DNA of 64,000 nt, taken from assembly GCA_012522855.1 (NCBI GenBank), contig JAAYJQ010000014.1, forward strand, positions 1-64,000, read 5' to 3'. A program made the position numbers and the translations under genes. Shown here piece after piece: positions 1 through 64,000 of this stretch. The stretch is from Bacteroidales bacterium (GTDB lineage: Bacteria > Bacteroidota > Bacteroidia > Bacteroidales > UBA932). How positions within the stretch are numbered: position 1 is the first letter of the stretch; each line of letters starts with the position of its first letter. The notes under the pieces were generated by a model, which did no database searches, had not been told where the DNA came from, and worked only from the letters and a program-made list of their open reading frames with translations.

Positions 1-3
1 GAT

Positions 4-1161
4 ATGAAAATTCTGATAGTAGACGATGAACGGGCGATCCGGAACTCCATGAAGGAGATCCTGACCGATGAGGGTTACGAGGTGGACACCGCCGAAGACG
101 GGGCGCAGGCCCTTGAATGGGCGGACAAAGAAAAATACGGGGTCATTTTCTGCGACATCAAGATGCCGGGCATGGACGGCACGGAGGTCCTGGACAAACT
201 GGTTTCGGACGGGGTCGATGCCGCGGTCGTCATGATCTCCGGGCACGGGGACATCGACACTGCGGTAGAATGCATCAAGAAAGGTGCCTTTGACTTTATC
301 CAGAAACCTTTGGACCTGAACCGGATCCTCATCACCATCAAGAACGCCACCGAGAAGGCAACGATCATAAGGGAGAACAAGAATCTCAAGAAAAAGGTTT
401 ACGGCCAGCGGATGATCGGCGCGTCGGAGCCCATGGAACACATCCGGGAAATCATCGCCAAAGTCGCTCCCACCGATGCTCGCGTCCTGATTGAAGGCGC
501 CAACGGTACCGGAAAAGAACTCGTCGCGCGGAGCCTGCACGAACACAGTCTGCGGAGCGGCATGCCGTATATCGAAGTCAATTGCGCTGCGATTCCATCG
601 GAACTCATTGAAAGCGAACTGTTCGGTCACGAGAAAGGAGCTTTCACCTCCGCCATCAAGCAGCACAAGGGGAAGTTCGAGCAGGCGGACGGGGGCACCC
701 TGTTCTTGGACGAAGTCGGGGACATGAGCCTTGCCGCCCAGGCCAAGGTGCTGCGGGTGCTTCAGGAAAAGAAGCTTTCGCGGGTCGGCAGCGACAAGGA
801 CATCACGGTCGATGTGCGGGTGATCGCCGCGACGAACAAGAACCTGATGAACGAAATTAAGGAAAAGCGTTTCCGTGAAGACCTGTATCACCGGCTGAGC
901 GTCATCGTCATCCAGGTCCCGACGCTGGACGACAGAAAATCAGATATTCCGCTCCTCGTCGATTACTTTGTGAACCAGATCAGTACCGAGTCGGGAATGA
1001 CTCCGAACAAGTTCTCCGAGGACTCGATCCGGCTCCTGCAGGAGCGGAACTGGACCGGCAACATCCGCGAACTTCGAAACGTAGTGGAGCGCCTGATGAT
1101 CCTCGGAGGGAATCCCGTGAGCGCGCAGGATGTGAAAGACTACGTCAGTCCGATTCAATAG
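4..1161 (+). CDS. Sigma-54 activator-type response regulator lacking a C-terminal HTH
   Basis: Two-component response regulator of the NtrC/AtoC type, 385 residues. The receiver domain covers residues 1-120, with the acidic pair at D7-D8, phosphoacceptor D51, S79 and K101. The sigma-54 AAA+ domain follows at about 138-370. It has Walker A GANGTGKE (165-172), Walker B GTLFLDE (231-237), and an REDLYHRL motif near 291 carrying arginine-finger residues. The sigma-54 contact loop reads GAFTSA (212-217) instead of GAFTGA. The protein ends right after the AAA+ lid, so the Fis-type helix-turn-helix of usual 440-470-residue members is missing. It may therefore activate sigma-54 promoters from solution or through a partner (inference). 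The last 17 bases overlap the convergent protease gene. No cognate histidine kinase is visible; it may lie upstream of the window. Confidence 0.93.
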   Translation: MKILIVDDERAIRNSMKEILTDEGYEVDTAEDGAQALEWADKEKYGVIFCDIKMPGMDGTEVLDKLVSDGVDAAVVMISGHGDIDTAVECIKKGAFDFIQKPLDLNRILITIKNATEKATIIRENKNLKKKVYGQRMIGASEPMEHIREIIAKVAPTDARVLIEGANGTGKELVARSLHEHSLRSGMPYIEVNCAAIPSELIESELFGHEKGAFTSAIKQHKGKFEQADGGTLFLDEVGDMSLAAQAKVLRVLQEKKLSRVGSDKDITVDVRVIAATNKNLMNEIKEKRFREDLYHRLSVIVIQVPTLDDRKSDIPLLVDYFVNQISTESGMTPNKFSEDSIRLLQERNWTGNIRELRNVVERLMILGGNPVSAQDVKDYVSPIQ

Positions 1162-2719
1162 CCTTCATCAACATAGGATCCACGCTCATATACAATTTGT
1201 AGAACGCGTTTTCTCCCAGTTCCGAATAGCGTCCGATCAAGGCGCGCAGTTGAGGAATGAGGTAGGCTTCCGTCTCTTTCCATTCCTGTGGACTGGCAGA
1301 GATGCCGTCGACTTTCGAGGCATAATCCCGGAAAGCTTCCGGAATGTTCATCCGGTCCAGCGTCTGCACGAGCGTGGCATAGTCGTCAATGTCCCCCAAT
1401 GAGTCCTTGTATCGGTCGAATGTCGCGGATGCGAACCGCATCTGGGTGGCTTTTTTGTTGCACGCGATGTAGAAATCGGAGGCGCGGGTCGTATCGATCG
1501 GTACGAAGATGTCGGGGATGATGCCGCCCCCTCCGTAAACGGTTCTGCCTCCTACCGTCTTGTAGACTTCCGACGTGTCGATCTTGATGCTGTCCGCAAC
1601 CAGCAATTCACCCTCTGAGTACCGCCTGTAGAGATCGTATTGATAGTCGTTGGAATAGGGCTTCTGAATGCTGCGGCCCGACGGGGTGTAGAACCGCGCA
1701 ACAGTAAGGCGGACTCCGGAACCGTCGTTGAAGTAGATGGGTTCCTGAACAAGTCCTTTCCCGAACGAGCGTCTTCCGATGATTTTACCCCGGTCGTTGT
1801 CTTGGATCGCGCCGGCGAAAATCTCGCTTGAAGATGCGCTGGATTCATTGATGAGGACTGTAAGCGCTACCTCTTTCATAATTCCCTTCCCGTCGGCGGT
1901 ATAGTTTTCTTTTTTCCGGTGCAGTCCCTGCATGTACACGATTTCATCTCCCTTGTCCAGAAACATGTTGCAGAGGAGCAGCGCCTGGTCGAAATAGCCT
2001 CCCGTATTGTCCCGCAGGTCGAAAATCAGTTTTGTCATGCCTTCGTCAAGCAGCTTCGTGCCGGCTTCCAGGCACTCTTTGTAGGTCGAGCGCGAGAATT
2101 TTGACAGGCGGAGGTATCCGGTCGTGTCGTCGATCATGAAAGCGGCGTCCACGCTGTGGACGGGAATCTTCCCCCGGGTGATTTCAAAAGGAATATCCTC
2201 CCGACCGCGGCGGACGGTAACTGTGACCTTGGTTCCCGAGGGACCCTTCATCCGCCGGACCATGCTGTCCTGGGGGAATTTGACGCCGGCGATCACCTGG
2301 TCGTCCACCTGCAGGATCCGGTCTCCCTGTTGCAGCCCGACCTTCTCCGAGGGGCCTCCCGGGATGACTTCCAGCACGATGGCGGTGTCGTTCGGCACGT
2401 TGAACTGGATGCCGATCCCATCGAAATTGCCGGCGAGTTCGGTCTCGGCTTCTTTCAGTTCGATCGGAGGCATGTACACCGAATGGGGATCCAGTTCCGC
2501 CAAGGCAGCCGTGATGGCCGCGTCGGTGATTGCTTCGTTGTCGATGGTGTCGACGTAGTTCTTTTCGATCTGATCCAGGATCAGATTCAACTTCCGCCAC
2601 TCCACATACCGGGCGTTGTGATAATTCCTTTGCCGGTTGATTGTATTGTAGGTCAAGACCAGCAGTACGCCGACAAGAATTCCCAGAATTGCAATCCAGA
2701 CGGGTGATATTCTTTTCAT
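1145..2719 (-). CDS. C-terminal processing peptidase (S41 family, PDZ protease)
   Basis: Membrane-anchored periplasmic serine protease of the CtpA/Prc family, which trims or degrades proteins from their C-termini. From the ATG at 2719 it is 524 residues. It has one N-terminal membrane helix (about 6-24), a PDZ domain at about 95-180 (segment GIGIQFNVPND, then GDRILQVDDQ), and an S41 core. The catalytic serine lies in ESSASSSEIFAG, and the catalytic lysine in FGKGLVQEP 23 residues after the last serine of that block, matching the Ser/Lys dyad spacing of the family. A TTG at 2728 would add three residues but lies inside the upstream deaminase gene. The ATG directly after the deaminase stop (2721-2723) suggests translational coupling. 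It is the last gene of a long minus-strand series. Confidence 0.93.
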   Translation of the reverse strand: MKRISPVWIAILGILVGVLLVLTYNTINRQRNYHNARYVEWRKLNLILDQIEKNYVDTIDNEAITDAAITAALAELDPHSVYMPPIELKEAETELAGNFDGIGIQFNVPNDTAIVLEVIPGGPSEKVGLQQGDRILQVDDQVIAGVKFPQDSMVRRMKGPSGTKVTVTVRRGREDIPFEITRGKIPVHSVDAAFMIDDTTGYLRLSKFSRSTYKECLEAGTKLLDEGMTKLIFDLRDNTGGYFDQALLLCNMFLDKGDEIVYMQGLHRKKENYTADGKGIMKEVALTVLINESSASSSEIFAGAIQDNDRGKIIGRRSFGKGLVQEPIYFNDGSGVRLTVARFYTPSGRSIQKPYSNDYQYDLYRRYSEGELLVADSIKIDTSEVYKTVGGRTVYGGGGIIPDIFVPIDTTRASDFYIACNKKATQMRFASATFDRYKDSLGDIDDYATLVQTLDRMNIPEAFRDYASKVDGISASPQEWKETEAYLIPQLRALIGRYSELGENAFYKLYMSVDPMLMKAIESD

Positions 2720-2720
2720 G

Positions 2721-3125
2721 CTACTCAACCTTTTTAACCTCGATTCCCGCTCTGCGGAGCAGGTCGACCCCGTCCGAAATCCGGTATTCGTCCTTGTAGA
2801 CTACCCTTTTGATCCCCGCTTGGATGATCAACTTCGCGCATTCCATACAAGGGGAGGCTGTGACATACAGGGTCGCGTTCTGACTGCTGTTGCCGGACTT
2901 CGCCACCTTCGTAATGGCGTTTGCCTCGGCATGCAGCACATAGGGCTTTGTCACCCCGTTCTCGTCTTCGCAGATGTTCTCGAAGCCGGAGGGCGTGCCG
3001 TTGTACCCGTCGGAAATGATCATGCGGTCCTTGACCAGCAGCGCGCCTACCTGGCGGCGTTTGCAATACGAGTTCTTGGCCCAGATCTCGGCCATTTCGA
3101 GATATCTCTGATCGAATTTCTCCAT
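2721..3125 (-). CDS. dCMP/cytidine deaminase family protein
   Basis: Zinc-dependent deaminase of the deoxycytidylate deaminase (ComEB) family, 134 residues, predicted to convert dCMP to dUMP for thymidylate synthesis. The zinc site is complete: HAEANAI gives H65 and the proton-shuttle E67, and SPCMECAKL gives C93 and C96. The N-terminal part (AKNSYCKRRQVGALLVKDRMIISDGYN, given here only as residues 16-42) is typical of dCMP deaminases. The start codon directly abuts the stop of the acyl-CoA synthetase upstream (3126) and the stop lies one base before the protease start, so all three are probably co-transcribed. Substrate (dCMP versus a related nucleotide) is inferred from family resemblance only. 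Confidence 0.9.
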   Translation of the reverse strand: MEKFDQRYLEMAEIWAKNSYCKRRQVGALLVKDRMIISDGYNGTPSGFENICEDENGVTKPYVLHAEANAITKVAKSGNSSQNATLYVTASPCMECAKLIIQAGIKRVVYKDEYRISDGVDLLRRAGIEVKKVE

Positions 3126-4793
3126 TTAATTCCGCTGGTAAAGGTAACGTTTGATACTCCGTTTCGGCGTTCTTTCGAAGTCTTCCGGGAGAAATTCCAT
3201 CTTCCTGATTTGGGCGAAGTTGGGGACTTCCTTGTTGATTTCGGGAAGCAGGGCCGTCAGACTCTGTTCGAGCTGGGCGCGGGACATTCCGTCCAACTCC
3301 GCCAGGTGGTAGTCCGGATAAATCAGTGCCGTTAGTCCGCCACCGTCTTCAATGACCAGGGAATCGACCACATAGCTCACGGCATTGATGACGGATTCGA
3401 TCTCTTCCGGATAGATATTCTGTCCGTTGGAACTTAATATCATGCATTTGTAGCGGCCTCTGAGGAAGAGGTAACCGTCCTCGTCAATAATTCCCATATC
3501 GCCGGTCTTCAGCCAGCCGTCTTCAGTGAACAGTTCGCGGGTGGCTTCCTCGTTTTTATAGTAGCCGAGCGTAAGATTGGGGCCATACACCTGAACCTCT
3601 CCTTCGATCCGGCTCGGGTCCGGGGAGACGACACGGATTTTCATATTCACGGCGGCCGTCCCGCAGGAATAGAGTTTTTTCTTGCTGGACGGGGCATAGG
3701 TGATGATCGGAGCGCACTCGGTCATCCCGTAGCCGACCGTATAGGGGAAGTCGATCGACCAGAAGAATTTCTCGATGTCTTTGTTGAAGGCGGCGCCTCC
3801 TATGATTATTTCTATAAATTTTCCGCCGAACGCTGAAATCAGTTCGGTGCGGATCCGTTTCTGGATCATTTTATCAATTACCGGCATCCGTAGCAGTATT
3901 TTCATGCCGCCCCGCTCTACGATTTTCTGCAACTTCGATTTGTAGACTTTTTCGATGATGAGGGGGACAGCGATGATCACGTCCGGTTTGACCTCCTCCA
4001 TGGCCTGCAGGATGATCTTCGGACTCGGAATCCGGGTCAGGAAGTGTACATGGGCGCCGACACTCATTTCGTACAGAAGTTCGAACATCAACCCGTACAT
4101 GTGGGCGGAGGGCAGCATCGAAACCACATTCGATTGGTTGTTGATCTCGGGCAGCGCCAAAGCGCCGAATTGAATGTTGGAGCAAAGCGCGCGATAGGGA
4201 ATCATGACCCCTTTGGAGAACCCGGAAGTGCCGGAGGTGTAGTTGATCAGCGCCAACTCGTCGGGGGAATCTTCGTAATAGTTGAGGGATTCCGGCTCGA
4301 AACTGTTGGGATGCCGATTCCCGAAATATTCATTCATGTGTTCGCGCGCCTCCGTGATGCGGGGCGATCGGGCATAAAGGAGCTGCAGGGTGTTGATCCG
4401 GACGACCGCGAACAGCCCCGGCATTTCATCAGCGCTCAGACCCTCCCAGACGACGTCGTCGACGAAGAGGACTTTCGCCTCGGAATGGTTGACCAGATAG
4501 TGGATATTACCGGCCTTGAATTCGTGCAGAATCGGTACGGGCACGGCGCCGTACGTCATCGTGGCCAGAAAGCTCACCGCCCAGTTGACCTGATTGCGGG
4601 CGCAGATCGCCACTTTGTCTCCCTTGCGGAGGTAGCATTTCTCAAAAGCGATGTGCAATTTTTCGATGCGCCTTGCCACATCCCGGTAGCAAAGGCTGGC
4701 GCCTTGGTAGTTCGAAAGCGCCTGCCGGTCCCAGTTCTCCCGGAAACTTTTCTCCAGAAGTTTGTTGACTGATTGAAATTTGAAGTCCGTCAT
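3126..4793 (-). CDS. Long-chain fatty acid--CoA ligase (AMP-binding enzyme)
   Basis: Adenylate-forming enzyme, 555 residues, predicted to activate fatty acids to acyl-AMP and then acyl-CoA. The AMP-binding signature INYTSGTSGFSKG is at 183-195, the adenine-binding GYGMTE at 354-359, and the conserved TGD at 430-432 followed by GRYKCMI, the hinge before the C-terminal lid. The lid is present but the usual lysine-containing end is short (TPKRSIKRYLYQRN). It resembles the FadD/LACS group of Bacteroidota rather than acetyl-CoA synthetase. Position between a DUF3352-like protein and a dCMP deaminase gives no functional hint. Chain-length specificity cannot be read from the sequence. Confidence 0.88.
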   Translation of the reverse strand: MTDFKFQSVNKLLEKSFRENWDRQALSNYQGASLCYRDVARRIEKLHIAFEKCYLRKGDKVAICARNQVNWAVSFLATMTYGAVPVPILHEFKAGNIHYLVNHSEAKVLFVDDVVWEGLSADEMPGLFAVVRINTLQLLYARSPRITEAREHMNEYFGNRHPNSFEPESLNYYEDSPDELALINYTSGTSGFSKGVMIPYRALCSNIQFGALALPEINNQSNVVSMLPSAHMYGLMFELLYEMSVGAHVHFLTRIPSPKIILQAMEEVKPDVIIAVPLIIEKVYKSKLQKIVERGGMKILLRMPVIDKMIQKRIRTELISAFGGKFIEIIIGGAAFNKDIEKFFWSIDFPYTVGYGMTECAPIITYAPSSKKKLYSCGTAAVNMKIRVVSPDPSRIEGEVQVYGPNLTLGYYKNEEATRELFTEDGWLKTGDMGIIDEDGYLFLRGRYKCMILSSNGQNIYPEEIESVINAVSYVVDSLVIEDGGGLTALIYPDYHLAELDGMSRAQLEQSLTALLPEINKEVPNFAQIRKMEFLPEDFERTPKRSIKRYLYQRN

Positions 4794-4806
4794 TTTGTGT
4801 GTTGTT

Positions 4807-6975
4807 TTATTCTAGTTTATATGTCCTGTCTTTGTCGTCATAGCTCTTCGCGCGGAACGAGCCATTTGCGTCTGTTTCGATCTTGCTGTCGGGGCGGATC
4901 ATTTTGGCTCCTTCACCCTGTACGACCGGATCTCCGCCCTGGAAGGGGTAGATGAGCGTCTGGATGGAGGTTCGGACAATCCAGTACCGCGTTTTGCCGA
5001 TCTCCAAAAGTTCCGGAATCGCTTTGATGGTTTCCTTGGCAGCGATGCCCTTCCAGTCCTTCCGCATTTTCCCGCGCAGGTCATAGAGTCCCACCGAGTT
5101 ATCTTTGTGCAGCACCAGAGCGGAATATCCATGGGCTCCGGTGAAGTTAAACACCTTCGGACCCAAGGCAATTTTCTTGCCAAGATCGATCGGGAAACCG
5201 TTCACAAAACGCCCGAGCCGATCGATCAGATACAGTTTGGAACCGGCGGCGAAAAGGAATTGGATCTTGCCGTTGTTGTAGTAGTCCACCTCTTCCACAT
5301 AGCCGCACAGATCTTCTTTGAAGGGGATCCCCCAGAGATCTTTTCCGTTCTCGTCCCGGAGGCAGAGTGATTTGTGGCTGTTCTGATAGAACGTATTTTT
5401 CTTGCCGGTGGCGCAGTTCGTGACCGTAAAAGGGCCTTTCGGAACATTCACGGTTGTGTCGCGGTCTACGGCGGGCGCTTTGCTGTGGATCACATTCGTG
5501 CGGTCGTACCAGACATTTACGAACGTTTCACCGTTCTCGAAGGTGACGGAAAGTGTCACCGGAACATAGGTTGCCCCTGCCAGGGTTTTCCGGAAAGCGC
5601 TCGCCAGGCCGGGGGTGAAAGACTTGTCGATCATGCTGGGGTCTTCGCTGAGCGAATGATACAGGAAGAAGCCGCAATCCCGGGCGGGGATGCGGGCTTG
5701 GAGTCCGGCTGCGGAAAGATGATCCTTGAGCGTTTCCTGCAGAAAATCTCCCTGTAGAAAGGCTTCAAGCGTGGTTTTTTCACCCGCTGCCATCCATCCT
5801 CCAATCCAAGCGTAGCTGTCTTCGTTCGCCGTGAATATTCCGCCGAACAAGGTTTTGGCGAAATTTTTCCAAGGGTATTCCCGGATACCTTCCAACGCTT
5901 CGCGCGTGTTGCCCGGCTTGATGAGCAGCAGACTCCGCAGTCCACCGGCCACATACAATTGGGCGAACGCGATCTCCTGAATATCCAGATTTCGCGCCCA
6001 TTCTTCCGCATGGAGGCCGTTGTTCTTTTTCTGTTCGTCCAAGGCGGCTTTGAACTTCTCCAGGCTGGCGCGCGAGTCCAGATACTGCCGGTGCGCTTCG
6101 ATGTAAGACCTGATGTCTTTGATCGGAATCGAAACCACGAAGTCGACCCGGGAAGGGAGCACCTCGGCGACACGGACCTCGGAAGGCCCTGCCTGGCGGA
6201 GCAGGTTCAGATAGTAGGAAGGGTCTTCGCTGTCGAGGACCGATCCCCGCATCGAAACCCCTTTTTCCGTGTGCTCCGTGACGCGCAAGGCGGACCACTT
6301 GGCCAGCCGCTCGAAAAAGGCGGAATGTTTGAATAGGCGCGCATTGAGAAACGCCCGGGCGAGGTTGTCGGAATAGGCGTTGGAGATGAACAGAATATCA
6401 TCTCCGTCCATCCGCGAGGCAAGTTCAGAAAACCCGTCGGCATCCATGATCGACAGCCCGTCGGAGAAATGTCTCACAGCCGAATGGATGATGGTCTCCG
6501 ACGTAGAAATCAGAAGGTTCCCGCCCTCGACTTTGGCGTGGAGGCCGCAGGAATCAGCAGCGTCAAGCAACTTCCGTACATCCCCGGTCGTGTCTGCCGG
6601 AGCGACGCTTCCCGTCCTGACGACCAGCAGGGGGGCGAAGTCCTTGCTGTAGTGCAGGGACATGATGGCGTCAGCCCTTCTTAAAGACGGGTAGGAGAAG
6701 CGGAACAACCCGTTCAGTCGCCCGGACATCAGCTGTCCGAATACCGCCGTGGAGTCTGTAAGGTAGGCTTTCGCCCGGTCAAAATCCTTGACGCAGAAGA
6801 CCAGCGCGGCATCCGAAGGAATGGCGGCCACGAGTGGATGCGCTTCCCGGAATCGGATGGCTTCCCCATCGGGTTTGCCTCCGATATCTGAATACAGGAA
6901 GGCGATGGCCACAGCAATGGCAGCGATCAGCAGCGCCACAGCCACGAGGAGGGATATCAAGGTTTTCTTGTTCAT
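4807..6975 (-). CDS. Membrane-anchored DUF3352-like protein of unknown function
   Basis: A 722-residue protein with an uncleaved N-terminal membrane helix (about residues 8-28, LLVAVALLIAAIAVAIAFL) and a large extracytoplasmic part. The segment just after the helix (AAIPSDAALVFCVKDFDRA) resembles the start of DUF3352 proteins. The C-terminal 200 residues contain beta-propeller-like segments (GKIQFLFAAGSKLYLIDRLG, then VGLYDLRGKM), so an extracytoplasmic repeat domain is plausible. No catalytic motif was recognised. It lies between a TonB-like gene and an acyl-CoA synthetase gene on the same strand with short gaps. Being a real gene is near certain; the family assignment is tentative. Confidence 0.75.
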   Translation of the reverse strand: MNKKTLISLLVAVALLIAAIAVAIAFLYSDIGGKPDGEAIRFREAHPLVAAIPSDAALVFCVKDFDRAKAYLTDSTAVFGQLMSGRLNGLFRFSYPSLRRADAIMSLHYSKDFAPLLVVRTGSVAPADTTGDVRKLLDAADSCGLHAKVEGGNLLISTSETIIHSAVRHFSDGLSIMDADGFSELASRMDGDDILFISNAYSDNLARAFLNARLFKHSAFFERLAKWSALRVTEHTEKGVSMRGSVLDSEDPSYYLNLLRQAGPSEVRVAEVLPSRVDFVVSIPIKDIRSYIEAHRQYLDSRASLEKFKAALDEQKKNNGLHAEEWARNLDIQEIAFAQLYVAGGLRSLLLIKPGNTREALEGIREYPWKNFAKTLFGGIFTANEDSYAWIGGWMAAGEKTTLEAFLQGDFLQETLKDHLSAAGLQARIPARDCGFFLYHSLSEDPSMIDKSFTPGLASAFRKTLAGATYVPVTLSVTFENGETFVNVWYDRTNVIHSKAPAVDRDTTVNVPKGPFTVTNCATGKKNTFYQNSHKSLCLRDENGKDLWGIPFKEDLCGYVEEVDYYNNGKIQFLFAAGSKLYLIDRLGRFVNGFPIDLGKKIALGPKVFNFTGAHGYSALVLHKDNSVGLYDLRGKMRKDWKGIAAKETIKAIPELLEIGKTRYWIVRTSIQTLIYPFQGGDPVVQGEGAKMIRPDSKIETDANGSFRAKSYDDKDRTYKLE

Positions 6976-7009
6976 GTCCGATTGTCAACAAGTTAAACGA
7001 TCCTTCGCT

Positions 7010-7723
7010 TCATTGTGCGATGAACATGTACACAATGTTGCCGACCTGCCGTGCCGGCGCGGAAGGTGAAGCCGAAAATTTCGACAATCGCGCGGCGCGG
7101 ACGGCAAAACTTCTCAAGCAGTCATCCGTGGAAGAGACGTCGTCCTGAATCTTCGCGTTGATGACATCACCGGCGGGACTTACCGTGATGATCACCGTCA
7201 CGTAGCCCGCTCCGAGACATCGGTAGGCCGGAATGGACAGTCGGCTGGCCTTCCGTCCGTCCAGCGCGTAGGAGACGACGGATGGTCCTGAGTAGGATTC
7301 TTTTTTCTGCTCTGCCTCCCGCACGGGCTGCCGATCGACGACTACGAAGTCCTCGTGGTTCTCCGTGACCGGAAATCCCCGGTCCAGTTTTTCCGCAAGC
7401 TTTTCCGCTTCTTTGTAGAGTTCCTCAGCGTCCGTATTCCGGTCGTCTTTCAACAGGGAACCCCGGTCCACCGCGATGTTCCGGATCGGAACGTTTCCCG
7501 CCGAGGCGATCAGTTCGTCCAGCTTCTGGCTGATGTCTTCTCTGAAGACGGCTTCTTCCTTTTCCTTCAGGAGGGCCTCCTGTTTGGAGAAGTCCAGCAG
7601 GAAAGTGTTCTCTTTCTTCAGCGCGGATCCGATCTGGGAAGCAAGCAGCACGATCAACACCACAAGATGGAAGATCACTGTGATGTACAATCCTGCCTTG
7701 TCTTCGCTTTTGATCTTTTTCAC
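7010..7723 (-). CDS. TonB-like energy transducer
   Basis: A 237-residue protein with a short cytoplasmic lead, one membrane helix (about 12-31, LYITVIFHLVVLIVLLAS), a charged periplasmic spacer rich in Lys and Glu, and a C-terminal module of about 85 residues (RCLGAGYVTVIITVSPAGDV) that resembles the TonB/TolA C-terminal fold. TonB proteins pass proton-motive force from ExbB/ExbD to outer-membrane receptors. An ExbB-ExbD-ExbD cluster lies 2 kb upstream on the same strand, separated by asnS, udk and a terminator, so co-function is plausible but co-transcription is not supported. The spacer is not proline-rich as in enterobacterial TonB. Confidence 0.75.
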   Translation of the reverse strand: MKKIKSEDKAGLYITVIFHLVVLIVLLASQIGSALKKENTFLLDFSKQEALLKEKEEAVFREDISQKLDELIASAGNVPIRNIAVDRGSLLKDDRNTDAEELYKEAEKLAEKLDRGFPVTENHEDFVVVDRQPVREAEQKKESYSGPSVVSYALDGRKASRLSIPAYRCLGAGYVTVIITVSPAGDVINAKIQDDVSSTDDCLRSFAVRAARLSKFSASPSAPARQVGNIVYMFIAQ

Positions 7724-7724
7724 T

Positions 7725-8357
7725 TTACTTCTTGTTCTCCTGGTTCATTTTCCGCAGAGACTTTTCAATAGTGGCCGAGATGATGTCGATGGCAACCTTG
7801 TTGTGCCCGCCCTGCGGGATGATGATGTCTGCGTACCGCTTGCTCGGTTCGATGAATTGGAGATACATGGGCTTGACGGTCTTGGTGTACCGTTCGATTA
7901 CCGTTTCCACGGTCTTCCCACGCTCCAGGATATCGCGGGCCATGACGCGCATGAGGCGGTCATCGTCATCCGCATCCACGAAGATCCGGATGTCCATCTG
8001 CTCCCGTAGATCCTTGCAGGTGAACACGAGGATACCTTCAATGATGATCACTTCCGCCGGCGCTACAGTGACGGTCTCGGTCTTGGATCGGGAACAGGTG
8101 ATGTAGGAGTAGACCGGCTGCTCGATGGTTTTGCCTTCCTTGAGCGCTTTGAGCTGCTCGCAGAGCAAATCGAAGTCGATGGCGTCCGGATGGTCGAAAT
8201 TGATCTTCTGCCGCTCTTCCATCGGCAGATGGCTGGAGTCCTTGTAGTAGGAATCCTGCGGGATCACGACAACCCGTTCTTTCAGTTGCGTCGTAATGGC
8301 GTTCACGACGGTGGTTTTTCCCGATCCGGATCCTCCGGCGATACCGATCACTAACAT
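7725..8357 (-). CDS. udk: Uridine kinase
   Basis: Uridine/cytidine kinase, 210 residues, phosphorylating uridine to UMP in pyrimidine salvage. The P-loop GGSGSGKT is at residues 8-15. The protein shows the family blocks SYYKD, NFDHPDAIDFD and the lid-region arginines in DDRLMRVMARDILERGK. Length matches the bacterial family (about 210). It ends 2 bases before the TonB-like gene start and begins 12 bases after the asnS stop, so it is in the same transcription unit as asnS. Confidence 0.95.
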   Translation of the reverse strand: MLVIGIAGGSGSGKTTVVNAITTQLKERVVVIPQDSYYKDSSHLPMEERQKINFDHPDAIDFDLLCEQLKALKEGKTIEQPVYSYITCSRSKTETVTVAPAEVIIIEGILVFTCKDLREQMDIRIFVDADDDDRLMRVMARDILERGKTVETVIERYTKTVKPMYLQFIEPSKRYADIIIPQGGHNKVAIDIISATIEKSLRKMNQENKK

Positions 8358-8369
8358 CTCGATGAAACG

Positions 8370-9779
8370 TTAAAATTCAGCATTCTTGGGGGTTCTCGGG
8401 AAGGGAATGACATCCCGGATGTTGGCCATGCCGGTCACGAAGAGCAGGAGCCGCTCGAAACCCAGTCCAAAGCCACTGTGGGGGACGGTTCCATAGCGTC
8501 GGGTATCGATGTACCATTCCAAATTCTTCCGGTCCATCTTCAACTCTTCGATTCGCTGTTCCAGTTTCTCAAGGGAGGCTTCCCGTTCGGAACCGCCGAT
8601 GATCTCTCCGATCTTCGGAAAGAGCACATCCATTCCGCGAACCGTCTTCCCGTCCTCATTCTGCTTCATGTAGAAGGCTTTGATCTCCTTTGGAAAGTCG
8701 GTCAAAATGACCGGTTTGCCGAAATGCCGCTCCACGAGATAGCGTTCGTGCTCGCTTTGGAGATCCGTTCCCCAGTGCACCGGGAATTCAAATTGATGAC
8801 CTTCAGCAATGGCTTTCTCCAAGATTTCGATGCCTTCGGTGTAGGTGAGACGCTGGAAGGAAATCCCAAGCACGCTGTGGAGACGATCCACAAGGCCCTC
8901 GTCGTACTTGTCGTTCAGGAACCGCAGGTCATCCATGCAGTGGTCCAAGGCGTATTGAACAAGGTATTTGACGAATTCTTCAGCCAGATCCATGTTGTCA
9001 TCGATGTCGTAGAAGGCCATTTCGGGTTCAATCATCCAGAATTCGGCCAGGTGCCTGGGCGTATTGGAGTTCTCCGCTCGGAAAGTAGGACCGAACGTAT
9101 AGATTTCCCCGACTCCGGTCGCGCCGAGTTCTCCTTCCAGCTGCCCGCTAACGGTCAGGCAGGTCTTCTTGCCGAAGAAGTCTCGGCTGAAATCCACCTT
9201 TCCGTTCTCTTTGAACGGAACTTCGGCGAGATCCAGCGTTGTAACCAGGAACATATCTCCCGCACCCTCCGCATCCGACTGCGTGATGATCGGAGTGTTC
9301 AGGTAAACGAAGCCTTTGTCGTTGAAGAACTTGTGGATCGCGAAGGCCATCGCATGTCGGATTCGCAGGATGGCTCCGAAGGTGTTCGTCCGGGGGCGCA
9401 TGTGAGCGACTGTACGGAGATATTCAAGCGAAGTGTCTTTCTTTTGGAGCGGGAAACGGACGGGATCGCAGTCTCCATAGACTTCGATCTCTTCGGCGCT
9501 GATCTCGACAGCCTGGCCGCTGCCGACCGACTCGACCAGTTTGCCTTTCACGCAGAGACTGGCTCCGGTCGTGATCCGGCGGATGAGATCCTCGTCGAAT
9601 TTCTCCATGTCCGCCACTACCTGAATGTTATGGATTGTCGATCCATCGTTGAGCGCGATGAACTTGATCTGTTTGTTGCCTCTCTTGGTTCTGACCCAGC
9701 CTTTCGCCAGGACGTCCCGTCCCGGCGCGGCGTTGAGCAGGTCTTTCACTTTACTTCTCATGATTTTCTCCATCTTCAT
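8370..9779 (-). CDS. asnS: Asparaginyl-tRNA synthetase
   Basis: Class II aminoacyl-tRNA synthetase charging tRNA-Asn, up to 469 residues. An N-terminal OB-fold anticodon-binding domain ([20 protein letters not shown]) is followed by the class II core with motif 2 ([20 protein letters not shown]) and motif 3 ([15 protein letters not shown]). Three ATG codons are in frame at 9779, 9773 and 9761. The third has a GGAG 8-9 bases upstream and gives 463 residues, close to the E. coli enzyme (466). The first is kept here because Bacteroidota depend little on Shine-Dalgarno pairing. A TATATTTG promoter box lies 38 bases upstream. It heads the minus-strand series that runs to the C-terminal protease. 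Confidence 0.96.
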
Positions 9780-9816
9780 GAAAGAATTAATCTTTGTCGA
9801 TCATTACTGCGATTTG

Positions 9817-9824
9817 CAAATATA
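9817..9824 (-). promoter_or_regulatory. Probable asnS promoter -7 box
   Basis: On the minus strand the sequence reads TATATTTG, a full match to the Bacteroidota -7 consensus TAnnTTTG, about 38 bases before the first asnS ATG. No clear TTTG -33 element is seen at the right spacing, because that space is taken up by the terminator hairpin of the upstream operon. Confidence 0.6.
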
Positions 9825-9828
9825 GCAC

Positions 9829-9862
9829 AAAAAAAGCAGTTCCACCAGAGGAGGAACTGCTT
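9829..9862 (-). terminator. Intrinsic terminator of the exb operon
   Basis: On the minus strand the stem AAGCAGTTCC pairs with GGAACTGCTT around a 9-base loop, and the 3' arm runs into seven T residues. It starts about 22 bases after the stop codon of the downstream exbD and closes the exbB-exbD operon immediately before the asnS promoter. Confidence 0.85.
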
Positions 9863-9883
9863 CTTCAGAAGGCGATGCGCGGG

Positions 9884-10348
9884 TTATTGCCCGCCGGTCT
9901 TTCTGGCGGCATACATGATCTTCAGCGCGGAGCATCGTCTCAGCTCCTGCTTCACATCTGTGATAATACCCATGCGCACATTTTCGTCGGCCTTGATGGA
10001 CACAGTCATCAATTGGCGGTCAGCTTCACTCATTGCATCGCGTTCCGCGGCAATGAAGTTTCGGATGTCATCAATGGTTTTGAAAGAGTCGTTCAGTTGA
10101 ATGCGAGCATCGGTACCGTACTGGTTCTGATACTGCAGGGTCGGGCTTCCAATGTAGATGTAGGAGGCCAGATCCTTTCGCTCAAGTTTGGCGATTTCCG
10201 TAGCTTCGGGAAGTCTGACGCGCACCTTCACTTCAGTGGAGCGCAACTGCGTAGTGACCATGAAGAAGAACAGGAACATGAACACGATGTCCGAGCTCAC
10301 TCCGAGTTCCGGCATGTCTCTTTTGCCGCTTCTTTTAAAACTAGCCAT
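9884..10348 (-). CDS. Biopolymer transporter ExbD/TolR family (second copy)
   Basis: A 154-residue ExbD/TolR-type protein: short cytoplasmic N-terminus, one membrane helix (about 18-36) containing the family's key aspartate (D19 in SSDIVFMF), then a periplasmic domain. In the family this aspartate takes part in proton flow that powers TonB-dependent uptake. It follows a larger exbD gene by 15 bases; the two ExbD proteins probably form a mixed complex with the ExbB encoded upstream. The gene is followed by an intrinsic terminator. Confidence 0.9.
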   Translation of the reverse strand: MASFKRSGKRDMPELGVSSDIVFMFLFFFMVTTQLRSTEVKVRVRLPEATEIAKLERKDLASYIYIGSPTLQYQNQYGTDARIQLNDSFKTIDDIRNFIAAERDAMSEADRQLMTVSIKADENVRMGIITDVKQELRRCSALKIMYAARKTGGQ

Positions 10349-10363
10349 AATCTTACTTCCCTT

Positions 10364-10948
10364 TTACTTTTTTGCTACGTCTTTCGGTTCCGCTTCGGAA
10401 ATTTGCTGAGGAATTGCCTTCTTGACAATCTCCTGCCGTTCTTCGGAAAGGAAGGCGAATTTCCTGCCGAAGTGGGCCATGCTGAATTCGTCACGGAGTT
10501 CGTTCACTGCTTTCAAGAGCTCGTTCTGTACGGCGATGTAGGCCTGGTAACTGGTTCCGCGGTCGTTTTGCAGCGAGATGATGCCCTTGGAAACCCTGTG
10601 GGTCCCGAATCCTGGAATGTCTGTCGGTTCCATTTCGGGAAGATTCGGGTCATTATTGGGATTCGTAAGGAATTCCTTGATTTTGTCCTTAAGCTGACTA
10701 ACAACCATGAGCTGGTCACCGGCAAACAACCGATCCTGTGAATTGATCTTCACAATGATGATATTGCGACGATTGACTTTCGTATCCTGCTGCTCTTGAC
10801 CCTGCTGCGGCATGGGGGGCAGACGGCGCTGTAGGCCGGATTGCTGGTCCATGGTGGAGGTCATCAGGAAGTAGCACAACAGGAGAAAGGCAATGTCGGC
10901 TGTTGATTGCACGTTTATTCCCGGTACTGTTCTGGTATTGTTAGACAT
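10364..10948 (-). CDS. Biopolymer transporter ExbD/TolR family (first copy)
   Basis: A 194-residue ExbD/TolR-type protein with a membrane helix near residues 17-33 carrying the conserved aspartate (D18 in TADIAFLLL), and a periplasmic domain longer than that of its neighbour. A Gln/Pro-rich stretch (PPMPQQGQEQQD) follows the helix. It sits between the small membrane protein gene (10 bases away) and the second exbD. Two unequal exbD genes next to one exbB are common in Bacteroidota. Confidence 0.9.
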   Translation of the reverse strand: MSNNTRTVPGINVQSTADIAFLLLCYFLMTSTMDQQSGLQRRLPPMPQQGQEQQDTKVNRRNIIIVKINSQDRLFAGDQLMVVSQLKDKIKEFLTNPNNDPNLPEMEPTDIPGFGTHRVSKGIISLQNDRGTSYQAYIAVQNELLKAVNELRDEFSMAHFGRKFAFLSEERQEIVKKAIPQQISEAEPKDVAKK

Positions 10949-10957
10949 AGCCTGATG

Positions 10958-11410
10958 TTATTTGTTGGTAATGGAGGCCCTGATGGCCCCGAAGATGATT
11001 GCGCAGAATGCTGCGGCAGCCAGGATGTAGGACATTAGCAACAAGGTGTCGATCCATTTCAGTGCGATAGCGGACGGCATGTCCGCCTCTTTGACATTGA
11101 GCGCGGGAGCTCCGGATGCAAATAGGTAGGCCACGAACACAATCGCGGCGACACCTGCTACAAAGATTCCCGCTTTGACAAGATTCTTCGGATTGTTGAT
11201 GCCCGTAATCACCAAGGTGAGGACGACCAGAATGACCACTGCCGCAACCAGCAGGAAGTAGCCATATCTGAGAAGCATGTTCACCAGGGTCTGGCCCGTA
11301 GGGTCATTGGTGTCAGCAGGCCAACCGGTCGCGAAACCCCAGACCACTCCGGCGACTCCGAGAATCATCAAAATCCAAGAAAGCCATTTAAAAATTTTAT
11401 TCATTATCAA
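10958..11410 (-). CDS. Small four-helix membrane protein in the exb cluster, unknown function
   Basis: A 150-residue protein, almost entirely membrane-embedded, with about four helices (near 9-28, 46-70, 81-101 and 123-143). No known family motif was recognised. It lies between exbB and the first exbD on the same strand with gaps of 32 and 9 bases, so it is very likely made together with the proton channel proteins and may be an accessory subunit (inference). The start MIMNK could instead be the ATG two codons later. Confidence 0.8.
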   Translation of the reverse strand: MIMNKIFKWLSWILMILGVAGVVWGFATGWPADTNDPTGQTLVNMLLRYGYFLLVAAVVILVVLTLVITGINNPKNLVKAGIFVAGVAAIVFVAYLFASGAPALNVKEADMPSAIALKWIDTLLLMSYILAAAAFCAIIFGAIRASITNK

Positions 11411-11442
11411 ATCGATTCAGAAGTTATTCTATCAACCGTAAA

Positions 11443-12267
11443 CTATTTCTTTCGCCCTGCTTGCTCTGAGAGTACGTCGACGAGATCGATGGAAGCGTTC
11501 TCCATATCGATGGACAAGCCATCGATCTGGGAAAGAACATAGTTATAGAACACTTGAAGAATCATGGCGACAATCAGACCGCCGACGGTGGTGATAAGGG
11601 CGACCTTCATACCTCCGGCGACGATGGTCGGGGAGATGTCGCCTGCCGCTTCGATGGCGTCGAAAGCGATCACCATACCGACAACCGTTCCCAAAAATCC
11701 GAGGGACGGGGCCAGCGCGATGAACAGAGCGATCCAGGAGAGGTTGTTTTCCATGAGGCTGATCTGCACGCCACCCGCGGCAGCGATACGCTTCTCGACC
11801 ACATCCAATCCTTCATCATAGTGGTTCAGAGCATCGTAGTAAATGCTGGCGACCGGGCCGCGCGTGTTGCGGCAAATGTCCTTCGCCTTTTCAATACCGT
11901 TTTCAATCCCATTTTCACGCAAGGTTTCCTCGATCTTCAAGGTGAGTTTCTTGGCGTTGGTCTTCGAGAAAGACAGGTACAGGATTCTCTCGATGGCGAG
12001 GGCGAGACCGAGGATCAAGCACAGGACAATCAAGGACATGAAGCCCGGACCTCCCTGAATGAAGTAGGTCTTTACCTGCTGGTGGAGCGGAACATCTTGA
12101 TTGGTCCCTTTCAGAAGGTCTGAAGCGGTCATCTCAACAGGCTCCTCTACGGCGACTTCCTCGGTGGCGGCTGCATCAGTTGCTGCAGGCTGATCCTGGG
12201 CGGATGCGATGTTTGCAGTGAAGGCGAGAAGGCCAACTACTGCCAAGAACATGAAAAACTTTTTCAT
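11443..12267 (-). CDS. exbB: MotA/TolQ/ExbB proton channel family protein
   Basis: A 274-residue inner-membrane proton channel subunit. Residues 1-23 form a signal peptide ending in a typical site (ANIASAQ), followed by an acidic Ala/Glu-rich periplasmic stretch, then a three-helix ExbB/TolQ core. Core helices include MSLIVLCLILGLALAIERILYLS (residues about 76-98) and the block IALAPSLGFLGTVVGMV. It is the first gene of the cluster with the small membrane protein and two exbD genes, and probably energises TonB-dependent outer-membrane transport. The added N-terminal signal and acidic segment are not found in E. coli ExbB but occur in Bacteroidota homologues. Confidence 0.92.
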   Translation of the reverse strand: MKKFFMFLAVVGLLAFTANIASAQDQPAATDAAATEEVAVEEPVEMTASDLLKGTNQDVPLHQQVKTYFIQGGPGFMSLIVLCLILGLALAIERILYLSFSKTNAKKLTLKIEETLRENGIENGIEKAKDICRNTRGPVASIYYDALNHYDEGLDVVEKRIAAAGGVQISLMENNLSWIALFIALAPSLGFLGTVVGMVIAFDAIEAAGDISPTIVAGGMKVALITTVGGLIVAMILQVFYNYVLSQIDGLSIDMENASIDLVDVLSEQAGRKK

Positions 12268-12342
12268 ACTCGTTTTTGTGTTTATAATTAATAAAGTATT
12301 AGATAGTTATCTCTTTAAAATTGTTCCCGGGGGCTTGAAAAC

Positions 12343-12359
12343 CACCAGTTAAACTGGTG
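12343..12359. repeat. Perfect inverted repeat between ansA and exbB
   Basis: CACCAGTT and AACTGGTG are perfect inverted 8-mers around a single central base, in the 124-base gap between the ansA stop and the exbB start. Read on the minus strand it is followed by GTTTTC, so it could be a weak terminator for ansA, or an operator upstream of exbB. Nothing else clear was seen in this gap. Confidence 0.5.
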
Positions 12360-12391
12360 CAATGTACTAAATAATTTTCAATTGACAAAAA

Positions 12392-13450
12392 TTAGATGGA
12401 AATTTCTCCAATCAGATCCTGTCCGATCCAAGACGCGACCCAGGCGTTTCCGGTGCTTTTACCCAGCAAGTAGAAAAGTTTGGCCAGCATGCTCTCCGTC
12501 GTGCTGTCGTAGCCCGGCAAGACCCCGGCACGCTCCAGCGATTTTCCGGTCGCGTAAAGCTGCATATTGACTTTTCCGGCGAGGCACTGGGTCACGTTGA
12601 CCAGGATTTTGCCCATTCCGACCGACTCGTTTACGATGTCCATGAACCATTTCTTTGAGGGTGCGTTCCCGGATCCGTAGGTTTCGAGAATGACAGCCCG
12701 GGTCTCAGGACCGCACAAGATGTTCCGGACGATCTGGGGAGTGATGCCGGGGTGGATCTTCAGGATCGAGACCCGGGTATCGAGGGTCGTGCTGATCTGC
12801 AGGGGCAGATCCCACCGTGACGGCTTCCGGATGGCTGTGGTGTTATACTTGATGCTGATGCCCGCTTCCGCGAGGTTCGGGAAATTCGGGGAGTCGAACG
12901 CATTGAAATTCTCGGCGTTGACCTTCGTCGTACGATTGCCGCGCATCAGGCGGGAATCGAAGAAGATGGCCACTTCCGGAACCAGCGCATGGCCTTCCGC
13001 GTCCTTCGTGGAGGCGATCTCCACCGCCGATACGAGGTTTTCCTTCCCGTCCGTGCGGGGCGCGCCGATGGGGAGCTGGCTGCCGGTGAAGATGACCGGC
13101 TTGCAGAGATTCTCCAGCATGAAACTCAGGGCGGAGGCGGAATAGGACATGGTGTCGGTTCCGTGCAGCACGACAAATCCGTCGTAGTTGTCGTATCGGT
13201 CGCGGATGAGGGTGGCAAGCGCCTGCCACAACTCCGGCTCCACATCGGAAGAGTCGATGAGGGGGTCGAAGGTGCAAGAGTCGATTTTGACGGCGAATTT
13301 TTCGAGTTCCGGGACCTCCCGCAGGATTTGGTCAAAATCGAAGGGCTTGAGCGTCTGGTCGACGGGGTCTTCCTTCATGCCGATCGTCCCGCCTGTGTAG
13401 ATCATCAGGATCGAAGAACGGCTATTCCTGTTTTGTCTCGTGGGTGTCAT
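12392..13450 (-). CDS. ansA: L-asparaginase, type I (cytoplasmic)
   Basis: Hydrolyses asparagine to aspartate and ammonia; 352 residues with no signal peptide, fitting the cytoplasmic type I enzyme. The first active-site threonine is in IYTGGTIGM near the N-terminus (about 17-25), and the second in the family block LHGTDTMSYSAS. A Lys/Asp pair is expected further on. The start overlaps the tatD stop by 4 bases (ATGA type), so the two are probably translationally coupled. Confidence 0.93.
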   Translation of the reverse strand: MTPTRQNRNSRSSILMIYTGGTIGMKEDPVDQTLKPFDFDQILREVPELEKFAVKIDSCTFDPLIDSSDVEPELWQALATLIRDRYDNYDGFVVLHGTDTMSYSASALSFMLENLCKPVIFTGSQLPIGAPRTDGKENLVSAVEIASTKDAEGHALVPEVAIFFDSRLMRGNRTTKVNAENFNAFDSPNFPNLAEAGISIKYNTTAIRKPSRWDLPLQISTTLDTRVSILKIHPGITPQIVRNILCGPETRAVILETYGSGNAPSKKWFMDIVNESVGMGKILVNVTQCLAGKVNMQLYATGKSLERAGVLPGYDSTTESMLAKLFYLLGKSTGNAWVASWIGQDLIGEISI

Positions 13451-14214
13451 ATTCCGAATAAGTTTTTGGCGTTGTTCGTGGTGGTCCGGGCAACCTCCTC
13501 CATACGGATTCCCTTGAGATCGGCGATCCTGGCCGCGATCAGGGGGATGTAGGAACTCTCGTTGCGTTTACCCCGGTGCGGAACCGGGGTCAGATACGGA
13601 GCGTCTGTCTCCAGGACTATCCGCTCCAGGGGAATCTTGCGAACCGCCTCGGCAAGGGAGGCATTCTTGAAGGTGACCACACCCCCCACTCCGATGTACC
13701 AGTCGCCCAGTTTCTGCAGGCGGCGGAAGGTTTCGTAACTGCCGCTGAAGGCGTGCATGCTGCCTCGCAGTTCCAGATGTTTGTGGGCCTCGAGCACGTC
13801 GAGAAAGTCCCCGGTCGCGTCCCGTAGATGGATGTTCACGGGAAGTTCCCGGCGGGAGGCATATTCCAACTGCCACGAAAGCGCCTCCTTTTGTTCCCGC
13901 ATGTACGTTTTGCCCCAGTGATAGTCGAGTCCGATTTCGCCGATCGCGACCACCGGCTCGTCCGCAAAGGCCAGCATCCGGTCGATTTCCTCCTGCCAAT
14001 CCGCTTTCACTGAACCGGGATAGAGGCCGAGCATGGGACGCAGGACATCCGGATACTTTCTGCAAAGCGCAAACATGGATTCCCGTTCCAGGCTGTCCAC
14101 GTCGGGCTGGAGCATCCTGGCGACTCCGGCCGCCAGCGCTCTTCCGATAACGGTCTCCTCTTCACCCCGGAAGGCTTCGTCACAAAGGTGGGTATGGGTG
14201 TCTACAAATGTCAT
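13447..14214 (-). CDS. tatD: TatD family metal-dependent hydrolase
   Basis: A 255-residue TIM-barrel metallohydrolase of the TatD family, members of which act as 3'-5' exonucleases or DNases. Metal-binding residues are visible in the N-terminal VDTHTHLCD, in AIGEIGLDYHWG (catalytic Glu and Asp), in NIHLRDA and in the C-terminal LETDAPYLTPVPHRGKRNE. The length is typical. It overlaps ansA by 4 bases downstream and lies 24 bases after the dprA stop. Confidence 0.93.
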   Translation of the reverse strand: MTFVDTHTHLCDEAFRGEEETVIGRALAAGVARMLQPDVDSLERESMFALCRKYPDVLRPMLGLYPGSVKADWQEEIDRMLAFADEPVVAIGEIGLDYHWGKTYMREQKEALSWQLEYASRRELPVNIHLRDATGDFLDVLEAHKHLELRGSMHAFSGSYETFRRLQKLGDWYIGVGGVVTFKNASLAEAVRKIPLERIVLETDAPYLTPVPHRGKRNESSYIPLIAARIADLKGIRMEEVARTTTNNAKNLFGI

Positions 14215-14238
14215 CGCACGTTGAATAGTCCTGCAAAT

Positions 14239-15402
14239 TTAGTACGTTTTTCCGACATTGGCACAGCATTTCTGCAGGAGGTCCACGGAAATAAAGCCGT
14301 CGCATTCCAGCAGTCCCGTGTACCGGGCGACTTTTCCGTACGGCCATTTCAGCATTGCGCTGAGATCATCGAGGGTGAGGCCACGGTGCCTTTTGACGGC
14401 CATGGCCACGGCTACGATCTCTCGGAGGCTCTCATCCGGGAACTGTTCCCGGTATTGGTTTTCCACCGCAGCTCTGAAGTCCGCTTTCGTACGGATCCCC
14501 GGATTCCCGAATCCGAGCTTGTCCAGGAATTCGCCCAGGTCTCCGATCTGCTGCGCGATGTTTTCCCGGATCAGCAGGTTGCACCCTTGCGACTTGGGAT
14601 CGTCGATCCGTCCGGGAAGCGCGAAGACATCTCGGTCGTAGGACGCCGCGAGCCGCGCGGTCATCATTCCGCCGCCCTTGATTTTGGATTCGATCAGGAC
14701 CGTCGCGCGGCAGATGCCTGCGATGATCCGGTTCCTGCGCAGGAAATTGTAGCGCAGGGGTTCGGTTTGCGGGGGATAATCGGTGACCAGGGCGCAGCCT
14801 TCCGTCTCGGCGATCTGAATGGCGATGTCCTTGTGTCGGGCCGGGTAGATCGCATCGATCCCGGTCGCCATTACGGAGACGGTCGGCAGACCGGCCTCCA
14901 GGGCGGAGACTTGGGCGAGGATGTCTGTTCCGAGCGCCAGCCCGCTGACGATAAGTGGTTTCGCCGTGCTTCGAGCAAGCGCGTCTACGATTCTGGCGCA
15001 CCACTCCCGTCCGTAGGAAGAGATGTCCCGCGTGCCGATCACTGCGATCGCCGGCCTGGAACCGAACACTGTTTCCGGAGAAGAGAAACCTTTGAAGTAG
15101 AGGCCGATGGGGGGATCCCCGCACTCCAGTAGCAGTTCGGGATAGCCTGGAGAACGGATACCGATGAACACGCATCCTGACTGGGCGAGGGTTTCCAGTT
15201 CCATGGCGGCTGCATCGAAAGCGTCCGCTCCGAATTGACCGCTCCGGTCCGCATAGGGCCCCATCGCGGCGCGAAGATCCCGCGCCTCCGCTTCAAAGAG
15301 GGCGGAAGCGCTTCCGAAGGTGTCGAGAAGGTGAAGCCCTGTTTTCGGCTCGAAGCCGTAGATCCTGTTCAGGGCGCACAGGCAGATAGTCTCCTTGTCC
15401 AT
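14239..15402 (-). CDS. dprA: DNA processing protein DprA
   Basis: A 387-residue DprA/Smf protein, which loads RecA on incoming single-stranded DNA during natural transformation. The Rossmann-like core carries AVIGTRDISSYG, SGLALGTDI and EGCALVTDYPP, and there is an N-terminal helical SAM-like region. The C-terminus has a winged-helix module (LTLDDLSAMLKWPYGKVARY), which not all DprA proteins have. No other competence genes are in the window apart from the dCMP deaminase, whose family includes ComEB. Confidence 0.94.
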   Translation of the reverse strand: MDKETICLCALNRIYGFEPKTGLHLLDTFGSASALFEAEARDLRAAMGPYADRSGQFGADAFDAAAMELETLAQSGCVFIGIRSPGYPELLLECGDPPIGLYFKGFSSPETVFGSRPAIAVIGTRDISSYGREWCARIVDALARSTAKPLIVSGLALGTDILAQVSALEAGLPTVSVMATGIDAIYPARHKDIAIQIAETEGCALVTDYPPQTEPLRYNFLRRNRIIAGICRATVLIESKIKGGGMMTARLAASYDRDVFALPGRIDDPKSQGCNLLIRENIAQQIGDLGEFLDKLGFGNPGIRTKADFRAAVENQYREQFPDESLREIVAVAMAVKRHRGLTLDDLSAMLKWPYGKVARYTGLLECDGFISVDLLQKCCANVGKTY

Positions 15403-15462
15403 TTTTCGATAGTTTAAGTGACCCTAAATATCGGAAAAAGGAAGGAGGAATGCAAAAAGGAA

Positions 15463-16512
15463 TTACAGTACGAGCATCGCGTCTCCGTAGGGGCCGAAGT
15501 TGTACTCTTCTTCGAGCGCGACTTTATAGGCATTCATGATGTTGTCGAATCCGCCGAAGGCGGCCACGGCCATGAGCATCGTGGACTCGGGCAGATGGAA
15601 GCCGGAAACAATGGCGTCGGGAATCGAGAATTCGTACGGCGGGAAGATGAATTTGTTAGTCCAGCCGTCGTACGGTTTCACTTCACTGTTTGTCGTGACA
15701 TAGGTCTCGAGGCCCCGCATCACAGTCACCCCGACGGCCACGATTTTGTGTCCTTCTCCCTTGGCCTTGTTGATGATTTCGCAGGCTTCGGCGGGGATGA
15801 TCAGCCGCTCGGAATCCATCCTGTGCTTGGAAAGATCTTCTACATCGACCCGGCGGAACTGACCGACTCCCATGTGCACGGTGATGAAGGCCTTGTAGAT
15901 GTCCTTGAGCACCATTCGGTTGAAGAGTTCCCGGCTGAAATGCAGGCCCGCCGCCGGAGCGGCGACCGCACCCTCGTGGACTGCGAAGATCGTCTGGTAG
16001 TTCTCGTAGTCTTCGGGGGTTACCTTGGGTTTGATCCATCTTGGGACCGGGATCTCTCCGAGACTGAAAAGCTGCTTTTTGAACTCTTCGTACGGGCCGT
16101 CATACAGGAAACGGAGCGTTCTCCCCCGGGAAGTCGTGTTGTCGATGACTTCCGCAACCAGGCTCTGGTCTTCGCCGAAGTAAAGTTTGTTCCCGATGCG
16201 GATCTTCCGGGCGGGATCCACGATCACGTCCCAGAGATGCTGCTCCCGGTTGAGTTCGCGGAGCAGGAAGACCATGATGTCTGCTCCCGTCTTCTCTTTT
16301 TTGCCGTAAAGGCGCGCCGGAAACACCTTCGTGTCGTTGAATACGAACGTGTCCCCTTTGCCGAAATATTGGATGATGTCCTTGAATATCTTATGTTCGA
16401 TTTCTCCGGTGTCCTTATGGACAACCATGAGTCTGCACTCGTCACGCCATCTGGGCGGCTCCTGGGCCATGCGGTCTTTGGGAAGAAGAAACTGAAATTG
16501 CGAAAGTTTCAT
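15463..16512 (-). CDS. queA: S-adenosylmethionine:tRNA ribosyltransferase-isomerase
   Basis: QueA, 349 residues, moves the ribosyl part of SAM onto preQ1 in tRNA to make epoxyqueuosine. Family blocks are visible: the N-terminal [30 protein letters not shown], and [12 protein letters not shown], which carries conserved substrate-site residues. The length agrees with the family (about 350). It stands between the Nudix gene and dprA on the minus strand. No other queuosine genes are nearby. Confidence 0.96.
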
Positions 16513-16580
16513 ATGTAATAAACGGATATACTTATTGTATACGGAGAGATGCAGGATATTGTTTCAAGTTGGGAGGGCTT

Positions 16581-17192
16581 TCAGATCCGCGCGCTGCGGA
16601 ACACTTCGGCGATCGAAGGATAGGTGTTGAGCAGAAAGGGGGAGAGGCAGGACCGGGCAACCCATACTGCTTTCGTGATGTCTTCTTCCCTTTGCGGGGT
16701 CAGATCCACAGGATCGGTGTAGAGCATGTCGTACCACCAGGTGTGCTTGAGGTGCCAGATCCCGTCTCGTCGGTAGCAATGATCCGTGACGCAGATCAGG
16801 TCCCGTAGGGCAAGCTTGTCCACTCCGGTCTCTTCCCGGACTTCGCGCAAAGCTGTCGTCCGGATGTCTTCCCCTTGCTCCTGATGGCCTTTGGGGAGAT
16901 CCCATAGGTCGTTCCTCCGGATCAGCAGCACATCGCCGCGCCGGTTGGAAACCAAGCCTCCCCCCGCGTTCACTTCCTTGAAGCGGGCGCGGAATTCCCG
17001 GTAGGCCGTCTCGGGATCCTCCGAAGGGAAGTACACCCGCGCCAGCGACTCGGAGTTTTCGAACATTTCCACGATGGCGGAAATATCTTCGTTGCGCTGC
17101 AGGTGGAGTTCAATGGCGTTCGGGTCGGAGAGTGAAGGTTCTCCGGGCGCGCAAAGGATCATGCATCGTTTTTCAAAGTAGATCTTGTGCAT
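16581..17192 (-). CDS. Nudix hydrolase with an N-terminal extension
   Basis: A 203-residue protein whose C-terminal half is a Nudix domain with a perfect box: G-x5-E-x7-REVREETGV starting at KGHQEQGED (near residue 100). The first 70 or so residues form an extra domain with no motif recognised. Nudix enzymes cleave nucleoside diphosphates linked to another group; substrate cannot be predicted here. It is divergent from pyrE, and the two starts are less than 70 bases apart. Confidence 0.9.
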   Translation of the reverse strand: MHKIYFEKRCMILCAPGEPSLSDPNAIELHLQRNEDISAIVEMFENSESLARVYFPSEDPETAYREFRARFKEVNAGGGLVSNRRGDVLLIRRNDLWDLPKGHQEQGEDIRTTALREVREETGVDKLALRDLICVTDHCYRRDGIWHLKHTWWYDMLYTDPVDLTPQREEDITKAVWVARSCLSPFLLNTYPSIAEVFRSARI

Positions 17193-17210
17193 TTTGAGAC
17201 TGAAAATTCC

Positions 17211-17218
17211 TATATTTG
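17211..17218 (+). promoter_or_regulatory. Probable pyrE promoter -7 box
   Basis: TATATTTG, a full match to TAnnTTTG, about 42 bases before the chosen pyrE ATG. A TTTG at 17193-17196 is somewhat too close (14-base gap) to be a standard -33 element, so only the -7 box is called. It supports the pyrE start at 17260 over any start upstream of the box. Confidence 0.6.
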
Positions 17219-17259
17219 TCAGTTACGACAAAGTTAATCAAAACATTTTCAATGGAACG

Positions 17260-17901
17260 ATGGAATCGATAGACAGAAGGCTCGCTGCCGAAATGCTGAA
17301 GATCCAGGCTGTCCTGTTGCGTCCTGAGGAACCCTTTGTCTGGGCTTCAGGATGGCACGCTCCCATCTATTGCGACAACCGGAAGATCCTTTCCTGTCCT
17401 GAATTGCGGTCGTCGGTGGCCGGTTGGCTGGCCGACAAGGCTCGGGAAACTTGTCCCGGGGCGGAGATTGTCGCGGGAGTCGCCACAGGAGCCATCGCGC
17501 ACGGGGTCTTGGTCGCCGAGCGGTTGGGAAAGCCGTTTATCTATGTGCGGCCCAAGCCCAAGAACCACGGTACAGGTTCCCGGATCGAAGGGATTCTGCC
17601 CCGCGGCGCCAAGGTGGTGGTCATCGAAGACATGGTTTCCACCGGCATGAGCAGTCTGTCCGCTGTCCGGGCTTTGCGGGAGGCGGGAGCGGAAGTGCTC
17701 GGGATGGTTGCGATTTTCACGTATGACTTTGATTTGGCCGCATCCCGGTTTGACGAAGCCGGAGTGCCGCTGACCGCGCTTTCGAATTACGGAGCTTTGG
17801 TGGAAGAGGCGCTTGCGGCCGGGTCCATTCAGTCCCATGCTTATGAAGTCCTCCAGGAATGGAGGCGAAACCCCGATACGTATGACAGAGATAACCAGTA
17901 A
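17260..17901 (+). CDS. pyrE: Orotate phosphoribosyltransferase
   Basis: Converts orotate and PRPP to orotidine monophosphate in pyrimidine synthesis; 213 residues. The PRPP-binding loop VVVIEDMVSTGMSS is at 119-132, and the orotate/PRPP-contacting YVRPKPKNHGTG near 95-106. The reading frame stays open upstream to 17185, but that part covers the promoter box and the start MESIDRRLAAEM fits family length. Its last 20 bases overlap the next gene, which suggests coupling. Confidence 0.95.
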   Translation: MESIDRRLAAEMLKIQAVLLRPEEPFVWASGWHAPIYCDNRKILSCPELRSSVAGWLADKARETCPGAEIVAGVATGAIAHGVLVAERLGKPFIYVRPKPKNHGTGSRIEGILPRGAKVVVIEDMVSTGMSSLSAVRALREAGAEVLGMVAIFTYDFDLAASRFDEAGVPLTALSNYGALVEEALAAGSIQSHAYEVLQEWRRNPDTYDRDNQ

Positions 17902-18355
17902 GCGCGGGCAAGTGTCCCGTACACCCTTCGAACTCTATATGATGTTCGTCGACATGCGGAACTTCCTTTCGTTTATTCCGGAGGACAAGCGGCAGGAAGT
18001 CATTGCCGACTACGACACGCTCACTGTCACGATCCAGGGCTTCAAGCTCCGGGTCATGATCAAGGATCGCCGCCCGTATTCCGAAATCAGTTTTATTGAT
18101 GACGGCGCTCCGTTCCAGTTTTCGGGCTCCCTGCATTTCGATGCGGTTCCCGACAATCCTGCCAAGACGGATTTCCACATCGAGTTCCGCGCGGAACTCA
18201 ACCTGATGATGAAGCTTTTGCTCGGCAACAAGCTCCGTGAGGTTGCCGACAAGATCGTGGACGGACTCGTGGCCGTTTCGGAAGGCAGGCTGCCGGAAGG
18301 AATGGACGAAGAAACACTTCGGAGGATGCAGGAGGAATTGGACAAGCGGCAATAG
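17882..18355 (+). CDS. SRPBCC-like (START/cyclase fold) small protein
   Basis: A 157-residue protein that resembles SRPBCC/polyketide-cyclase-fold proteins often found after pyrE in Bacteroidota. No catalytic residue can be assigned. The start ATG lies inside the 3' end of pyrE (20-base overlap) and the stop is 2 bases before the rRNA methyltransferase gene, so all three appear to form one operon. A helical C-terminus (EETLRRMQEELDKRQ) is seen. The fold is inferred from general pattern and context; function is unknown. Confidence 0.75.
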   Translation: MTEITSKRGQVSRTPFELYMMFVDMRNFLSFIPEDKRQEVIADYDTLTVTIQGFKLRVMIKDRRPYSEISFIDDGAPFQFSGSLHFDAVPDNPAKTDFHIEFRAELNLMMKLLLGNKLREVADKIVDGLVAVSEGRLPEGMDEETLRRMQEELDKRQ

Positions 18356-18357
18356 GG

Positions 18358-19695
18358 ATGCAGCGGCTGGACAGCGAGGAATTCAAGCATATTCTGACGC
18401 GGGCGATCGGGGCGGAGAAGGCGTCGGTCGCTTTTCCTGCTTTTCGGGAAGCGCCTTCCGTCGCGGTCCGCGTCAACCCGTTCAAGGTTTCGGCCTGGGG
18501 ATCGGCCGCGACGGAGGCTGAGACGGAAGCTTTCGCGCGCGCGTGCTTCGGCCCGTCGATTTCGAAGGTGCCTTGGAATCCGCTGGGGTACCTTCTTTCG
18601 GAACGTCCTGTTTTTACCCTTGATCCGTTGTTCCATGCGGGTTGTTACTATGTCCAGGATGCTTCCGCTCAGTTCGCCGGATATTATTGCCGGAGTTTCT
18701 TTGATCGGTTTTCCGATCTCGGACGTCCGGTGCGGGTGCTGGATCTCTGCGCGGCTCCCGGAGGAAAGACAACGGATCTGGCCGCCTCCTTGCGCACCGC
18801 GTTCGGTGACGGTTTCCTTCTGGTTGCCAACGAGGTGATGCGGAACCGGGCTTCCGTTTTGGCGGACAATGTGTCCGTCTGGGGCGATCCGAACGTAACG
18901 GTGACCAGCGTCGATCCGAAGGCGTTCGCCGCCATGGAAGGATTCTTCGATCTGGTGCTGACAGACGTTCCCTGTTCCGGGGAGGGAATGTTCCGGAAGG
19001 ACCCCGAAGCCTTCGACGCATGGTCGGAGGCGGTCGTCGACCTCTGCGCGTCCCGTCAGCGGAGAATCCTGGCGGATGCGTGGCCTGCCCTCCGGCAGGG
19101 GGGGATTCTCCTGTACACGACCTGCACCTTCGAAGAATCGGAGAATGATGCCAACGTGGAATGGATAACCGGCCAGCTTGGCGCCGAGCCGGTTCCGGTT
19201 CCGGACGAGGGATGGGAGTTGCTGCCCGACCGACCCCTGCGGACACGGACCGGGTACCTGCTGATTCCGGGCTTTGTCCGCGGAGAGGGGCAGTTCGCGG
19301 CCGCCGTGGTCAAGACTGCTGCTGCGGGATCCTGCCATCGTCCGGAGGAAGCGCTGGAACGTTTGCGTCCCCTTCGCTTCGGAATGCCTCGTGAAACGCG
19401 GAAAGGCACGGACCTTGTACCTTCAGCGGACATGGCTTTGTGTTTCAAGACGGAACGGGGAGCCTGGCCGGAGGTGGATCTGGGACTGGAGGCAGCCTTG
19501 CGGTTCCTGCGCCGGGACAACCTGTTTCTCGAGGACGCGCCGCCGGGCTTCGTCCTGGTCTGCTATAAAGGGCATCCGCTCGGCTTCGTGAAAAACCTTG
19601 GCAAGCGCAGCAACAACCTTCACCCCCAATCCCGCCGGATTCGGATGGAACTTCCGCCTGCGGTCCGGGGGTCAAGCCGTACACTGAAAGATTGA
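18358..19695 (+). CDS. RsmF/NOL1/NOP2/Sun family RNA cytosine-C5 methyltransferase
   Basis: A 445-residue SAM-dependent m5C RNA methyltransferase, most similar in build to RsmF, which methylates 16S rRNA. The SAM-binding motif VLDLCAAPGGKTT is at about 127-139. The two family cysteines are C206 in DVPCSGEGMFR and C256 in YTTCTFEE. The C-terminal 150 residues correspond to the RsmF-type C-terminal region, probably PUA-like. It follows the SRPBCC-like gene by 2 bases. The specific rRNA position is not predictable. Confidence 0.9.
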   Translation: MQRLDSEEFKHILTRAIGAEKASVAFPAFREAPSVAVRVNPFKVSAWGSAATEAETEAFARACFGPSISKVPWNPLGYLLSERPVFTLDPLFHAGCYYVQDASAQFAGYYCRSFFDRFSDLGRPVRVLDLCAAPGGKTTDLAASLRTAFGDGFLLVANEVMRNRASVLADNVSVWGDPNVTVTSVDPKAFAAMEGFFDLVLTDVPCSGEGMFRKDPEAFDAWSEAVVDLCASRQRRILADAWPALRQGGILLYTTCTFEESENDANVEWITGQLGAEPVPVPDEGWELLPDRPLRTRTGYLLIPGFVRGEGQFAAAVVKTAAAGSCHRPEEALERLRPLRFGMPRETRKGTDLVPSADMALCFKTERGAWPEVDLGLEAALRFLRRDNLFLEDAPPGFVLVCYKGHPLGFVKNLGKRSNNLHPQSRRIRMELPPAVRGSSRTLKD

Positions 19696-19706
19696 ATCCT
19701 TTGCTT

Positions 19707-20627
19707 ATGAAAAGAATCTCCATATTGTTTCTCGCCATTTTCATGGCGCTTCCGGCTTTCAGCCAGGCCCTGACAACGCGGCAGGCGTACAAGGATCGTT
19801 ATCAGCTTCTTGTGTCGAAGCTGGGCGATGACGGGGTGGGAATCGAAACCCTACTGAACCAATGGGCGGAAGATTATCCCGACGACCTGGACATGCTCCT
19901 TGGAAAATTCTCCTATTATCTTGCCAAGAGCCAATCCGAAACGATAGAGAGAATGGATCGGTCCAAATATCTTGGAGCCGGTCCCGCTCTTACGTTGAAA
20001 GACTCGCTCGGAAACGACGTGAATTATTTCCAGGTGACGAATTTCGATGATGCCCGCTTCGGTCTGGCAACCCAGGCCATTGATCGGGCCATCGGATTGA
20101 ACCAGAATCGGCTGGATCTCCGCTTCTACAAGATATCCGCCTTGATCAGTTACGAGAAGGAAAGTCCGGATATGGCGCTTTCGGACCTGAAGGCGCTGAT
20201 CGACTACCAAGGCGTCAGCCATCCCCGTTGGGAATACCCTGACATGGAAGTGACGGACGAAGTCTTCGCCGCGTCAGTTCAGGAATATTGCTACGTCTTC
20301 TTCAGAATCGGGTCTCCTTCCTCTTTCGAGGCATTCCGGGAGATTTCGCAAAAGATGCTGGCGTACTTTCCCGATGATCCGGTCTTCCAGACAAATCTCG
20401 GATCCTATGAACTGGTATACAAGCAAAACAACAAGGCCGCTCTCAAGATTTACAAAAAAGTACTGAAGAAGCATCCCGACGACTATCCCACCATCAAGAA
20501 CTGCGTCCTGCTGGCGCGTTCGGACAAAAACACGAAACTGGAAAAGAAGTACCTTCCCATGTTGATTCGGACGACGACCGACGAAGCTGAAAAAGCGGCC
20601 GCTACCGCCCGGCTGAACGCGCTCTAG
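19707..20627 (+). CDS. Secreted tetratricopeptide-like protein
   Basis: A 306-residue protein with a signal peptide (MKRISILFLAIFMALPAFSQ, cleavage likely before Gln). Helix-rich repeats follow that look like TPR units, for example the segment PDDPVFQTNLGSYELVYKQN and the following YKKVLKKHPDDYPTIKN. A TTG at 19692 would add five residues; the ATG is preferred because it begins a standard signal peptide. The 3' end overlaps convergent folP by 4 bases. No function can be assigned. Confidence 0.8.
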   Translation: MKRISILFLAIFMALPAFSQALTTRQAYKDRYQLLVSKLGDDGVGIETLLNQWAEDYPDDLDMLLGKFSYYLAKSQSETIERMDRSKYLGAGPALTLKDSLGNDVNYFQVTNFDDARFGLATQAIDRAIGLNQNRLDLRFYKISALISYEKESPDMALSDLKALIDYQGVSHPRWEYPDMEVTDEVFAASVQEYCYVFFRIGSPSSFEAFREISQKMLAYFPDDPVFQTNLGSYELVYKQNNKAALKIYKKVLKKHPDDYPTIKNCVLLARSDKNTKLEKKYLPMLIRTTTDEAEKAAATARLNAL

Positions 20628-21394
20628 ACCGCTGCCGTTCCGGCTCCGGCGCGGAGCAGGCGGTGAAGTTTTACTGTACGAACTGTTTCTGCCACATCGT
20701 GGACGCGCAGGATTTCGGCGCCGCCGTCCAGGGCGATGAAGTTAACGATTTGGGTGGCCGGCAGAGCCTCTTCGGGCGAAATTCCAAGCGGTTTCCACAG
20801 CATGGTCTTGCGGGAAAGACCGGCCAGCACCGGACGGCCGAAGCGCCGGAAAGCCTGCAGATCCCGGAGGACGCGCCAGTTGTCTTCCACCGTTTTCCCG
20901 AAGCCGAAACCCGGATCGAGGATCCAGTCCGCGACCCTGAACTTCTCCGCCTTTTCGGCGAACCGCTCGAAGAAGCCGACCGGATCGGCGCTGCTGTCCA
21001 TTGCGATGTACGGCAGGTTCAGCCGGGCGACCAAGGTCAGGAGTTCCGGCGAGCCTCCGGTGATGTCGTTCACCATGAAAGGGCCGGCAAGGTCGTAGGC
21101 CTTCCGGATCACATCCGGCCAGTAGGTGTCGATCGAGAGGGGAGTTCCGGGATATTCCTGCCGCAACAGCCGTAGCGCGGGTTCCAGCCTTCTCCATTCC
21201 TCTTCAGGCCCCACCGGTGTGGAACCGGGCCTGGAGGAACAGGGGCCGAGGTCGATGATGTCGGCGCCTTCGGACCGGGCATTTCCGACTTTCCCGAGGA
21301 AGCACGCCTCGTCGAAGCTTCCGTCTTCGCGGAGCGTGTGGCTTCCGGAGAAGAAGGAGTCGTTTGTCAGATTGACGATCGCCATGATTTTCAT
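20624..21394 (-). CDS. folP: Dihydropteroate synthase
   Basis: Folate-pathway enzyme joining p-aminobenzoate and a pterin pyrophosphate; 256 residues. The two DHPS signatures are present: IVNLTNDSFFSGS at the N-terminus and DIIDLGPCSSRPGS near residue 45, with SIDTYWPDVIRKA and DPGFGFGKT later in the barrel. The protein is slightly shorter than E. coli FolP at the N-terminus but complete. It is a lone minus-strand gene, divergent from tmk. Confidence 0.95.
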   Translation of the reverse strand: MKIMAIVNLTNDSFFSGSHTLREDGSFDEACFLGKVGNARSEGADIIDLGPCSSRPGSTPVGPEEEWRRLEPALRLLRQEYPGTPLSIDTYWPDVIRKAYDLAGPFMVNDITGGSPELLTLVARLNLPYIAMDSSADPVGFFERFAEKAEKFRVADWILDPGFGFGKTVEDNWRVLRDLQAFRRFGRPVLAGLSRKTMLWKPLGISPEEALPATQIVNFIALDGGAEILRVHDVAETVRTVKLHRLLRAGAGTAAV

Positions 21395-21420
21395 ATTCGT
21401 AAAAGTACGAAAAAAATGAA

Positions 21421-21428
21421 TATCTTTG
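21421..21428 (+). promoter_or_regulatory. Probable tmk promoter -7 box
   Basis: TATCTTTG, a full TAnnTTTG match, 22 bases before the tmk ATG. An imperfect TTCG lies 21 bases upstream at the -33 position. Confidence 0.6.
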
Positions 21429-21450
21429 CATCTGCAATTAGGGATGTGCC

Positions 21451-22137
21451 ATGCTGGTTGTCTTGGAAGGCCTGGACGGGGCGGGGAAATCCACTCAGGT
21501 CAGGAAGTTGAAGGAATACCTCAAGGGGATCTGCCCGGAACTTGAATTCATTCATTTTCCGCGCTACGATGCTCCCGTCTACGGCGATCTGATCAGCCGT
21601 TTTCTCCGGGGTGCCTTCGGCGCGATCGACAGTGTTCATCCGCAGCTGGTGGCGTTGCTCTTCGCAGAGGACAGGCACGAAGCCGCGCCCGGGATGAAGC
21701 GGATCCTTTCCCGAGGAGGCGTTGTCCTGCTGGATCGGTACGTCTATTCCAACATTGCCTACCAATGTGCCAAAATCCCGGATCCCGAAGCGCGGGAAAC
21801 CCTGCGCAAATGGATTCTGGACACGGAATACGGGGTATTCGGTCTCCCGGAGCCGGATCTGAACCTCTTCTTGGACGTGCCGATCGGATTTGTGGAGAAG
21901 AAGTTGGAAAATGCGCGGAAGGGTTCCGACCGGACCTATCTCCACGGCTCCCGGGACATCCATGAAGCGGACATCGCTTTCCAGAAACAGGTGCGCGCGA
22001 TTTATCTGCAGCAAGTTTCCCTGGATCCGAAGTTCTTCCGGATTGATTGTTCGGATTCCGCGGGGAACATGCTTCCGCCGGATGCGATCTTCGCCAAGAT
22101 TCGGACCGCTGTGGATGCCGTCTGGCGCGGACGATAA
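21451..22137 (+). CDS. tmk: Thymidylate kinase-family dTMP kinase
   Basis: Phosphorylates dTMP to dTDP; 228 residues. The P-loop GLDGAGKST is at 7-15, the dTMP-site DRYVYSNIAYQ near 92-102, and the lid region follows around residue 145. The protein is a little longer than the common 205-215 residues. It is followed after 33 bases by the DoxX-type gene. Confidence 0.93.
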   Translation: MLVVLEGLDGAGKSTQVRKLKEYLKGICPELEFIHFPRYDAPVYGDLISRFLRGAFGAIDSVHPQLVALLFAEDRHEAAPGMKRILSRGGVVLLDRYVYSNIAYQCAKIPDPEARETLRKWILDTEYGVFGLPEPDLNLFLDVPIGFVEKKLENARKGSDRTYLHGSRDIHEADIAFQKQVRAIYLQQVSLDPKFFRIDCSDSAGNMLPPDAIFAKIRTAVDAVWRGR

Positions 22138-22170
22138 CAAAAACGACTCAAAAATCTGAATGATACGGTC

Positions 22171-23388
22171 ATGACAGCATTTCATCATAGGATCAGGCGG
22201 ATTTGCGCCTGCATCATCGGCATGGTTTTCCTGCTTGCCGGCATGTTCAAACTGCTCGATCCCGTTGGCGCGGGACTCGTTGTCGAAGAGTATTACAAAT
22301 TCTTTCACCTGTGGTTCCTGATCCCGACCGCCAAGGCCGTTGCCGTCGGGCTCGCCTTGTTGGAGGCCTTGACGGGCGCGATGCTGATCAGCGGGATTTG
22401 GCGCAAACTCGCGGCTGTCCTCGCTTCAGCGATGATTGTTGTCTTCACCGTGCTGACCCTGATCCTGGCCGTGGTCAATCCTCCGATGGATTGCGGCTGC
22501 TTCGGGGAAGTCATCCATCTGAGCAATCTGGGGACCTTCCTCAAAAATCTGATTCTGCTCGGGCTTGCCCTCATCGCCTTTCTGCCTTTCGGGAATTTTG
22601 GAAAGAACAAAACCCGGAAGTATGTCTCCTTCGCCCTCTCCGCCGCAGGTATTTTCGCCTTGACCGGCTATTCTCTGGCAAGGCTGCCGCTTGTGGATTA
22701 TACGGATTTCTCGCCGGGGGCGGAACTACTGGCTTCCAAAGACAATTCGATCGATGGGGGCGATGAATACGAATCGACCTTCGTCTATGAAAAGAACGGT
22801 CAGGAGGGCGTGTTTACCCTCGATCATCTCCCGGATTCCACGTGGACTTACGTACGGACGGAAACCATCCGGAAAAAGGGACTCAGGAACGACAATGTGC
22901 CGATCTTGTCCTTCACCGATTCGACGGGAACGTATTGTGATGAGCTGGCGACGGAGGATAATGTGCTGGTGCTTTCGGTGTATCGTCCGCTGAAGTTGAA
23001 GGGGGATTCCTGGACGAAACTCGCGGATGTGATGGATGCCGCCGCCAACGCGGGATTCAAACCGTTGCTGCTTGCCGCAGCCACCCCCGAGGGCATGGAC
23101 ACCCTTTCCGTCATTGTCCCGGATGTGCGTGCCAGACTTTCTTCCCGTCTGTATTACGGCGATTTCACGACACTGATTTCCCTGAACAGGTCCAACGGCG
23201 GCGCCACGTGGTTCAACGAAGGGCAGCTGATCACCAAGTATCCGCTTGGAAAACTTCCGGCAGCGGACGAATTGCTGGAGATGTCCGGTCGGGATGCCAA
23301 CGAAGTCATGCTGGATGACAGTTCTCGGGGCCGCATCAGTTTCGACGCCCTCCTCCTCTATGTATTCGCCATTCTCTTGCTGTTGTAG
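22171..23388 (+). CDS. DoxX/MauE-like membrane protein of the BT_3928 type
   Basis: A 405-residue protein with an N-terminal four-helix DoxX/MauE-like module (helices near 11-30, 55-75, 80-102 and 123-140) carrying the CGCFG motif (C108, C110), a fifth helix near 155, an extracytoplasmic alpha/beta domain, and a final membrane helix at the very end. The arrangement matches the BT_3928 family of Bacteroides. MauE-like modules are linked to thiol-disulfide handling, and the middle domain may be thioredoxin-like (inference; no CXXC seen). Function in this organism is unknown. Confidence 0.8.
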   Translation: MTAFHHRIRRICACIIGMVFLLAGMFKLLDPVGAGLVVEEYYKFFHLWFLIPTAKAVAVGLALLEALTGAMLISGIWRKLAAVLASAMIVVFTVLTLILAVVNPPMDCGCFGEVIHLSNLGTFLKNLILLGLALIAFLPFGNFGKNKTRKYVSFALSAAGIFALTGYSLARLPLVDYTDFSPGAELLASKDNSIDGGDEYESTFVYEKNGQEGVFTLDHLPDSTWTYVRTETIRKKGLRNDNVPILSFTDSTGTYCDELATEDNVLVLSVYRPLKLKGDSWTKLADVMDAAANAGFKPLLLAAATPEGMDTLSVIVPDVRARLSSRLYYGDFTTLISLNRSNGGATWFNEGQLITKYPLGKLPAADELLEMSGRDANEVMLDDSSRGRISFDALLLYVFAILLLL

Positions 23389-23395
23389 CCTTCTT

Positions 23396-26233
23396 TTATA
23401 AGGTCTGCTTGACTTCGATGATGGTGAAGGCTTCGATGTTGTCCCCGACTTTGATGTCGTTGAAGTTTTCGATGCCGATGCCGCACTCCATGCCGGAAGC
23501 GACCTCCTTCGCATCTTCCTTGCCCCGCTTCAGTGAGGCCAGATTGCCCGTGTAGATCACGATGCCGTCCCGGATCAACCGGCAATGGGCCCCCCTTGCG
23601 ATTTTCCCGTCCCGGACCAGACAGCCGGCGATCGTGCCGATCCTCGAAATCTTGAAGGTCTGCTTGACCTCTGCGGTTCCTGTAATCTCTTCCTTCTTGA
23701 TGGGTTCGAGCATGCCTTCGATACCGTCTTTTACATCATTGATGGCATCGTAGATGACCGAGTAGAGCCGGATTTCGATGCCCTGCTCGTCCGCGATCTT
23801 CCGCGCGTCGATGGACGGTCTCACCTGGAAACCGATGATGACGGCATCCGAAGCGTCCGCCAGGATCACGTCGGATTCGGATATGGCTCCGACCGCCTTG
23901 TGGATCACGTTGACCCGCACTTGTTCGGTTGAAAGCTTGATGAGCGAATCGGAAAGCGCTTCCACTGATCCGTCCACATCCGCCTTCACGATCACGTTCA
24001 GTTCTTTGAAATTGCCGATCGCGATCCGGCGTCCGATTTCCTCGAGTGTCATGTGCTTCTGGGTCTTGATACCCTGTATTCGGATCAATTGCTCCCGCTT
24101 GTTTGCGATGGTCTTGGCTTCCTTCTCGTCGGACATGACATTGAATTTGTCACCGGCGCTGGGGGCGCCGTTCAGGCCGAGGATCGAAACCGGCGTGGAA
24201 GGGCCCGCCTCCTTTACCTTCTGCCCGCGCTCGTTGAACATCGCCTTGATGCGGCCGTAGTAGCTGCCGCTCAGCACCATGTCCCCGGTTTTCAAGGTTC
24301 CTTCCTGTACGAGAACCGTCGCAAGATAGCCCCGTCCTTTGTCCAGGGAGGATTCGATCACCACCCCGACTCCGTTCTTGTTCGGATTGGCCTTCAGATC
24401 CCGCAGATCGGTTTCCAGCAGGACTTTTTCGAGAAGTTTGTCCACGTTGAGTCCTTTCTTCGCCGAGATCTCCTGGCTTTGGTATTTTCCGCCCCAAGCC
24501 TCGGTGAGAATGTTCATTTGGGAAAGCTGCTGGTAGATCTTTTCCGGCTGCGCTCCCGCCTTGTCGATCTTGTTGATGGCGAAAACCATGGGGACGCCTG
24601 CCGCCTGAGCGTGGTTGATCGCCTCGACGGTTTGCGGCATGACCGCATCGTCCGCGGCGATGATGATGATGGCAAGGTCGGTCAACTGGGCGCCGCGGGC
24701 ACGCATGGCCGTGAAAGCCTCGTGGCCCGGTGTATCCAGGAAGGTGATCCGACGTCCGTCGGGAAGCTTCACGTTGTAGGCACCGATGTGCTGGGTGATC
24801 CCGCCGGCTTCACCGGCAATGACATTCGCTTTCCGGATGTAGTCGAGCAGGGAGGTTTTACCGTGATCGACATGACCCATGACCGTGATGACCGGAGGTC
24901 TCGGGAGGAGATCTTCTTCCCGGTCGGCGGCTTCGGACTCACTCTCGATTTCCTGGGTCAGATCAGCGGTTACGAATTCGACTTTGAAGCCGAATTGTTC
25001 CGCTACCAGCACCAGGGCTTCGGCGTCCAGCCGCTGGTTGATGGAAACCATCAGTCCCAGATCCATGCACGCCTTGATCACTTCGTTGACCGGTGTGTTG
25101 TTCATAAGGGTGGCAAGGTCGTTGACCGTGACGAATTCGGTGACTTTCAGCACCTTTTTCTCGGCGGCCTCTTGCGCGATCTCCTCCTGCGTCTTCGCGG
25201 CGGCCTGCTCGCGCTTCTCCTTTCGGTATTTCGCTCCGAAATTGCTCCTCTTGTTTTCGTTCATCCGGGCGTAGGTCTCTTTGACCTGCTTCTGGATTTC
25301 CTTCTGCATCGCCTCCTGTTCCTCCTCGGACAGTATCGGTTTGAAGCGGTCTGCGCCGCGGCGTCTTTTAGCGCCCTTGCCTTGCTCCGAGGTCTGGCGC
25401 GAATCCCGCCTGTCCCGCCTGTCCTTCCGATCTTTGCGGCCGTTGTTGTCAGCCTGCTTGCCCTCCTTGTCCACATCTACTTTCTGGCTTCCCTTGGCGA
25501 TTCTTTCGCGCTTCTTTCCGCTCTTTTTCTCGAACTGGGAAAGATCGATCTTGCCCAGCACTTTGAGGCCGGGCGCATCGTTCTTCTTTTCCGTTTTGGT
25601 CTTTTCTTTGGGGCTGGCGGCTTGTTCAGTCTTCTGTTTTTGCGCGGCAGCTATTTTATGCTTGTGCTTGCTCGGGGACTTTTCCTTTGCAGGCTCGGAG
25701 GGAGCAGTTTCCGCAGGGGTTGTTGCGGAAATCTCCTCTTCGGGCTTTTCGGGTTCGGTCTCGCCGGCGGTCTCAGGCAGGCTGGAAGGCACGGTTTCCG
25801 GGACAGGTTCCTCGCGCGGCTCCACTTCAGGTTCCGGTTCAGGCACGGGTTCAGGCACGGGTTCAGGCACGGGTTCAGGCTCCGGTTCAGGCACGGGTTT
25901 CGGCTCCGGCTTCAGTTGGGCGGGGGTGAAGATGGTACTCTTGATGACGGTCTCCTGGACCAACTCCTCGTATTCCTCTTCTTGCTGTTCCTCCTGCTGT
26001 TTCCGGGAAGTCTTCTCCAGAATCTCGGTGAGCTTGATGTCCACCTTCTCGGAAGCTTCTTTCAGTTCAAGGTCCTTTCCGAACTGCTTCTCGATTTCCG
26101 GGAGCAAATTGTCCGAGACCTTTGCATTCGGGTTCGCTTCCACGTCGGCCCCCTTGCTGCGCAAGAAGTCAACGAGATTCTGTAGTCCGATGTTGTACTT
26201 TCTGATGATTTTGTTTAGTCTGATATCTGCCAT
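23396..26233 (-). CDS. infB: Translation initiation factor IF-2
   Basis: GTPase that places fMet-tRNA on the small ribosomal subunit; 945 residues. It has the small N-terminal helical IF2N-type module ([16 protein letters not shown]), a long low-complexity charged region (about 90-330) with Pro-Glu-Pro repeats, a second IF2N module, then the G domain starting with GHVDHGKTS near residue 450, domain II/III and a C-terminal domain. A TTG two codons upstream is possible, but the ATG after AAGGGG is preferred. It is the last gene of rimP-nusA-infB, a conserved order. Confidence 0.97.
25824..25912. repeat. Short tandem repeat inside infB (12-bp unit)
   Basis: Several near-perfect copies of GGTTCAGGCACG (plus-strand reading) with GGTTCCGGTTCAGG variants. 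On the coding strand they encode alternating Pro-Glu-Pro/Val dipeptide repeats in the flexible N-terminal part of IF-2. Unit length is a multiple of 3, so copy changes keep the frame. Confidence 0.8.
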
Positions 26234-26275
26234 ATTCAACCCCTTGTTAATCTGTGATTCAGTCCGCTGAGTGGA

Positions 26276-27541
26276 CTAGTCTTCAAATTCGGCGCTGAGG
26301 ATCTTGAACACCTCGGCAACCGTTTCGTCTTCAAGGTCCGCGCGCTTGGCCACATCTTCGGGCGTGTAAGCGAGGACACTCTTCGCGGTGTCGCATCCGA
26401 TGGCCTTCAACCGATCGATGACCCACTGGTCAATTTCGTTGTTGAATTCATCCAGCAACACATCTTCTTCCTCCTCCACTTCCTCTTTCGGAAGTTCCCT
26501 CCATACTTCGATTTCGCGGCCTGCAAGCATACCTGCGAGCTTGATGTTGCATCCGCCCCGGCCGATTCCTTTCTTGACCTCATCCGGTTGCATGTAGACC
26601 TTGATCTTATCGTTCTCGGATTCTCCGAGGTCGATCGAGCTCACCTTGGCCGGATTGAGCGCCCGCTGGATGAGCAGCTGGGTGTTGGACGTCCACTGCA
26701 GGACATCGATGTTCTCGTTGCGGAGTTCGCGGACGATGCCGATGATGCGGGAGCCCTTTACACCGATGCAGGCGCCGATCGGGTCAATCCGTTCGTCGTA
26801 AGATTCCACGGCCACTTTCGCGCGTTCGCCTGGAATGCGGACCACCTTTTTGACCGTAATCAAGCCGTCGAAGATCTCCGGCACCTCCTGCTCGAAGAGT
26901 TTTTCCAGGAACTCGTTGGATGTCCGCGAGAGGGTGATGTAAGGCGTGGTGTTGTTTTTCATCTCCACGCTTTTGATGATGGCGCGGATGGCATCTCCTT
27001 TCTTGAACCTTTCCCCGGGGATCTGCTCGGCCTTGGGGAGGTGGAGTTCATTGCTTTCCTCATCCAGCACGATGACTTCCTTGGACCAGGTCTGGTAGAT
27101 CTCGCCCGTGAAAAGTTCTCCGACTTTGTCGGAATATTCCTTGAAAACGTTCGCCTTGTCGATGTCCATGATCCGTCCCTGCAGATTCTGACGGATGTTC
27201 AGGATTCCCCTGCGCCCGAAGGACTCGAGTGACAGTTTCTTGGTGAAGACGTCCCCGATTTCGTAGTCGTCGTCTCCCGTCTCACGCTTGATCTGCTCGA
27301 GCGTGATCTGTGTATTCGGATTTTCTACTTCTTCCACAATGTCGAAGTTCTGGTAGATTTCGCAGTCTCCCTTGTCGACATTGATAATCACGTCGAAATT
27401 GTCAGCTGAGCCGTAGGTCTTTGCGATCTGGGTCAGGAACACGTCCTTGAGCACCCCCATCATGACGGGACGGTCGATGTTCTTCTCTTCTTTGAAGTCC
27501 TTGAACGCATCAATGAGCGTAGCTTCGTCTTTCTTTTTCAT
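26276..27541 (-). CDS. nusA: Transcription termination/antitermination protein NusA
   Basis: RNA polymerase elongation factor, 421 residues. The N-terminal polymerase-binding domain is followed by an S1 domain (about 130-200), two KH domains with GACIGVKGSRI and GRGGCNIKLA, and a C-terminal helix-hairpin-helix tail (IDRLKAIGCDTAKSVLAYTP). It lies between rimP (13 bases) and infB (42 bases). Possible autoregulation is suggested by the leader hairpin upstream of rimP. Confidence 0.96.
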   Translation of the reverse strand: MKKKDEATLIDAFKDFKEEKNIDRPVMMGVLKDVFLTQIAKTYGSADNFDVIINVDKGDCEIYQNFDIVEEVENPNTQITLEQIKRETGDDDYEIGDVFTKKLSLESFGRRGILNIRQNLQGRIMDIDKANVFKEYSDKVGELFTGEIYQTWSKEVIVLDEESNELHLPKAEQIPGERFKKGDAIRAIIKSVEMKNNTTPYITLSRTSNEFLEKLFEQEVPEIFDGLITVKKVVRIPGERAKVAVESYDERIDPIGACIGVKGSRIIGIVRELRNENIDVLQWTSNTQLLIQRALNPAKVSSIDLGESENDKIKVYMQPDEVKKGIGRGGCNIKLAGMLAGREIEVWRELPKEEVEEEEDVLLDEFNNEIDQWVIDRLKAIGCDTAKSVLAYTPEDVAKRADLEDETVAEVFKILSAEFED

Positions 27542-27554
27542 TGTATTATGAACT

Positions 27555-28028
27555 TTATTTATGATTCGACACGATGTGCGGAACCACGGAATTGACCGCT
27601 TCCCGCGAAAAAGCCTCCTCCCGCTCCACGGAAACCTTCTTCTTGGAGCCTTCCAACGTCTCTTTCCGGAAATATTTCAAAACGATTCCTTCTTCATCCG
27701 CGCGGATCAGCGCGCCGATGAGTCTCTGCCCTCCCTTGAGGCGTACTTCCACCTGGGTGCCGAGGGCTTTCCGGTACTGCCGCAGCACCTTGAACGGTTG
27801 GTCCAGTCCCGCGGAAGTAACGGTCAGCGCATAGTCCTCGACATCCTTGTCGAAAGCTGCCAGGAAGGCATCGTTCACTGCCGCGCAGTCACTCAGATCG
27901 ACTGAGCCGGAATCCTTCTCGATTGTAAGCACGATTTCGTTTCCCTTGCTGACGGTGACATCCACAAGAAAACAGCCGCGTCGCGCGACCGCTTCCTCGA
28001 TTTTCCCGGTAATTGCTTTCTTGTCCAT
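27555..28028 (-). CDS. rimP: Ribosome maturation factor RimP
   Basis: A 157-residue protein needed for 30S subunit maturation, with the N-terminal alpha/beta domain and a C-terminal SH3-like barrel ([20 protein letters not shown]). The frame is open upstream to a GTG at 28070, but that codon lies within a stable hairpin a few bases after the predicted transcription start. The ATG at 28028 ([14 protein letters not shown]) fits the family. First gene of rimP-nusA-infB. Confidence 0.92.
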
Positions 28029-28040
28029 AGCGGCTTTCTT

Positions 28041-28075
28041 AAAAACAAAAGATAGGAGACGCTGCGTCACCTATC
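28041..28075 (-). terminator. Terminator-like hairpin in the rimP-nusA-infB leader (putative attenuator)
   Basis: On the minus strand GATAGG-T-GACG, a three-base CAG loop and CGTC-T-CCTATC form a 10-bp stem with one T-T mismatch, followed by TTTTGTTTTT. It lies between the predicted promoter (28089-28096) and the rimP ATG (28028), so it is in the 5' leader of the operon and does not follow any gene. A leader attenuator is the most likely reading; a 5'-end stabilising hairpin is the alternative. Confidence 0.7.
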
Positions 28076-28088
28076 CTTCTCACGGATG

Positions 28089-28096
28089 CAAATATA
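28089..28096 (-). promoter_or_regulatory. Probable rimP operon promoter -7 box
   Basis: TATATTTG on the minus strand, a full TAnnTTTG match. With start of transcription about 6 bases on, the leader hairpin would begin within roughly the first 10 nucleotides of the transcript. A TTTTC at the -33 position is a partial match. Confidence 0.6.
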
Positions 28097-28103
28097 AGGA
28101 TAT

Positions 28104-28135
28104 TTTGATAAATAAGAAAATCTTTGCTTTATTTG
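28104..28135 (+). promoter_or_regulatory. Probable lpxD promoter
   Basis: TTTG (28104-28107), a 20-base gap, then TTTATTTG (28128-28135), seven of eight positions fitting the Bacteroidota -33/-7 pattern with ideal spacing. It lies 30 bases before the lpxD ATG and is back-to-back with the rimP promoter. Confidence 0.6.
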
Positions 28136-28164
28136 CAAACCATTTTCATTATAATAAGCGCGAT

Positions 28165-29154
28165 ATGGAGTTCACGGCAAAGCAACTGGCACAAGCACTG
28201 AAAGGAACTGTCGAAGGGGACCCTCAGGCGAAAATCACCTCATTTGCGAAAATTGAACACGGAAAGCCCGGACAACTTTGCTTCTATGCGAATCCGAAAT
28301 ATGAGAAGTACGTGTACACCTGCAAGGCCAGCATTCTGCTGGTAAACAAGGATTTCGTACCCAAGCAAAATGTAACCCCTACCCTGATCCGGGTGGAGGA
28401 TGCCTACAAGTCGCTCGCCGATCTGCTGAAATATGCCGCGACGCAGAAACGTACGGACCGCCGCCACCGGGGATTCCGTTCATCTTGGTTCCTCACCACC
28501 AAATTCGGCAAGAAAGTCTATTTGGGCAGCCATTCTTATGTCGGCCACCATGCCGAGGTGGGCGACTACACCAAGATCTATGAAAATGTTTACGTCGGGG
28601 ACAACACCAAGATCGGTTCCCATTGCATTATCTATCCCGGGGTGGTGATTTATCCCGGCATGATCATCGGCAACAACGTTATCATCCATTCCAATGCCGT
28701 GATCGGCTCGGACGGGTTCGGCAATGCCCCGCTTCCGGACGGGACCTGGGAGAAGATTGAGCATCTCGGCAATGTCATCATCGGCGACAATGTGGAAATC
28801 GGTGCCTGCACCACTATCGACAGGTCGGAAATGGAATCTACGATCATCGGCAACGGAGTCAAGATCGACAATCTCTGCCAGATCGCCCATAACGTGCAGA
28901 TCGGGGAAAATACAGCGATCGCCGCGCAATGCGGCATCGCAGGTTCCACCAAGATCGGGAAGAACTGCATTCTCGCCGGGCAGGTCGGGATCGTCGGGCA
29001 CCTCGAGATTGCTGACAACACGACCTTGGGCGCGCAGTGCGGGGTGATCGGCAACATCAAGAAGCCGGGTCAGGTGTTCCTCGGTTCTCCTTCGCTGCCC
29101 ATCAAATCCTATCTCCGCAGTTACGCCATCTTCAAGCGCCAAGGAGAAGAATAG
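28165..29154 (+). CDS. lpxD: UDP-3-O-(3-hydroxyacyl)glucosamine N-acyltransferase
   Basis: Third enzyme of lipid A synthesis, adding the second acyl chain; 330 residues. An N-terminal uridine-binding domain (to about residue 95) is followed by a left-handed beta-helix of hexapeptide repeats. The catalytic histidine lies in [10 protein letters not shown] and the helix contains [14 protein letters not shown]. The frame is open 106 codons upstream but crosses the divergent promoters; [12 protein letters not shown] is the family-like start. First of a lipid A cluster with lpxC, lpxA and wbqC. Confidence 0.95.
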
Positions 29155-29164
29155 TCATCGGTAG

Positions 29165-29194
29165 TTGATTAATTTGAAAAAATCAGTATCTTTG
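29165..29194 (+). promoter_or_regulatory. Possible lpxC promoter
   Basis: TTG (29165-29167), a 19-base gap and TATCTTTG (29187-29194), in the 87-base gap between lpxD and lpxC. It suggests that lpxC and lpxA can be transcribed separately from lpxD. Confidence 0.5.
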
Positions 29195-29241
29195 TTGTCT
29201 ATTTGCAGTTGCTGAGACTGCAAGGATGAACGATGACTCTT

Positions 29242-30159
29242 ATGAAGCAACAGACGCTTGGTGCCGACTGTGTATTTGAAGGCAAAGGCCTGCACACAGG
29301 GAAGATTTCTCGCATGACTGTCAAACCAGCACCGGAAAACACAGGGATTCTATTCTTTCGGAAAGATCTCGGAAAAGATGCGGTTGTGGAAGCGTTGGCG
29401 GAAAACATTTCTTCCACTGCCAGAAGCACGACAATATCCAAAGGGGAGGCATCCGTCTCCACGATTGAGCATTTGATGTCCGCTTTCACGGGAATGGGCA
29501 TCGACAACGCCCTAGTCGAAGTCGACTGCGGGGAAGTTCCGATTCTGGACGGGAGCGCGCGCCCCTATGTCGAGGCCTTCTCGAAGAGCCCTTTGCGCGT
29601 TCAGCAGGCCGCGCGGACCGCGCTCGTTCTTCCGCGTGAAATTGAAGTCCGTGACGATGCTACCGGCGCATGGGTCAAAGCCACCCCTGCCGACGCTCCT
29701 TCTTATGAAGTCACGGTCGATTTCAACTCCCGTGTCCTTGGAATCCAGCAGGCTCGCTGGGATGCGGGAATAGCCTATTCCGAGGAAATCGGACCTTGCC
29801 GAACTTTCGTATTTTTCCATGAAATCGAGTATCTATTCCGGAACAATCTGATCAAGGGAGGAGATGTGGACAATGCGATCGTGATCGTGGAGCATCCCGT
29901 CACCCCGGAACAGATCACCAAGCTTTCCCGGTTGTTCGACAAACCCAGTCTCGCGATCAACGAAAGCGGATACTTGAACAATCTCAAATTACATTTCCCC
30001 AATGAATGCGGCCGACACAAGCTGCTGGATCTGATCGGGGACTGCCGGCTCTCCGGAGGATTCCTGAATGCCCGCATCACGGCTTTTAAACCCGGGCACA
30101 CGATCAATGCCAAGCTTGCCAAGGCTGTCCGGACCGCTTTGCAGGAACAACAACCCTAA
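29242..30159 (+). CDS. lpxC: UDP-3-O-acyl-N-acetylglucosamine deacetylase, stand-alone (no FabZ domain)
   Basis: Committed step of lipid A synthesis, a zinc deacetylase; 305 residues from MKQQTLGADCVFEGKGLHTG, the same length as E. coli LpxC. The active site is present: E76-H77 in STIEHLMSAF, the zinc pair in GRHKLLDLIGD, and the late histidine in KPGHTINAK. An ATG three codons earlier (29233) is possible. In most Bacteroidota this gene is fused to fabZ, giving about 460 residues; here it stops at the end of the LpxC domain and lpxA begins 12 bases later. A separate fabZ must then lie elsewhere if the genome follows the usual pathway. Confidence 0.95.
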   Translation: MKQQTLGADCVFEGKGLHTGKISRMTVKPAPENTGILFFRKDLGKDAVVEALAENISSTARSTTISKGEASVSTIEHLMSAFTGMGIDNALVEVDCGEVPILDGSARPYVEAFSKSPLRVQQAARTALVLPREIEVRDDATGAWVKATPADAPSYEVTVDFNSRVLGIQQARWDAGIAYSEEIGPCRTFVFFHEIEYLFRNNLIKGGDVDNAIVIVEHPVTPEQITKLSRLFDKPSLAINESGYLNNLKLHFPNECGRHKLLDLIGDCRLSGGFLNARITAFKPGHTINAKLAKAVRTALQEQQP

Positions 30160-30171
30160 ACAACATCGAAA

Positions 30172-30984
30172 ATGAATCAGATTTCTCCGTTGGCATTCGT
30201 CAGCCCTTCCGCAAAGTTGGGAGATAACATCGAAATCGGCCCTTTCGCCTTTGTCGACGATGATGTCGAGATCGGGGACGGGTGCAAGATCCTTCCTCAC
30301 GCGACCCTTTTCCGCTATGTAAAGATGGGAAAGAACTGTTCGGTGTTCCCGGGCGCGGTCGTGGGCGCCATTCCCCAGGACCTCAAATTCGACGGGGAAG
30401 TGACCTGGGTTGAAATCGGCGATAACGTGAATATCCGCGAATGCGTGACCATCAACCGCGGCACCAAGGCCAGCGGCAAAGGGGTGACCAAGGTGGGAAG
30501 CAACTCACTGATCATGTCTTATGTGCACATCGCTCATGACTGTGAAATCGGGGAACACTGCATTCTGGTCAGCTACGTCGGGGTGGCGGGCGAAACCGTG
30601 GTCGACGACTGGGCAATCATCGGGGGCGGGGCAAAAGCCCATCAGTTCTCCCGCATCGGTTGTCATGTGATGGTGGGCGGCATGTCCAAGATCAACAAGG
30701 ACATCCCCCCTTACGTCCTCTGCGGGCGGGATCCCATCTGCTACGCCGGTGTGAACATCGTCGGTCTCCGCCGGAGGGGATTTTCTCCCGATGTGATCCG
30801 CAACATCAAGGACATCTACGACACGCTCTATTTCCAGGGCTACAACATTTCCGACGGCTGTTCCAAGGTGGAAGCGGGTTTCCCTCAGAGCGAGGAACGC
30901 GATACGATCCTGAACTTCATCCGCAACTCCAAGCGCGGGATCATCCGCGCCAACGATTCGAAGGAAAAAGGCGAAATGGAGTAA
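30172..30984 (+). CDS. lpxA: UDP-N-acetylglucosamine O-acyltransferase
   Basis: First step of lipid A synthesis, moving a 3-hydroxyacyl group from ACP to UDP-GlcNAc; 270 residues. The left-handed beta-helix hexapeptide repeats run from about residue 5 to 190. The catalytic histidine is H122 in VHIAHDCEIG, and the sequence WAIIGGGAKAHQFSRIG matches the substrate-binding coil. The helical C-terminal part is present. The stop overlaps the wbqC start by one base (TAATG). Confidence 0.96.
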   Translation: MNQISPLAFVSPSAKLGDNIEIGPFAFVDDDVEIGDGCKILPHATLFRYVKMGKNCSVFPGAVVGAIPQDLKFDGEVTWVEIGDNVNIRECVTINRGTKASGKGVTKVGSNSLIMSYVHIAHDCEIGEHCILVSYVGVAGETVVDDWAIIGGGAKAHQFSRIGCHVMVGGMSKINKDIPPYVLCGRDPICYAGVNIVGLRRRGFSPDVIRNIKDIYDTLYFQGYNISDGCSKVEAGFPQSEERDTILNFIRNSKRGIIRANDSKEKGEME

Positions 30985-31655
30985 TGCTGCTCAGTACCGC
31001 TTTTTTCCCCCCAATTGAATATTTCGCACTGCTCGCGAAGGATTTCATCCTGTCTCCGGACAGGATGATTCCGTCTCTGGTCTACATTGAAGCTTGCGAG
31101 CATTACCAAAAACAGTCCTGGCGCAACCGATGCCGTATCTTGTCGGCAGGAGGGCCTCTGGATCTCCATGTTCCGGTGGTTCATGAGCCCGGTTTGTTCC
31201 GGCTCCCGATCCAGGAAATCAAAGTCGACTATTCCACACCTTGGGTGTCGAAACTGGAACGCGCCATCTTCTCAGCCTATGATGCGTCCGCCTGGTTCGC
31301 ATTCTATCGCGACGACCTTTTCCGCATTTTGGACTCCCGCCCCGAAACGCTCTTCGAACTGAACCTGCAGATACTCCGCTTCTTCCTGTCCAAGATCGGA
31401 ATCGCGGTTGATCTGCGATTGACGCGCGTCTATTCCCCGGTTCTCCGGGACGGGGCGCCTGCGGGGGAATATGGCGCCGATTTCCGAGAGCGGATTCACC
31501 CGAAACGTCCGAACAGGATTCTGGAGGAGTTGGGACTGGAAAAACCGTACTTCCAGGTCTTCGCCTCGAAGTACGGTTTCACGAAAGGTCTTTCCATTAT
31601 GGACCTCGTCTTCAACGAAGGTCCGGATGCCATTTTGTATCTTAAGAACCGCTAG
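30984..31655 (+). CDS. WbqC-like family protein
   Basis: A 223-residue protein of the WbqC-like family. The N-terminal LLSTAFFPPIEYFALLAKD and the block YQKQSWRNRCRILSAGGP are typical. Family members occur in O-antigen and surface polysaccharide loci, but the biochemical role is not well defined. The frame is open 108 codons upstream inside lpxA; the ATG overlapping the lpxA stop is the natural start and implies translational coupling. The 3' end overlaps the convergent porin gene by 4 bases. Confidence 0.88.
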   Translation: MLLSTAFFPPIEYFALLAKDFILSPDRMIPSLVYIEACEHYQKQSWRNRCRILSAGGPLDLHVPVVHEPGLFRLPIQEIKVDYSTPWVSKLERAIFSAYDASAWFAFYRDDLFRILDSRPETLFELNLQILRFFLSKIGIAVDLRLTRVYSPVLRDGAPAGEYGADFRERIHPKRPNRILEELGLEKPYFQVFASKYGFTKGLSIMDLVFNEGPDAILYLKNR

Positions 31656-33343
31656 AACCGGAATCCGATCGTGACGGTGAAGTCCATACGGCTCCGTTTG
31701 TTCAGAATCAGCGGGGTCACCAGGTTGTCCGCCTCCGGATAGGCGTAGGGGGATACATATTCGTCGCTCATTGTCCAAAATCTCGCGGCCAGGTCGGCGA
31801 AGAACGATCCCGGTGAGGAATAACCGATGCCTGCGGAAAAGATGTTCAACTTGTCCTGAAGCGTTTCGTTGCCGATGTCCTCGGGAGTCATAGAGAAATT
31901 GTAGCCTGCGCGGATGGCGAATTCAGGAATCGGCTTGCACTCCGCGCCGACGCGGATCATGTGGGACATGCCCATGTAGCTGGCGATGTCGTCATTGACG
32001 CCGTCGAAGGTGCCGTAGCCACCATCCCGGGAACGGAACCGCATCGAACTGTAGTCCGTCATTTCGTAGTCGAGGCTGATGAGGGCCATTCTCATGATGG
32101 TATAGGCCACGCCCGCGTTGATGCGGTACGGAGAACGGAGACGGTAATCATAGTTGCCTTCCGGTGAAGCGGCCTCTCCGTCCCGCGCTTGGGCACCGTT
32201 GTAGTGGATGTCCACCGCATGCTTCCAAATCTCGCTGATCTGCATGGCCGTCGGAGTCTGAATGGCGGCTCCTAAACGCAATCCCTCGATTGGTTTTGCG
32301 ATGAAACCGAACTTGCCGTAGATTCCGGTGCCGTTTGCCGCATAGGAATAGCGGGTCCGGTAGTTGTTGAAGTTGATCATGTACGGATTGCCGTTTTTGT
32401 CCGTCAAGTTGATCGGGAAATCAGCGGGATCCTGCGCGTATTCTTTGAAGTACTCGTCGAAATTATAGTTGAGTCCTGTGATGCCCAGGTTCGCGCCCAG
32501 GTAGAACCGGTTGTTGAAGTTGAAACCGACGTTGAACAGCGCGTCGTATTTGCTTCCCGTGATCATGCGTCCGTACGTCTGATCGAGCGGGCCGCCGAGC
32601 TCGATGTCATAGAGATTGTTTCCCTGATCGTCCACACCGGCGGGAAAAGGAATTTCCGTGGCGCCCACATAGCGCCAATAATAGTCGGAGTCCGTGTCGT
32701 AGCCATAGTTGCTGATGGCGCCGGCCTGGGCGTTGACGATGGAATTGAAAGGTATGTTCGTGTTGTAGTAGGCGTAGTCCCACACATCGATCTCTTTCAT
32801 ATCCACATCCCGGAATCCGTTCATGATGTCGATGTCATAGCCGTAGGAACTCGAGGCCATCGCGCCAAGGTAGCTGGTCCTGTCGTTCACGCCGCCGGCC
32901 ATCATTTTGTCGGTGAAGTTGTTCGTGCCATTGAGCACGAAGCCGTAGGTAATCGCCTGCAGGCCGTAGTTCCTGCCTGTGTTGAAATTGAAGGTCGCTC
33001 CGATGTTCGGCATGGAGAATCTGGTGAACGTATTGTTCCGCTCGTTGATGTAGTGGTCCACGCCTTGGGCGTCAGGGTAGGCGCTGTACGAAGAGTTCAA
33101 GATGCTGACAGTAAGATTCGGAGTGATCGTAAACTGGGAATATCCCGCCACGGCGGATCCCGCCGGGTTGATCCCGATGGAACCGAGGTCACCTCCCACT
33201 GCGGTCATGGCGTTGCCCATGCCGATAGACCTGGCCGTTCCGTAATAGTTATTCTTGCTGAACGTAAGAGCGTCATACATCGTCTGGGCGCCGGCATGGG
33301 CTGCGGCCAGGACAAATAACGTTGCGATAAAGATTCTTTTCAT
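31652..33343 (-). CDS. OmpP1/FadL-type outer membrane porin
   Basis: A 563-residue outer-membrane beta-barrel of the OmpP1/FadL/TodX type. The signal peptide (ending AAAHAGAQ) is followed by the family's N-terminal plug region (ARSIGMGNAMTAVGGDLGSI, then GINPAGSAVAGYSQF). Alternating hydrophobic strands fill the rest, and the last residue is Phe in TVTIGFRF, as expected for assembly by the Bam machinery. FadL relatives carry hydrophobic substrates such as long-chain fatty acids; substrate here is unknown. Confidence 0.9.
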   Translation of the reverse strand: MKRIFIATLFVLAAAHAGAQTMYDALTFSKNNYYGTARSIGMGNAMTAVGGDLGSIGINPAGSAVAGYSQFTITPNLTVSILNSSYSAYPDAQGVDHYINERNNTFTRFSMPNIGATFNFNTGRNYGLQAITYGFVLNGTNNFTDKMMAGGVNDRTSYLGAMASSSYGYDIDIMNGFRDVDMKEIDVWDYAYYNTNIPFNSIVNAQAGAISNYGYDTDSDYYWRYVGATEIPFPAGVDDQGNNLYDIELGGPLDQTYGRMITGSKYDALFNVGFNFNNRFYLGANLGITGLNYNFDEYFKEYAQDPADFPINLTDKNGNPYMINFNNYRTRYSYAANGTGIYGKFGFIAKPIEGLRLGAAIQTPTAMQISEIWKHAVDIHYNGAQARDGEAASPEGNYDYRLRSPYRINAGVAYTIMRMALISLDYEMTDYSSMRFRSRDGGYGTFDGVNDDIASYMGMSHMIRVGAECKPIPEFAIRAGYNFSMTPEDIGNETLQDKLNIFSAGIGYSSPGSFFADLAARFWTMSDEYVSPYAYPEADNLVTPLILNKRSRMDFTVTIGFRF

Positions 33344-33411
33344 TTTTCAGTTCGTGTTTTATATAGTTCAAATTCGGTTTCATTCATTGAATTGCATGTC
33401 ACGGAACCGGA

Positions 33412-34821
33412 TTATCTCCTGCCGCCGCTGCTGCGGGAACTTCCGCCTCCGGAATAACTTCCTCCGGAACTCCGGGAACTTCCGCTCGAACTGCCGCTGC
33501 TTCCGGAGTAACTGCCGGAACTCCGGCTGCTGCTTCCGGAATAACTGCTTCCGGAACTCCGGGTGGAGGATCCTGCGGAATAGCTTCCCGAAGATCGGTT
33601 GTTTTCGGAAGAGGAATTGTTTCTATAGGAAGATGAAGAACTGCCGGAAACGGAAGATCTGCTGCTGCTCGTGGCCGGACGGCTGTAACTGGAAGAACCT
33701 GTGGCCGGACGGCTGTAGCTTGTACCGGACGTGGAGCGGTTGTAGCTGCCGGAGGAACTCCGGGATACTGTTCCGGTGCCGCCGACGCTTCTGGAAGCGG
33801 TACTTCCTGAAGCGCTGTAACTGGTCGTGGAGGGCCTTCTGGCAACGGTCGTGGCGGAGGTCCTGGACGGCAAAGTCGATCTGGACACCGAGGACCGGTT
33901 GACGGAAGTCCTTGCCGAACTGCCGGACCGGGTGACCGAGCTTTCGGACCGGGTTGCTGTCGAAGCGCTCCGGGTGGAGAGCCCGCTTCTGGAACGGGTC
34001 ATGGAAGAACTTCTCCCACCGCTGATGGTGGTCATTGAACCGATGCCGCCTCTCCCGCCTGCGGTGGTGGACAGCCGGGATGTATACATCCTCCCGCTGC
34101 CTTCACTGAATCCGAAGGCACTGTGGCCCCAATAGGTGTGGGTGCCGTAGTACCAGTAGGGATTGTAACCCCAACCCCCGTGCCATCCCCCGTACCAGCC
34201 GCTGTAGTACCAGGGATCATACCAACCTCCGTACCGCCAAGGACTGTACCATCCGCCCAATCCCCAAGAGGAGCCGTAATACCAGGGATCATACCATCCG
34301 CCCCATCTCCAGGAGGGGCCGTAGTACCAGGGGTCGTACCAGCCCCAGGAAGGGCCGTAGTACCAAGGGTCGTACCAGCCGCCCCAGGAATAGGGAGAAT
34401 ACCATCCCCCGTAATACCAGGGATTGGCCCCCCAATAGAAGGAGGAATAGTACCAAGGCCGGTAGGCTCCCCAGGCGCCCGTGTACCAACTGTCGTAGGG
34501 ATAGCTGTCGTACAGGGTCACCGTGGTCGTGTTGGTGTTTTTGTCCAAAGCGATCCGGGTGATTTTGTTGTCCGGAATGAAAAGGGTATCGACTTTCTCT
34601 CCGCTCTTCATATAGATCGGAGAATTTTTCGTCTTCGCAATCAGCGCATCGACTTCTTGACTGGTCTCTGCTGCAACCGTCTCCATAGTGGTTTCAGGCT
34701 CATAGTAGATTCCGTCGTGATACTTCTGGCCCGAAGCATCCCTCGCATACTGCGCCGCTGAACCGCACGATGTCAGTGCCACCAGAAGCGCCGAGATAGT
34801 AATGATTGTGCGTGTTTTCAT
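33412..34821 (-). CDS. Lipoprotein with Trp/Tyr/Gly repeats and a Ser/Arg-rich tail, unknown function
   Basis: A 469-residue protein with a lipoprotein signal (lipobox ALTSC, Cys near residue 19). It has three parts. The first 110 residues are ordinary and include a beta-rich segment (SGEKVDTLFIPDNKITRIAL). Residues about 115-235 are repeats of the type GGWYDPWYYGPS, with at least five YDPWYY-like units and extreme Trp/Tyr/Gly content. Residues about 250-469 are very rich in Ser, Arg, Thr and Gly with no order expected, ending GGSSRSSGGRR. No family was recognised. An AGGAG ribosome-binding site precedes the ATG. A surface or periplasmic structural role is possible (inference). Confidence 0.8.
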   Translation of the reverse strand: MKTRTIITISALLVALTSCGSAAQYARDASGQKYHDGIYYEPETTMETVAAETSQEVDALIAKTKNSPIYMKSGEKVDTLFIPDNKITRIALDKNTNTTTVTLYDSYPYDSWYTGAWGAYRPWYYSSFYWGANPWYYGGWYSPYSWGGWYDPWYYGPSWGWYDPWYYGPSWRWGGWYDPWYYGSSWGLGGWYSPWRYGGWYDPWYYSGWYGGWHGGWGYNPYWYYGTHTYWGHSAFGFSEGSGRMYTSRLSTTAGGRGGIGSMTTISGGRSSSMTRSRSGLSTRSASTATRSESSVTRSGSSARTSVNRSSVSRSTLPSRTSATTVARRPSTTSYSASGSTASRSVGGTGTVSRSSSGSYNRSTSGTSYSRPATGSSSYSRPATSSSRSSVSGSSSSSYRNNSSSENNRSSGSYSAGSSTRSSGSSYSGSSSRSSGSYSGSSGSSSGSSRSSGGSYSGGGSSRSSGGRR

Positions 34822-35036
34822 GTCTGAATCTCCTATATATTGATAATAAATTCGTAACTTCGCATCCGTTTCGGTCGGCAGTTATACTTATATTATTTAT
34901 AACTTTTATAAACAAAATCCATACCCGACTGAAAACTTGCATCGCGAACTTGCATAGATGTAATTTTCGTCGAGCGAGATTCATGCAAGTTTACTAAAAA
35001 TATAGTGAAATATCGCAATCTTGACTGAATTTTGAT
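34822..35036. other. Divergent intergenic region between the repeat lipoprotein gene and proS
   Basis: A 215-base AT-rich gap that must hold both promoters. No clear TAnnTTTG box was found on either strand. Its one clear feature is the set of AACTTGCAT repeats at 34934-34991. Confidence 0.5.
34934..34991. repeat. Three AACTTGCAT 9-mers (two direct, one inverted), putative operator
   Basis: AACTTGCAT at 34934-34942 and 34947-34955, and its complement ATGCAAGTT at 34983-34991, lie within 58 bases upstream of both divergent genes. Such spacing is typical of repressor or activator sites. Confidence 0.5.
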
Positions 35037-36515
35037 ATGGCAAAAGAAGTGACAAGCATGGCTGAGAATTATTCTCAGTGGTACAACGATCTGGTGTTGA
35101 AGGCTGATCTTGCCGAGCAGTCTCCGGTCCGGGGCTGCATGGTCATCAAACCATACGGCTTCGCCATCTGGGAGAAAATGCAGGGAGCGTTGGATGGCAT
35201 GTTTAAAGAGACCGGGGTACAGAACGCCTACTTCCCTTTGTTCATCCCGAAATCTTTCTTCAGCCGGGAGGCTGAGCATGTGGCGGGATTCGCCAAGGAA
35301 TGTGCTGTGGTTACACATCATCGGCTCATGAATGATCCGGAAGGAAATGGTATTATCGTGGATCCTGAAGCGAAACTCGAAGAAGAACTCATCGTGCGTC
35401 CGACGTCGGAAACCATCATTTGGAGTACCTACAAGAACTGGATCAAGTCCTGGCGGGATCTTCCGATCCTTTGCAACCAGTGGTGCAATGTGGTACGCTG
35501 GGAGATGCGTACCCGTCTGTTCCTCCGCACTTCCGAATTTCTCTGGCAGGAAGGCCACACCGCCCATGCGACCGCTCAAGAGGCGGAGGAGGAAACCGAG
35601 CGGATGGTTCACGTCTATGCCCGTTTCGCGCGAGATCATATGGCGATGCCTGTGATCGTAGGTCGCAAGAGCCCCAACGAGCGGTTCGCCGGCGCGCTCG
35701 ACACACTGACCATCGAAGCCATGATGCAGGACGGAAAGGCCTTGCAGGCGGGAACTTCGCACTTCCTCGGTCAGAATTTCGCCAAATCTTTTGATGTCAA
35801 GTACACGGATCAAGAAGGCAATCTGCAGTATGTCTGGGCGACTTCCTGGGGCGTTTCCACCCGGCTCATGGGCGCGCTCGTGATGGCGCACGGGGATGAA
35901 CACGGACTGGTCCTGCCGCCCAAGCTCGCCCCGATCCAGGTGATTATGGTTCCCATTTTCAAGACCGATGCCGAGCATGCCGCCATCCTTGACAAAATGG
36001 CAGAACTGAAGAAGGCGATCGAGGCTGAGGGGCATACGGTCAAGATCGACGACCGCGATGCGCTGCGTCCTGGCTTCAAATTTGCAGAATGGGAGTTGAA
36101 AGGCGTTCCTGTCCGCTTGGCTATCGGTCCCCGCGATCTCAAGAACGGGACGGTGGAGGTTCACCGCCGGGATACGCTGGAGAAGCAGACCGTCGCCCTT
36201 GAAGGCATCGAAAAGTCCATCGCGGCTTTATTGGATGATATTCAGAAGACCATCTACCAAAAAGCCTTCGATTTCCGGGAGAGCCGCGTTGAGAAATGCG
36301 ACGACTGGGACGAATTCAAGGAAAAGATCCAGACCGGGAAATTCCTGCTCTGCCACTGGGACGGAACCCCCGAAACCGAGCAGAAGATCAAGGACGAAAC
36401 AAAGGCGACGATCCGCTGTATTCCTATCGACAGCTTTGTGTGTGAGGAACCGGGCAAAGACATCTATTCCGGAAAGCCCTCCGACCGACGGGTCGTCTTC
36501 GCTATTTCTTATTAA
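35037..36515 (+). CDS. proS: Prolyl-tRNA synthetase, archaeal/eukaryotic-type
   Basis: Class II synthetase charging tRNA-Pro, 492 residues. It is the shorter type without the YbaK-like editing insertion: the catalytic core ([27 protein letters not shown], and [15 protein letters not shown]) runs straight into the anticodon-binding domain and a C-terminal zinc-like extension ending in Tyr. This type is standard in Bacteroidota. It is followed after 8 bases by the DUF3078 gene. Confidence 0.96.
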
Positions 36516-36523
36516 AGAAGCGA

Positions 36524-37642
36524 ATGATTATGAAAAACAAAAAACGATTCATCCTTGTGGCTTCCTTCATGCTGATTGCCGCTTCTGCATTCGCCCAGAA
36601 CGAAGAAGCAAAGAAAGACGCCCAGGAGGCAATCGCGGCTGCAGCCCAAGTCATCAATGCCACGCCCCGGGCGGAGGTGGAGCCGCCCAAGCCTAAGTAT
36701 TGGACCCAAAGCCTGATGACCCGGGTCAATTTCGACCAGACCAGCCTGACGAACTGGAAAGCGGGAGGGCTCAACAATACCACGCTCAACGGTTATATCG
36801 ACGCCAATGCGAAATATGCCAAAGACAAGACGTTTTGGAACAACCGTCTTCAGCTGGACTACGGATTCATCTATCAGCAGGGCCGTCCTTTCATTCAGAA
36901 AAACACGGATCGAATCTATCTGGAAAGCAAATGGGGGCGCAGAGCGACCGAAAAAATGAACTATACGGCAAATTTTGACTTCCGTTCGCAATTCTCCGAC
37001 AGCTGGAATTACGTGATTCCGAAGTCGGACGGAGAACACGAACCGACCAAGAAAGACTGGATGAACGCGCGCAGCCTGAAGTCCGGTTTCCTTTCTCCGG
37101 CGAACGTCCACCTGGGTCTCGGTATGGATTGGACCCCGAATCCTAAGACCAAATGGCTGGCCGTCAATTTTTCCCCGCTGACCGGAGGTTTCACCATCGT
37201 TGCCAACGAAATTCTCCGGTACACGAATGGTATGAAGCGTAAACAGGCCTTTTCGGACGCGGAACTCTATCCTTACGAGGTGAAAGATGGTTCCGGAACC
37301 GTCATTGAAACCCATGGCGACTATTTCCGCGCGGCCAAATTCGAGCTTGGTGCATCTCTGAAGGTGGACCTCAATCTCAAGATCAACCAGAATCTTACCT
37401 ACGCCTCCCAGCTCCTGCTGTTCTCCGACTACCTGGACAATCCGCAGAATCTGAGGGTGAACTGGGATAACCGGATCAATTGGGTGCTTGCCAAGCATTT
37501 TACCCTCTCGTTATCTACCTTCCTGATCTACGACGACAATGTGCGGATTGTCACGGAAGATCACCCTGCCGGGACCCGGAGCGTCCAGTTCAAGGAGCTC
37601 CTCGGATTCGGATTCACTTACACCTTCCCATCTGCGAAGTAG
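36524..37642 (+). CDS. DUF3078 domain protein, probable outer-membrane barrel
   Basis: A 372-residue secreted protein with a signal peptide (ending AASAFAQ) and a DUF3078-like body: MTRVNFDQTSLTNWKAGGLN and many alternating beta strands such as RLQLDYGFIYQQG. The end LLGFGFTYTFPSAK resembles the closing strand of an outer-membrane barrel. An ATG two codons further in is an alternative start. It follows proS closely and is 6 bases before tilS, so the three may be co-transcribed. Function is unknown. Confidence 0.83.
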   Translation: MIMKNKKRFILVASFMLIAASAFAQNEEAKKDAQEAIAAAAQVINATPRAEVEPPKPKYWTQSLMTRVNFDQTSLTNWKAGGLNNTTLNGYIDANAKYAKDKTFWNNRLQLDYGFIYQQGRPFIQKNTDRIYLESKWGRRATEKMNYTANFDFRSQFSDSWNYVIPKSDGEHEPTKKDWMNARSLKSGFLSPANVHLGLGMDWTPNPKTKWLAVNFSPLTGGFTIVANEILRYTNGMKRKQAFSDAELYPYEVKDGSGTVIETHGDYFRAAKFELGASLKVDLNLKINQNLTYASQLLLFSDYLDNPQNLRVNWDNRINWVLAKHFTLSLSTFLIYDDNVRIVTEDHPAGTRSVQFKELLGFGFTYTFPSAK

Positions 37643-37648
37643 GAACGG

Positions 37649-39082
37649 ATGCAACAGCGGTTTGACAAGGTCTTGAATTCTCTGGAAACACGGTTGCCCG
37701 GTCCGCCCGCTTCCGGGAAGCCGCCTTGTTTCCTGCTGGCGGTCAGCGGAGGGATCGATTCGATGTGTCTCTCCGAACTCTTTTTGCATGCTTCCGGATG
37801 TCCTGCCTTTGCGGTCGCCCACTGTAATTTTCATCTGCGCGGAGCAGACAGCGATGCGGATGAGGCGTTTGTAAGGGCCTGGGCGGAAGGACACGACATC
37901 GAATATTACGGCATCGGCTTCGATACCCGTGATTATGCCTCCGCGAAGGGGCTGAGCGTGGAGATGGCCGCCCGGGAACTGCGCTACACCTGGTTCGCCG
38001 ATCTCTGCCGCGCACAGGGTTTTGCCGCCGTCGCCGTTGCCCACAATCGGAACGACAACGCAGAAACCTTGGTACTGAACCTCTTGCGTGGAACGGGAGT
38101 GCAGGGACTCACGGGTATAAAGGAACTTTCGGTGCTCCCGGTCCCTCCTGTACGCGGACAGGAGCCGGTTCCCTTGGTGCGCCCGCTGCTCGGTTTCACC
38201 CGGGAGGAAATTCATGAATATGCCGTTTCCAGCGGCTTGTCCTGGCGGGAGGATCGGACCAATGCGGATTCAACCTTCAAGCGGAACCGTGTGCGGAACG
38301 AAATTTTTCCTTTGTTCGCGCGAATCAACCCTTCTTATCTGGATGCCTTGGACCGGGACATGCGGCACCTGCGGCAAGTTCAGGCGATCGCTGACGACTT
38401 CGCCGATGCCCGGCGGGACAATCTTCTTGTCCAGGACGGAGAGTCCGGCGCCCGGATTGACATCCGTCGGCTCCTCGCTGAAAAGCATTGGGAATATGCC
38501 CTATACCGTCTGCTGGAACCGTATTCCTTTTCCCTCTCTGACTTGGGAGATCTGTGCAGGTTGCTCCGTGAAGGAGAGACCCGCAGTGGAAAGACATTCC
38601 GGTCGAAGGACGGACTTTTGATCACGACCGCCCGGGAGCTGATTGTTTCCCGTCCAGCGGAATCGGCTCCGGAAAGCGACGAACTCATTGTGGAGGGGCC
38701 CGGGGACTATTCCTTGCTGGGCGTATCGTTCCGGGTAAGCGTCGAAGCGGGAAAGCCGGGCAGCGCCTTGAAGCAGCCCACCGGCACCCTCATCTTCGAC
38801 GGCGGGAAGTTGCCTTTCCCGTTCACCGTCAGGAAGTGGCGGGAGGGGGATTGGATCCGGCCCCTGGGACTTCGCGCTGCCTCTGGCCGGCCGGGCCGGA
38901 AGAAACTCAGCGATCTGTTCGTCGATCTCAAACTCGGACTCCCGGAAAAAGAGAAAGCCCTCGTCGTTGCCGGCGAAGGCTCCCATGTCCATGCCCTGCT
39001 CGGGCTTCGGATCGATGAATCCGTCAAGGTCTCGGAATCGACTGTCTCCCTGACCCGCATCCGGATTACCGGATGTCGATGA
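37649..39082 (+). CDS. tilS: tRNA(Ile)-lysidine synthase
   Basis: Modifies the CAU anticodon of a minor tRNA-Ile to lysidine so that it reads AUA; 477 residues. The PP-loop SGGIDS is at 33-38. The N-terminal ATP-pyrophosphatase domain is followed by the TilS linker (WREDRTNADSTFKRNRVRNE) and the C-terminal domain (WREGDWIRPLGLRAASGRPG). The 3' end overlaps the convergent sppA gene by 17 bases. Confidence 0.95.
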   Translation: MQQRFDKVLNSLETRLPGPPASGKPPCFLLAVSGGIDSMCLSELFLHASGCPAFAVAHCNFHLRGADSDADEAFVRAWAEGHDIEYYGIGFDTRDYASAKGLSVEMAARELRYTWFADLCRAQGFAAVAVAHNRNDNAETLVLNLLRGTGVQGLTGIKELSVLPVPPVRGQEPVPLVRPLLGFTREEIHEYAVSSGLSWREDRTNADSTFKRNRVRNEIFPLFARINPSYLDALDRDMRHLRQVQAIADDFADARRDNLLVQDGESGARIDIRRLLAEKHWEYALYRLLEPYSFSLSDLGDLCRLLREGETRSGKTFRSKDGLLITTARELIVSRPAESAPESDELIVEGPGDYSLLGVSFRVSVEAGKPGSALKQPTGTLIFDGGKLPFPFTVRKWREGDWIRPLGLRAASGRPGRKKLSDLFVDLKLGLPEKEKALVVAGEGSHVHALLGLRIDESVKVSESTVSLTRIRITGCR

Positions 39083-40889
39083 CGTACGGCATGCGGGCGA
39101 ATACGAGTCCGGTCCCCTGCGGATTCTGCACCCAGGTTTTCTGCCATTCGATTATTTCCTGCGCGATTGTTTCGAAGGGGGTTCCCTTCAGCAGGTTCGC
39201 GACCGCTTCTTCCGGTGCCTTCTGGCCCATCTGCTGCAGGATTTGTTGGAACGGTGTCAATTCCTTGGGATAGGAAACGATGTTCCAGGATGCGAGATCC
39301 GCATCTCCGGCGAGCCCTGCGGTGTAGGCCAGCGCATCGGAGAGGGTTCCGATTTCATCCACGAGACCGATCTCGAGAGCTTCGGCACCCGTCCATATGC
39401 GACCCTGCGCGATGGCATCGACCGCTTCCACCGTCATGTCCCGGCCTTCCGCCACATTGGCGACGAAGCGTCCGTAGATATCCTCGGTATGTTCCTGCAT
39501 CCAGGCTATCTCCTCCGCGTCAAAAGGACGGGTGAGCGAGAGCATGTCGGAATGCTTGTGGGAATTGACGGAGGTATGGTTTATGCGGATGACCTCCTTG
39601 AGTGTCTTGCTGAAGTCGGGGATCATCGAAAACACCCCGATGGAGCCGGTCAGGGTGGTCGCGTCCGAGAAAATGCGGTCGCAGCTGTTCGAAATCCAGT
39701 AGCCGCCGGACGCCGCGTAGTCTCCGTAGGAAGCAATGACCGGCTTGACCGCCCGCGTGAGGTCGATCTGTTCCTTGATCTTGCTGGCTGCAAGCACGGC
39801 CCCTCCGGGAGAATTGACCCGGAATACGACGGCCTTGACCGTGGAGTCCGCGCGGACCTTGGCGATGATGCCGGCGTAACGGTCTCCGGAGATGGCGTTC
39901 GGATTGTCCCCATCCACGATGTTGCCTTCCGCGTAGATGATGGCAATCTTCTGCTTCGCGGAACCGGGCTTGTTGGCCTTGGCAGTCACATAGTCCTTGA
40001 AGTTCATGAACTTGACATCCTTGTAGTCGTCTTTGGAAGCCAACGTAGCGATCTTGGCGCGGAAGCCGTCGGTGGAGAGAATCTCGTCCGCCAGATTGTG
40101 GCGCACCCAGTCTTCAGGGAAGGCGATGCTCAGGTTATCGATGAAGAAATCGAGCGAATCGAGGGAAAGCCCGCGGCTTTCCGCAGTTTCCGTTCCGATG
40201 GTCTCCCACATGGAGTCGATCATGGCCTGGTTCTGTTCCAGGTTCTCGGGGCTGGGTTCGTTCTTCACGAACATTTCTCCCGCGCTCTTATATTTTCCGT
40301 GGCGGATCAGCTGGACGTTCACGCCTAATTTGTCGAGCAAGTCTTTCAAAAACACCATACTGCCGTTGATGCCGAGCATGAAGTCCATTCCACCGTGATG
40401 GCTGGTGGTGTAAATTTTGTCCGCGACCGAGGCCAGATAATAGTTTCCCGAAGTGAAACTCTCCCCGTAGGCGATCACGGCCTTGCCGCTTTTGCGGAAT
40501 TCAGTCAGGGCTTTCCGTATCTCTTCCAGCGGGGTGATGCCGGTTGACATGTTGTCCGTCTTGATCAGGATGTATTGAACTCCCGGATCCTCGGCGGCTA
40601 TGCGGATGGCCTTGACGGACTCCCAGAGACCGATCTGGCTCACGAAGTTTCCTTGCAGCATGGCGAGGGGATCTTGCGGTGTCGACCGGTCGGAGAAGAC
40701 GATTTTGGACATGTCCATGATCAGGACCCCTTCCTTCGGGAGGAGGGGAGCCGAGCCGGAGCCCATGCTCGCGGAAGCGGCTGCAAGCGAGCCGATCATC
40801 ATGAAGAACATGATGGTTTTGACGATTCCCCAGATGAGCAAGCCGCACAGAACGGCCAGCACCCATTTCACGAATTCTTTCATATCCAT
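39066..40889 (-). CDS. sppA: Signal peptide peptidase SppA, 67K type
   Basis: Membrane-bound serine protease that cuts leftover signal peptides; 607 residues, the long duplicated form as in E. coli. One N-terminal membrane helix (about 8-38) is followed by two S49 domains. The catalytic lysine is in [11 protein letters not shown] (near residue 200) and the catalytic serine in [11 protein letters not shown] (near 392), matching the E. coli K209/S409 arrangement. An ATG two codons in (40883) is an alternative start. Confidence 0.95.
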
Positions 40890-40924
40890 ATGTCGAAAAT
40901 ATTGGTTTACAAGATTTCAAAGTA

Positions 40925-40932
40925 CAAATTTA
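40925..40932 (-). promoter_or_regulatory. Probable sppA promoter -7 box
   Basis: TAAATTTG on the minus strand, a full TAnnTTTG match, 35 bases before the sppA start. Confidence 0.5.
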
Positions 40933-40967
40933 AGGATTTTGTCTCGAAATAATGCAGGATTAATTGC

Positions 40968-40975
40968 TAACTTTG
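40968..40975 (+). promoter_or_regulatory. Probable hisS promoter -7 box
   Basis: TAACTTTG, a full TAnnTTTG match, 24 bases before the hisS ATG. It supports the start at 40999, since the open frame further upstream lies before this box and inside sppA. Confidence 0.55.
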
Positions 40976-40998
40976 TGAAATGTAACAAAAAAGAAACG

Positions 40999-42399
40999 AT
41001 GAGTCAGAAACCATCCATACCGAGGGGGACCCGTGACTTCGGCCAACAGGAAATGGCCGAGCGCAATTATATTTTCAATACGATACGGAGCGTGTTCCGG
41101 GTGCATGGCTATTCACAGATCGAAACACCCGCCCTGGAAAATCTTTCCACGCTGCTGGGCAAGTACGGAGACGAGGGTGATAAACTGCTGTTCCGGGTGC
41201 TGAATTCCGGTGACTGCTTCGCCGGGGTGGATTTCCAGGATTATTGTTCCGCCGCGGGCGTGGACAGCGCTGCGATTTCCAGGCGGATCTGCGAAAAAGG
41301 GCTCCGGTACGATCTGACCGTGCCGTTCGCCCGTTACGTGGTGATGCATCAAAATGACATCTCCTTTCCGTTCAAGCGGTTTCAGATACAGCCGGTCTGG
41401 CGTGCCGACCGTCCGCAGAAGGGCAGGTACCGGGAATTCTACCAGTGCGATGTCGATGTGATCGGCAGCAAATCGCAGGTCAACGAATTGGAGCTCGTGC
41501 AGATCGTGGATCGGGTGTTCGGTCTGCTGGGAGTTCGGGTGCTCGTCAAGATCAACAACCGCAAGGTGTTGACCGGTCTCGCAGAGATCTGCGGCTTTCC
41601 GGACAAGGTCATAGACATCACGGTGGCGATCGACAAGCTGGACAAGATCGGCCTCGAGCAGGTAGAGACGGAAATGAAGGAGAAAGGACTGACCGAAGAG
41701 GCTGTCCGGGTGATAGAGCCCGTTCTTCTGCTCCAGGGAACGACGGCTGAAAAATTGGGCGCGATGCGCGTGCTGATGAACGGGGGCAGTGCCTCGGGCG
41801 TCGTGTCTCAAACCGGGCTCGCGGGCTTGGATGAACTGGACGAGTTGTTCGGACTCATTGAAGCGGCCGGCGTTTCCAGTCCGGTCGAAATCGATCTCTC
41901 GCTCGCGCGGGGACTCAATTATTACACCGGGGCCATTTTTGAAGTGAAGGCGGCGGACTTTCAAATCGGGAGCATCTGCGGCGGCGGCCGCTACGACAAC
42001 CTGACGGGTATTTTCGGCCTGCCGGACATGTCCGGGGGCGGAATCTCCTTCGGGGCGGACCGGATTTATGATGTGCTGAAAGGACTGGACCTGTTTCCCT
42101 CGGATCTGCGTTCGACCACGACCCTGCTCTTCGCGAACCTCGGTTCCGAAGAGCTCCGGTACTTCCTTCCGGTTGTACGGACGCTGCGCGACCGCGGGAT
42201 CTCCGTCGAGGTCTATCCGGAACCTGCCAAACTGAAGAAGCAGTTCGACTATGCCGACAACAAGGCGATCCCTTTTATCTCCATCAACGGGAGCAACGAA
42301 CGCGAAGCCGGGCTGATCAACCTCAAGAATCTTCAGACCGGCACGCAGGAGGCCTTCGCAAAAGACGACCTCGACAGCATCCTCCGATTCCTTCTCTAG
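40999..42399 (+). CDS. hisS: Histidyl-tRNA synthetase
   Basis: Class II synthetase charging tRNA-His, 466 residues from [15 protein letters not shown]. Core motifs are present: [32 protein letters not shown] (motif 2) and [13 protein letters not shown] (histidine-binding). The C-terminal anticodon-binding domain starts at about 375. The frame extends upstream to 40600 only as a shadow of sppA. The tRNA-Met gene follows 134 bases later. Confidence 0.96.
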
Positions 42400-42485
42400 C
42401 TCCTTCAAGGGGTGGGAATATGCCTCCGGAATCCAGGCGCAGTGTCCCTCCGCTCCTCGTGCGATCCTTGAATTCAACAAGTATT

Positions 42486-42517
42486 TTTGTATATTCCCAA
42501 AAAAAGTGTTACATTTG
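42486..42517 (+). promoter_or_regulatory. Promoter of the tRNA-fMet gene
   Basis: TTTG (42486-42489), exactly 20 bases, then TACATTTG (42510-42517): a complete Bacteroidota promoter match. The tRNA begins 16 bases after the -7 box. Confidence 0.8.
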
Positions 42518-42532
42518 TAGTCCAAACAACAT

Positions 42533-42601
<69 letters not shown>

Positions 42602-42605
<4 letters not shown>

Positions 42606-42651
42606 CAAGTAAGGAGAGAACGCAGTCATGCGTTCTCTCCTTACTTGTAGC
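42602..42651. repeat. 23-bp perfect inverted repeat overlapping the tRNA 3' end
   Basis: Positions 42602-42624 and 42629-42651 are perfect complements around the loop GTCA. The left arm begins with the last four bases of the tRNA (GCTA). No T-run follows on the plus strand, so it is not a standard intrinsic terminator, though it may stop transcription or guide tRNA 3' processing. Confidence 0.85.
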
Positions 42652-42791
42652 CCATACCATCCTAACGCCTGTCGCTACCCGACATCTCCTTTTATAAAAA
42701 CTCTGACAAACGCTTCGGCACGGCGCCTGATGACGCCCGGGACGGGAGGAGGACAAAAAATGACTCCCTGCGTCGCTTCGCTCCGAATGTG

Positions 42792-43123
42792 TCATTCAAC
42801 CACTTCCCACCAGCCGTTACACTTGCCGTTTCGGCGGATGAGGAGACCTTTTTTGAAGTGTAACAGTAAGGCGTTTTGCGGTTGCAATAGATTTTCCGAA
42901 TAGGTTTAGCCATCTCTTTTTGAGTTGTTCTACTATTTGCCTTGATATACTTTAGCGCCAAAGTTTCATCCATAGTACGTTCCAAAGTATTATTTTGAGA
43001 CTTTGAAATGTCTTCTTTGATACTTTGAACGGAAACATGCAGACTCCTGTTCTGCAGGAGATTATTATCTCCAAGCAGCAGATTTCTGAAGAAAACCCCA
43101 GTGTTGTCTTCTAGAAACGACAA
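42792..43123 (-). pseudogene. Frameshifted remnant of a winged-helix protein
   Basis: Read on the minus strand, three successive frames give one coherent winged-helix C-terminus. The first frame gives LALKYIKANSRTTQKEMAKP; after a shift near 42896-42905 the next gives GKSIATAKRLTVTLQK; after a second shift in a six-A run (42849-42854) the third gives KGLLIRRNGKCNGWWEVVE and a stop at 42792-42794. This pattern is familiar from the C-terminal end of RecG-like/AlbA_2 ATP-binding proteins and related regulators. The N-terminal domains are not recognisable, so only the tail of a dead gene remains. The annotated 5' limit is arbitrary. It lies in the AT-rich stretch beside the tRNA gene. Confidence 0.7.
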
Positions 43124-43415
43124 GTCTTAGGATTTGTCCTTTTTCTTGTATATGGTATCGTAAAACCCATATTGGACGTTCGAGATCCATTGGGTACTTG
43201 TATGATAACAGTTATGGCTTCCATTCGTTACAATTGTTTTGGAATATACGTATAAGTAAGATCTCCGAATGAATCTCAAAGAGTGATTCCGTTACATTAA
43301 TCTTAGTGCAGCTGAAAGAATCAAGCATCTTCTTTGAGACTGAATCCTATAATTGCCTTAAATCCTTTAATAATACTTACATTTATGCGGATAAAATGAA
43401 ATATAGTTATAACTC
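43124..43415. other. AT-rich stretch with possible further gene remnants
   Basis: No intact gene. On the minus strand a 54-codon open frame (43127-43291) ends TQWISNVQYGFYDTIYKKK and stop, and just upstream a different frame gives LDSFSCTKINVTESLFEIHS. They might be two halves of one frameshifted gene, but no family was recognised. A TACATTTA at 43378-43385 is a seven-of-eight match to the -7 box and could serve the next gene. Confidence 0.35.
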
Positions 43416-43445
43416 ATTAAGAAACTTATAATTTTATTTACTGCA

Positions 43446-43979
43446 ATGGCACTTTTCGCTTCATGTTTTGCCCCAGCTCAAAGGGCTAACATAACTATGG
43501 ATCAGCTTTTGGCGGATGAAAAAGCAGGTGGTTCAAGGATCATAATGGTAAAAATGACTGAAAATGAAATCAATCAAGCTGTTGATGATTTCATGACCAT
43601 CAATGCCGATAATCACCCTGTAAGACCTGCCATAAGGCAAAACGGGGATCGTTTTTTCCTTAAATTTCCTGATTCGACACCTTATGGCTTATTTTGCTAT
43701 TGGGTGAACTACATTGTTTATTCAAGCAAGGATAAGCGGTATAATAATAATGTCATCGGATGGTATGAAGTTGGTGCCGATGCTATTGGCACCTGGAAGC
43801 AGTTTGCCGGGCAAAATTTGATGTTTTTTATCCCGGAGTCCGATTCGGCATTTGACAATGTATTCTTTACGACAAAAGACAATCTTTGTTTCAAGCAAGA
43901 ATTTGCTTTTAAGGCAAAGCTGAAACCGCAGAGAAAAGTATTTAAAAAATATGTCGGCCCGATTGACCCGATTGAATAG
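43446..43979 (+). CDS. Small secreted protein of unknown function, apparent ATT start
   Basis: The frame from the ATG at 43446 gives 177 residues starting MALFASCFAPAQ. The same frame runs back to 43413, and from 43419 it encodes KKLIILFTAMALFASC, which with the ATG-encoded part forms a complete signal peptide ending APAQ. The codon where ATG would be expected (43416-43418) is ATT. Either translation starts at ATT, or the true start was lost and the gene is decaying. The mature part (about 165 residues) has segments such as FFLKFPDSTPYGLFCYWVNY and matches no family that I know. Base composition is much more AT-rich than the neighbours, consistent with transfer. It has no partner gene. Confidence 0.6.
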   Translation: MALFASCFAPAQRANITMDQLLADEKAGGSRIIMVKMTENEINQAVDDFMTINADNHPVRPAIRQNGDRFFLKFPDSTPYGLFCYWVNYIVYSSKDKRYNNNVIGWYEVGADAIGTWKQFAGQNLMFFIPESDSAFDNVFFTTKDNLCFKQEFAFKAKLKPQRKVFKKYVGPIDPIE

Positions 43980-44688
43980 ACGTTCATTTCAATTTGTCTA
44001 TTTTCGCTAAACCCGCGCTTCCTTGTACCATCTCATGTGAAAAGCGGGCTTTGGCTCCCAGCGCCGTCTTGCCTTGAGGGTGCGCGGGACGGAGGTTGCA
44101 TATCCGTCTTATACATTGCAAGGGACACTCGGAAGGCGAAAAATCTTTTACGAAGCACGGGCACGGGATCATGCCCTGTATGTAGCTGTAGGCACGATCA
44201 CCGTGGCGAGATGGTCATTTTAAAGGAGTATTTTTCACGGGAATATGCCCTACAGGTGTCTGGAGACAGGGTTCGTGTGGCCGTGATTTGTAGAACTTCT
44301 CCCGCTCGTTCAGATAAAGGGCGGCGAAACCTTCCTGCTGTATCTTTGATAGGGATTTTTTTGTACATACCCGAAAGATAGACGAGTGGATGATCCGTGG
44401 AGGGCAAAATGCTGATGGGCAGTAGAAAAGATGAATATGCCTCCGGTTGAATCGACCGAGGCATTACTACGGAAAACCCGTAGCCATAGATCGTTACCCT
44501 CCACGGCACCTGTTGTGGTTCTGCCTCGAGGCGGTGGCGCGGGCACGTTTTGCCTGGTTATCGTGCCCGGATCGCCACCTGAGGTGATGCTGCGGGCACG
44601 TTTCCCCGGCTTTTTGTGGCCGGAACACCGCCTGAGACGGCAAGTCGGCGGAAGTCGGGGCAAGACAAAGAAATGACAGTGACATGCT
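43980..44688. other. Long non-coding stretch with dense hairpins
   Basis: About 700 bases with no gene I can support; open frames here lack family features and overlap each other. The right half (44437-44660) holds a run of stem-loops: ATGCCTC/GAGGCAT at 44437-44464; a nested stem GGTGGCG-CGGGCACG with CGTGCCCG-CGCCACC at 44533-44579; CCGGC/GCCGG near 44606-44624; and CCGCC/GGCGG just after. The 12-mer GCGGGCACGTTT occurs twice (44539-44550 and about 44591-44602). It could be a structured RNA, a leftover mobile-element end, or a regulatory region for the peptidase gene. Confidence 0.5.
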
Positions 44689-44718
44689 TTTGCAGATGAT
44701 CCAATCTTTGTACCTTTG
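44689..44718 (+). promoter_or_regulatory. Promoter of the M28 peptidase gene
   Basis: TTTG (44689-44692), an 18-base gap, then TACCTTTG (44711-44718), a full -7 match. It lies 31 bases before the ATG at 44750 and rules out the longer open frame that starts at 44684. Confidence 0.7.
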
Positions 44719-44749
44719 CAGAGATCCGAATGATCGAAAAGTCTATCGC

Positions 44750-46213
44750 ATGTACAACTTATTCTCCAAAAGAAATTTCGCCGCGCTGCTGGTATTCTTG
44801 TCCGTAGCGGGCGGCACCGTGATACCTGCTTCTGCGCAGAGCCGGGAGGAACGGCTGAGGGATCATCTGTATTATCTTGCCGGACCTTCCCTGCGCGGGC
44901 GCGAAGCCGGCACCGAATATGCCGCGATGGCCGCGGACTACATCAAGCGGGAATATTCCCGGATCGGGCTGCGTCCCTTTTTCAATCAGTGGGAATCTTG
45001 TTTCCGCCGGGCCGGTATTGCCTGTTGCAACATCATCGGGGTGATCGACGGATCCGATCCGGTGCTGAGGGAGGAATACATCGTCCTCGGCGCCCATTTC
45101 GACCATCTCGGGGAACGCCGCGGAATTATTTATCCCGGCGCGGACGACAACGCTTCGGGCTCTTCCGCCCTGATCGAAATCGCAAGGGAACTGTACGCTT
45201 CACGGGATAGTCTCAAGCGCAGCGTGATCATCGCTGCCTTCGACGGAGAAGAAAAGGGTCTTTTCGGTTCCTCCTTTCTTGCCGACAAACTGGCCGATTC
45301 GGTGGGCGTGGAGAGGATCAAGTTGATGGCCAGCATCGACATGGTCGGCTGGTACAGGCAGAGCGGCGAACTAAAACTGCAAGGCGTTGCGACGTTTCGG
45401 AACGGAGAGGAACTGGTCTCGGGGCTCGCTTCGGAGTTCGACATCGCGGTCAAGCCCGGTAACTTCGAACATTCGATCCTCACCGCGACGGACACCCATG
45501 ATTTCGCCCTGAAAGGTATTCCCACCCTCGCCGTTACCACCGGAACGAAGTCTCCGTACCACAAACCCGGAGACAAGCCGGAATTGATCGACTATCCGGG
45601 GCTCGACAAGGTGACCGGCTATCTGGTCGTGCTGGCAGGGGCGGTGGCCTCCGATCCCGATTTCACGGCTTCGGGAAAAGTCGCCCCGAAGCACAGGAGC
45701 GAATCGGATACGTTCGAGTTCGGTCTCACGGTCGGTACGAACGGCGGGCAAATCCGTTTCCGGGACGCCCGTTTTACAACCCATTCCCGACCTGGCTTGA
45801 CCGCCGGCGCCGTCTTCCGTCTCAACGGGAAACACCTTACGCTTGATTCGCGGGTGTTGTACGAGCGCTTCTGCACGAGTATCCCGGATACGGGAGAGGC
45901 GCTCCGGAAATCGTTGCCTTATCTGCAGCAATCCGTGCTCGTTCCGGTCTCCTGCCTGTACCGGATTGAAAACCTTTCTTTCGGAGGCGGGCTGTGGTAT
46001 GGCCGGACTTTGGACGCGGAATTCCAGGACGGCGCGTTCCGGCAGTCGGTTAGCCCGAACCAGATCGGCTACCAGGTCACCTGCTCCCTTCATTTCGGCA
46101 GCATATTTCTGGGCTGGACATCTCTGCATCAACTGAACCGGATGTTTACGGACGAAGGCGCCCCGAACGCGCGCAGGAGCATGTTCACCTTCTCGCTCGG
46201 CTACTTGTTCTGA
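44750..46213 (+). CDS. M28 family metallopeptidase fused to a C-terminal barrel-like domain
   Basis: A 487-residue exported protein. A signal peptide ends at PASAQ (residue 30). The M28 zinc peptidase domain covers about 35-300, with ligands H116 (GAHFDHLG), D132 (GADDNASGSS), the catalytic E167-E168 pair (FDGEEKG), D197 (SIDMVG) and H271 (PYHKPGD). The remaining 180 residues (305-487) are not peptidase: they show alternating beta strands (FGLTVGTNGGQIRFRDARF, LSFGGGLWYG, YQVTCSLHFGSIFLGW) and end in SLGYLF with a terminal Phe, typical of outer-membrane barrels. The protein is therefore probably an aminopeptidase tethered to the outer membrane (inference). Alternative: a secreted all-beta domain. 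Confidence 0.88.
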   Translation: MYNLFSKRNFAALLVFLSVAGGTVIPASAQSREERLRDHLYYLAGPSLRGREAGTEYAAMAADYIKREYSRIGLRPFFNQWESCFRRAGIACCNIIGVIDGSDPVLREEYIVLGAHFDHLGERRGIIYPGADDNASGSSALIEIARELYASRDSLKRSVIIAAFDGEEKGLFGSSFLADKLADSVGVERIKLMASIDMVGWYRQSGELKLQGVATFRNGEELVSGLASEFDIAVKPGNFEHSILTATDTHDFALKGIPTLAVTTGTKSPYHKPGDKPELIDYPGLDKVTGYLVVLAGAVASDPDFTASGKVAPKHRSESDTFEFGLTVGTNGGQIRFRDARFTTHSRPGLTAGAVFRLNGKHLTLDSRVLYERFCTSIPDTGEALRKSLPYLQQSVLVPVSCLYRIENLSFGGGLWYGRTLDAEFQDGAFRQSVSPNQIGYQVTCSLHFGSIFLGWTSLHQLNRMFTDEGAPNARRSMFTFSLGYLF

Positions 46214-46234
46214 CCCGATTCCGGAGGAAAACAG

Positions 46235-46242
46235 TATCTTTG
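46235..46242 (+). promoter_or_regulatory. Probable promoter -7 box of the ManA-like gene
   Basis: TATCTTTG, a full TAnnTTTG match, 26 bases before the ATG at 46268. No -33 element at standard spacing was found. Confidence 0.5.
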
Positions 46243-46267
46243 TAAAAGACGGGGGAATACGTTAAAA

Positions 46268-47266
46268 ATGACGGGAGAAGAGAATAACAGGAAATTGTAC
46301 CCGATGCGGTTCATTCCGCAGGAGGAAAAGACGGAATGGGGAAGCGTGCGCTATCTGCTGGCGGATCTCGGCTACAAGGATTCGGTGGTCGAGAACGGTT
46401 GGTTCGTCGGCAATACCCTCAGCGAACTGATGGGAACCTACCTGGAACGGGTCGTCGGAGACGAGGCCTTCGAATACTACGGCCTGCAGTTTCCCGTGAT
46501 GCTGAAGGAAATCTTGCTGCAGGGACGGACGCCTCTCCTGCTGAATGTCGACGACGACACGGCTGCGCAACGCTACGATTCTTTCGGAAAGACTGCGGCC
46601 TGGTATGTCCGGAAAGCCGGAAAGGGAGCGAAGATCTGGCTGGGTTTCAAGCGGGATCTGACCCCGGAAGCCTTCTACCGGCGTTGCCGGGAAGGTTCGG
46701 TCGAGGAAGTCCTGCACGCGGTGGAGCCCTGTGATGGTGAAATCTTTCTGCTCCGTCCGGGTATGGTCTACGCTGCTGAAGGAGAACAGGAAATCCTCGA
46801 GGTCGCCGAGAGTTCCGACCTCGCCCTCTGCCTGCACAACTGGGGAATGGACTTCCCGGAAGGGGAGGAGTCCATGCTGGAAGAAGCCTTCGATCTGATC
46901 GATTTCCGGAAATATTCCACTCCGCCCGCCGGAACCGCGTCGCAGGATGGTTCTGCCGTGCCCCTGGTTTCCGTGCCGGAATTCACGGTCTCTTCCCTCC
47001 GCCTGGACGATCCGCTCAGGGTAAACAACGGCCAACCGGGCAGTTTCACCGTGTATCATTGTCTTTCCGGCGAAGTTTCCGTGCAGGTTCCCGCCGCGGC
47101 AGGAGTGGAACAATCCGCGGAGCCCTGTTTCTTGAAAAAAGGCTGTACTCTGCTGGTTCCGGCTGAAGTGGAGACCTTTTATCTGGTTCCGGTTGAGTAC
47201 GGCACCCGGCTTCTCGACGTGATCGTGGACCAGCGAACGGCCCGGGATCTTTATTTGGACCGCTGA
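46268..47266 (+). CDS. Class I mannose-6-phosphate isomerase-like protein without metal ligands
   Basis: A 332-residue protein with the layout of class I phosphomannose isomerase (ManA), which interconverts mannose-6-P and fructose-6-P: an N-terminal WGS element, cupin strands and a C-terminal cupin half (SFTVYHCLSGEVSVQVP). The zinc-binding motifs are changed. The usual QVHPDD reads LNVDDD (92-97), the usual KTEMWY reads KTAAWY (108-113), and the usual VHAL histidine is Y168 in GMVYAAE. All four expected ligands are lost, so isomerase activity is doubtful. It may bind sugar phosphates or do something else. It is followed after 9 bases by the S4-domain gene. Confidence 0.8.
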   Translation: MTGEENNRKLYPMRFIPQEEKTEWGSVRYLLADLGYKDSVVENGWFVGNTLSELMGTYLERVVGDEAFEYYGLQFPVMLKEILLQGRTPLLLNVDDDTAAQRYDSFGKTAAWYVRKAGKGAKIWLGFKRDLTPEAFYRRCREGSVEEVLHAVEPCDGEIFLLRPGMVYAAEGEQEILEVAESSDLALCLHNWGMDFPEGEESMLEEAFDLIDFRKYSTPPAGTASQDGSAVPLVSVPEFTVSSLRLDDPLRVNNGQPGSFTVYHCLSGEVSVQVPAAAGVEQSAEPCFLKKGCTLLVPAEVETFYLVPVEYGTRLLDVIVDQRTARDLYLDR

Positions 47267-47275
47267 TCGGGAGGA

Positions 47276-47734
47276 ATGCGTATGACGGACACGGAAAGAA
47301 TCGACAAATATTTATGGGCGATCCGGGTTTTCAAGACCCGTGGTCAAGCCGCCGATGCCTGCAGAGGCGGAAAAGTCAAAATCGGGGGCATCAACGCCAA
47401 GCCTTCCCGGCTCATCAAGATCGGTGACGTTGTGGAAGTTCGCAAAGGCCCGGTACTGTATTCCTACAGAATCAAGGGTCTGACGGAGCACAGGGTCGGA
47501 GCGAAAGCGGTCCAGGAGTTTGCCGAGAACCTGACCCCCGAAGCCGAATTGGCCAAGTTGAAGGCACCGGTAGAAACCTTCTTCACCGGACGCGACCGGG
47601 GTGCCGGCCGGCCGACCAAGAAGGAGCGAAGGATATTGGAACAGGCTTGGGATCAGTTGGACAAAGAAAATGTCATCGGGGAAATTCCCGATGAAATCGC
47701 TGAAAGGTTCGGTCTTTCGGACGGTGACCTCTGA
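47276..47734 (+). CDS. S4-domain RNA-binding protein (Hsp15/RqcP-like)
   Basis: A 152-residue protein. The N-terminal S4 domain (RIDKYLWAIRVFKTRGQAAD, then GGKVKIGGINAKPSRLIKIGD) is that of Hsp15, a factor that binds stalled 50S subunits carrying peptidyl-tRNA. A basic segment (GRPTKKERR) and an acidic tail follow. The start could be the second ATG two codons later. It is closely coupled to the ManA-like gene. Confidence 0.88.
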   Translation: MRMTDTERIDKYLWAIRVFKTRGQAADACRGGKVKIGGINAKPSRLIKIGDVVEVRKGPVLYSYRIKGLTEHRVGAKAVQEFAENLTPEAELAKLKAPVETFFTGRDRGAGRPTKKERRILEQAWDQLDKENVIGEIPDEIAERFGLSDGDL

Positions 47735-47806
47735 CGAGTTGCCGAAGATCCAAATATTTTTTCGATATTTACCTATACAAACACTCCACAGCAGAGCACG
47801 CCGCCT

Positions 47807-50665
47807 ATGAAGGAATTCCTGCGTCAGGTCTCTGACCACTATATCGGCCGTTACGCCTCTGAGGGGAGTCAAGACGGCATCGGGAGATGCTGTTTCGTCT
47901 TCCCGAACCGGCGGAGCCAGGTCTTTTTCGGGAAATACCTCGGAGAGGGCGTGAGAGAACTCGGAAGGCCGATCGTGGCACCGAAGATGCTGACCATCAA
48001 TGATTTTTTTGCAAAGGTGTCGGGGCGGCAGATCGCGGACCGGGTGGATCAGTTGCTCGCGCTCTACGACTGCTACCGGGAAATCAACCCCAAAGCGGAA
48101 CCGTTGGATGAATTCATCTTCTGGGGAGATGTGCTTCTGGCGGATTTTGACGACGTGGACAAATACCGGGTCGATCCCGAGCAGTTGTTCCGGAATGTGG
48201 CAGCGCTCAAGGATCTGGAAGACAACTATTCATATTTGACGGAGAATCAGAGGAAAGCCGTCGAGCATTTCATCGGCCATTTCCGGAAGGAGGGCCGGTT
48301 GACGGTGAATCCCGATGCGGACGCTCCGAACGTGAAGGAAAAGTTTCTACGGACCTGGAATCTGCTGCTACCGCTTTATCAAAGGTTCCGCAACCGTCTT
48401 GCGACCCAAGGGATGGCCTATGAGGGGATGGTGTATCGGGAACTTGCCGATAGCCTGGAACAAGGATCCGCGGCGGCTGTGCTGGCAGAACCGTTTCCCG
48501 GTACCGATCTGTTCGTATTCACGGGGTTGAACGCGTTGAACGGCTGCGAGAAAGCCGTCCTGCGCAAGCTGCGGGATGCTTCCTTGGCGGAATTCTGCTG
48601 GGACTATTCCAGCGCGATGATCCGCGATCCCCGCAACAAGTCTTCCTACTTCATGAATGAGAACATCCGGGAATTTCCGCCCCGTTTCGAGTTGGATTCG
48701 GAGGGTCTGCCTACGCCTCGTTTCGAGGTCATACGCGTTCCCTCTTCGACGGGGCAGGCGAAGCTCGTGCCGGGAATCGTTCGGGATCGGGAGGATGTGG
48801 CGATCGTGCTGCCCGACGAACAGCTTTTGATTCCGGTACTCAATTCGATTCCCCCGGCAATCCGGGACATCAATGTCACGATGGGCTATCCGATGAGGGA
48901 CAGCGCGTTCTTCGCTTTTATGCAGCAGGTTTCCGCGATGCAGCTGCATCTTCGGCAGAAGGACGGACAATGGTACTACTACCACCGCCAGGTCTGGTCG
49001 CTCTTTTCTTCCAGTTTGTTCCGCAAGGTCACGGTCGGGGATGAAGCCGTTGAGGCAAGGGTCAAAGCCATTAAGAAAGCAAGGAAATATTACATTCCGC
49101 AGGAAGAACTTTCCGGCATTCCGGTGTTTGATCTGTTGTTCCGGCCGGCGGTCACAAATGCCAAGGAAGCCGATGCGGGTCAGATCGAACGATTCTGCAC
49201 GTACCAGAAGGAGTTGATCCGGGGCCTGGCCGAACATTTGACGGAAGATCCGGAGTTGTCCGTGGAACTTGCGTTCGCAAGGGCCTACTACAACGCCGTC
49301 AACCGCTTGCAGGAAAAGTCTTTGCGGATTATGCCCCTCTCCTATGCGCGCCTGTTGGAACAGCTGCTCGGTCCGGTGTCGGTTCCTTTCAACGGGGAGC
49401 CGCTGAAGGGACTCCAGATTCTCGGCCCGCTGGAGACCCGGGCGCTGGATTTCCGGAATCTGGTCATCCTTTCCTGCAACGAGGGCGTTTTCCCGCGCCG
49501 GAGCGTGAGCGCCTCGTTCATTCCGCCGGAACTGCGCAAGGGATTCACCCTTCCGACCTATGAATACCAGGATGCCGTGCGGGCCTATTATTTCTACCGT
49601 ATGATCCAGCGCGCGGAGCAGGTGTACCTGATCTATGATTCCCGTACGGAGGGTATCAAATCCGGGGAGGAGAGCCGCTACATCAAACAACTGGAATACC
49701 ACTTCAATCTGCCTCTCAACCGCTCTTTCGTCAAGGCGGAGGCAAAGATCAACCGCGCGCAGACGGAAATTCCGAAAAAGGAGACGGACGTAAAAAAAAT
49801 CCGCGAGGCGAAGCTGTCGGCATCCACCCTGAACCTGTACTTGGATTGTCCGGCGCGATTCTATTATTCCAAGGTCGTGGGGCTTACGAAGTCCGGCGAG
49901 GTCTCGGAAGATCTGGATCCGGGCATGCTGGGTACCGTGTACCATGCCGTGATGCAGGAACTCTACGACCGCGAGTTCGTGACCCGCGACTATGCTTACT
50001 CATGGACAAAGCGGCGCAGGGACATCCAGTCCCGGGTTCGCTCCGGGATTCTCGCGCAGTTGAATGCCCTGGAAGTCACTGGAAGGGACCTTGTGGTCGA
50101 GCGGGTGATCGTGGAATATGTTTTGCGAACTCTCCGGAGAGACTTGGAACTTATGGACAAGTACGGGGTGGAGGGGTTCTCCGTCCTCGGTGTCGAGCGC
50201 AAATTGAACATGACTTTCGATGGGTTTTCTTTTACCGGGGTCGTGGACCGGATGGACTCCTTCGTCCCCGGACAGTTGCGCATCATTGACTACAAGACCG
50301 GAAAGGTGGAGGACAAAGAACTGCGCATCCGGGATGACAATGCCGAAGATGTGGTGGAAGCCTTGTTCAGGAGGGACAAAGGAAGGCGTCCGCAAATCGC
50401 TTTGCAGATCTTCCTTTATGACTATATGGTCGGCCAATCCCCGGAAGCTCAGGGCATGACCCTGGTTAATTCGATCTACCAGCCGGCAAAATTTTTCACT
50501 GACGGGGTGCTGGAAGTGCCGATGAGCCCTGTTTTCAATGCCCTGATGGAAGATCGCTTGCGCGGGTTGCTCGCTGAAATGGTCGATCTTCGGACCGGAT
50601 TCGTCCGCACGGAGGATGCCGCGACCTGCGCGTACTGTGACTTTAAACTGATCTGCGGACGTTGA
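47807..50665 (+). CDS. addB: AddB-like nuclease subunit (PD-(D/E)XK, Fe-S staple)
   Basis: Partner of AddA in double-strand break processing; 952 residues. The N-terminal part is an inactive helicase-like region (CCFVFPNRRSQVFFGKYLG). The C-terminal RecB-type nuclease domain has GVVDRMD and IIDYKTGKVED. A cysteine in LYLDCPARFYY and a C-terminal CAYCDFKLICG fit the four cysteines that hold an iron-sulfur cluster in AddB. It is followed after 24 bases by addA, the expected order. Confidence 0.9.
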   Translation: MKEFLRQVSDHYIGRYASEGSQDGIGRCCFVFPNRRSQVFFGKYLGEGVRELGRPIVAPKMLTINDFFAKVSGRQIADRVDQLLALYDCYREINPKAEPLDEFIFWGDVLLADFDDVDKYRVDPEQLFRNVAALKDLEDNYSYLTENQRKAVEHFIGHFRKEGRLTVNPDADAPNVKEKFLRTWNLLLPLYQRFRNRLATQGMAYEGMVYRELADSLEQGSAAAVLAEPFPGTDLFVFTGLNALNGCEKAVLRKLRDASLAEFCWDYSSAMIRDPRNKSSYFMNENIREFPPRFELDSEGLPTPRFEVIRVPSSTGQAKLVPGIVRDREDVAIVLPDEQLLIPVLNSIPPAIRDINVTMGYPMRDSAFFAFMQQVSAMQLHLRQKDGQWYYYHRQVWSLFSSSLFRKVTVGDEAVEARVKAIKKARKYYIPQEELSGIPVFDLLFRPAVTNAKEADAGQIERFCTYQKELIRGLAEHLTEDPELSVELAFARAYYNAVNRLQEKSLRIMPLSYARLLEQLLGPVSVPFNGEPLKGLQILGPLETRALDFRNLVILSCNEGVFPRRSVSASFIPPELRKGFTLPTYEYQDAVRAYYFYRMIQRAEQVYLIYDSRTEGIKSGEESRYIKQLEYHFNLPLNRSFVKAEAKINRAQTEIPKKETDVKKIREAKLSASTLNLYLDCPARFYYSKVVGLTKSGEVSEDLDPGMLGTVYHAVMQELYDREFVTRDYAYSWTKRRRDIQSRVRSGILAQLNALEVTGRDLVVERVIVEYVLRTLRRDLELMDKYGVEGFSVLGVERKLNMTFDGFSFTGVVDRMDSFVPGQLRIIDYKTGKVEDKELRIRDDNAEDVVEALFRRDKGRRPQIALQIFLYDYMVGQSPEAQGMTLVNSIYQPAKFFTDGVLEVPMSPVFNALMEDRLRGLLAEMVDLRTGFVRTEDAATCAYCDFKLICGR

Positions 50666-50689
50666 TTTTTATTTTTTTAATCTTCGGAC

Positions 50690-53600
50690 ATGATCGAACT
50701 GCTCAAAGCATCGGCCGGGTCGGGCAAGACCTGGAACCTGGCGAAGACATACATCGGGCTGCTGCTGCAGAACGAGGACCGGAACGCGTATCGGCATATT
50801 CTCGCCGTCACCTTCACCAACAAGGCGACGGACGAGATGAAGAGCCGCATTCTGAAGGAACTTCATCTCCTCTCCGTGCATCCGGAAGCCTCGGGATATC
50901 TGCGTGAATTCGTTCCGCGAATCTTTCCGACTCTGGAAAAATTGCAGCGGAAAGCCGAGGACGTGCTCTACAATATTCTCCATGACTACGGCGCCTTTTC
51001 CGTAAGCACCATCGACAAATTCTTCCAGCAGACCCTGAAAGCCTTTTCCCGGGAAATCGGCCAGTTCGCCTCCTATCAGGTGGAACTGGACAAAGATTCG
51101 CTGGTGTCGGAAAGTGTGGACCGGGTGCTGGATTCCTTGTCCGAAGAGAACAAGGCGCTGCTCGACTGGCTGAGCGTCCGGGCGATGGAGCAGTTGGAAG
51201 AAGGCCGGAGATTCAACATTGACATCGGCTTGAAGGAGATGGCGAAACGGCTCAAGTCGGATCAACTCCGGAACCTGATCGAGGACCGGGGTATCGATGA
51301 GCAGCGGGCATATTCAAAGGAGACGCTGGCGAAGACCAAAGGAAGGCTCAAGGAGGTGATGGATGCGTTCAGGGCGGATTTGAAGCAAGCCGCCCGGGAT
51401 GTGGAAAGCGCCTTTTCAGAGGTCGGGATCAGTACGGATGACACCGTGTACCATTTTCTCGGCAAGGTGACGAAGAAGTTCCAGGATCTGGATCCGCGTG
51501 ACAAACTTCCGGAATTGACCGATACATTCCAGTCCAGGGTTGCGGATTTCGGGACCTGGTTCAAGAAGTCTGACCAATCCCGGTATGCGGGGCTGGAAAA
51601 TGTGCTCACACCGCCCGTGCAAGCGTTCTGCAAGCGCTATAACACCGGACTGAAGGCTTACAATACCGCCTTGCTGTTGTCCGGCCAGATCAACGATCTG
51701 GGCATCGCCTCCGACTTGTACAAGGAGTTTTCCGACCTGATGAAGGAAAAGAACGTGCTGAGTCTGGACGATTCCAACCGGATCTTGAAGAACATCATCG
51801 ACGGCTCCGACGCCCCCTTCGTCTACGAACGGATCGGCGTCCGTTTCGAACATTTCCTGCTGGACGAGTTCCAGGACACGTCTCGGATCCAGTGGGACAA
51901 TTTCAGGCCGTTGATCGCGAACAGCCTGGCCCAGGGATTCGACAATCTGCTCGTCGGGGATGTCAAGCAGAGCATTTACCGCTGGCGGGGTTCCGACTGG
52001 AAGTTGATGGCTGAAGAGGTGGAAAAGCAATTCGATTCGGTGGTGGAACGGAACCTGGATGGAAACTGGCGAAGCCTGCGGGCGCTGGTCGAGTTCAACA
52101 ATGACTTTTTCGCCTATGCCTCGGAGTCTTTGGATCGGATGCTCGGTGACGCGCCTTTCCCCGGAACCGGTATCGCTGGACTCTACGGGGTGAACGACCG
52201 GTCGGGAAAGCAGGAAGTCCGGCTGCGGGAGGCTGCGGAAGGAAGTGTGGAGGTGTTGTTCTGTCCGGAAGACCGGGAACTGGACAGTGTTCTGCAGACC
52301 ATCCGCCAAGTCAAGGAGCAGGGCGCCCGCTACGGGGACATCACCGTTCTGGTCCGGAACAACCGGGAAGGAGCCGAAATCGCCGGCCACCTGATGGACA
52401 GCGGCATCGATGTGATCTCGGACGATTCCCTGAAACTGAAATCTTCTCCCGCCGTACGGAAACTAGTCTCGCTGATTTCCTGCTTTCACAATCCGGAGGA
52501 CAGTATCGGCTCCTTCCTGGCGCTTCGGTCCGGACTGGTGCCGGGCGACATTGCCTGCAAGTCCCTGCTAGATCTCTGCGAACAGCTGATCCGGATCGCA
52601 AGGGATTCCGTCGATGGACCGGATACTGCTGTTGAATCGGCGTCTTTCGACCGGGAAACGCAGTATCTCCAGTCCTTTATGGACTATGTCCAGGACCATG
52701 TCGCGGTGAACGGGAATGCCCTGGACACCTTCCTCAAGGCCTGGGATGAAGCGGATCCCGTCATCAGTTCCCCGTCGGACGCCGATTCGGTCCGGGTCAT
52801 GACCATCCACAAATCCAAGGGGCTTGAATTCCCCTACGTGATCTTTCCGTTTGCGGAAAAGGTGGAATTGTTCCGTCCATCCTCGCGCTGGAGCGTTCCG
52901 GACGTGCAGGACACCCCGCTTGAAGGCATCGGGGACATGCCCTACGACATCCTCCTGTCCCGCACAAGCAAGAATACCCTGTTCGAGCAGGATTATCTGG
53001 AGGAACGCTGGCTGCAGGCCATCGACAACATCAACACCTTTTATGTCGCTTTGACCCGCGCCTCCAAAGGCATGACGGTCATCGCGCGCGCCGACAGCAA
53101 GCCCGATGGTGATTTTTCAGGCATCCTGCGGAACTATCTGGAGGAATATGGAGCCGTCCGGGGATTCGCGCAGACCACACTGCAGGAACCCGGTGAAACT
53201 GCTGACGGGGACACCCCGGTCCTTTTCCGGAAGGGACAGCCGTACGATTTCACGGTGATGCGGCGGGAAACCACCGAAAGCGGGAAATTGGAGCCGGGCT
53301 ACCCGTCCTGGCCGCTCGGGGACCGGCTGAAATTCCGTACGGATGCCGCGGATTTCTTTTCGGATACCGATGTACTCAAGCCGCGCCGCAAGGGGATCGT
53401 GTTGCACGACATCCTGTCCGCGGTGATCACGCCCTCCGATCTTTCTGATGCCGTGGAACGGGCGTTCCGGGCCGGTGACCTGGACCGAAACGAGGCCGGA
53501 GAGGCCGCGCGGCTGCTCTCGTCCCGCATCGCCGCGCACCCGGACTGGTTCCCGGACGCTCCTGAGGAAGGAACGATCTTCACGGAAACTTCGCTCGTCG

Positions 53601-53824
53601 ACATCGACGGGGAAACCTTCCGCCCGGACCGGGTCGTGCTCCGTGACGGAAGGGTGACTGTGATCGACTACAAATTCGGCGCGCAAAGGCCGGATCACCT
53701 CGAGCAGATCGCCCGTTATGCCGCGATCTACGGGAGGCTCGGCCACGCCGCGGTCGATGCGGCAATTTGGTACGTCCCCGAAGACCGCGTCGTCACCCTT
53801 CCGATTTCCCCAAATCTTTTCTGA
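50690..53824 (+). CDS. addA: AddA-like helicase-nuclease
   Basis: UvrD/RecB-type helicase fused to a nuclease; 1044 residues. Walker A ASAGSGKT is at 7-14. Other helicase motifs are LLDEFQDTSRIQW (Walker B), GDVKQSIYRWRGSD, TIHKSKGLEFPYVIFPF and NTFYVALTRASKGM. The C-terminal nuclease domain carries RPDRVVLRDGRVTVIDYKFG. With AddB it forms the RecBCD-equivalent that resects DNA ends and loads RecA. It is somewhat shorter than Bacillus AddA. Confidence 0.93.
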   Translation: MIELLKASAGSGKTWNLAKTYIGLLLQNEDRNAYRHILAVTFTNKATDEMKSRILKELHLLSVHPEASGYLREFVPRIFPTLEKLQRKAEDVLYNILHDYGAFSVSTIDKFFQQTLKAFSREIGQFASYQVELDKDSLVSESVDRVLDSLSEENKALLDWLSVRAMEQLEEGRRFNIDIGLKEMAKRLKSDQLRNLIEDRGIDEQRAYSKETLAKTKGRLKEVMDAFRADLKQAARDVESAFSEVGISTDDTVYHFLGKVTKKFQDLDPRDKLPELTDTFQSRVADFGTWFKKSDQSRYAGLENVLTPPVQAFCKRYNTGLKAYNTALLLSGQINDLGIASDLYKEFSDLMKEKNVLSLDDSNRILKNIIDGSDAPFVYERIGVRFEHFLLDEFQDTSRIQWDNFRPLIANSLAQGFDNLLVGDVKQSIYRWRGSDWKLMAEEVEKQFDSVVERNLDGNWRSLRALVEFNNDFFAYASESLDRMLGDAPFPGTGIAGLYGVNDRSGKQEVRLREAAEGSVEVLFCPEDRELDSVLQTIRQVKEQGARYGDITVLVRNNREGAEIAGHLMDSGIDVISDDSLKLKSSPAVRKLVSLISCFHNPEDSIGSFLALRSGLVPGDIACKSLLDLCEQLIRIARDSVDGPDTAVESASFDRETQYLQSFMDYVQDHVAVNGNALDTFLKAWDEADPVISSPSDADSVRVMTIHKSKGLEFPYVIFPFAEKVELFRPSSRWSVPDVQDTPLEGIGDMPYDILLSRTSKNTLFEQDYLEERWLQAIDNINTFYVALTRASKGMTVIARADSKPDGDFSGILRNYLEEYGAVRGFAQTTLQEPGETADGDTPVLFRKGQPYDFTVMRRETTESGKLEPGYPSWPLGDRLKFRTDAADFFSDTDVLKPRRKGIVLHDILSAVITPSDLSDAVERAFRAGDLDRNEAGEAARLLSSRIAAHPDWFPDAPEEGTIFTETSLVDIDGETFRPDRVVLRDGRVTVIDYKFGAQRPDHLEQIARYAAIYGRLGHAAVDAAIWYVPEDRVVTLPISPNLF

Positions 53825-53904
53825 CGTACATGACGGCGCAGGATTCCGGGGGTTGTTGCCGATGAGGAAATTCATTTTCAATCACAAGAGTGCATAATAT
53901 TTGT

Positions 53905-53912
53905 TATATTTG
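53905..53912 (+). promoter_or_regulatory. Probable promoter -7 box of the DUF4290-ftsK-lolA unit
   Basis: TATATTTG, a full TAnnTTTG match, 24 bases before the ATG at 53936, in the 111-base gap after addA. No other signal was seen in this gap. Confidence 0.6.
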
Positions 53913-53935
53913 TAATTCAACAAACATTCAATTTT

Positions 53936-54592
53936 ATGGAAAGCAGTGAAGATTCGATCAAGCTCTACTACAATACGGAACGAAAAAAACTCCAGATGCC
54001 CGAGTACGGCAGGAATGTCTTCAAAATGGTGGAACAACTGAAGGAAATACCTGACCGCGCGAAGCGCAGCGAGCAGGCCCGGGCAGTGGTCAAGGTCATG
54101 GAGACGCTCAATCCCCAGGCACATACCCTGGATGACTTCGAGCACAAACTCTGGGATCACCTTTTCATGATCGCCGGGTACGATCTAGACATTGACGCTC
54201 CTTTTCCGAAACCCCTTCCGGAGGAGCGGGAAGTCCCTCCTCAGATCATTCCGCTGAAGAAGAAACCCATCCGGGCCAATCATTACGGCCGGAACATCGA
54301 AAGCATCATCGATCTGATCGCATCGGAGCAGGAAGGGGAGGTGAGGCGCGCGATGATCCGTTCTCTGGCCATTTATATGCGGCAGCAGTATCTGATCTGG
54401 AACAAGGACAGTGTGGCCGACGAAACGATTTTTGCCGACATCGAAAAACTGTCCGACGGCCGGATCCAGGTGCCTGACGACCTGGAACTCACCAAGCTCA
54501 ATATGGACTCCAATTTCTCGCGTCCCGGGCTCAACTTGAACCAGAACCAGAACCGAAACAAGAAGAAAGGCAGCCGGAAGGGCAGGAAATAA
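53936..54592 (+). CDS. DUF4290 family protein
   Basis: A 218-residue cytoplasmic protein of the Bacteroidota-specific DUF4290 family: LYYNTERKKLQMPEYGRNVF at the start and LWDHLFMIAGYDLDIDAPFP in the middle are characteristic. The C-terminus is basic and Asn/Gln-rich (NLNQNQNRNKKKGSRKGRK), possibly a nucleic acid contact. Its stop overlaps the ftsK start (TAATG), so the two are translationally coupled, which hints at a link to chromosome segregation or division (inference). No function is known to me. Confidence 0.88.
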   Translation: MESSEDSIKLYYNTERKKLQMPEYGRNVFKMVEQLKEIPDRAKRSEQARAVVKVMETLNPQAHTLDDFEHKLWDHLFMIAGYDLDIDAPFPKPLPEEREVPPQIIPLKKKPIRANHYGRNIESIIDLIASEQEGEVRRAMIRSLAIYMRQQYLIWNKDSVADETIFADIEKLSDGRIQVPDDLELTKLNMDSNFSRPGLNLNQNQNRNKKKGSRKGRK

Positions 54593-56961
54593 TGCTGAAG
54601 TTTTGGAAAAATATGGATGAAGGCGACCAAGTCAGGCTCGCCAAGATCACGGGCATCGTGGTTGCGTTGTTCGCGGTATTCACTCTCCTTTCCACCGTTT
54701 CCTATCTTTTCACCTGGAAGGCGGATCAAAGTCTGCTGGCCTCTCCGGTCGGGGATCAGTCGGTTGAGGTGAGCAACATCGCCGGCCAGCTCGGCTACCG
54801 CTGGGCCGACTTTCTGGTCCGCAAATGTTTCGGATTGGGCAGCCTGGCGTTGATCATCATCCTTTTTGCCGTCGCGGCGCGTCTCCTGCTGCGCAGGTGG
54901 CGCTATTCCTTGCTGAAAACCATCTTGGTGGCGGTCTCCGGCGCGCTGATCGTTTCCTTCATCCTGGCCTTTGTATCCGATCTCTTCGGAATGGGGAATG
55001 CTTTCGGGGGCGGTCTCGGCGGACAGTGCGGGGAATCCGTCGTCCGATGGTCCGCCAGTCTGGTCGGAGGAATCGTGACCGGACTGATTCTCGCGGCGCT
55101 GGCCGTGCTCTGGCTGCTCATTGTCAGCAAGCCCTTTTCCCGATGGGTGGCGGAACACGGCAAGCCGAAGGTTGAGGAGAAGGAATCGGAGGAGGTCTCT
55201 CCGGCCGAAGAACCCGGTCCTTCCGTCCTGAAACCGAAAGCAGCGCCGGTTCCTGAACCGGACAAGCCCGTTACCGAGCAAGTCTCCATGCCGGACCAGC
55301 CGGTTCCCGGCGCACAGCCGCAGGCGGAGAATGTCCCGTCCCTGGAGATCGAACGAGGGGAGGGACTTTCCACCGAGGTCAAAAAGGAACTGCCCCGGAT
55401 CGACAACCGGGTCGATCTGGCAGACGGAGGCCTTCCGAACTTTAAATTCCCCACCTTGGATCTGCTGGATGACTATGCCACTTCCCGTCAGGATGTATCC
55501 TATGAGGAACTGACCCGAAACAACAACAAGATTCGCGCGACCCTGGAGAATTTCAGGATTTTGGTGAAGGATGTCAAAGCCATCGTGGGACCGACCGTTA
55601 CCCTCTACAAAGTCTATCCCGCTCCCGGCGTCAAGATCGCCGACATCAAACGGCTACAGGATGACATCGGTATCTATTTGCATGCCAAGGGCGTGCGAGT
55701 TGTCGCCCTTGCTGATTCGGTCGGCATCGAAGTCGCCAACGACAAGTCTTCCGTGGTGCCCCTCAAGGCGGTCTTGAACGACGCGGCCTACCGGGAAAGC
55801 AAGGCGGAACTTCCGGTCGCCATCGGCTACACCATCACCCAGAAAGTCAAAGTCTTCGATCTGGCGGATTCTCCGCATCTGCTCATCGCCGGCGCGACAA
55901 GACAGGGCAAATCCGTGGGGCTGAACGTGATCGTGACCTCGTTGCTGTATGCCAAGCACCCCTCCGAACTCAAGTTCGTGTTCATCGACCCGAAGATGGT
56001 CGAGTTCACTGCCTACGAGAATTTGATCAGGCACTATCTCGCCGTCCTTCCGGACGCGCAGGACGAACAGTCCGAGATAGACGCTTCCATCGTCAAACAC
56101 CCCGACAAGGCGGACAAGATCCTCCGCTCCCTCTGTGTGGAAATGAACGATCGGTACACCCTGCTGAACAAGGCTTACGTCAACAACATCAAACTCTACA
56201 ACGACAAATACAAAGACCGAAAGCTTCCGCCCGTTGACGGTCACCGCTTCCTCCCATACCTGGTTGTAGTGATCGACGAATATGCCGATCTCACAATGTC
56301 GGTGGGCGGGGAGTCGAAGAACATCGCTCGGAACATTACCAATTCCATCATCCGACTGGCACAGAAGGGGCGGGCCGCCGGTATTCATATGATCATCGCG
56401 ACCCAGCGCCCTTCCGTGGATGTGATTACAGGCCAGATCAAGGCGAACTTTCCGACCCGGATCGCTTACAGGGTTATCTCTCGCGTGGATTCCCAGACCA
56501 TCCTGGATTCTCCGGGCGCTCAGAACCTGATCGGAAAGGGCGATATGCTCTACTATTCCGGAGTTGAAATGGAACGAATCCAGTGCGCGCTTATCCTCAA
56601 CCCGGAGACGGATCGGATTACCCGTTTCATCGGCGGCCAGCAGGGGCACAAGAAGAGCTACAGCACCCCCTACTATCTACCTGCTCCGGAGTCTTCCGTC
56701 GACGATGTTCCCGGCGCCGTCGATATGAAGAATTTGGATGAACGTTTCGAAGAGGCGGCGCGATTGGTGGTCATGTCCCAGCGGGGCTCCACTTCGGATC
56801 TCCAGCGGCGGTTGGGCATGGGATATGCCAAGGCCGGACGGGTCATGGATCAGTTGGAAGCTGCCGGTGTCGTCGGTCCCCAGGAAGGATCAAAGCCGCG
56901 GCAGGTGCTGATTTCCAGTCTGGATGAACTGGAGAATGTGTTGGCGACCTTCAGAAGCTGA
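54592..56961 (+). CDS. ftsK: DNA translocase FtsK/SpoIIIE
   Basis: Septum-located DNA pump that clears the chromosome terminus at division; 789 residues. Four membrane helices occupy about 15-180, followed by a Pro/Glu-rich linker (to about 270), which is short compared with E. coli. The motor domain has Walker A AGATRQGKSVG and Walker B VVVIDEYADL. The C-terminal gamma winged helix (STSDLQRRLGMGYAKAGRVM) recognises polar DNA sequences. The start overlaps the DUF4290 stop; lolA follows 40 bases downstream. Confidence 0.96.
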   Translation: MLKFWKNMDEGDQVRLAKITGIVVALFAVFTLLSTVSYLFTWKADQSLLASPVGDQSVEVSNIAGQLGYRWADFLVRKCFGLGSLALIIILFAVAARLLLRRWRYSLLKTILVAVSGALIVSFILAFVSDLFGMGNAFGGGLGGQCGESVVRWSASLVGGIVTGLILAALAVLWLLIVSKPFSRWVAEHGKPKVEEKESEEVSPAEEPGPSVLKPKAAPVPEPDKPVTEQVSMPDQPVPGAQPQAENVPSLEIERGEGLSTEVKKELPRIDNRVDLADGGLPNFKFPTLDLLDDYATSRQDVSYEELTRNNNKIRATLENFRILVKDVKAIVGPTVTLYKVYPAPGVKIADIKRLQDDIGIYLHAKGVRVVALADSVGIEVANDKSSVVPLKAVLNDAAYRESKAELPVAIGYTITQKVKVFDLADSPHLLIAGATRQGKSVGLNVIVTSLLYAKHPSELKFVFIDPKMVEFTAYENLIRHYLAVLPDAQDEQSEIDASIVKHPDKADKILRSLCVEMNDRYTLLNKAYVNNIKLYNDKYKDRKLPPVDGHRFLPYLVVVIDEYADLTMSVGGESKNIARNITNSIIRLAQKGRAAGIHMIIATQRPSVDVITGQIKANFPTRIAYRVISRVDSQTILDSPGAQNLIGKGDMLYYSGVEMERIQCALILNPETDRITRFIGGQQGHKKSYSTPYYLPAPESSVDDVPGAVDMKNLDERFEEAARLVVMSQRGSTSDLQRRLGMGYAKAGRVMDQLEAAGVVGPQEGSKPRQVLISSLDELENVLATFRS

Positions 56962-57001
56962 TTCCCGGTTTTTGGCACAACTTCTGCATTTGCAGAAAGG
57001 C

Positions 57002-57646
57002 ATGAAGACGTTTTCCAGAATAGGCCTTCTCGGCATTACGCTCCTGACGCTCTGTTTCACAGCCGAAGCGAAGAGCGACGCGCTCACGGAGTTCATCACC
57101 CGGGTTTCGCAATCCTGCGTTTCCTTCGACTATTCCTATACCCTGAAAAAGGACCGGACGAATCTGAACGGTTCCGGATCCGTGAAGGTGCAGGGCGATT
57201 CTTTTCTGTTGAAGGGAGACGGCCTCGAGGTCTGGTGTGACGGGAAGACCCGCTGGGTCATCGACCGCGTGGCCGAGGAGGCGGTGATCGAACCGGTGGA
57301 TCTGTCCGAGACGGATTTCGCCGCCAATCCCGCTTTGTTGCTTACCGTGGTGGATAAAGCTTTCGACGAGGTTTCAGACGCTACGTCCAAGTTCGGCGAC
57401 AAGATGGCCGACGTCTCAATCCTCAGCCCGCGGGAGGAGGTCCTCGGGCATACGGAGATCACCCAGTTCAAGATGTTTTTCAAAAGCGGCACCAGTGAAC
57501 TGTTGGGCGCCGAACTGAAGCTGAATGACGGCTCCGTTTCCACCTTCACCCTCCGGAATCTGATCTTTTCCGACCAAAAAGAAGCGCCTTTCCGATTCGA
57601 CGAAAAGACGCTGGATGATTCTTATATAATTACCGATCTCCGCTAG
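57002..57646 (+). CDS. lolA: LolA-like outer-membrane lipoprotein carrier
   Basis: Periplasmic chaperone that moves lipoproteins to the outer membrane; 214 residues with a signal peptide ending CFTAEA. The beta-rich LolA fold is suggested by FDYSYTLKKDRTNLNGSGSV, GDGLEVWCDGKTRWVID and NLIFSDQKEAPFRFD. The frame is open to 56924 inside ftsK; the ATG at 57002 starts a normal signal peptide. The order ftsK-lolA is conserved in many bacteria. The stop overlaps the convergent FISUMP gene by 4 bases. Confidence 0.87.
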   Translation: MKTFSRIGLLGITLLTLCFTAEAKSDALTEFITRVSQSCVSFDYSYTLKKDRTNLNGSGSVKVQGDSFLLKGDGLEVWCDGKTRWVIDRVAEEAVIEPVDLSETDFAANPALLLTVVDKAFDEVSDATSKFGDKMADVSILSPREEVLGHTEITQFKMFFKSGTSELLGAELKLNDGSVSTFTLRNLIFSDQKEAPFRFDEKTLDDSYIITDLR

Positions 57647-58641
57647 TCCTTGACGCACCGTACCGACGCGCGGAAGGACACCTGGTCACCATAACTGGCG
57701 AGCACATCCGGTTTGCTGACGTACAGATACCTGTAAACACCGTTCGTTTCGTTGGTGTCGGAAGTCCAGAAAGCCGCGTAATCGTTGCCTCCTTTGAACC
57801 GGACCTTCCCTTCGGCATCGATCGCATAGCCGACCGGAATAATGGACATTCCCGTCTTGTTGGTAATGTTTACGGCCGGCCAGAACTCCCACATCCGCTC
57901 GTCCAGGAATTTCGCGTTTGCCATCAAGGCGCCTGCTGCCCCCTTGAACGCTTCTCCGGCCTGGAAGGTTGCGCCCGTGGCCGCGCTGGCCAAGGCAGCC
58001 CATTCCGCATCGGAGGGTAGATGCCAGCCGGGAGGGCAGGCATTGCTGGCTTCGTCCCACGTGTAGTAGCGGCCGAAGAGGCCGTCCATGACGGGACATC
58101 CTTCAAAGGATGCGCCCGAACCGGAATATGTCAGGTTGGACCGTATCCACACTTTGTCTCCGACGGTTGTCGTGAAGTAGGTTGTTCCGTCGCGGACATC
58201 TGTGAAGGATGGATCGGAGGCGGGGTTGATGCCCAGTCCGGTGATGGTCTTTCCGAGTGCCGGGTCGACAACGTAGAAGGTGCTCAACGCGCTGGCTGTG
58301 TAATAGCCGGCGGCGAACGCGACGCAGCTGACGGAGTAGGGACCGATTTCCGTAGGAGCCGTGAAGGTGAATGTTCCGTCGCCGGGACCGTTCTCAAGCT
58401 TGGTCGTGTCTTTCGCGCTGCTCCAGGAACGTGTCCAGTAGTAGCCTACGCTACCCGTCGGGTTCACGACACCCGAGGGGGTGAGTGAAAGGGGGGAGCC
58501 TCTGCTGACATAAGTCGGCATGGTGAAGTTGAGTGTCCCCGAGAGAGACGCCGAAACGGTGTCATCTTTCTTGTCGTCCTTTTTGCAGGACGCGATCGCA
58601 AGAAACAGGGCGGTTATCGTGAACAGTGTACGGGATTTCAT
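57643..58641 (-). CDS. Lipoprotein with a FISUMP domain
   Basis: A 332-residue lipoprotein from MKSRTLFTITALFLAIASC (lipobox IASC). An N-terminal immunoglobulin-like or PKD-like region (to about 130) precedes a FISUMP domain, seen in KVWIRSNLTYSGSG, GRYYTWDEASNACPPGWHLP, AAFWTSDTNETNGVYRYLYV and the end SFRASVRCVKD. FISUMP domains are common on surface proteins of Fibrobacter and Bacteroidota; their function is not established. Seven extra residues from an upstream ATG at 58662 are possible, but a near-consensus box (GATATTTG, 58667-58674 on the minus strand) makes the inner start more likely. Confidence 0.9.
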   Translation of the reverse strand: MKSRTLFTITALFLAIASCKKDDKKDDTVSASLSGTLNFTMPTYVSRGSPLSLTPSGVVNPTGSVGYYWTRSWSSAKDTTKLENGPGDGTFTFTAPTEIGPYSVSCVAFAAGYYTASALSTFYVVDPALGKTITGLGINPASDPSFTDVRDGTTYFTTTVGDKVWIRSNLTYSGSGASFEGCPVMDGLFGRYYTWDEASNACPPGWHLPSDAEWAALASAATGATFQAGEAFKGAAGALMANAKFLDERMWEFWPAVNITNKTGMSIIPVGYAIDAEGKVRFKGGNDYAAFWTSDTNETNGVYRYLYVSKPDVLASYGDQVSFRASVRCVKD

Positions 58642-58759
58642 AGAGTTCAAAACACGCATCATGTTACAAATATCGGATTATTATCGCAAAATCCGTAATC
58701 TTTCAGCAAAAACCAGTCCAAGGCGGCCTTCATCTCTGCGGAAATGATTAATATTGCAC

Positions 58760-59818
58760 ATGAATATATTCCGACCGCTTCTTCGTTGTCTTTCCGTCCT
58801 GGTTCTTTTGGCGGCTGCGGGATCCTGCATGCCGCGGAATCGATATATCCAGTTCACCGGCTATGCGCAGGGGGGTACATATTCGGTGAAGATCAACCTG
58901 GAAGGGGTTCCCCGTCGGCTTCGCGCGAAGCCCGCCTTGATCCAACAGGAGATCGACGCCATCCTGACCCATATCGACACGACCCTGTCCGGCTACAACA
59001 AAGGTTCCCAGTTGAGCCGGTTCAATACGGGAGAGGCGGTCGTTCCGAACGAGACCTTCCGGGAAGTCTATGCCTTGTCGCGCAAGTTCTACACCGAGAC
59101 CGACGGGGCGTTGGATGTGGCGGCAGGTCCGCTGTTCGACGCCTGGGGCTTTGGTTTCACGACGGATTCTCTTCCCTCCGCCACTGTGGTAGACAGTCTG
59201 CTCGCGGTTTGCGGGATGGACAAACTGGACGAAAACATGCGGTCCAGGGTGCCCGATCTGCATCCGAAACTGAACTTCAATGCGATCGCCCAGGGGTACG
59301 CCTGCGACCGGATCGCTGCCTACCTCCGTTCCATCGGCGTGAAGGACATGCTTGTGAATATCGGGGAAATCTACTGCGACGGCGTCAATCCCTCCGGGGA
59401 ACCCTGGTCGATCGGGATAGACCGCCCCGTGGACGGGAACATGACCCCCGGAGCCGATCTGAACGGCGTCTGGCTGTCTTCCGGCACGGGATGCGGGGTC
59501 GTTACGTCCGGCAACTACCGGAAATACTATGAAAAGGATGGTTTGAAATATTCCCACACGATCGACCCCCGCACCGGCTATCCCGTCTCGCATTCCCTGC
59601 TGAGCGCCACCATCATCGCCCCCTCTTCCGTCGCGGCCGATGCCTACGCTACCTATTGCATGGTGATCGGACTGGAAGCCGCTCGTGATTTCATTCTGTC
59701 ACGGTCGGATCTCGAAGGCTATCTGATCTACGACACCGGAGGGACGGACGCCGGACCGTTCACGTCTTCTGGTTCGATGGCCGAATGGGCCTCTCCGGGA
59801 TTCCGGCTGCGGCAATGA
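58760..59818 (+). CDS. apbE: FAD:protein FMN transferase (ApbE)
   Basis: Attaches FMN to threonines of flavoproteins such as NqrB/NqrC and RnfG/RnfD; 352 residues. It is a lipoprotein (AAAGSC lipobox near residue 22). Core motifs are present: the N-terminal TGYAQGGTYSVKI, DGALDVAAGPLFDAWGFG, NFNAIAQGYACD, and the C-terminal metal-site block SHTIDPRTGYPV with SSVAADAYATYCMV. A TTG two codons upstream is possible. No Nqr or Rnf genes are in the window. Confidence 0.94.
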   Translation: MNIFRPLLRCLSVLVLLAAAGSCMPRNRYIQFTGYAQGGTYSVKINLEGVPRRLRAKPALIQQEIDAILTHIDTTLSGYNKGSQLSRFNTGEAVVPNETFREVYALSRKFYTETDGALDVAAGPLFDAWGFGFTTDSLPSATVVDSLLAVCGMDKLDENMRSRVPDLHPKLNFNAIAQGYACDRIAAYLRSIGVKDMLVNIGEIYCDGVNPSGEPWSIGIDRPVDGNMTPGADLNGVWLSSGTGCGVVTSGNYRKYYEKDGLKYSHTIDPRTGYPVSHSLLSATIIAPSSVAADAYATYCMVIGLEAARDFILSRSDLEGYLIYDTGGTDAGPFTSSGSMAEWASPGFRLRQ

Positions 59819-59902
59819 TATTTCTTTTCCATCGCCCGGTGGCGGATAATTTCCTATAACCGATAGCGAGGAACCACGATAATCAGGATGAGAGATGCCG
59901 GG

Positions 59903-60814
59903 CTAGTTGAGGAGGGAAAGGGCCTGGGGGATGGAAAGGGCGTCGCCGGCTATGAACGCGCCGGAGCGGGTACGGCGCAGGCTGTCCAGGAAGGCTCCGG
60001 AGCCGAGGGCCTCGCCGATGTCGCGGGCGAGGGCGCGGATGTAGGTGCCTTTGCTGCAAACGATGCGAATGTCGGCGCGGGGGAGATCAAGTCCGTCGAG
60101 TTCGATGACGTTGATGCGGGGGTTGGGGCGGAGACCTTCGCCTGCGCATGACGGAGACAATGGGGGAGAAGACGAAATGGAGTCCGGAGAGCCGGCAGCC
60201 GAATAGGTGAGCAGTTCGATTTCAGTGATGGAGATCTTTTGCCGTTGGAGGAGCTCCGCGACCGAATGGTCGAAACCTTCCATCACCTCGGTCTTCTCCT
60301 TGTGAGCGGCTTTATACTGCATTCTGGCAAGCTCATAGGCTCGGATCCCGTCCACGGATTTGGCCGAAAACAGCGGAGCGACCTGTTCCTGCTCCCCGAG
60401 AAAACTCGGCAGAATCGCCCGCAGCCTTTCCGCTGTTACCTCGTCGGTCGGATAGCGGCGGTCAATCTCCTTTTCGCGGTCGTAGGATGGGGTCGTGGCC
60501 CCGAACGTGATTCCGGCTACATATTCTTTCCCCTCGGCCTGCAGCGACTCGGCGCGCCTGGTCGCTTTTCCGATGCACACGAGCAGGACGCCCGTGGCCA
60601 GCGGATCCAAGGTGCCGGCATGGCCGACCTTCAGGTTCTTCTTGCGGAAATGCCTGGCTGCAGCCCATTTGAGTTTGCGGATGACATCCGCCGATGTCCA
60701 TCGGTAAGGCTTGTCGACGGGAAGCAGGATTCCATCGGGGTAGTCCGCGATGGAGTCCGTTAGCCGACTGGATGCCAGAAAATTTCGGTCCGCTATGACG
60801 GGGTGAATTTCCAA
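59903..60814 (-). CDS. truB: tRNA pseudouridine-55 synthase, probable TTG start
   Basis: Makes pseudouridine 55 in the T loop of tRNAs; about 303 residues. The catalytic aspartate is in VGHAGTLDPLATGVLLV. Other motifs are DGILLPVDKPYRWTSADVIR and CSKGTYIRALARDIGEAL. An insertion rich in Ser/Pro (SPDSISSSPPLSPSCAGEG, about 60140-60210) interrupts the second half. No ATG or GTG exists in frame between the rpiB stop and the first conserved block; the TTG at 60814 is the only standard alternative start. It follows rpiB by 14 bases. Confidence 0.9.
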   Translation of the reverse strand: MEIHPVIADRNFLASSRLTDSIADYPDGILLPVDKPYRWTSADVIRKLKWAAARHFRKKNLKVGHAGTLDPLATGVLLVCIGKATRRAESLQAEGKEYVAGITFGATTPSYDREKEIDRRYPTDEVTAERLRAILPSFLGEQEQVAPLFSAKSVDGIRAYELARMQYKAAHKEKTEVMEGFDHSVAELLQRQKISITEIELLTYSAAGSPDSISSSPPLSPSCAGEGLRPNPRINVIELDGLDLPRADIRIVCSKGTYIRALARDIGEALGSGAFLDSLRRTRSGAFIAGDALSIPQALSLLN

Positions 60815-60828
60815 GGGAACGGGAACGA

Positions 60829-61260
60829 TTACCGGGTCGGGATCTTGTTGATGCGGCGCTGATGGCGCCCCCCGTCGAAGGAGGTCGAGAACCAGGTGTT
60901 TACGATCCGCGTGACCATCGCATATGAAATGAAGCGGGCAGGCATTACGAGGATGTTTCCGTCGTTGTGTGCCCGGATCAGCCGCGCCACTTCGCTGTTC
61001 CAGCAGAGTCCGGCCCGGATCCCCCGGTGCTTGTTCAGCGTGATGGCCATGCCGTTTCCGGTGCCGCAAAGCGCGATGCCGCAGTCCACCTGTCCTTGCT
61101 CCACAGCTGAAGCAAGCGGGTGCGCGTAGTCCGGATAATCACAACTCTCGGGACTGTCTGTCCCGAAATCCACCACTTCGAAACCCTTTTTCCGGAGGAG
61201 GGTAATCAATTTGCTCTTGTACTCAAATCCAGCATGATCGCTGGCCATACCGATTTTCAT
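60829..61260 (-). CDS. rpiB: Ribose-5-phosphate isomerase B
   Basis: Interconverts ribose-5-P and ribulose-5-P; 144 residues. RpiB/LacA family features are MKIGMASDHAGFEYK, VDFGTDSPESCDYPDYA, IALCGTGNGMAITLNK and the conserved GIRAGLCWNSEVARLIRAHN. The ATG overlaps the tsaB stop by 4 bases. The longer frame upstream is a shadow of tsaB. Confidence 0.95.
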   Translation of the reverse strand: MKIGMASDHAGFEYKSKLITLLRKKGFEVVDFGTDSPESCDYPDYAHPLASAVEQGQVDCGIALCGTGNGMAITLNKHRGIRAGLCWNSEVARLIRAHNDGNILVMPARFISYAMVTRIVNTWFSTSFDGGRHQRRINKIPTR

Positions 61261-61961
61261 GATAGCTGCTTTGTTAAAAATTTGTTGCTGGTTGTGGCGA
61301 TGAATTCCTTGAGATAGAAGGGCTCGAAGTACGCCAGGTCTTCGAATTTTTTTGCGTGGAAGGCTGTCAACGCGGGACGCAGCATCGCGGCTGCTTCCGG
61401 GCAGCAAGACACGAAATGCGCGTTCGGGCTGTTGATCACCGCCTTGCACTTCTCTGCTCCGTCCCCGATGAAGAGCACCGGGCCTTCGTCCAGTTGACGG
61501 CCGAAAGTCTTCCCGTCCACAACCTGGGAAACCGTCGGCTCGACCTGAACGGCATCCGGCGTGAACACCCCCGTGTAGACCTCCATCCGGCGGGCATCGA
61601 TCATTGGAACGATGTACCGGCAGGAATCGGGGAGCAGGTTTCCGTCCAGAGCCTGCCAGACCAGCGTATCGAGGGTGCCGACGGAGATCAGCGGAAGACG
61701 CGCCCCGAAGCAGAGCCCCTTCGCCGTCGACACGCCCACCCGGAGGCCGGTATAGGATCCGGGCCCCTTGCTCACGCACACCGCGTTGCAATCGTGGACG
61801 GCAAGTCCGCGCTCGTTCAGCACTTCCCGGACGAAAGGGGCCGTAAGGGACGCATGGGCGCGCGGTTCAGAACTCTTTCGGACAGATACGATCCTGCCGT
61901 CTTCGACCAGGGCGACCGAGCAAAGCGCCGTAGAAGTTTCAATGAGGATAATTCTGTCCAT
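61257..61961 (-). CDS. tsaB: tRNA threonylcarbamoyladenosine biosynthesis protein TsaB
   Basis: Non-catalytic partner of TsaD in t6A synthesis; 234 residues with an ASKHA fold. Typical segments are ILIETSTALCSVALVEDGRI at the N-terminus and SKGPGSYTGLRVGVSTAKGL near residue 65. It overlaps rpiB by 4 bases and cvpA by 1 base, so cvpA-tsaB-rpiB-truB are likely one unit. Confidence 0.94.
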   Translation of the reverse strand: MDRIILIETSTALCSVALVEDGRIVSVRKSSEPRAHASLTAPFVREVLNERGLAVHDCNAVCVSKGPGSYTGLRVGVSTAKGLCFGARLPLISVGTLDTLVWQALDGNLLPDSCRYIVPMIDARRMEVYTGVFTPDAVQVEPTVSQVVDGKTFGRQLDEGPVLFIGDGAEKCKAVINSPNAHFVSCCPEAAAMLRPALTAFHAKKFEDLAYFEPFYLKEFIATTSNKFLTKQLS

Positions 61962-62455
61962 TATTTCTTGAATATCAGTTCTTTCATGTAGGGGAACACG
62001 ACATCGGCCACCTCCTTGACAGGCTTGTAAAGTACGGATTTGTCCAAGATCGCCTGCGGCACCAACTCGTACCGCGTGTTCAACGCTTCGAATAGCAGGA
62101 TCACCAGCCCGACCACCAACCCGATCTTGATGATCGAGAAGGCGATTCCCAGCAGTTTGTCCAGCCAGCCAAGCATGACCAGCTTGACCAGTCCCGTGAG
62201 CGCCTTTCCGAGTAGAAGCAGCGCCAGGAAGACCCCGATGAGGATGATGGCGAAGGCGATGACGTGCAGCGCCATGGGCGAGACATCGAGATAGGGCTGC
62301 AGCCAGGCACTGACCGTGGCGGAGAACTTGAACGAGAGCCAGGCCCCCAAGAGCAGAGACAACAGCGCGACCGCCTGCGCGATGAACCCCTTGGATATGC
62401 CGTGAAAAACGGCGGGAACGAACAGCAGGAGAAGGATAATGTCGATTACGCTCAT
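61961..62455 (-). CDS. cvpA: CvpA family membrane protein
   Basis: A 164-residue inner-membrane protein with about four helices (near 3-18, 24-45, 60-90 and 105-125) and the CvpA pattern IDIILLLLFVPAVFHGISKG. In E. coli CvpA affects colicin V export and purF expression; in general its role is unclear. It is the first gene of the minus-strand truB group and is divergent from ileS. Confidence 0.87.
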   Translation of the reverse strand: MSVIDIILLLLFVPAVFHGISKGFIAQAVALLSLLLGAWLSFKFSATVSAWLQPYLDVSPMALHVIAFAIILIGVFLALLLLGKALTGLVKLVMLGWLDKLLGIAFSIIKIGLVVGLVILLFEALNTRYELVPQAILDKSVLYKPVKEVADVVFPYMKELIFKK

Positions 62456-62461
62456 GGTCTA

Positions 62462-62492
62462 TTGTAAGAAAACGCGGAATTGACTATCTTTA
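62462..62492 (+). promoter_or_regulatory. Possible ileS promoter
   Basis: TTG (62462-62464), a 20-base gap and TATCTTTA (62485-62492), seven of eight matches to the -7 box with ideal spacing, 61 bases before the ileS ATG. Confidence 0.5.
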
Positions 62493-62552
62493 CACCTTCA
62501 AATCGGGAATGGTGCAACAGCCAGGTCCGTATGCAAAATTAGGAAGAATATT

Positions 62553-64000
62553 ATGACATTCAAAGAGTACAAAGGGTTGGATCTGGTGACGGTCGGGAAT
62601 GAAATCCTCGACAGGTGGAAGCGGAACCATGCATTCGAGAAGTCGTTGCAGGTTCGGGAGGGAGCCGCCGAATTCATCTTCTTTGAAGGTCCGCCGTCCG
62701 CGAACGGCATACCGGGCATCCATCACGTGATGGCTCGGTCCATCAAGGATGCGGTCTGCCGCTACAAGACCCAGACCGGTTTTATGGTGAACCGCCGCGC
62801 CGGCTGGGATACCCACGGACTTCCCGTCGAAATCGGTGTCGAGAAAAAACTCGGTATCCACAAAGACGACATCGGCACCAAGATTTCGGTCGAAGAATAC
62901 AACAAGATCTGCCGGTCCGAAGTGATGAAGTACACCAAGGAGTGGGAAACCATGACCGAGCGCGTAGGTTACTGGGTGGACATGAACGACCCTTACATCA
63001 CCTACGACAACCGCTATATCGAGACCCTGTGGTACCTGCTCCGCAAAATCTACGACAAAGGACTCCTCTACAAGGGCTATTCCATTCAACCGTATTCTCC
63101 GTCCGACGGCACCGGACTGAGTTCCCACGAACTCAATCAGCCGGGCTGCTACAAGGATGTGACCGATATGACTGTAACCGTGCAGTTCGAGGTGATCAAG
63201 GACGCCGAATCGCAGGTTGTCTTCGGGACGGAGACCTTCCCGGTGTATTTTTTGGCCTGGACCACGACACCTTGGACCCTGCCGTCCAACACCGCGCTCT
63301 GCGTGGGGCCGAACATCGACTATGTCCGCGTGCTCTCCTTCAATCCCTACACGGGAAAAGAGGCGGTGTACCTCGTGGCGAAGGAATTGGCGGGAACCTG
63401 GTTCAATCCGAAAGCCGAGGGGATTGCCCTCGCCGAGTACCAGCCGGGTGACAAGCTGGTGCCTTGGCAGATTCTGGGTGCGCCCGTGAAAGGCGCGGAT
63501 CTGGTCGGCATCCACTATCACCCGCTCTTCCCTTGGTTCCGTCCGGTCGAGGAAGGTGAACCCTTCCGCGTGGTTTCCGGGGACTTTGTTTCGACCGAGG
63601 AGGGGACCGGCATCGTGCACATCGCGCCGACTTTTGGCGCGGATGACAAGCGCGTGGCCGCCAATTTCGGCGTGCCCGGCATGATGGTGATCGACAAGGA
63701 GGGCAAGCGCCAGGCGCAGGTTGATCACGAAGGCCGCTTTTTCCCCCTCGAAGATCTGGATCCTGAATATGTACGCACGCATGTCGACCCTTCCTATCGG
63801 GAGGTTGCCGGCCGCTATGTGAAGAATGCTTTCGATGATTCGCTCCCGAAAGATGCCCCGACCCTCGACTTCGACCTTTGCATGATGCTGAAGGCGGACG
63901 GCCGGGCTTTCAAGATCCTTAAATACACGCACAGTTATCCCCACAGCTGGCGGACCGACAAGCCGGTGCTCTATTATCCCCTCGACGCCTGGTTCATCAA
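62553..64000 (+). CDS. ileS: Isoleucyl-tRNA synthetase, 5' part (cut by the window end)
   Basis: Class I synthetase charging tRNA-Ile; 482 codons are present and the frame is open to the window end. The start MTFKEYKGLDLVTVGNEILD is preceded by AGGA. The HIGH-type motif appears as GIPGIHH in PSANGIPGIHHVMARSIKD near residue 55. The editing (CP1) domain is visible with LAWTTTPWTLPSNTALCVGP and GTGIVHIAPTFGADD. The KMSKS loop and anticodon-binding domain lie beyond the window. Full-length Bacteroidota IleS has about 1100 residues or more. Confidence 0.95.
   Translation, partial: MTFKEYKGLDLVTVGNEILDRWKRNHAFEKSLQVREGAAEFIFFEGPPSANGIPGIHHVMARSIKDAVCRYKTQTGFMVNRRAGWDTHGLPVEIGVEKKLGIHKDDIGTKISVEEYNKICRSEVMKYTKEWETMTERVGYWVDMNDPYITYDNRYIETLWYLLRKIYDKGLLYKGYSIQPYSPSDGTGLSSHELNQPGCYKDVTDMTVTVQFEVIKDAESQVVFGTETFPVYFLAWTTTPWTLPSNTALCVGPNIDYVRVLSFNPYTGKEAVYLVAKELAGTWFNPKAEGIALAEYQPGDKLVPWQILGAPVKGADLVGIHYHPLFPWFRPVEEGEPFRVVSGDFVSTEEGTGIVHIAPTFGADDKRVAANFGVPGMMVIDKEGKRQAQVDHEGRFFPLEDLDPEYVRTHVDPSYREVAGRYVKNAFDDSLPKDAPTLDFDLCMMLKADGRAFKILKYTHSYPHSWRTDKPVLYYPLDAWFI

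Follow-up and report, generated by a model that had tools for sequence, protein, structure and literature searches.

Leader attenuators of the rimP-nusA-infB operon have already been described in other bacteria. Under the name rimP-leader, a hairpin followed by a U-stretch was reported ahead of rimP-nusA-infB, with NusA proposed as the factor that acts on it (Naville and Gautheret 2010, PMC2965389). For E. coli, the same report speaks of repression of the operon by NusA. The NusA of B. subtilis is described as autoregulated via NusA-stimulated termination in its own leader (PMC12288461). Interrupted distal U-runs have been described for NusA-dependent terminators (PMC8060035), and in Flavobacterium psychrophilum a structured 5' element was reported upstream of rimP (PMC9723704).

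The locus characterized here lies in a stretch of 64,000 nucleotides from a Bacteroidales bacterium (GCA_012522855.1, contig JAAYJQ010000014.1), referred to as a whole as the window. Its features are as follows.

28089..28096, minus strand: -7 promoter box TATATTTG (TAnnTTTG), from reading the sequence
28051..28075, minus strand: putative terminator stem-loop GATAGG-U-GACG-CAG-CGUC-U-CCUAUC, from sequence, folding and covariation
28041..28050, minus strand: U-run TTTTGTTTTT, from the sequence and the U profile over 171 Bacteroidia leaders
28041..28083, minus strand: leader RNA expected if transcription ended at the hairpin, with the start assumed about 5 nt past the -7 box
27555..28028, minus strand: rimP (30S maturation factor, 157 aa), from Pfam RimP_N and DUF150_C
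26276..27541, minus strand: nusA, probable target and feedback factor, from Pfam NusA_N and KH_5 and from hairpin tracking
23396..26239, minus strand: infB (IF2), from Pfam IF-2 and GTP_EFTU
28165..29154, plus strand: divergent neighbour, putative lpxD, from hexapeptide-repeat content read by eye

A sequence-only reading had placed a -7 box, a 10-bp stem with a three-base loop and a T-run before the rimP ATG, and direct reading of the sequence confirms each of them. The box follows TAnnTTTG, which we take to be the Bacteroidota-type -7 promoter motif. The 10 bp of the stem are 6+4 bp around one U.U mismatch, closed by a CAG loop on the minus strand, and on folding the stem pairs further into the U-run. 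Box, stem and TTTTGTTTTT are followed by the rimP ATG at 28028-28026 on the minus strand, about 55 nt from the assumed start and, according to the terminator finder, 18 nt from the terminator. The distal U-run is interrupted, as has been described for NusA-dependent terminators (PMC8060035). On the plus strand the hairpin is followed by CTTCTCACGG, without a T-run, and the element is thus directional. The same reading had described a terminator without a preceding gene. This is borne out by the upstream neighbour, which is divergent with its ATG at 28165, and by the absence of any co-directional gene ending ahead of the hairpin.

The window hairpin exceeds chance. The bare stem folds with -11.9 kcal/mol (z -4.1; equalled by 0 of 200 shuffles), the 43-nt leader with -16.8 kcal/mol (z -3.5; 2 of 200) and the 55-nt leader with -17.1 kcal/mol (z -2.3; 5 of 200). 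As an own-genome control, 425,755 bases comprising the window and 20 regions, with 300 predicted genes, were searched for genes with a TAnnTTTG box in an upstream intergenic stretch of at most 200 nt. The terminator score of the window leader is 47.2, compared with a best score of 25.4 among the 44 control genes found. The rimP leader itself is outside these 44; it is presumably masked by an over-long ORF of the divergent gene. The hairpin is also absent from the output of a stock terminator and promoter scan, presumably because of the U.U mismatch. At the Rfam gathering score, the sole match in the window is a tRNA at 42533-42605, with no match in the leader.

To assess recurrence, rimP leaders were sampled from genus to phylum, taking the best-scoring first or picking by hand from listings, which makes the set a sample and not a census. 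Loci from repeat genomes (L092, L095, L101, L107 and L118) were dropped ahead of all counts. A leader was counted if it carried a terminator-like hairpin within 250 nt upstream that scored above the 95% point of 4,480 shuffled leaders. Hairpin and U-run exceed this point in 214 of 224 rimP leaders (genus 29/29, family 16/19, order 72/76, class 47/47, phylum 50/53). Seven of the ten sub-threshold loci keep the G-run/C-run stem (L040, L043, L051, L120, L130, L145 and L149), and the remaining three are phylum-level loci (L188, L191 and L195). The distance from terminator to gene has medians of 17.5-26 nt by taxonomic group. A TAnnTTTG box within 70 nt upstream of the stem is found in 158 of 171 loci up to the class level (genus 29/29, family 16/19, order 67/76, class 46/47), a proportion that drops to 11 of 53 among phylum loci. 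At phylum loci without the box, other promoters may serve, and some of the hairpins may belong to the upstream gene. Outside the class the stem sequence often differs (AAGUCCCGCC/GCGGGACUU or AGUGAGCG), while position and U-run are kept (L060, L077 and L082).

Among named close relatives (80 fetched, 79 with enough upstream sequence), box and hairpin are present in 74 of 79, as judged by a score threshold and a somewhat relaxed box motif, without shuffles. The closest NusA relatives among the best 80 of 555 listed are mostly ruminant MAGs, including Candidatus Cryptobacteroides onthequi with 82% NusA identity. From these leader comparisons, the predicted element is spread widely in Bacteroidota.

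The alignment of related leaders for a conserved hairpin and T-run, proposed earlier as the check on the attenuator, shows both recurring from genus to phylum, and the stem covaries. In 65 close leaders including the window, changes on both sides occur in 8 of 11 pairs (53 cells), a level reached by 0 of 500 shuffles; 90.1% of cells pair, compared with 38-60% when the partner is slid by 1-3 columns. Among the 103 distant leaders, two-sided changes are found in 9 of 9 pairs (87 cells; equalled by 0 of 500 shuffles), with 85.4% of cells pairing and 43-65% after sliding. The alignments were built independently of the structure, but the structure was taken from them. Of the distinct leaders, 4 of 68 close and 37 of 140 non-genus ones are excluded, with odd stems among the latter. 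At the position of the window's U.U mismatch, the 65 close leaders have G-U in 24, G-C in 19 and A-U in 4 cases, and 18 are unpaired. Three G-run/C-run pairs (columns 16-18 with 34-36) are G-C in 96-100 of the 103 distant leaders, a set from which the 37 of 140 leaders, odd stems included, were left out. The usual Bacteroidia stem is AGGGGAC-GUCCCCU, and the window's sub-clade has one G-C pair fewer: the window stem reads GGUGACG-CGUCUCC with one G-C pair lost, while the sisters L247-L251 retain GGGGACG.

A covariance model (R1) built from an imperfect MAFFT alignment that excluded the window's genus missed the window copy in a default scan. With filters off it scored the copy at 9.9 bits (E 0.29 in 2.2 kb). 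Across 61 genomes, many other sites were among the R1 matches listed, often on both strands, and the stem is therefore not unique to this leader. The matches away from rimP in order-level genomes fall on both strands, as expected of symmetric two-way terminators with a similar stem.

That the hairpin arose by chance, or is simply the terminator of an upstream gene, can practically be dismissed. The divergent neighbour, the shuffles, the own-genome control and the covariation all speak against it; nothing in the window speaks for it, though some of the 42 of 53 phylum loci without TAnnTTTG could be terminators of this kind. For the window itself, an upstream-gene terminator is false, given the divergent neighbour and the conservation of the element.

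In the 171 leaders up to class level, T makes up 57-85% at positions 1-9 past the stem's last C and falls to 18-36% at positions 10-20. The U-run is thus about 9 nt long. The RNA:DNA hybrid is of about the same length. With the start assumed about 5 nt past the -7 box, the stem begins a median of 13 nt from the start and the RNA at the end of the stem has a median length of 40 nt (158 leaders). Stems at the 5' end can protect messages, and with its position at the extreme 5' end the hairpin might act on the finished message, through 5' stability or translation control, without terminating. This reading is highly improbable, since the 9-nt U-run conserved beside the stem is needed for termination and not for stability, and the distance from stem to start codon varies.

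The leaders offer little room for a competing structure. The RNA preceding the 3' arm folds with a median of -0.2 kcal/mol, compared with -16.1 kcal/mol for the hairpin (158 leaders, start assumed). An upstream fold comes within 3 kcal of the hairpin in 2 of 158 leaders, and upstream folds of -5 kcal/mol or lower occur in 7 of 158; that of the window has 0.0. No sensor domain or alternative antiterminator structure of the riboswitch, T-box or ribosomal-protein leader type was seen in the 158 folded leaders or in the Rfam scan of the window. As competing folds are rare, a factor acting on the polymerase would be the simplest regulator. A leader peptide or riboswitch was rejected as there is little room before the stem.

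To determine which gene the leader serves, genomes apparently devoid of rimP were analyzed. Thirty genomes without a RimP match were picked; nusA was found in 26 of them, five of which match a 31-sequence RimP profile. There remain 21 genomes that have nusA but lack a RimP match at E<=1e-3. Of these, ten are also negative with Pfam RimP_N, and eleven, of the window's family, are negative with the window's RimP. Pfam RimP_N is insufficient to establish absence: it misses the window's own rimP in genome searches, and absence was therefore called by the 31-sequence profile. The profile recovered 113 of 113 held-out rimP loci, a flattering recall as those loci came from RimP searches, and found nothing in the 21 nusA loci. 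The one marginal partial RimP match, in G096 (E 0.09), falls within a 544-aa frame located elsewhere. The rimP-less genomes are 74-100% complete, and in single cases rimP could lie in a missing contig, but in none does it adjoin nusA.

The hairpin stands before nusA in 21 of 21 of these genomes, compared with 14 of 218 nusA starts of other loci, a control that holds near-copies and in which the relatives' loci make up 80 of 219 candidates, with rimP known only as a reading frame in 74. The threshold was the shuffle 95% point, 27.9, at which 14 of 218 is near chance level. On the NusA tree (FastTree; 7 of 165 rows thinned), the rimP-less rows require 8 changes, at least 5 of them forced by starred branches. 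The longest frame separating the leader from nusA measures only 89-100 aa in 29 of 74 close relatives, and RimP is, by frame length only, apparently cut to about 90 aa there (L253, L256, L257, L260, L262, L263 and others among L230-L309). RimP also appears cut to this length in genus g43 (L315 and L317). As judged from reading frames and profile searches, several lineages have a shortened RimP or none.

Where sequence beyond nusA is available, infB is linked to it in 155 of 157 loci. The two genes are in separate places (L387 and L388) in G533, an order-level relative (98% complete) and the sole member of its family, in which box and hairpin are located directly upstream of nusA (L323). This hairpin is weaker (1 of 50 shuffles equal; fold -8.5 kcal/mol, 5 of 200 equal). 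The gene after nusA is not infB and was read as a metallo-beta-lactamase-fold protein, and no rimP match was found in the genome with the 31-sequence profile. In G533, infB is encoded on a different contig, where a TATATTTG box of its own lies 51 nt upstream, and no terminator-like hairpin was found upstream of it (best score 17.2). By gene neighbourhood, the hairpin follows nusA and not rimP, and in this one genome not infB.

These observations bear on two further explanations. In the first, attenuation is sensed by a factor other than NusA, such as NusG, IF2, RimP, ppGpp or a ribosomal signal. NusG is an intrinsic termination factor in B. subtilis too (PMC8060035), and infB follows nusA in nearly all loci as counted above. 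RimP, however, was rejected as the sensor, being undetectable in 21 genomes that keep the hairpin; IF2 is disfavoured as a putative sensor by G533 only, where infB is elsewhere and the hairpin stays with nusA; and no ligand-sized structure is present. Altogether, a different sensor appears unlikely. The second explanation is a terminator of fixed efficiency, which would hold the operon at a constant proportion of initiation events, irrespective of NusA or anything else. It would agree with the lack of a visible sensor domain or alternative structure, and many hairpins look strong enough to act unaided (median -16.1 kcal/mol). A weaker promoter could replace such a throttle, yet the hairpin recurs phylum-wide and persists while the state of rimP changes about 8 times, and it tracks nusA in particular, which makes this reading rather improbable.

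The element is most likely a leader attenuator of the nusA operon through which NusA, by analogy with other bacteria, would exert feedback on its own synthesis. This had been the proposal of the sequence-only reading, and it is supported by a hairpin that is conserved and stays before nusA without rimP and, in one genome, without infB; NusA dependence itself is assigned by analogy. Transcription would start just past the -7 box, and within about 40-50 nt the polymerase would have made the hairpin and U-run, a predicted intrinsic terminator. Some polymerases would stop and release a short leader RNA, and others would read through into rimP-nusA-infB. Abundant NusA would raise termination at this site and lower its own synthesis, and scarce NusA would lead to more read-through. 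A hairpin kept before nusA after rimP (and, in one genome, infB) has gone is predicted by feedback on nusA. As the predicted terminator lacks an evident alternative structure and is inherited with nusA, NusA-stimulated termination would be the best explanation. As a counterpoint, the transcript on which NusA would have to act is only about 40 nt long. At this length sigma is possibly still bound and would compete with NusA.

A tRNA-Gln (UUG) gene is found on the same strand just upstream of the attenuator in 6 of the 76 rimP leaders at order level (L106, L111, L127, L145, L146 and L156), and likewise in 2 of 21 rimP-less nusA leaders (L327 and L332). The tRNA-Gln terminator may double as the leader terminator. 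The metY-rimP region of E. coli is a resembling arrangement.

More tentatively, and with doubts that slightly outweigh our confidence, the element could be an ancient minimal feedback device of Bacteroidota. It would consist of a hairpin and a 9-nt U-run within about 45 nt of the start, NusA alone would sense its own level at promoter escape, and the device would be passed on together with nusA rather than with rimP or infB. A tRNA-Gln gene would, in some lineages, lie between promoter and attenuator, and tRNA and NusA would share one terminator.

Compared with the known systems, the leader most closely resembles the rimP-leader, for which a G-rich 5' arm, a C-rich 3' arm, a spacing of 4-130 nt to the gene and no visible antiterminator are described (PMC2965389). 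In the window, a hairpin with a U-stretch is likewise found in the operon's 5' UTR, at a spacing within 4-130 nt and with no competing antiterminator or larger conserved element, and with respect to the motif GGGc(...)gCCC the window copy is one G-C pair short. The main text of PMC2965389 differs in that it does not contain 'Bacteroid', the species lists being in a supplement outside this comparison, and its section 7 does not discuss a hairpin kept before nusA after loss of rimP. Rfam family RF01770 (rimP, 102 positions) represents, by name, the leader of the same operon; it has no match at E<=1 in the window's genome, and nine leader loci compared with all Rfam families gave only tRNA at E<=1.

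The B. subtilis leader shares an intrinsic terminator in the leader of a nusA operon (PMC12288461), and here, by gene order only, the attenuated unit also contains nusA. Stimulation by NusA is reported there, and the B. subtilis leader is about 180 nt long (PMC2965389), compared with about 55 nt to the ATG here; the distance between the two is too great to judge homology. The F. psychrophilum element agrees in its place, phylum and transcribed region, is described in other Flavobacteriaceae genera and has no Rfam hit (PMC9723704). It was set beside the window leader by description and not by sequence; the main text of that paper does not contain 'nusA', and its section 19 reports neither a terminator for rimP nor a spread past the family. 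Two Bacteroides thetaiotaomicron transcriptome papers do not name rimP or nusA in their main text, and no study tying the leader to nusA via rimP loss was found among the titles and the beginnings of abstracts of the top-listed papers, including few subscription papers.

NusA is a general termination and pausing factor, and its feedback has been reported for both B. subtilis and E. coli. The predicted leader terminator remains with nusA while rimP is lost repeatedly, and in one genome apart from infB, which gives a comparative answer to the question of which gene the leader serves. Bacteroidota would gain a simple, testable RNA circuit, which raises the question of whether NusA can act on a transcript of about 40 nt. 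The type of leader attenuator was known already; its wide spread in Bacteroidota and its tracking of nusA are added here.
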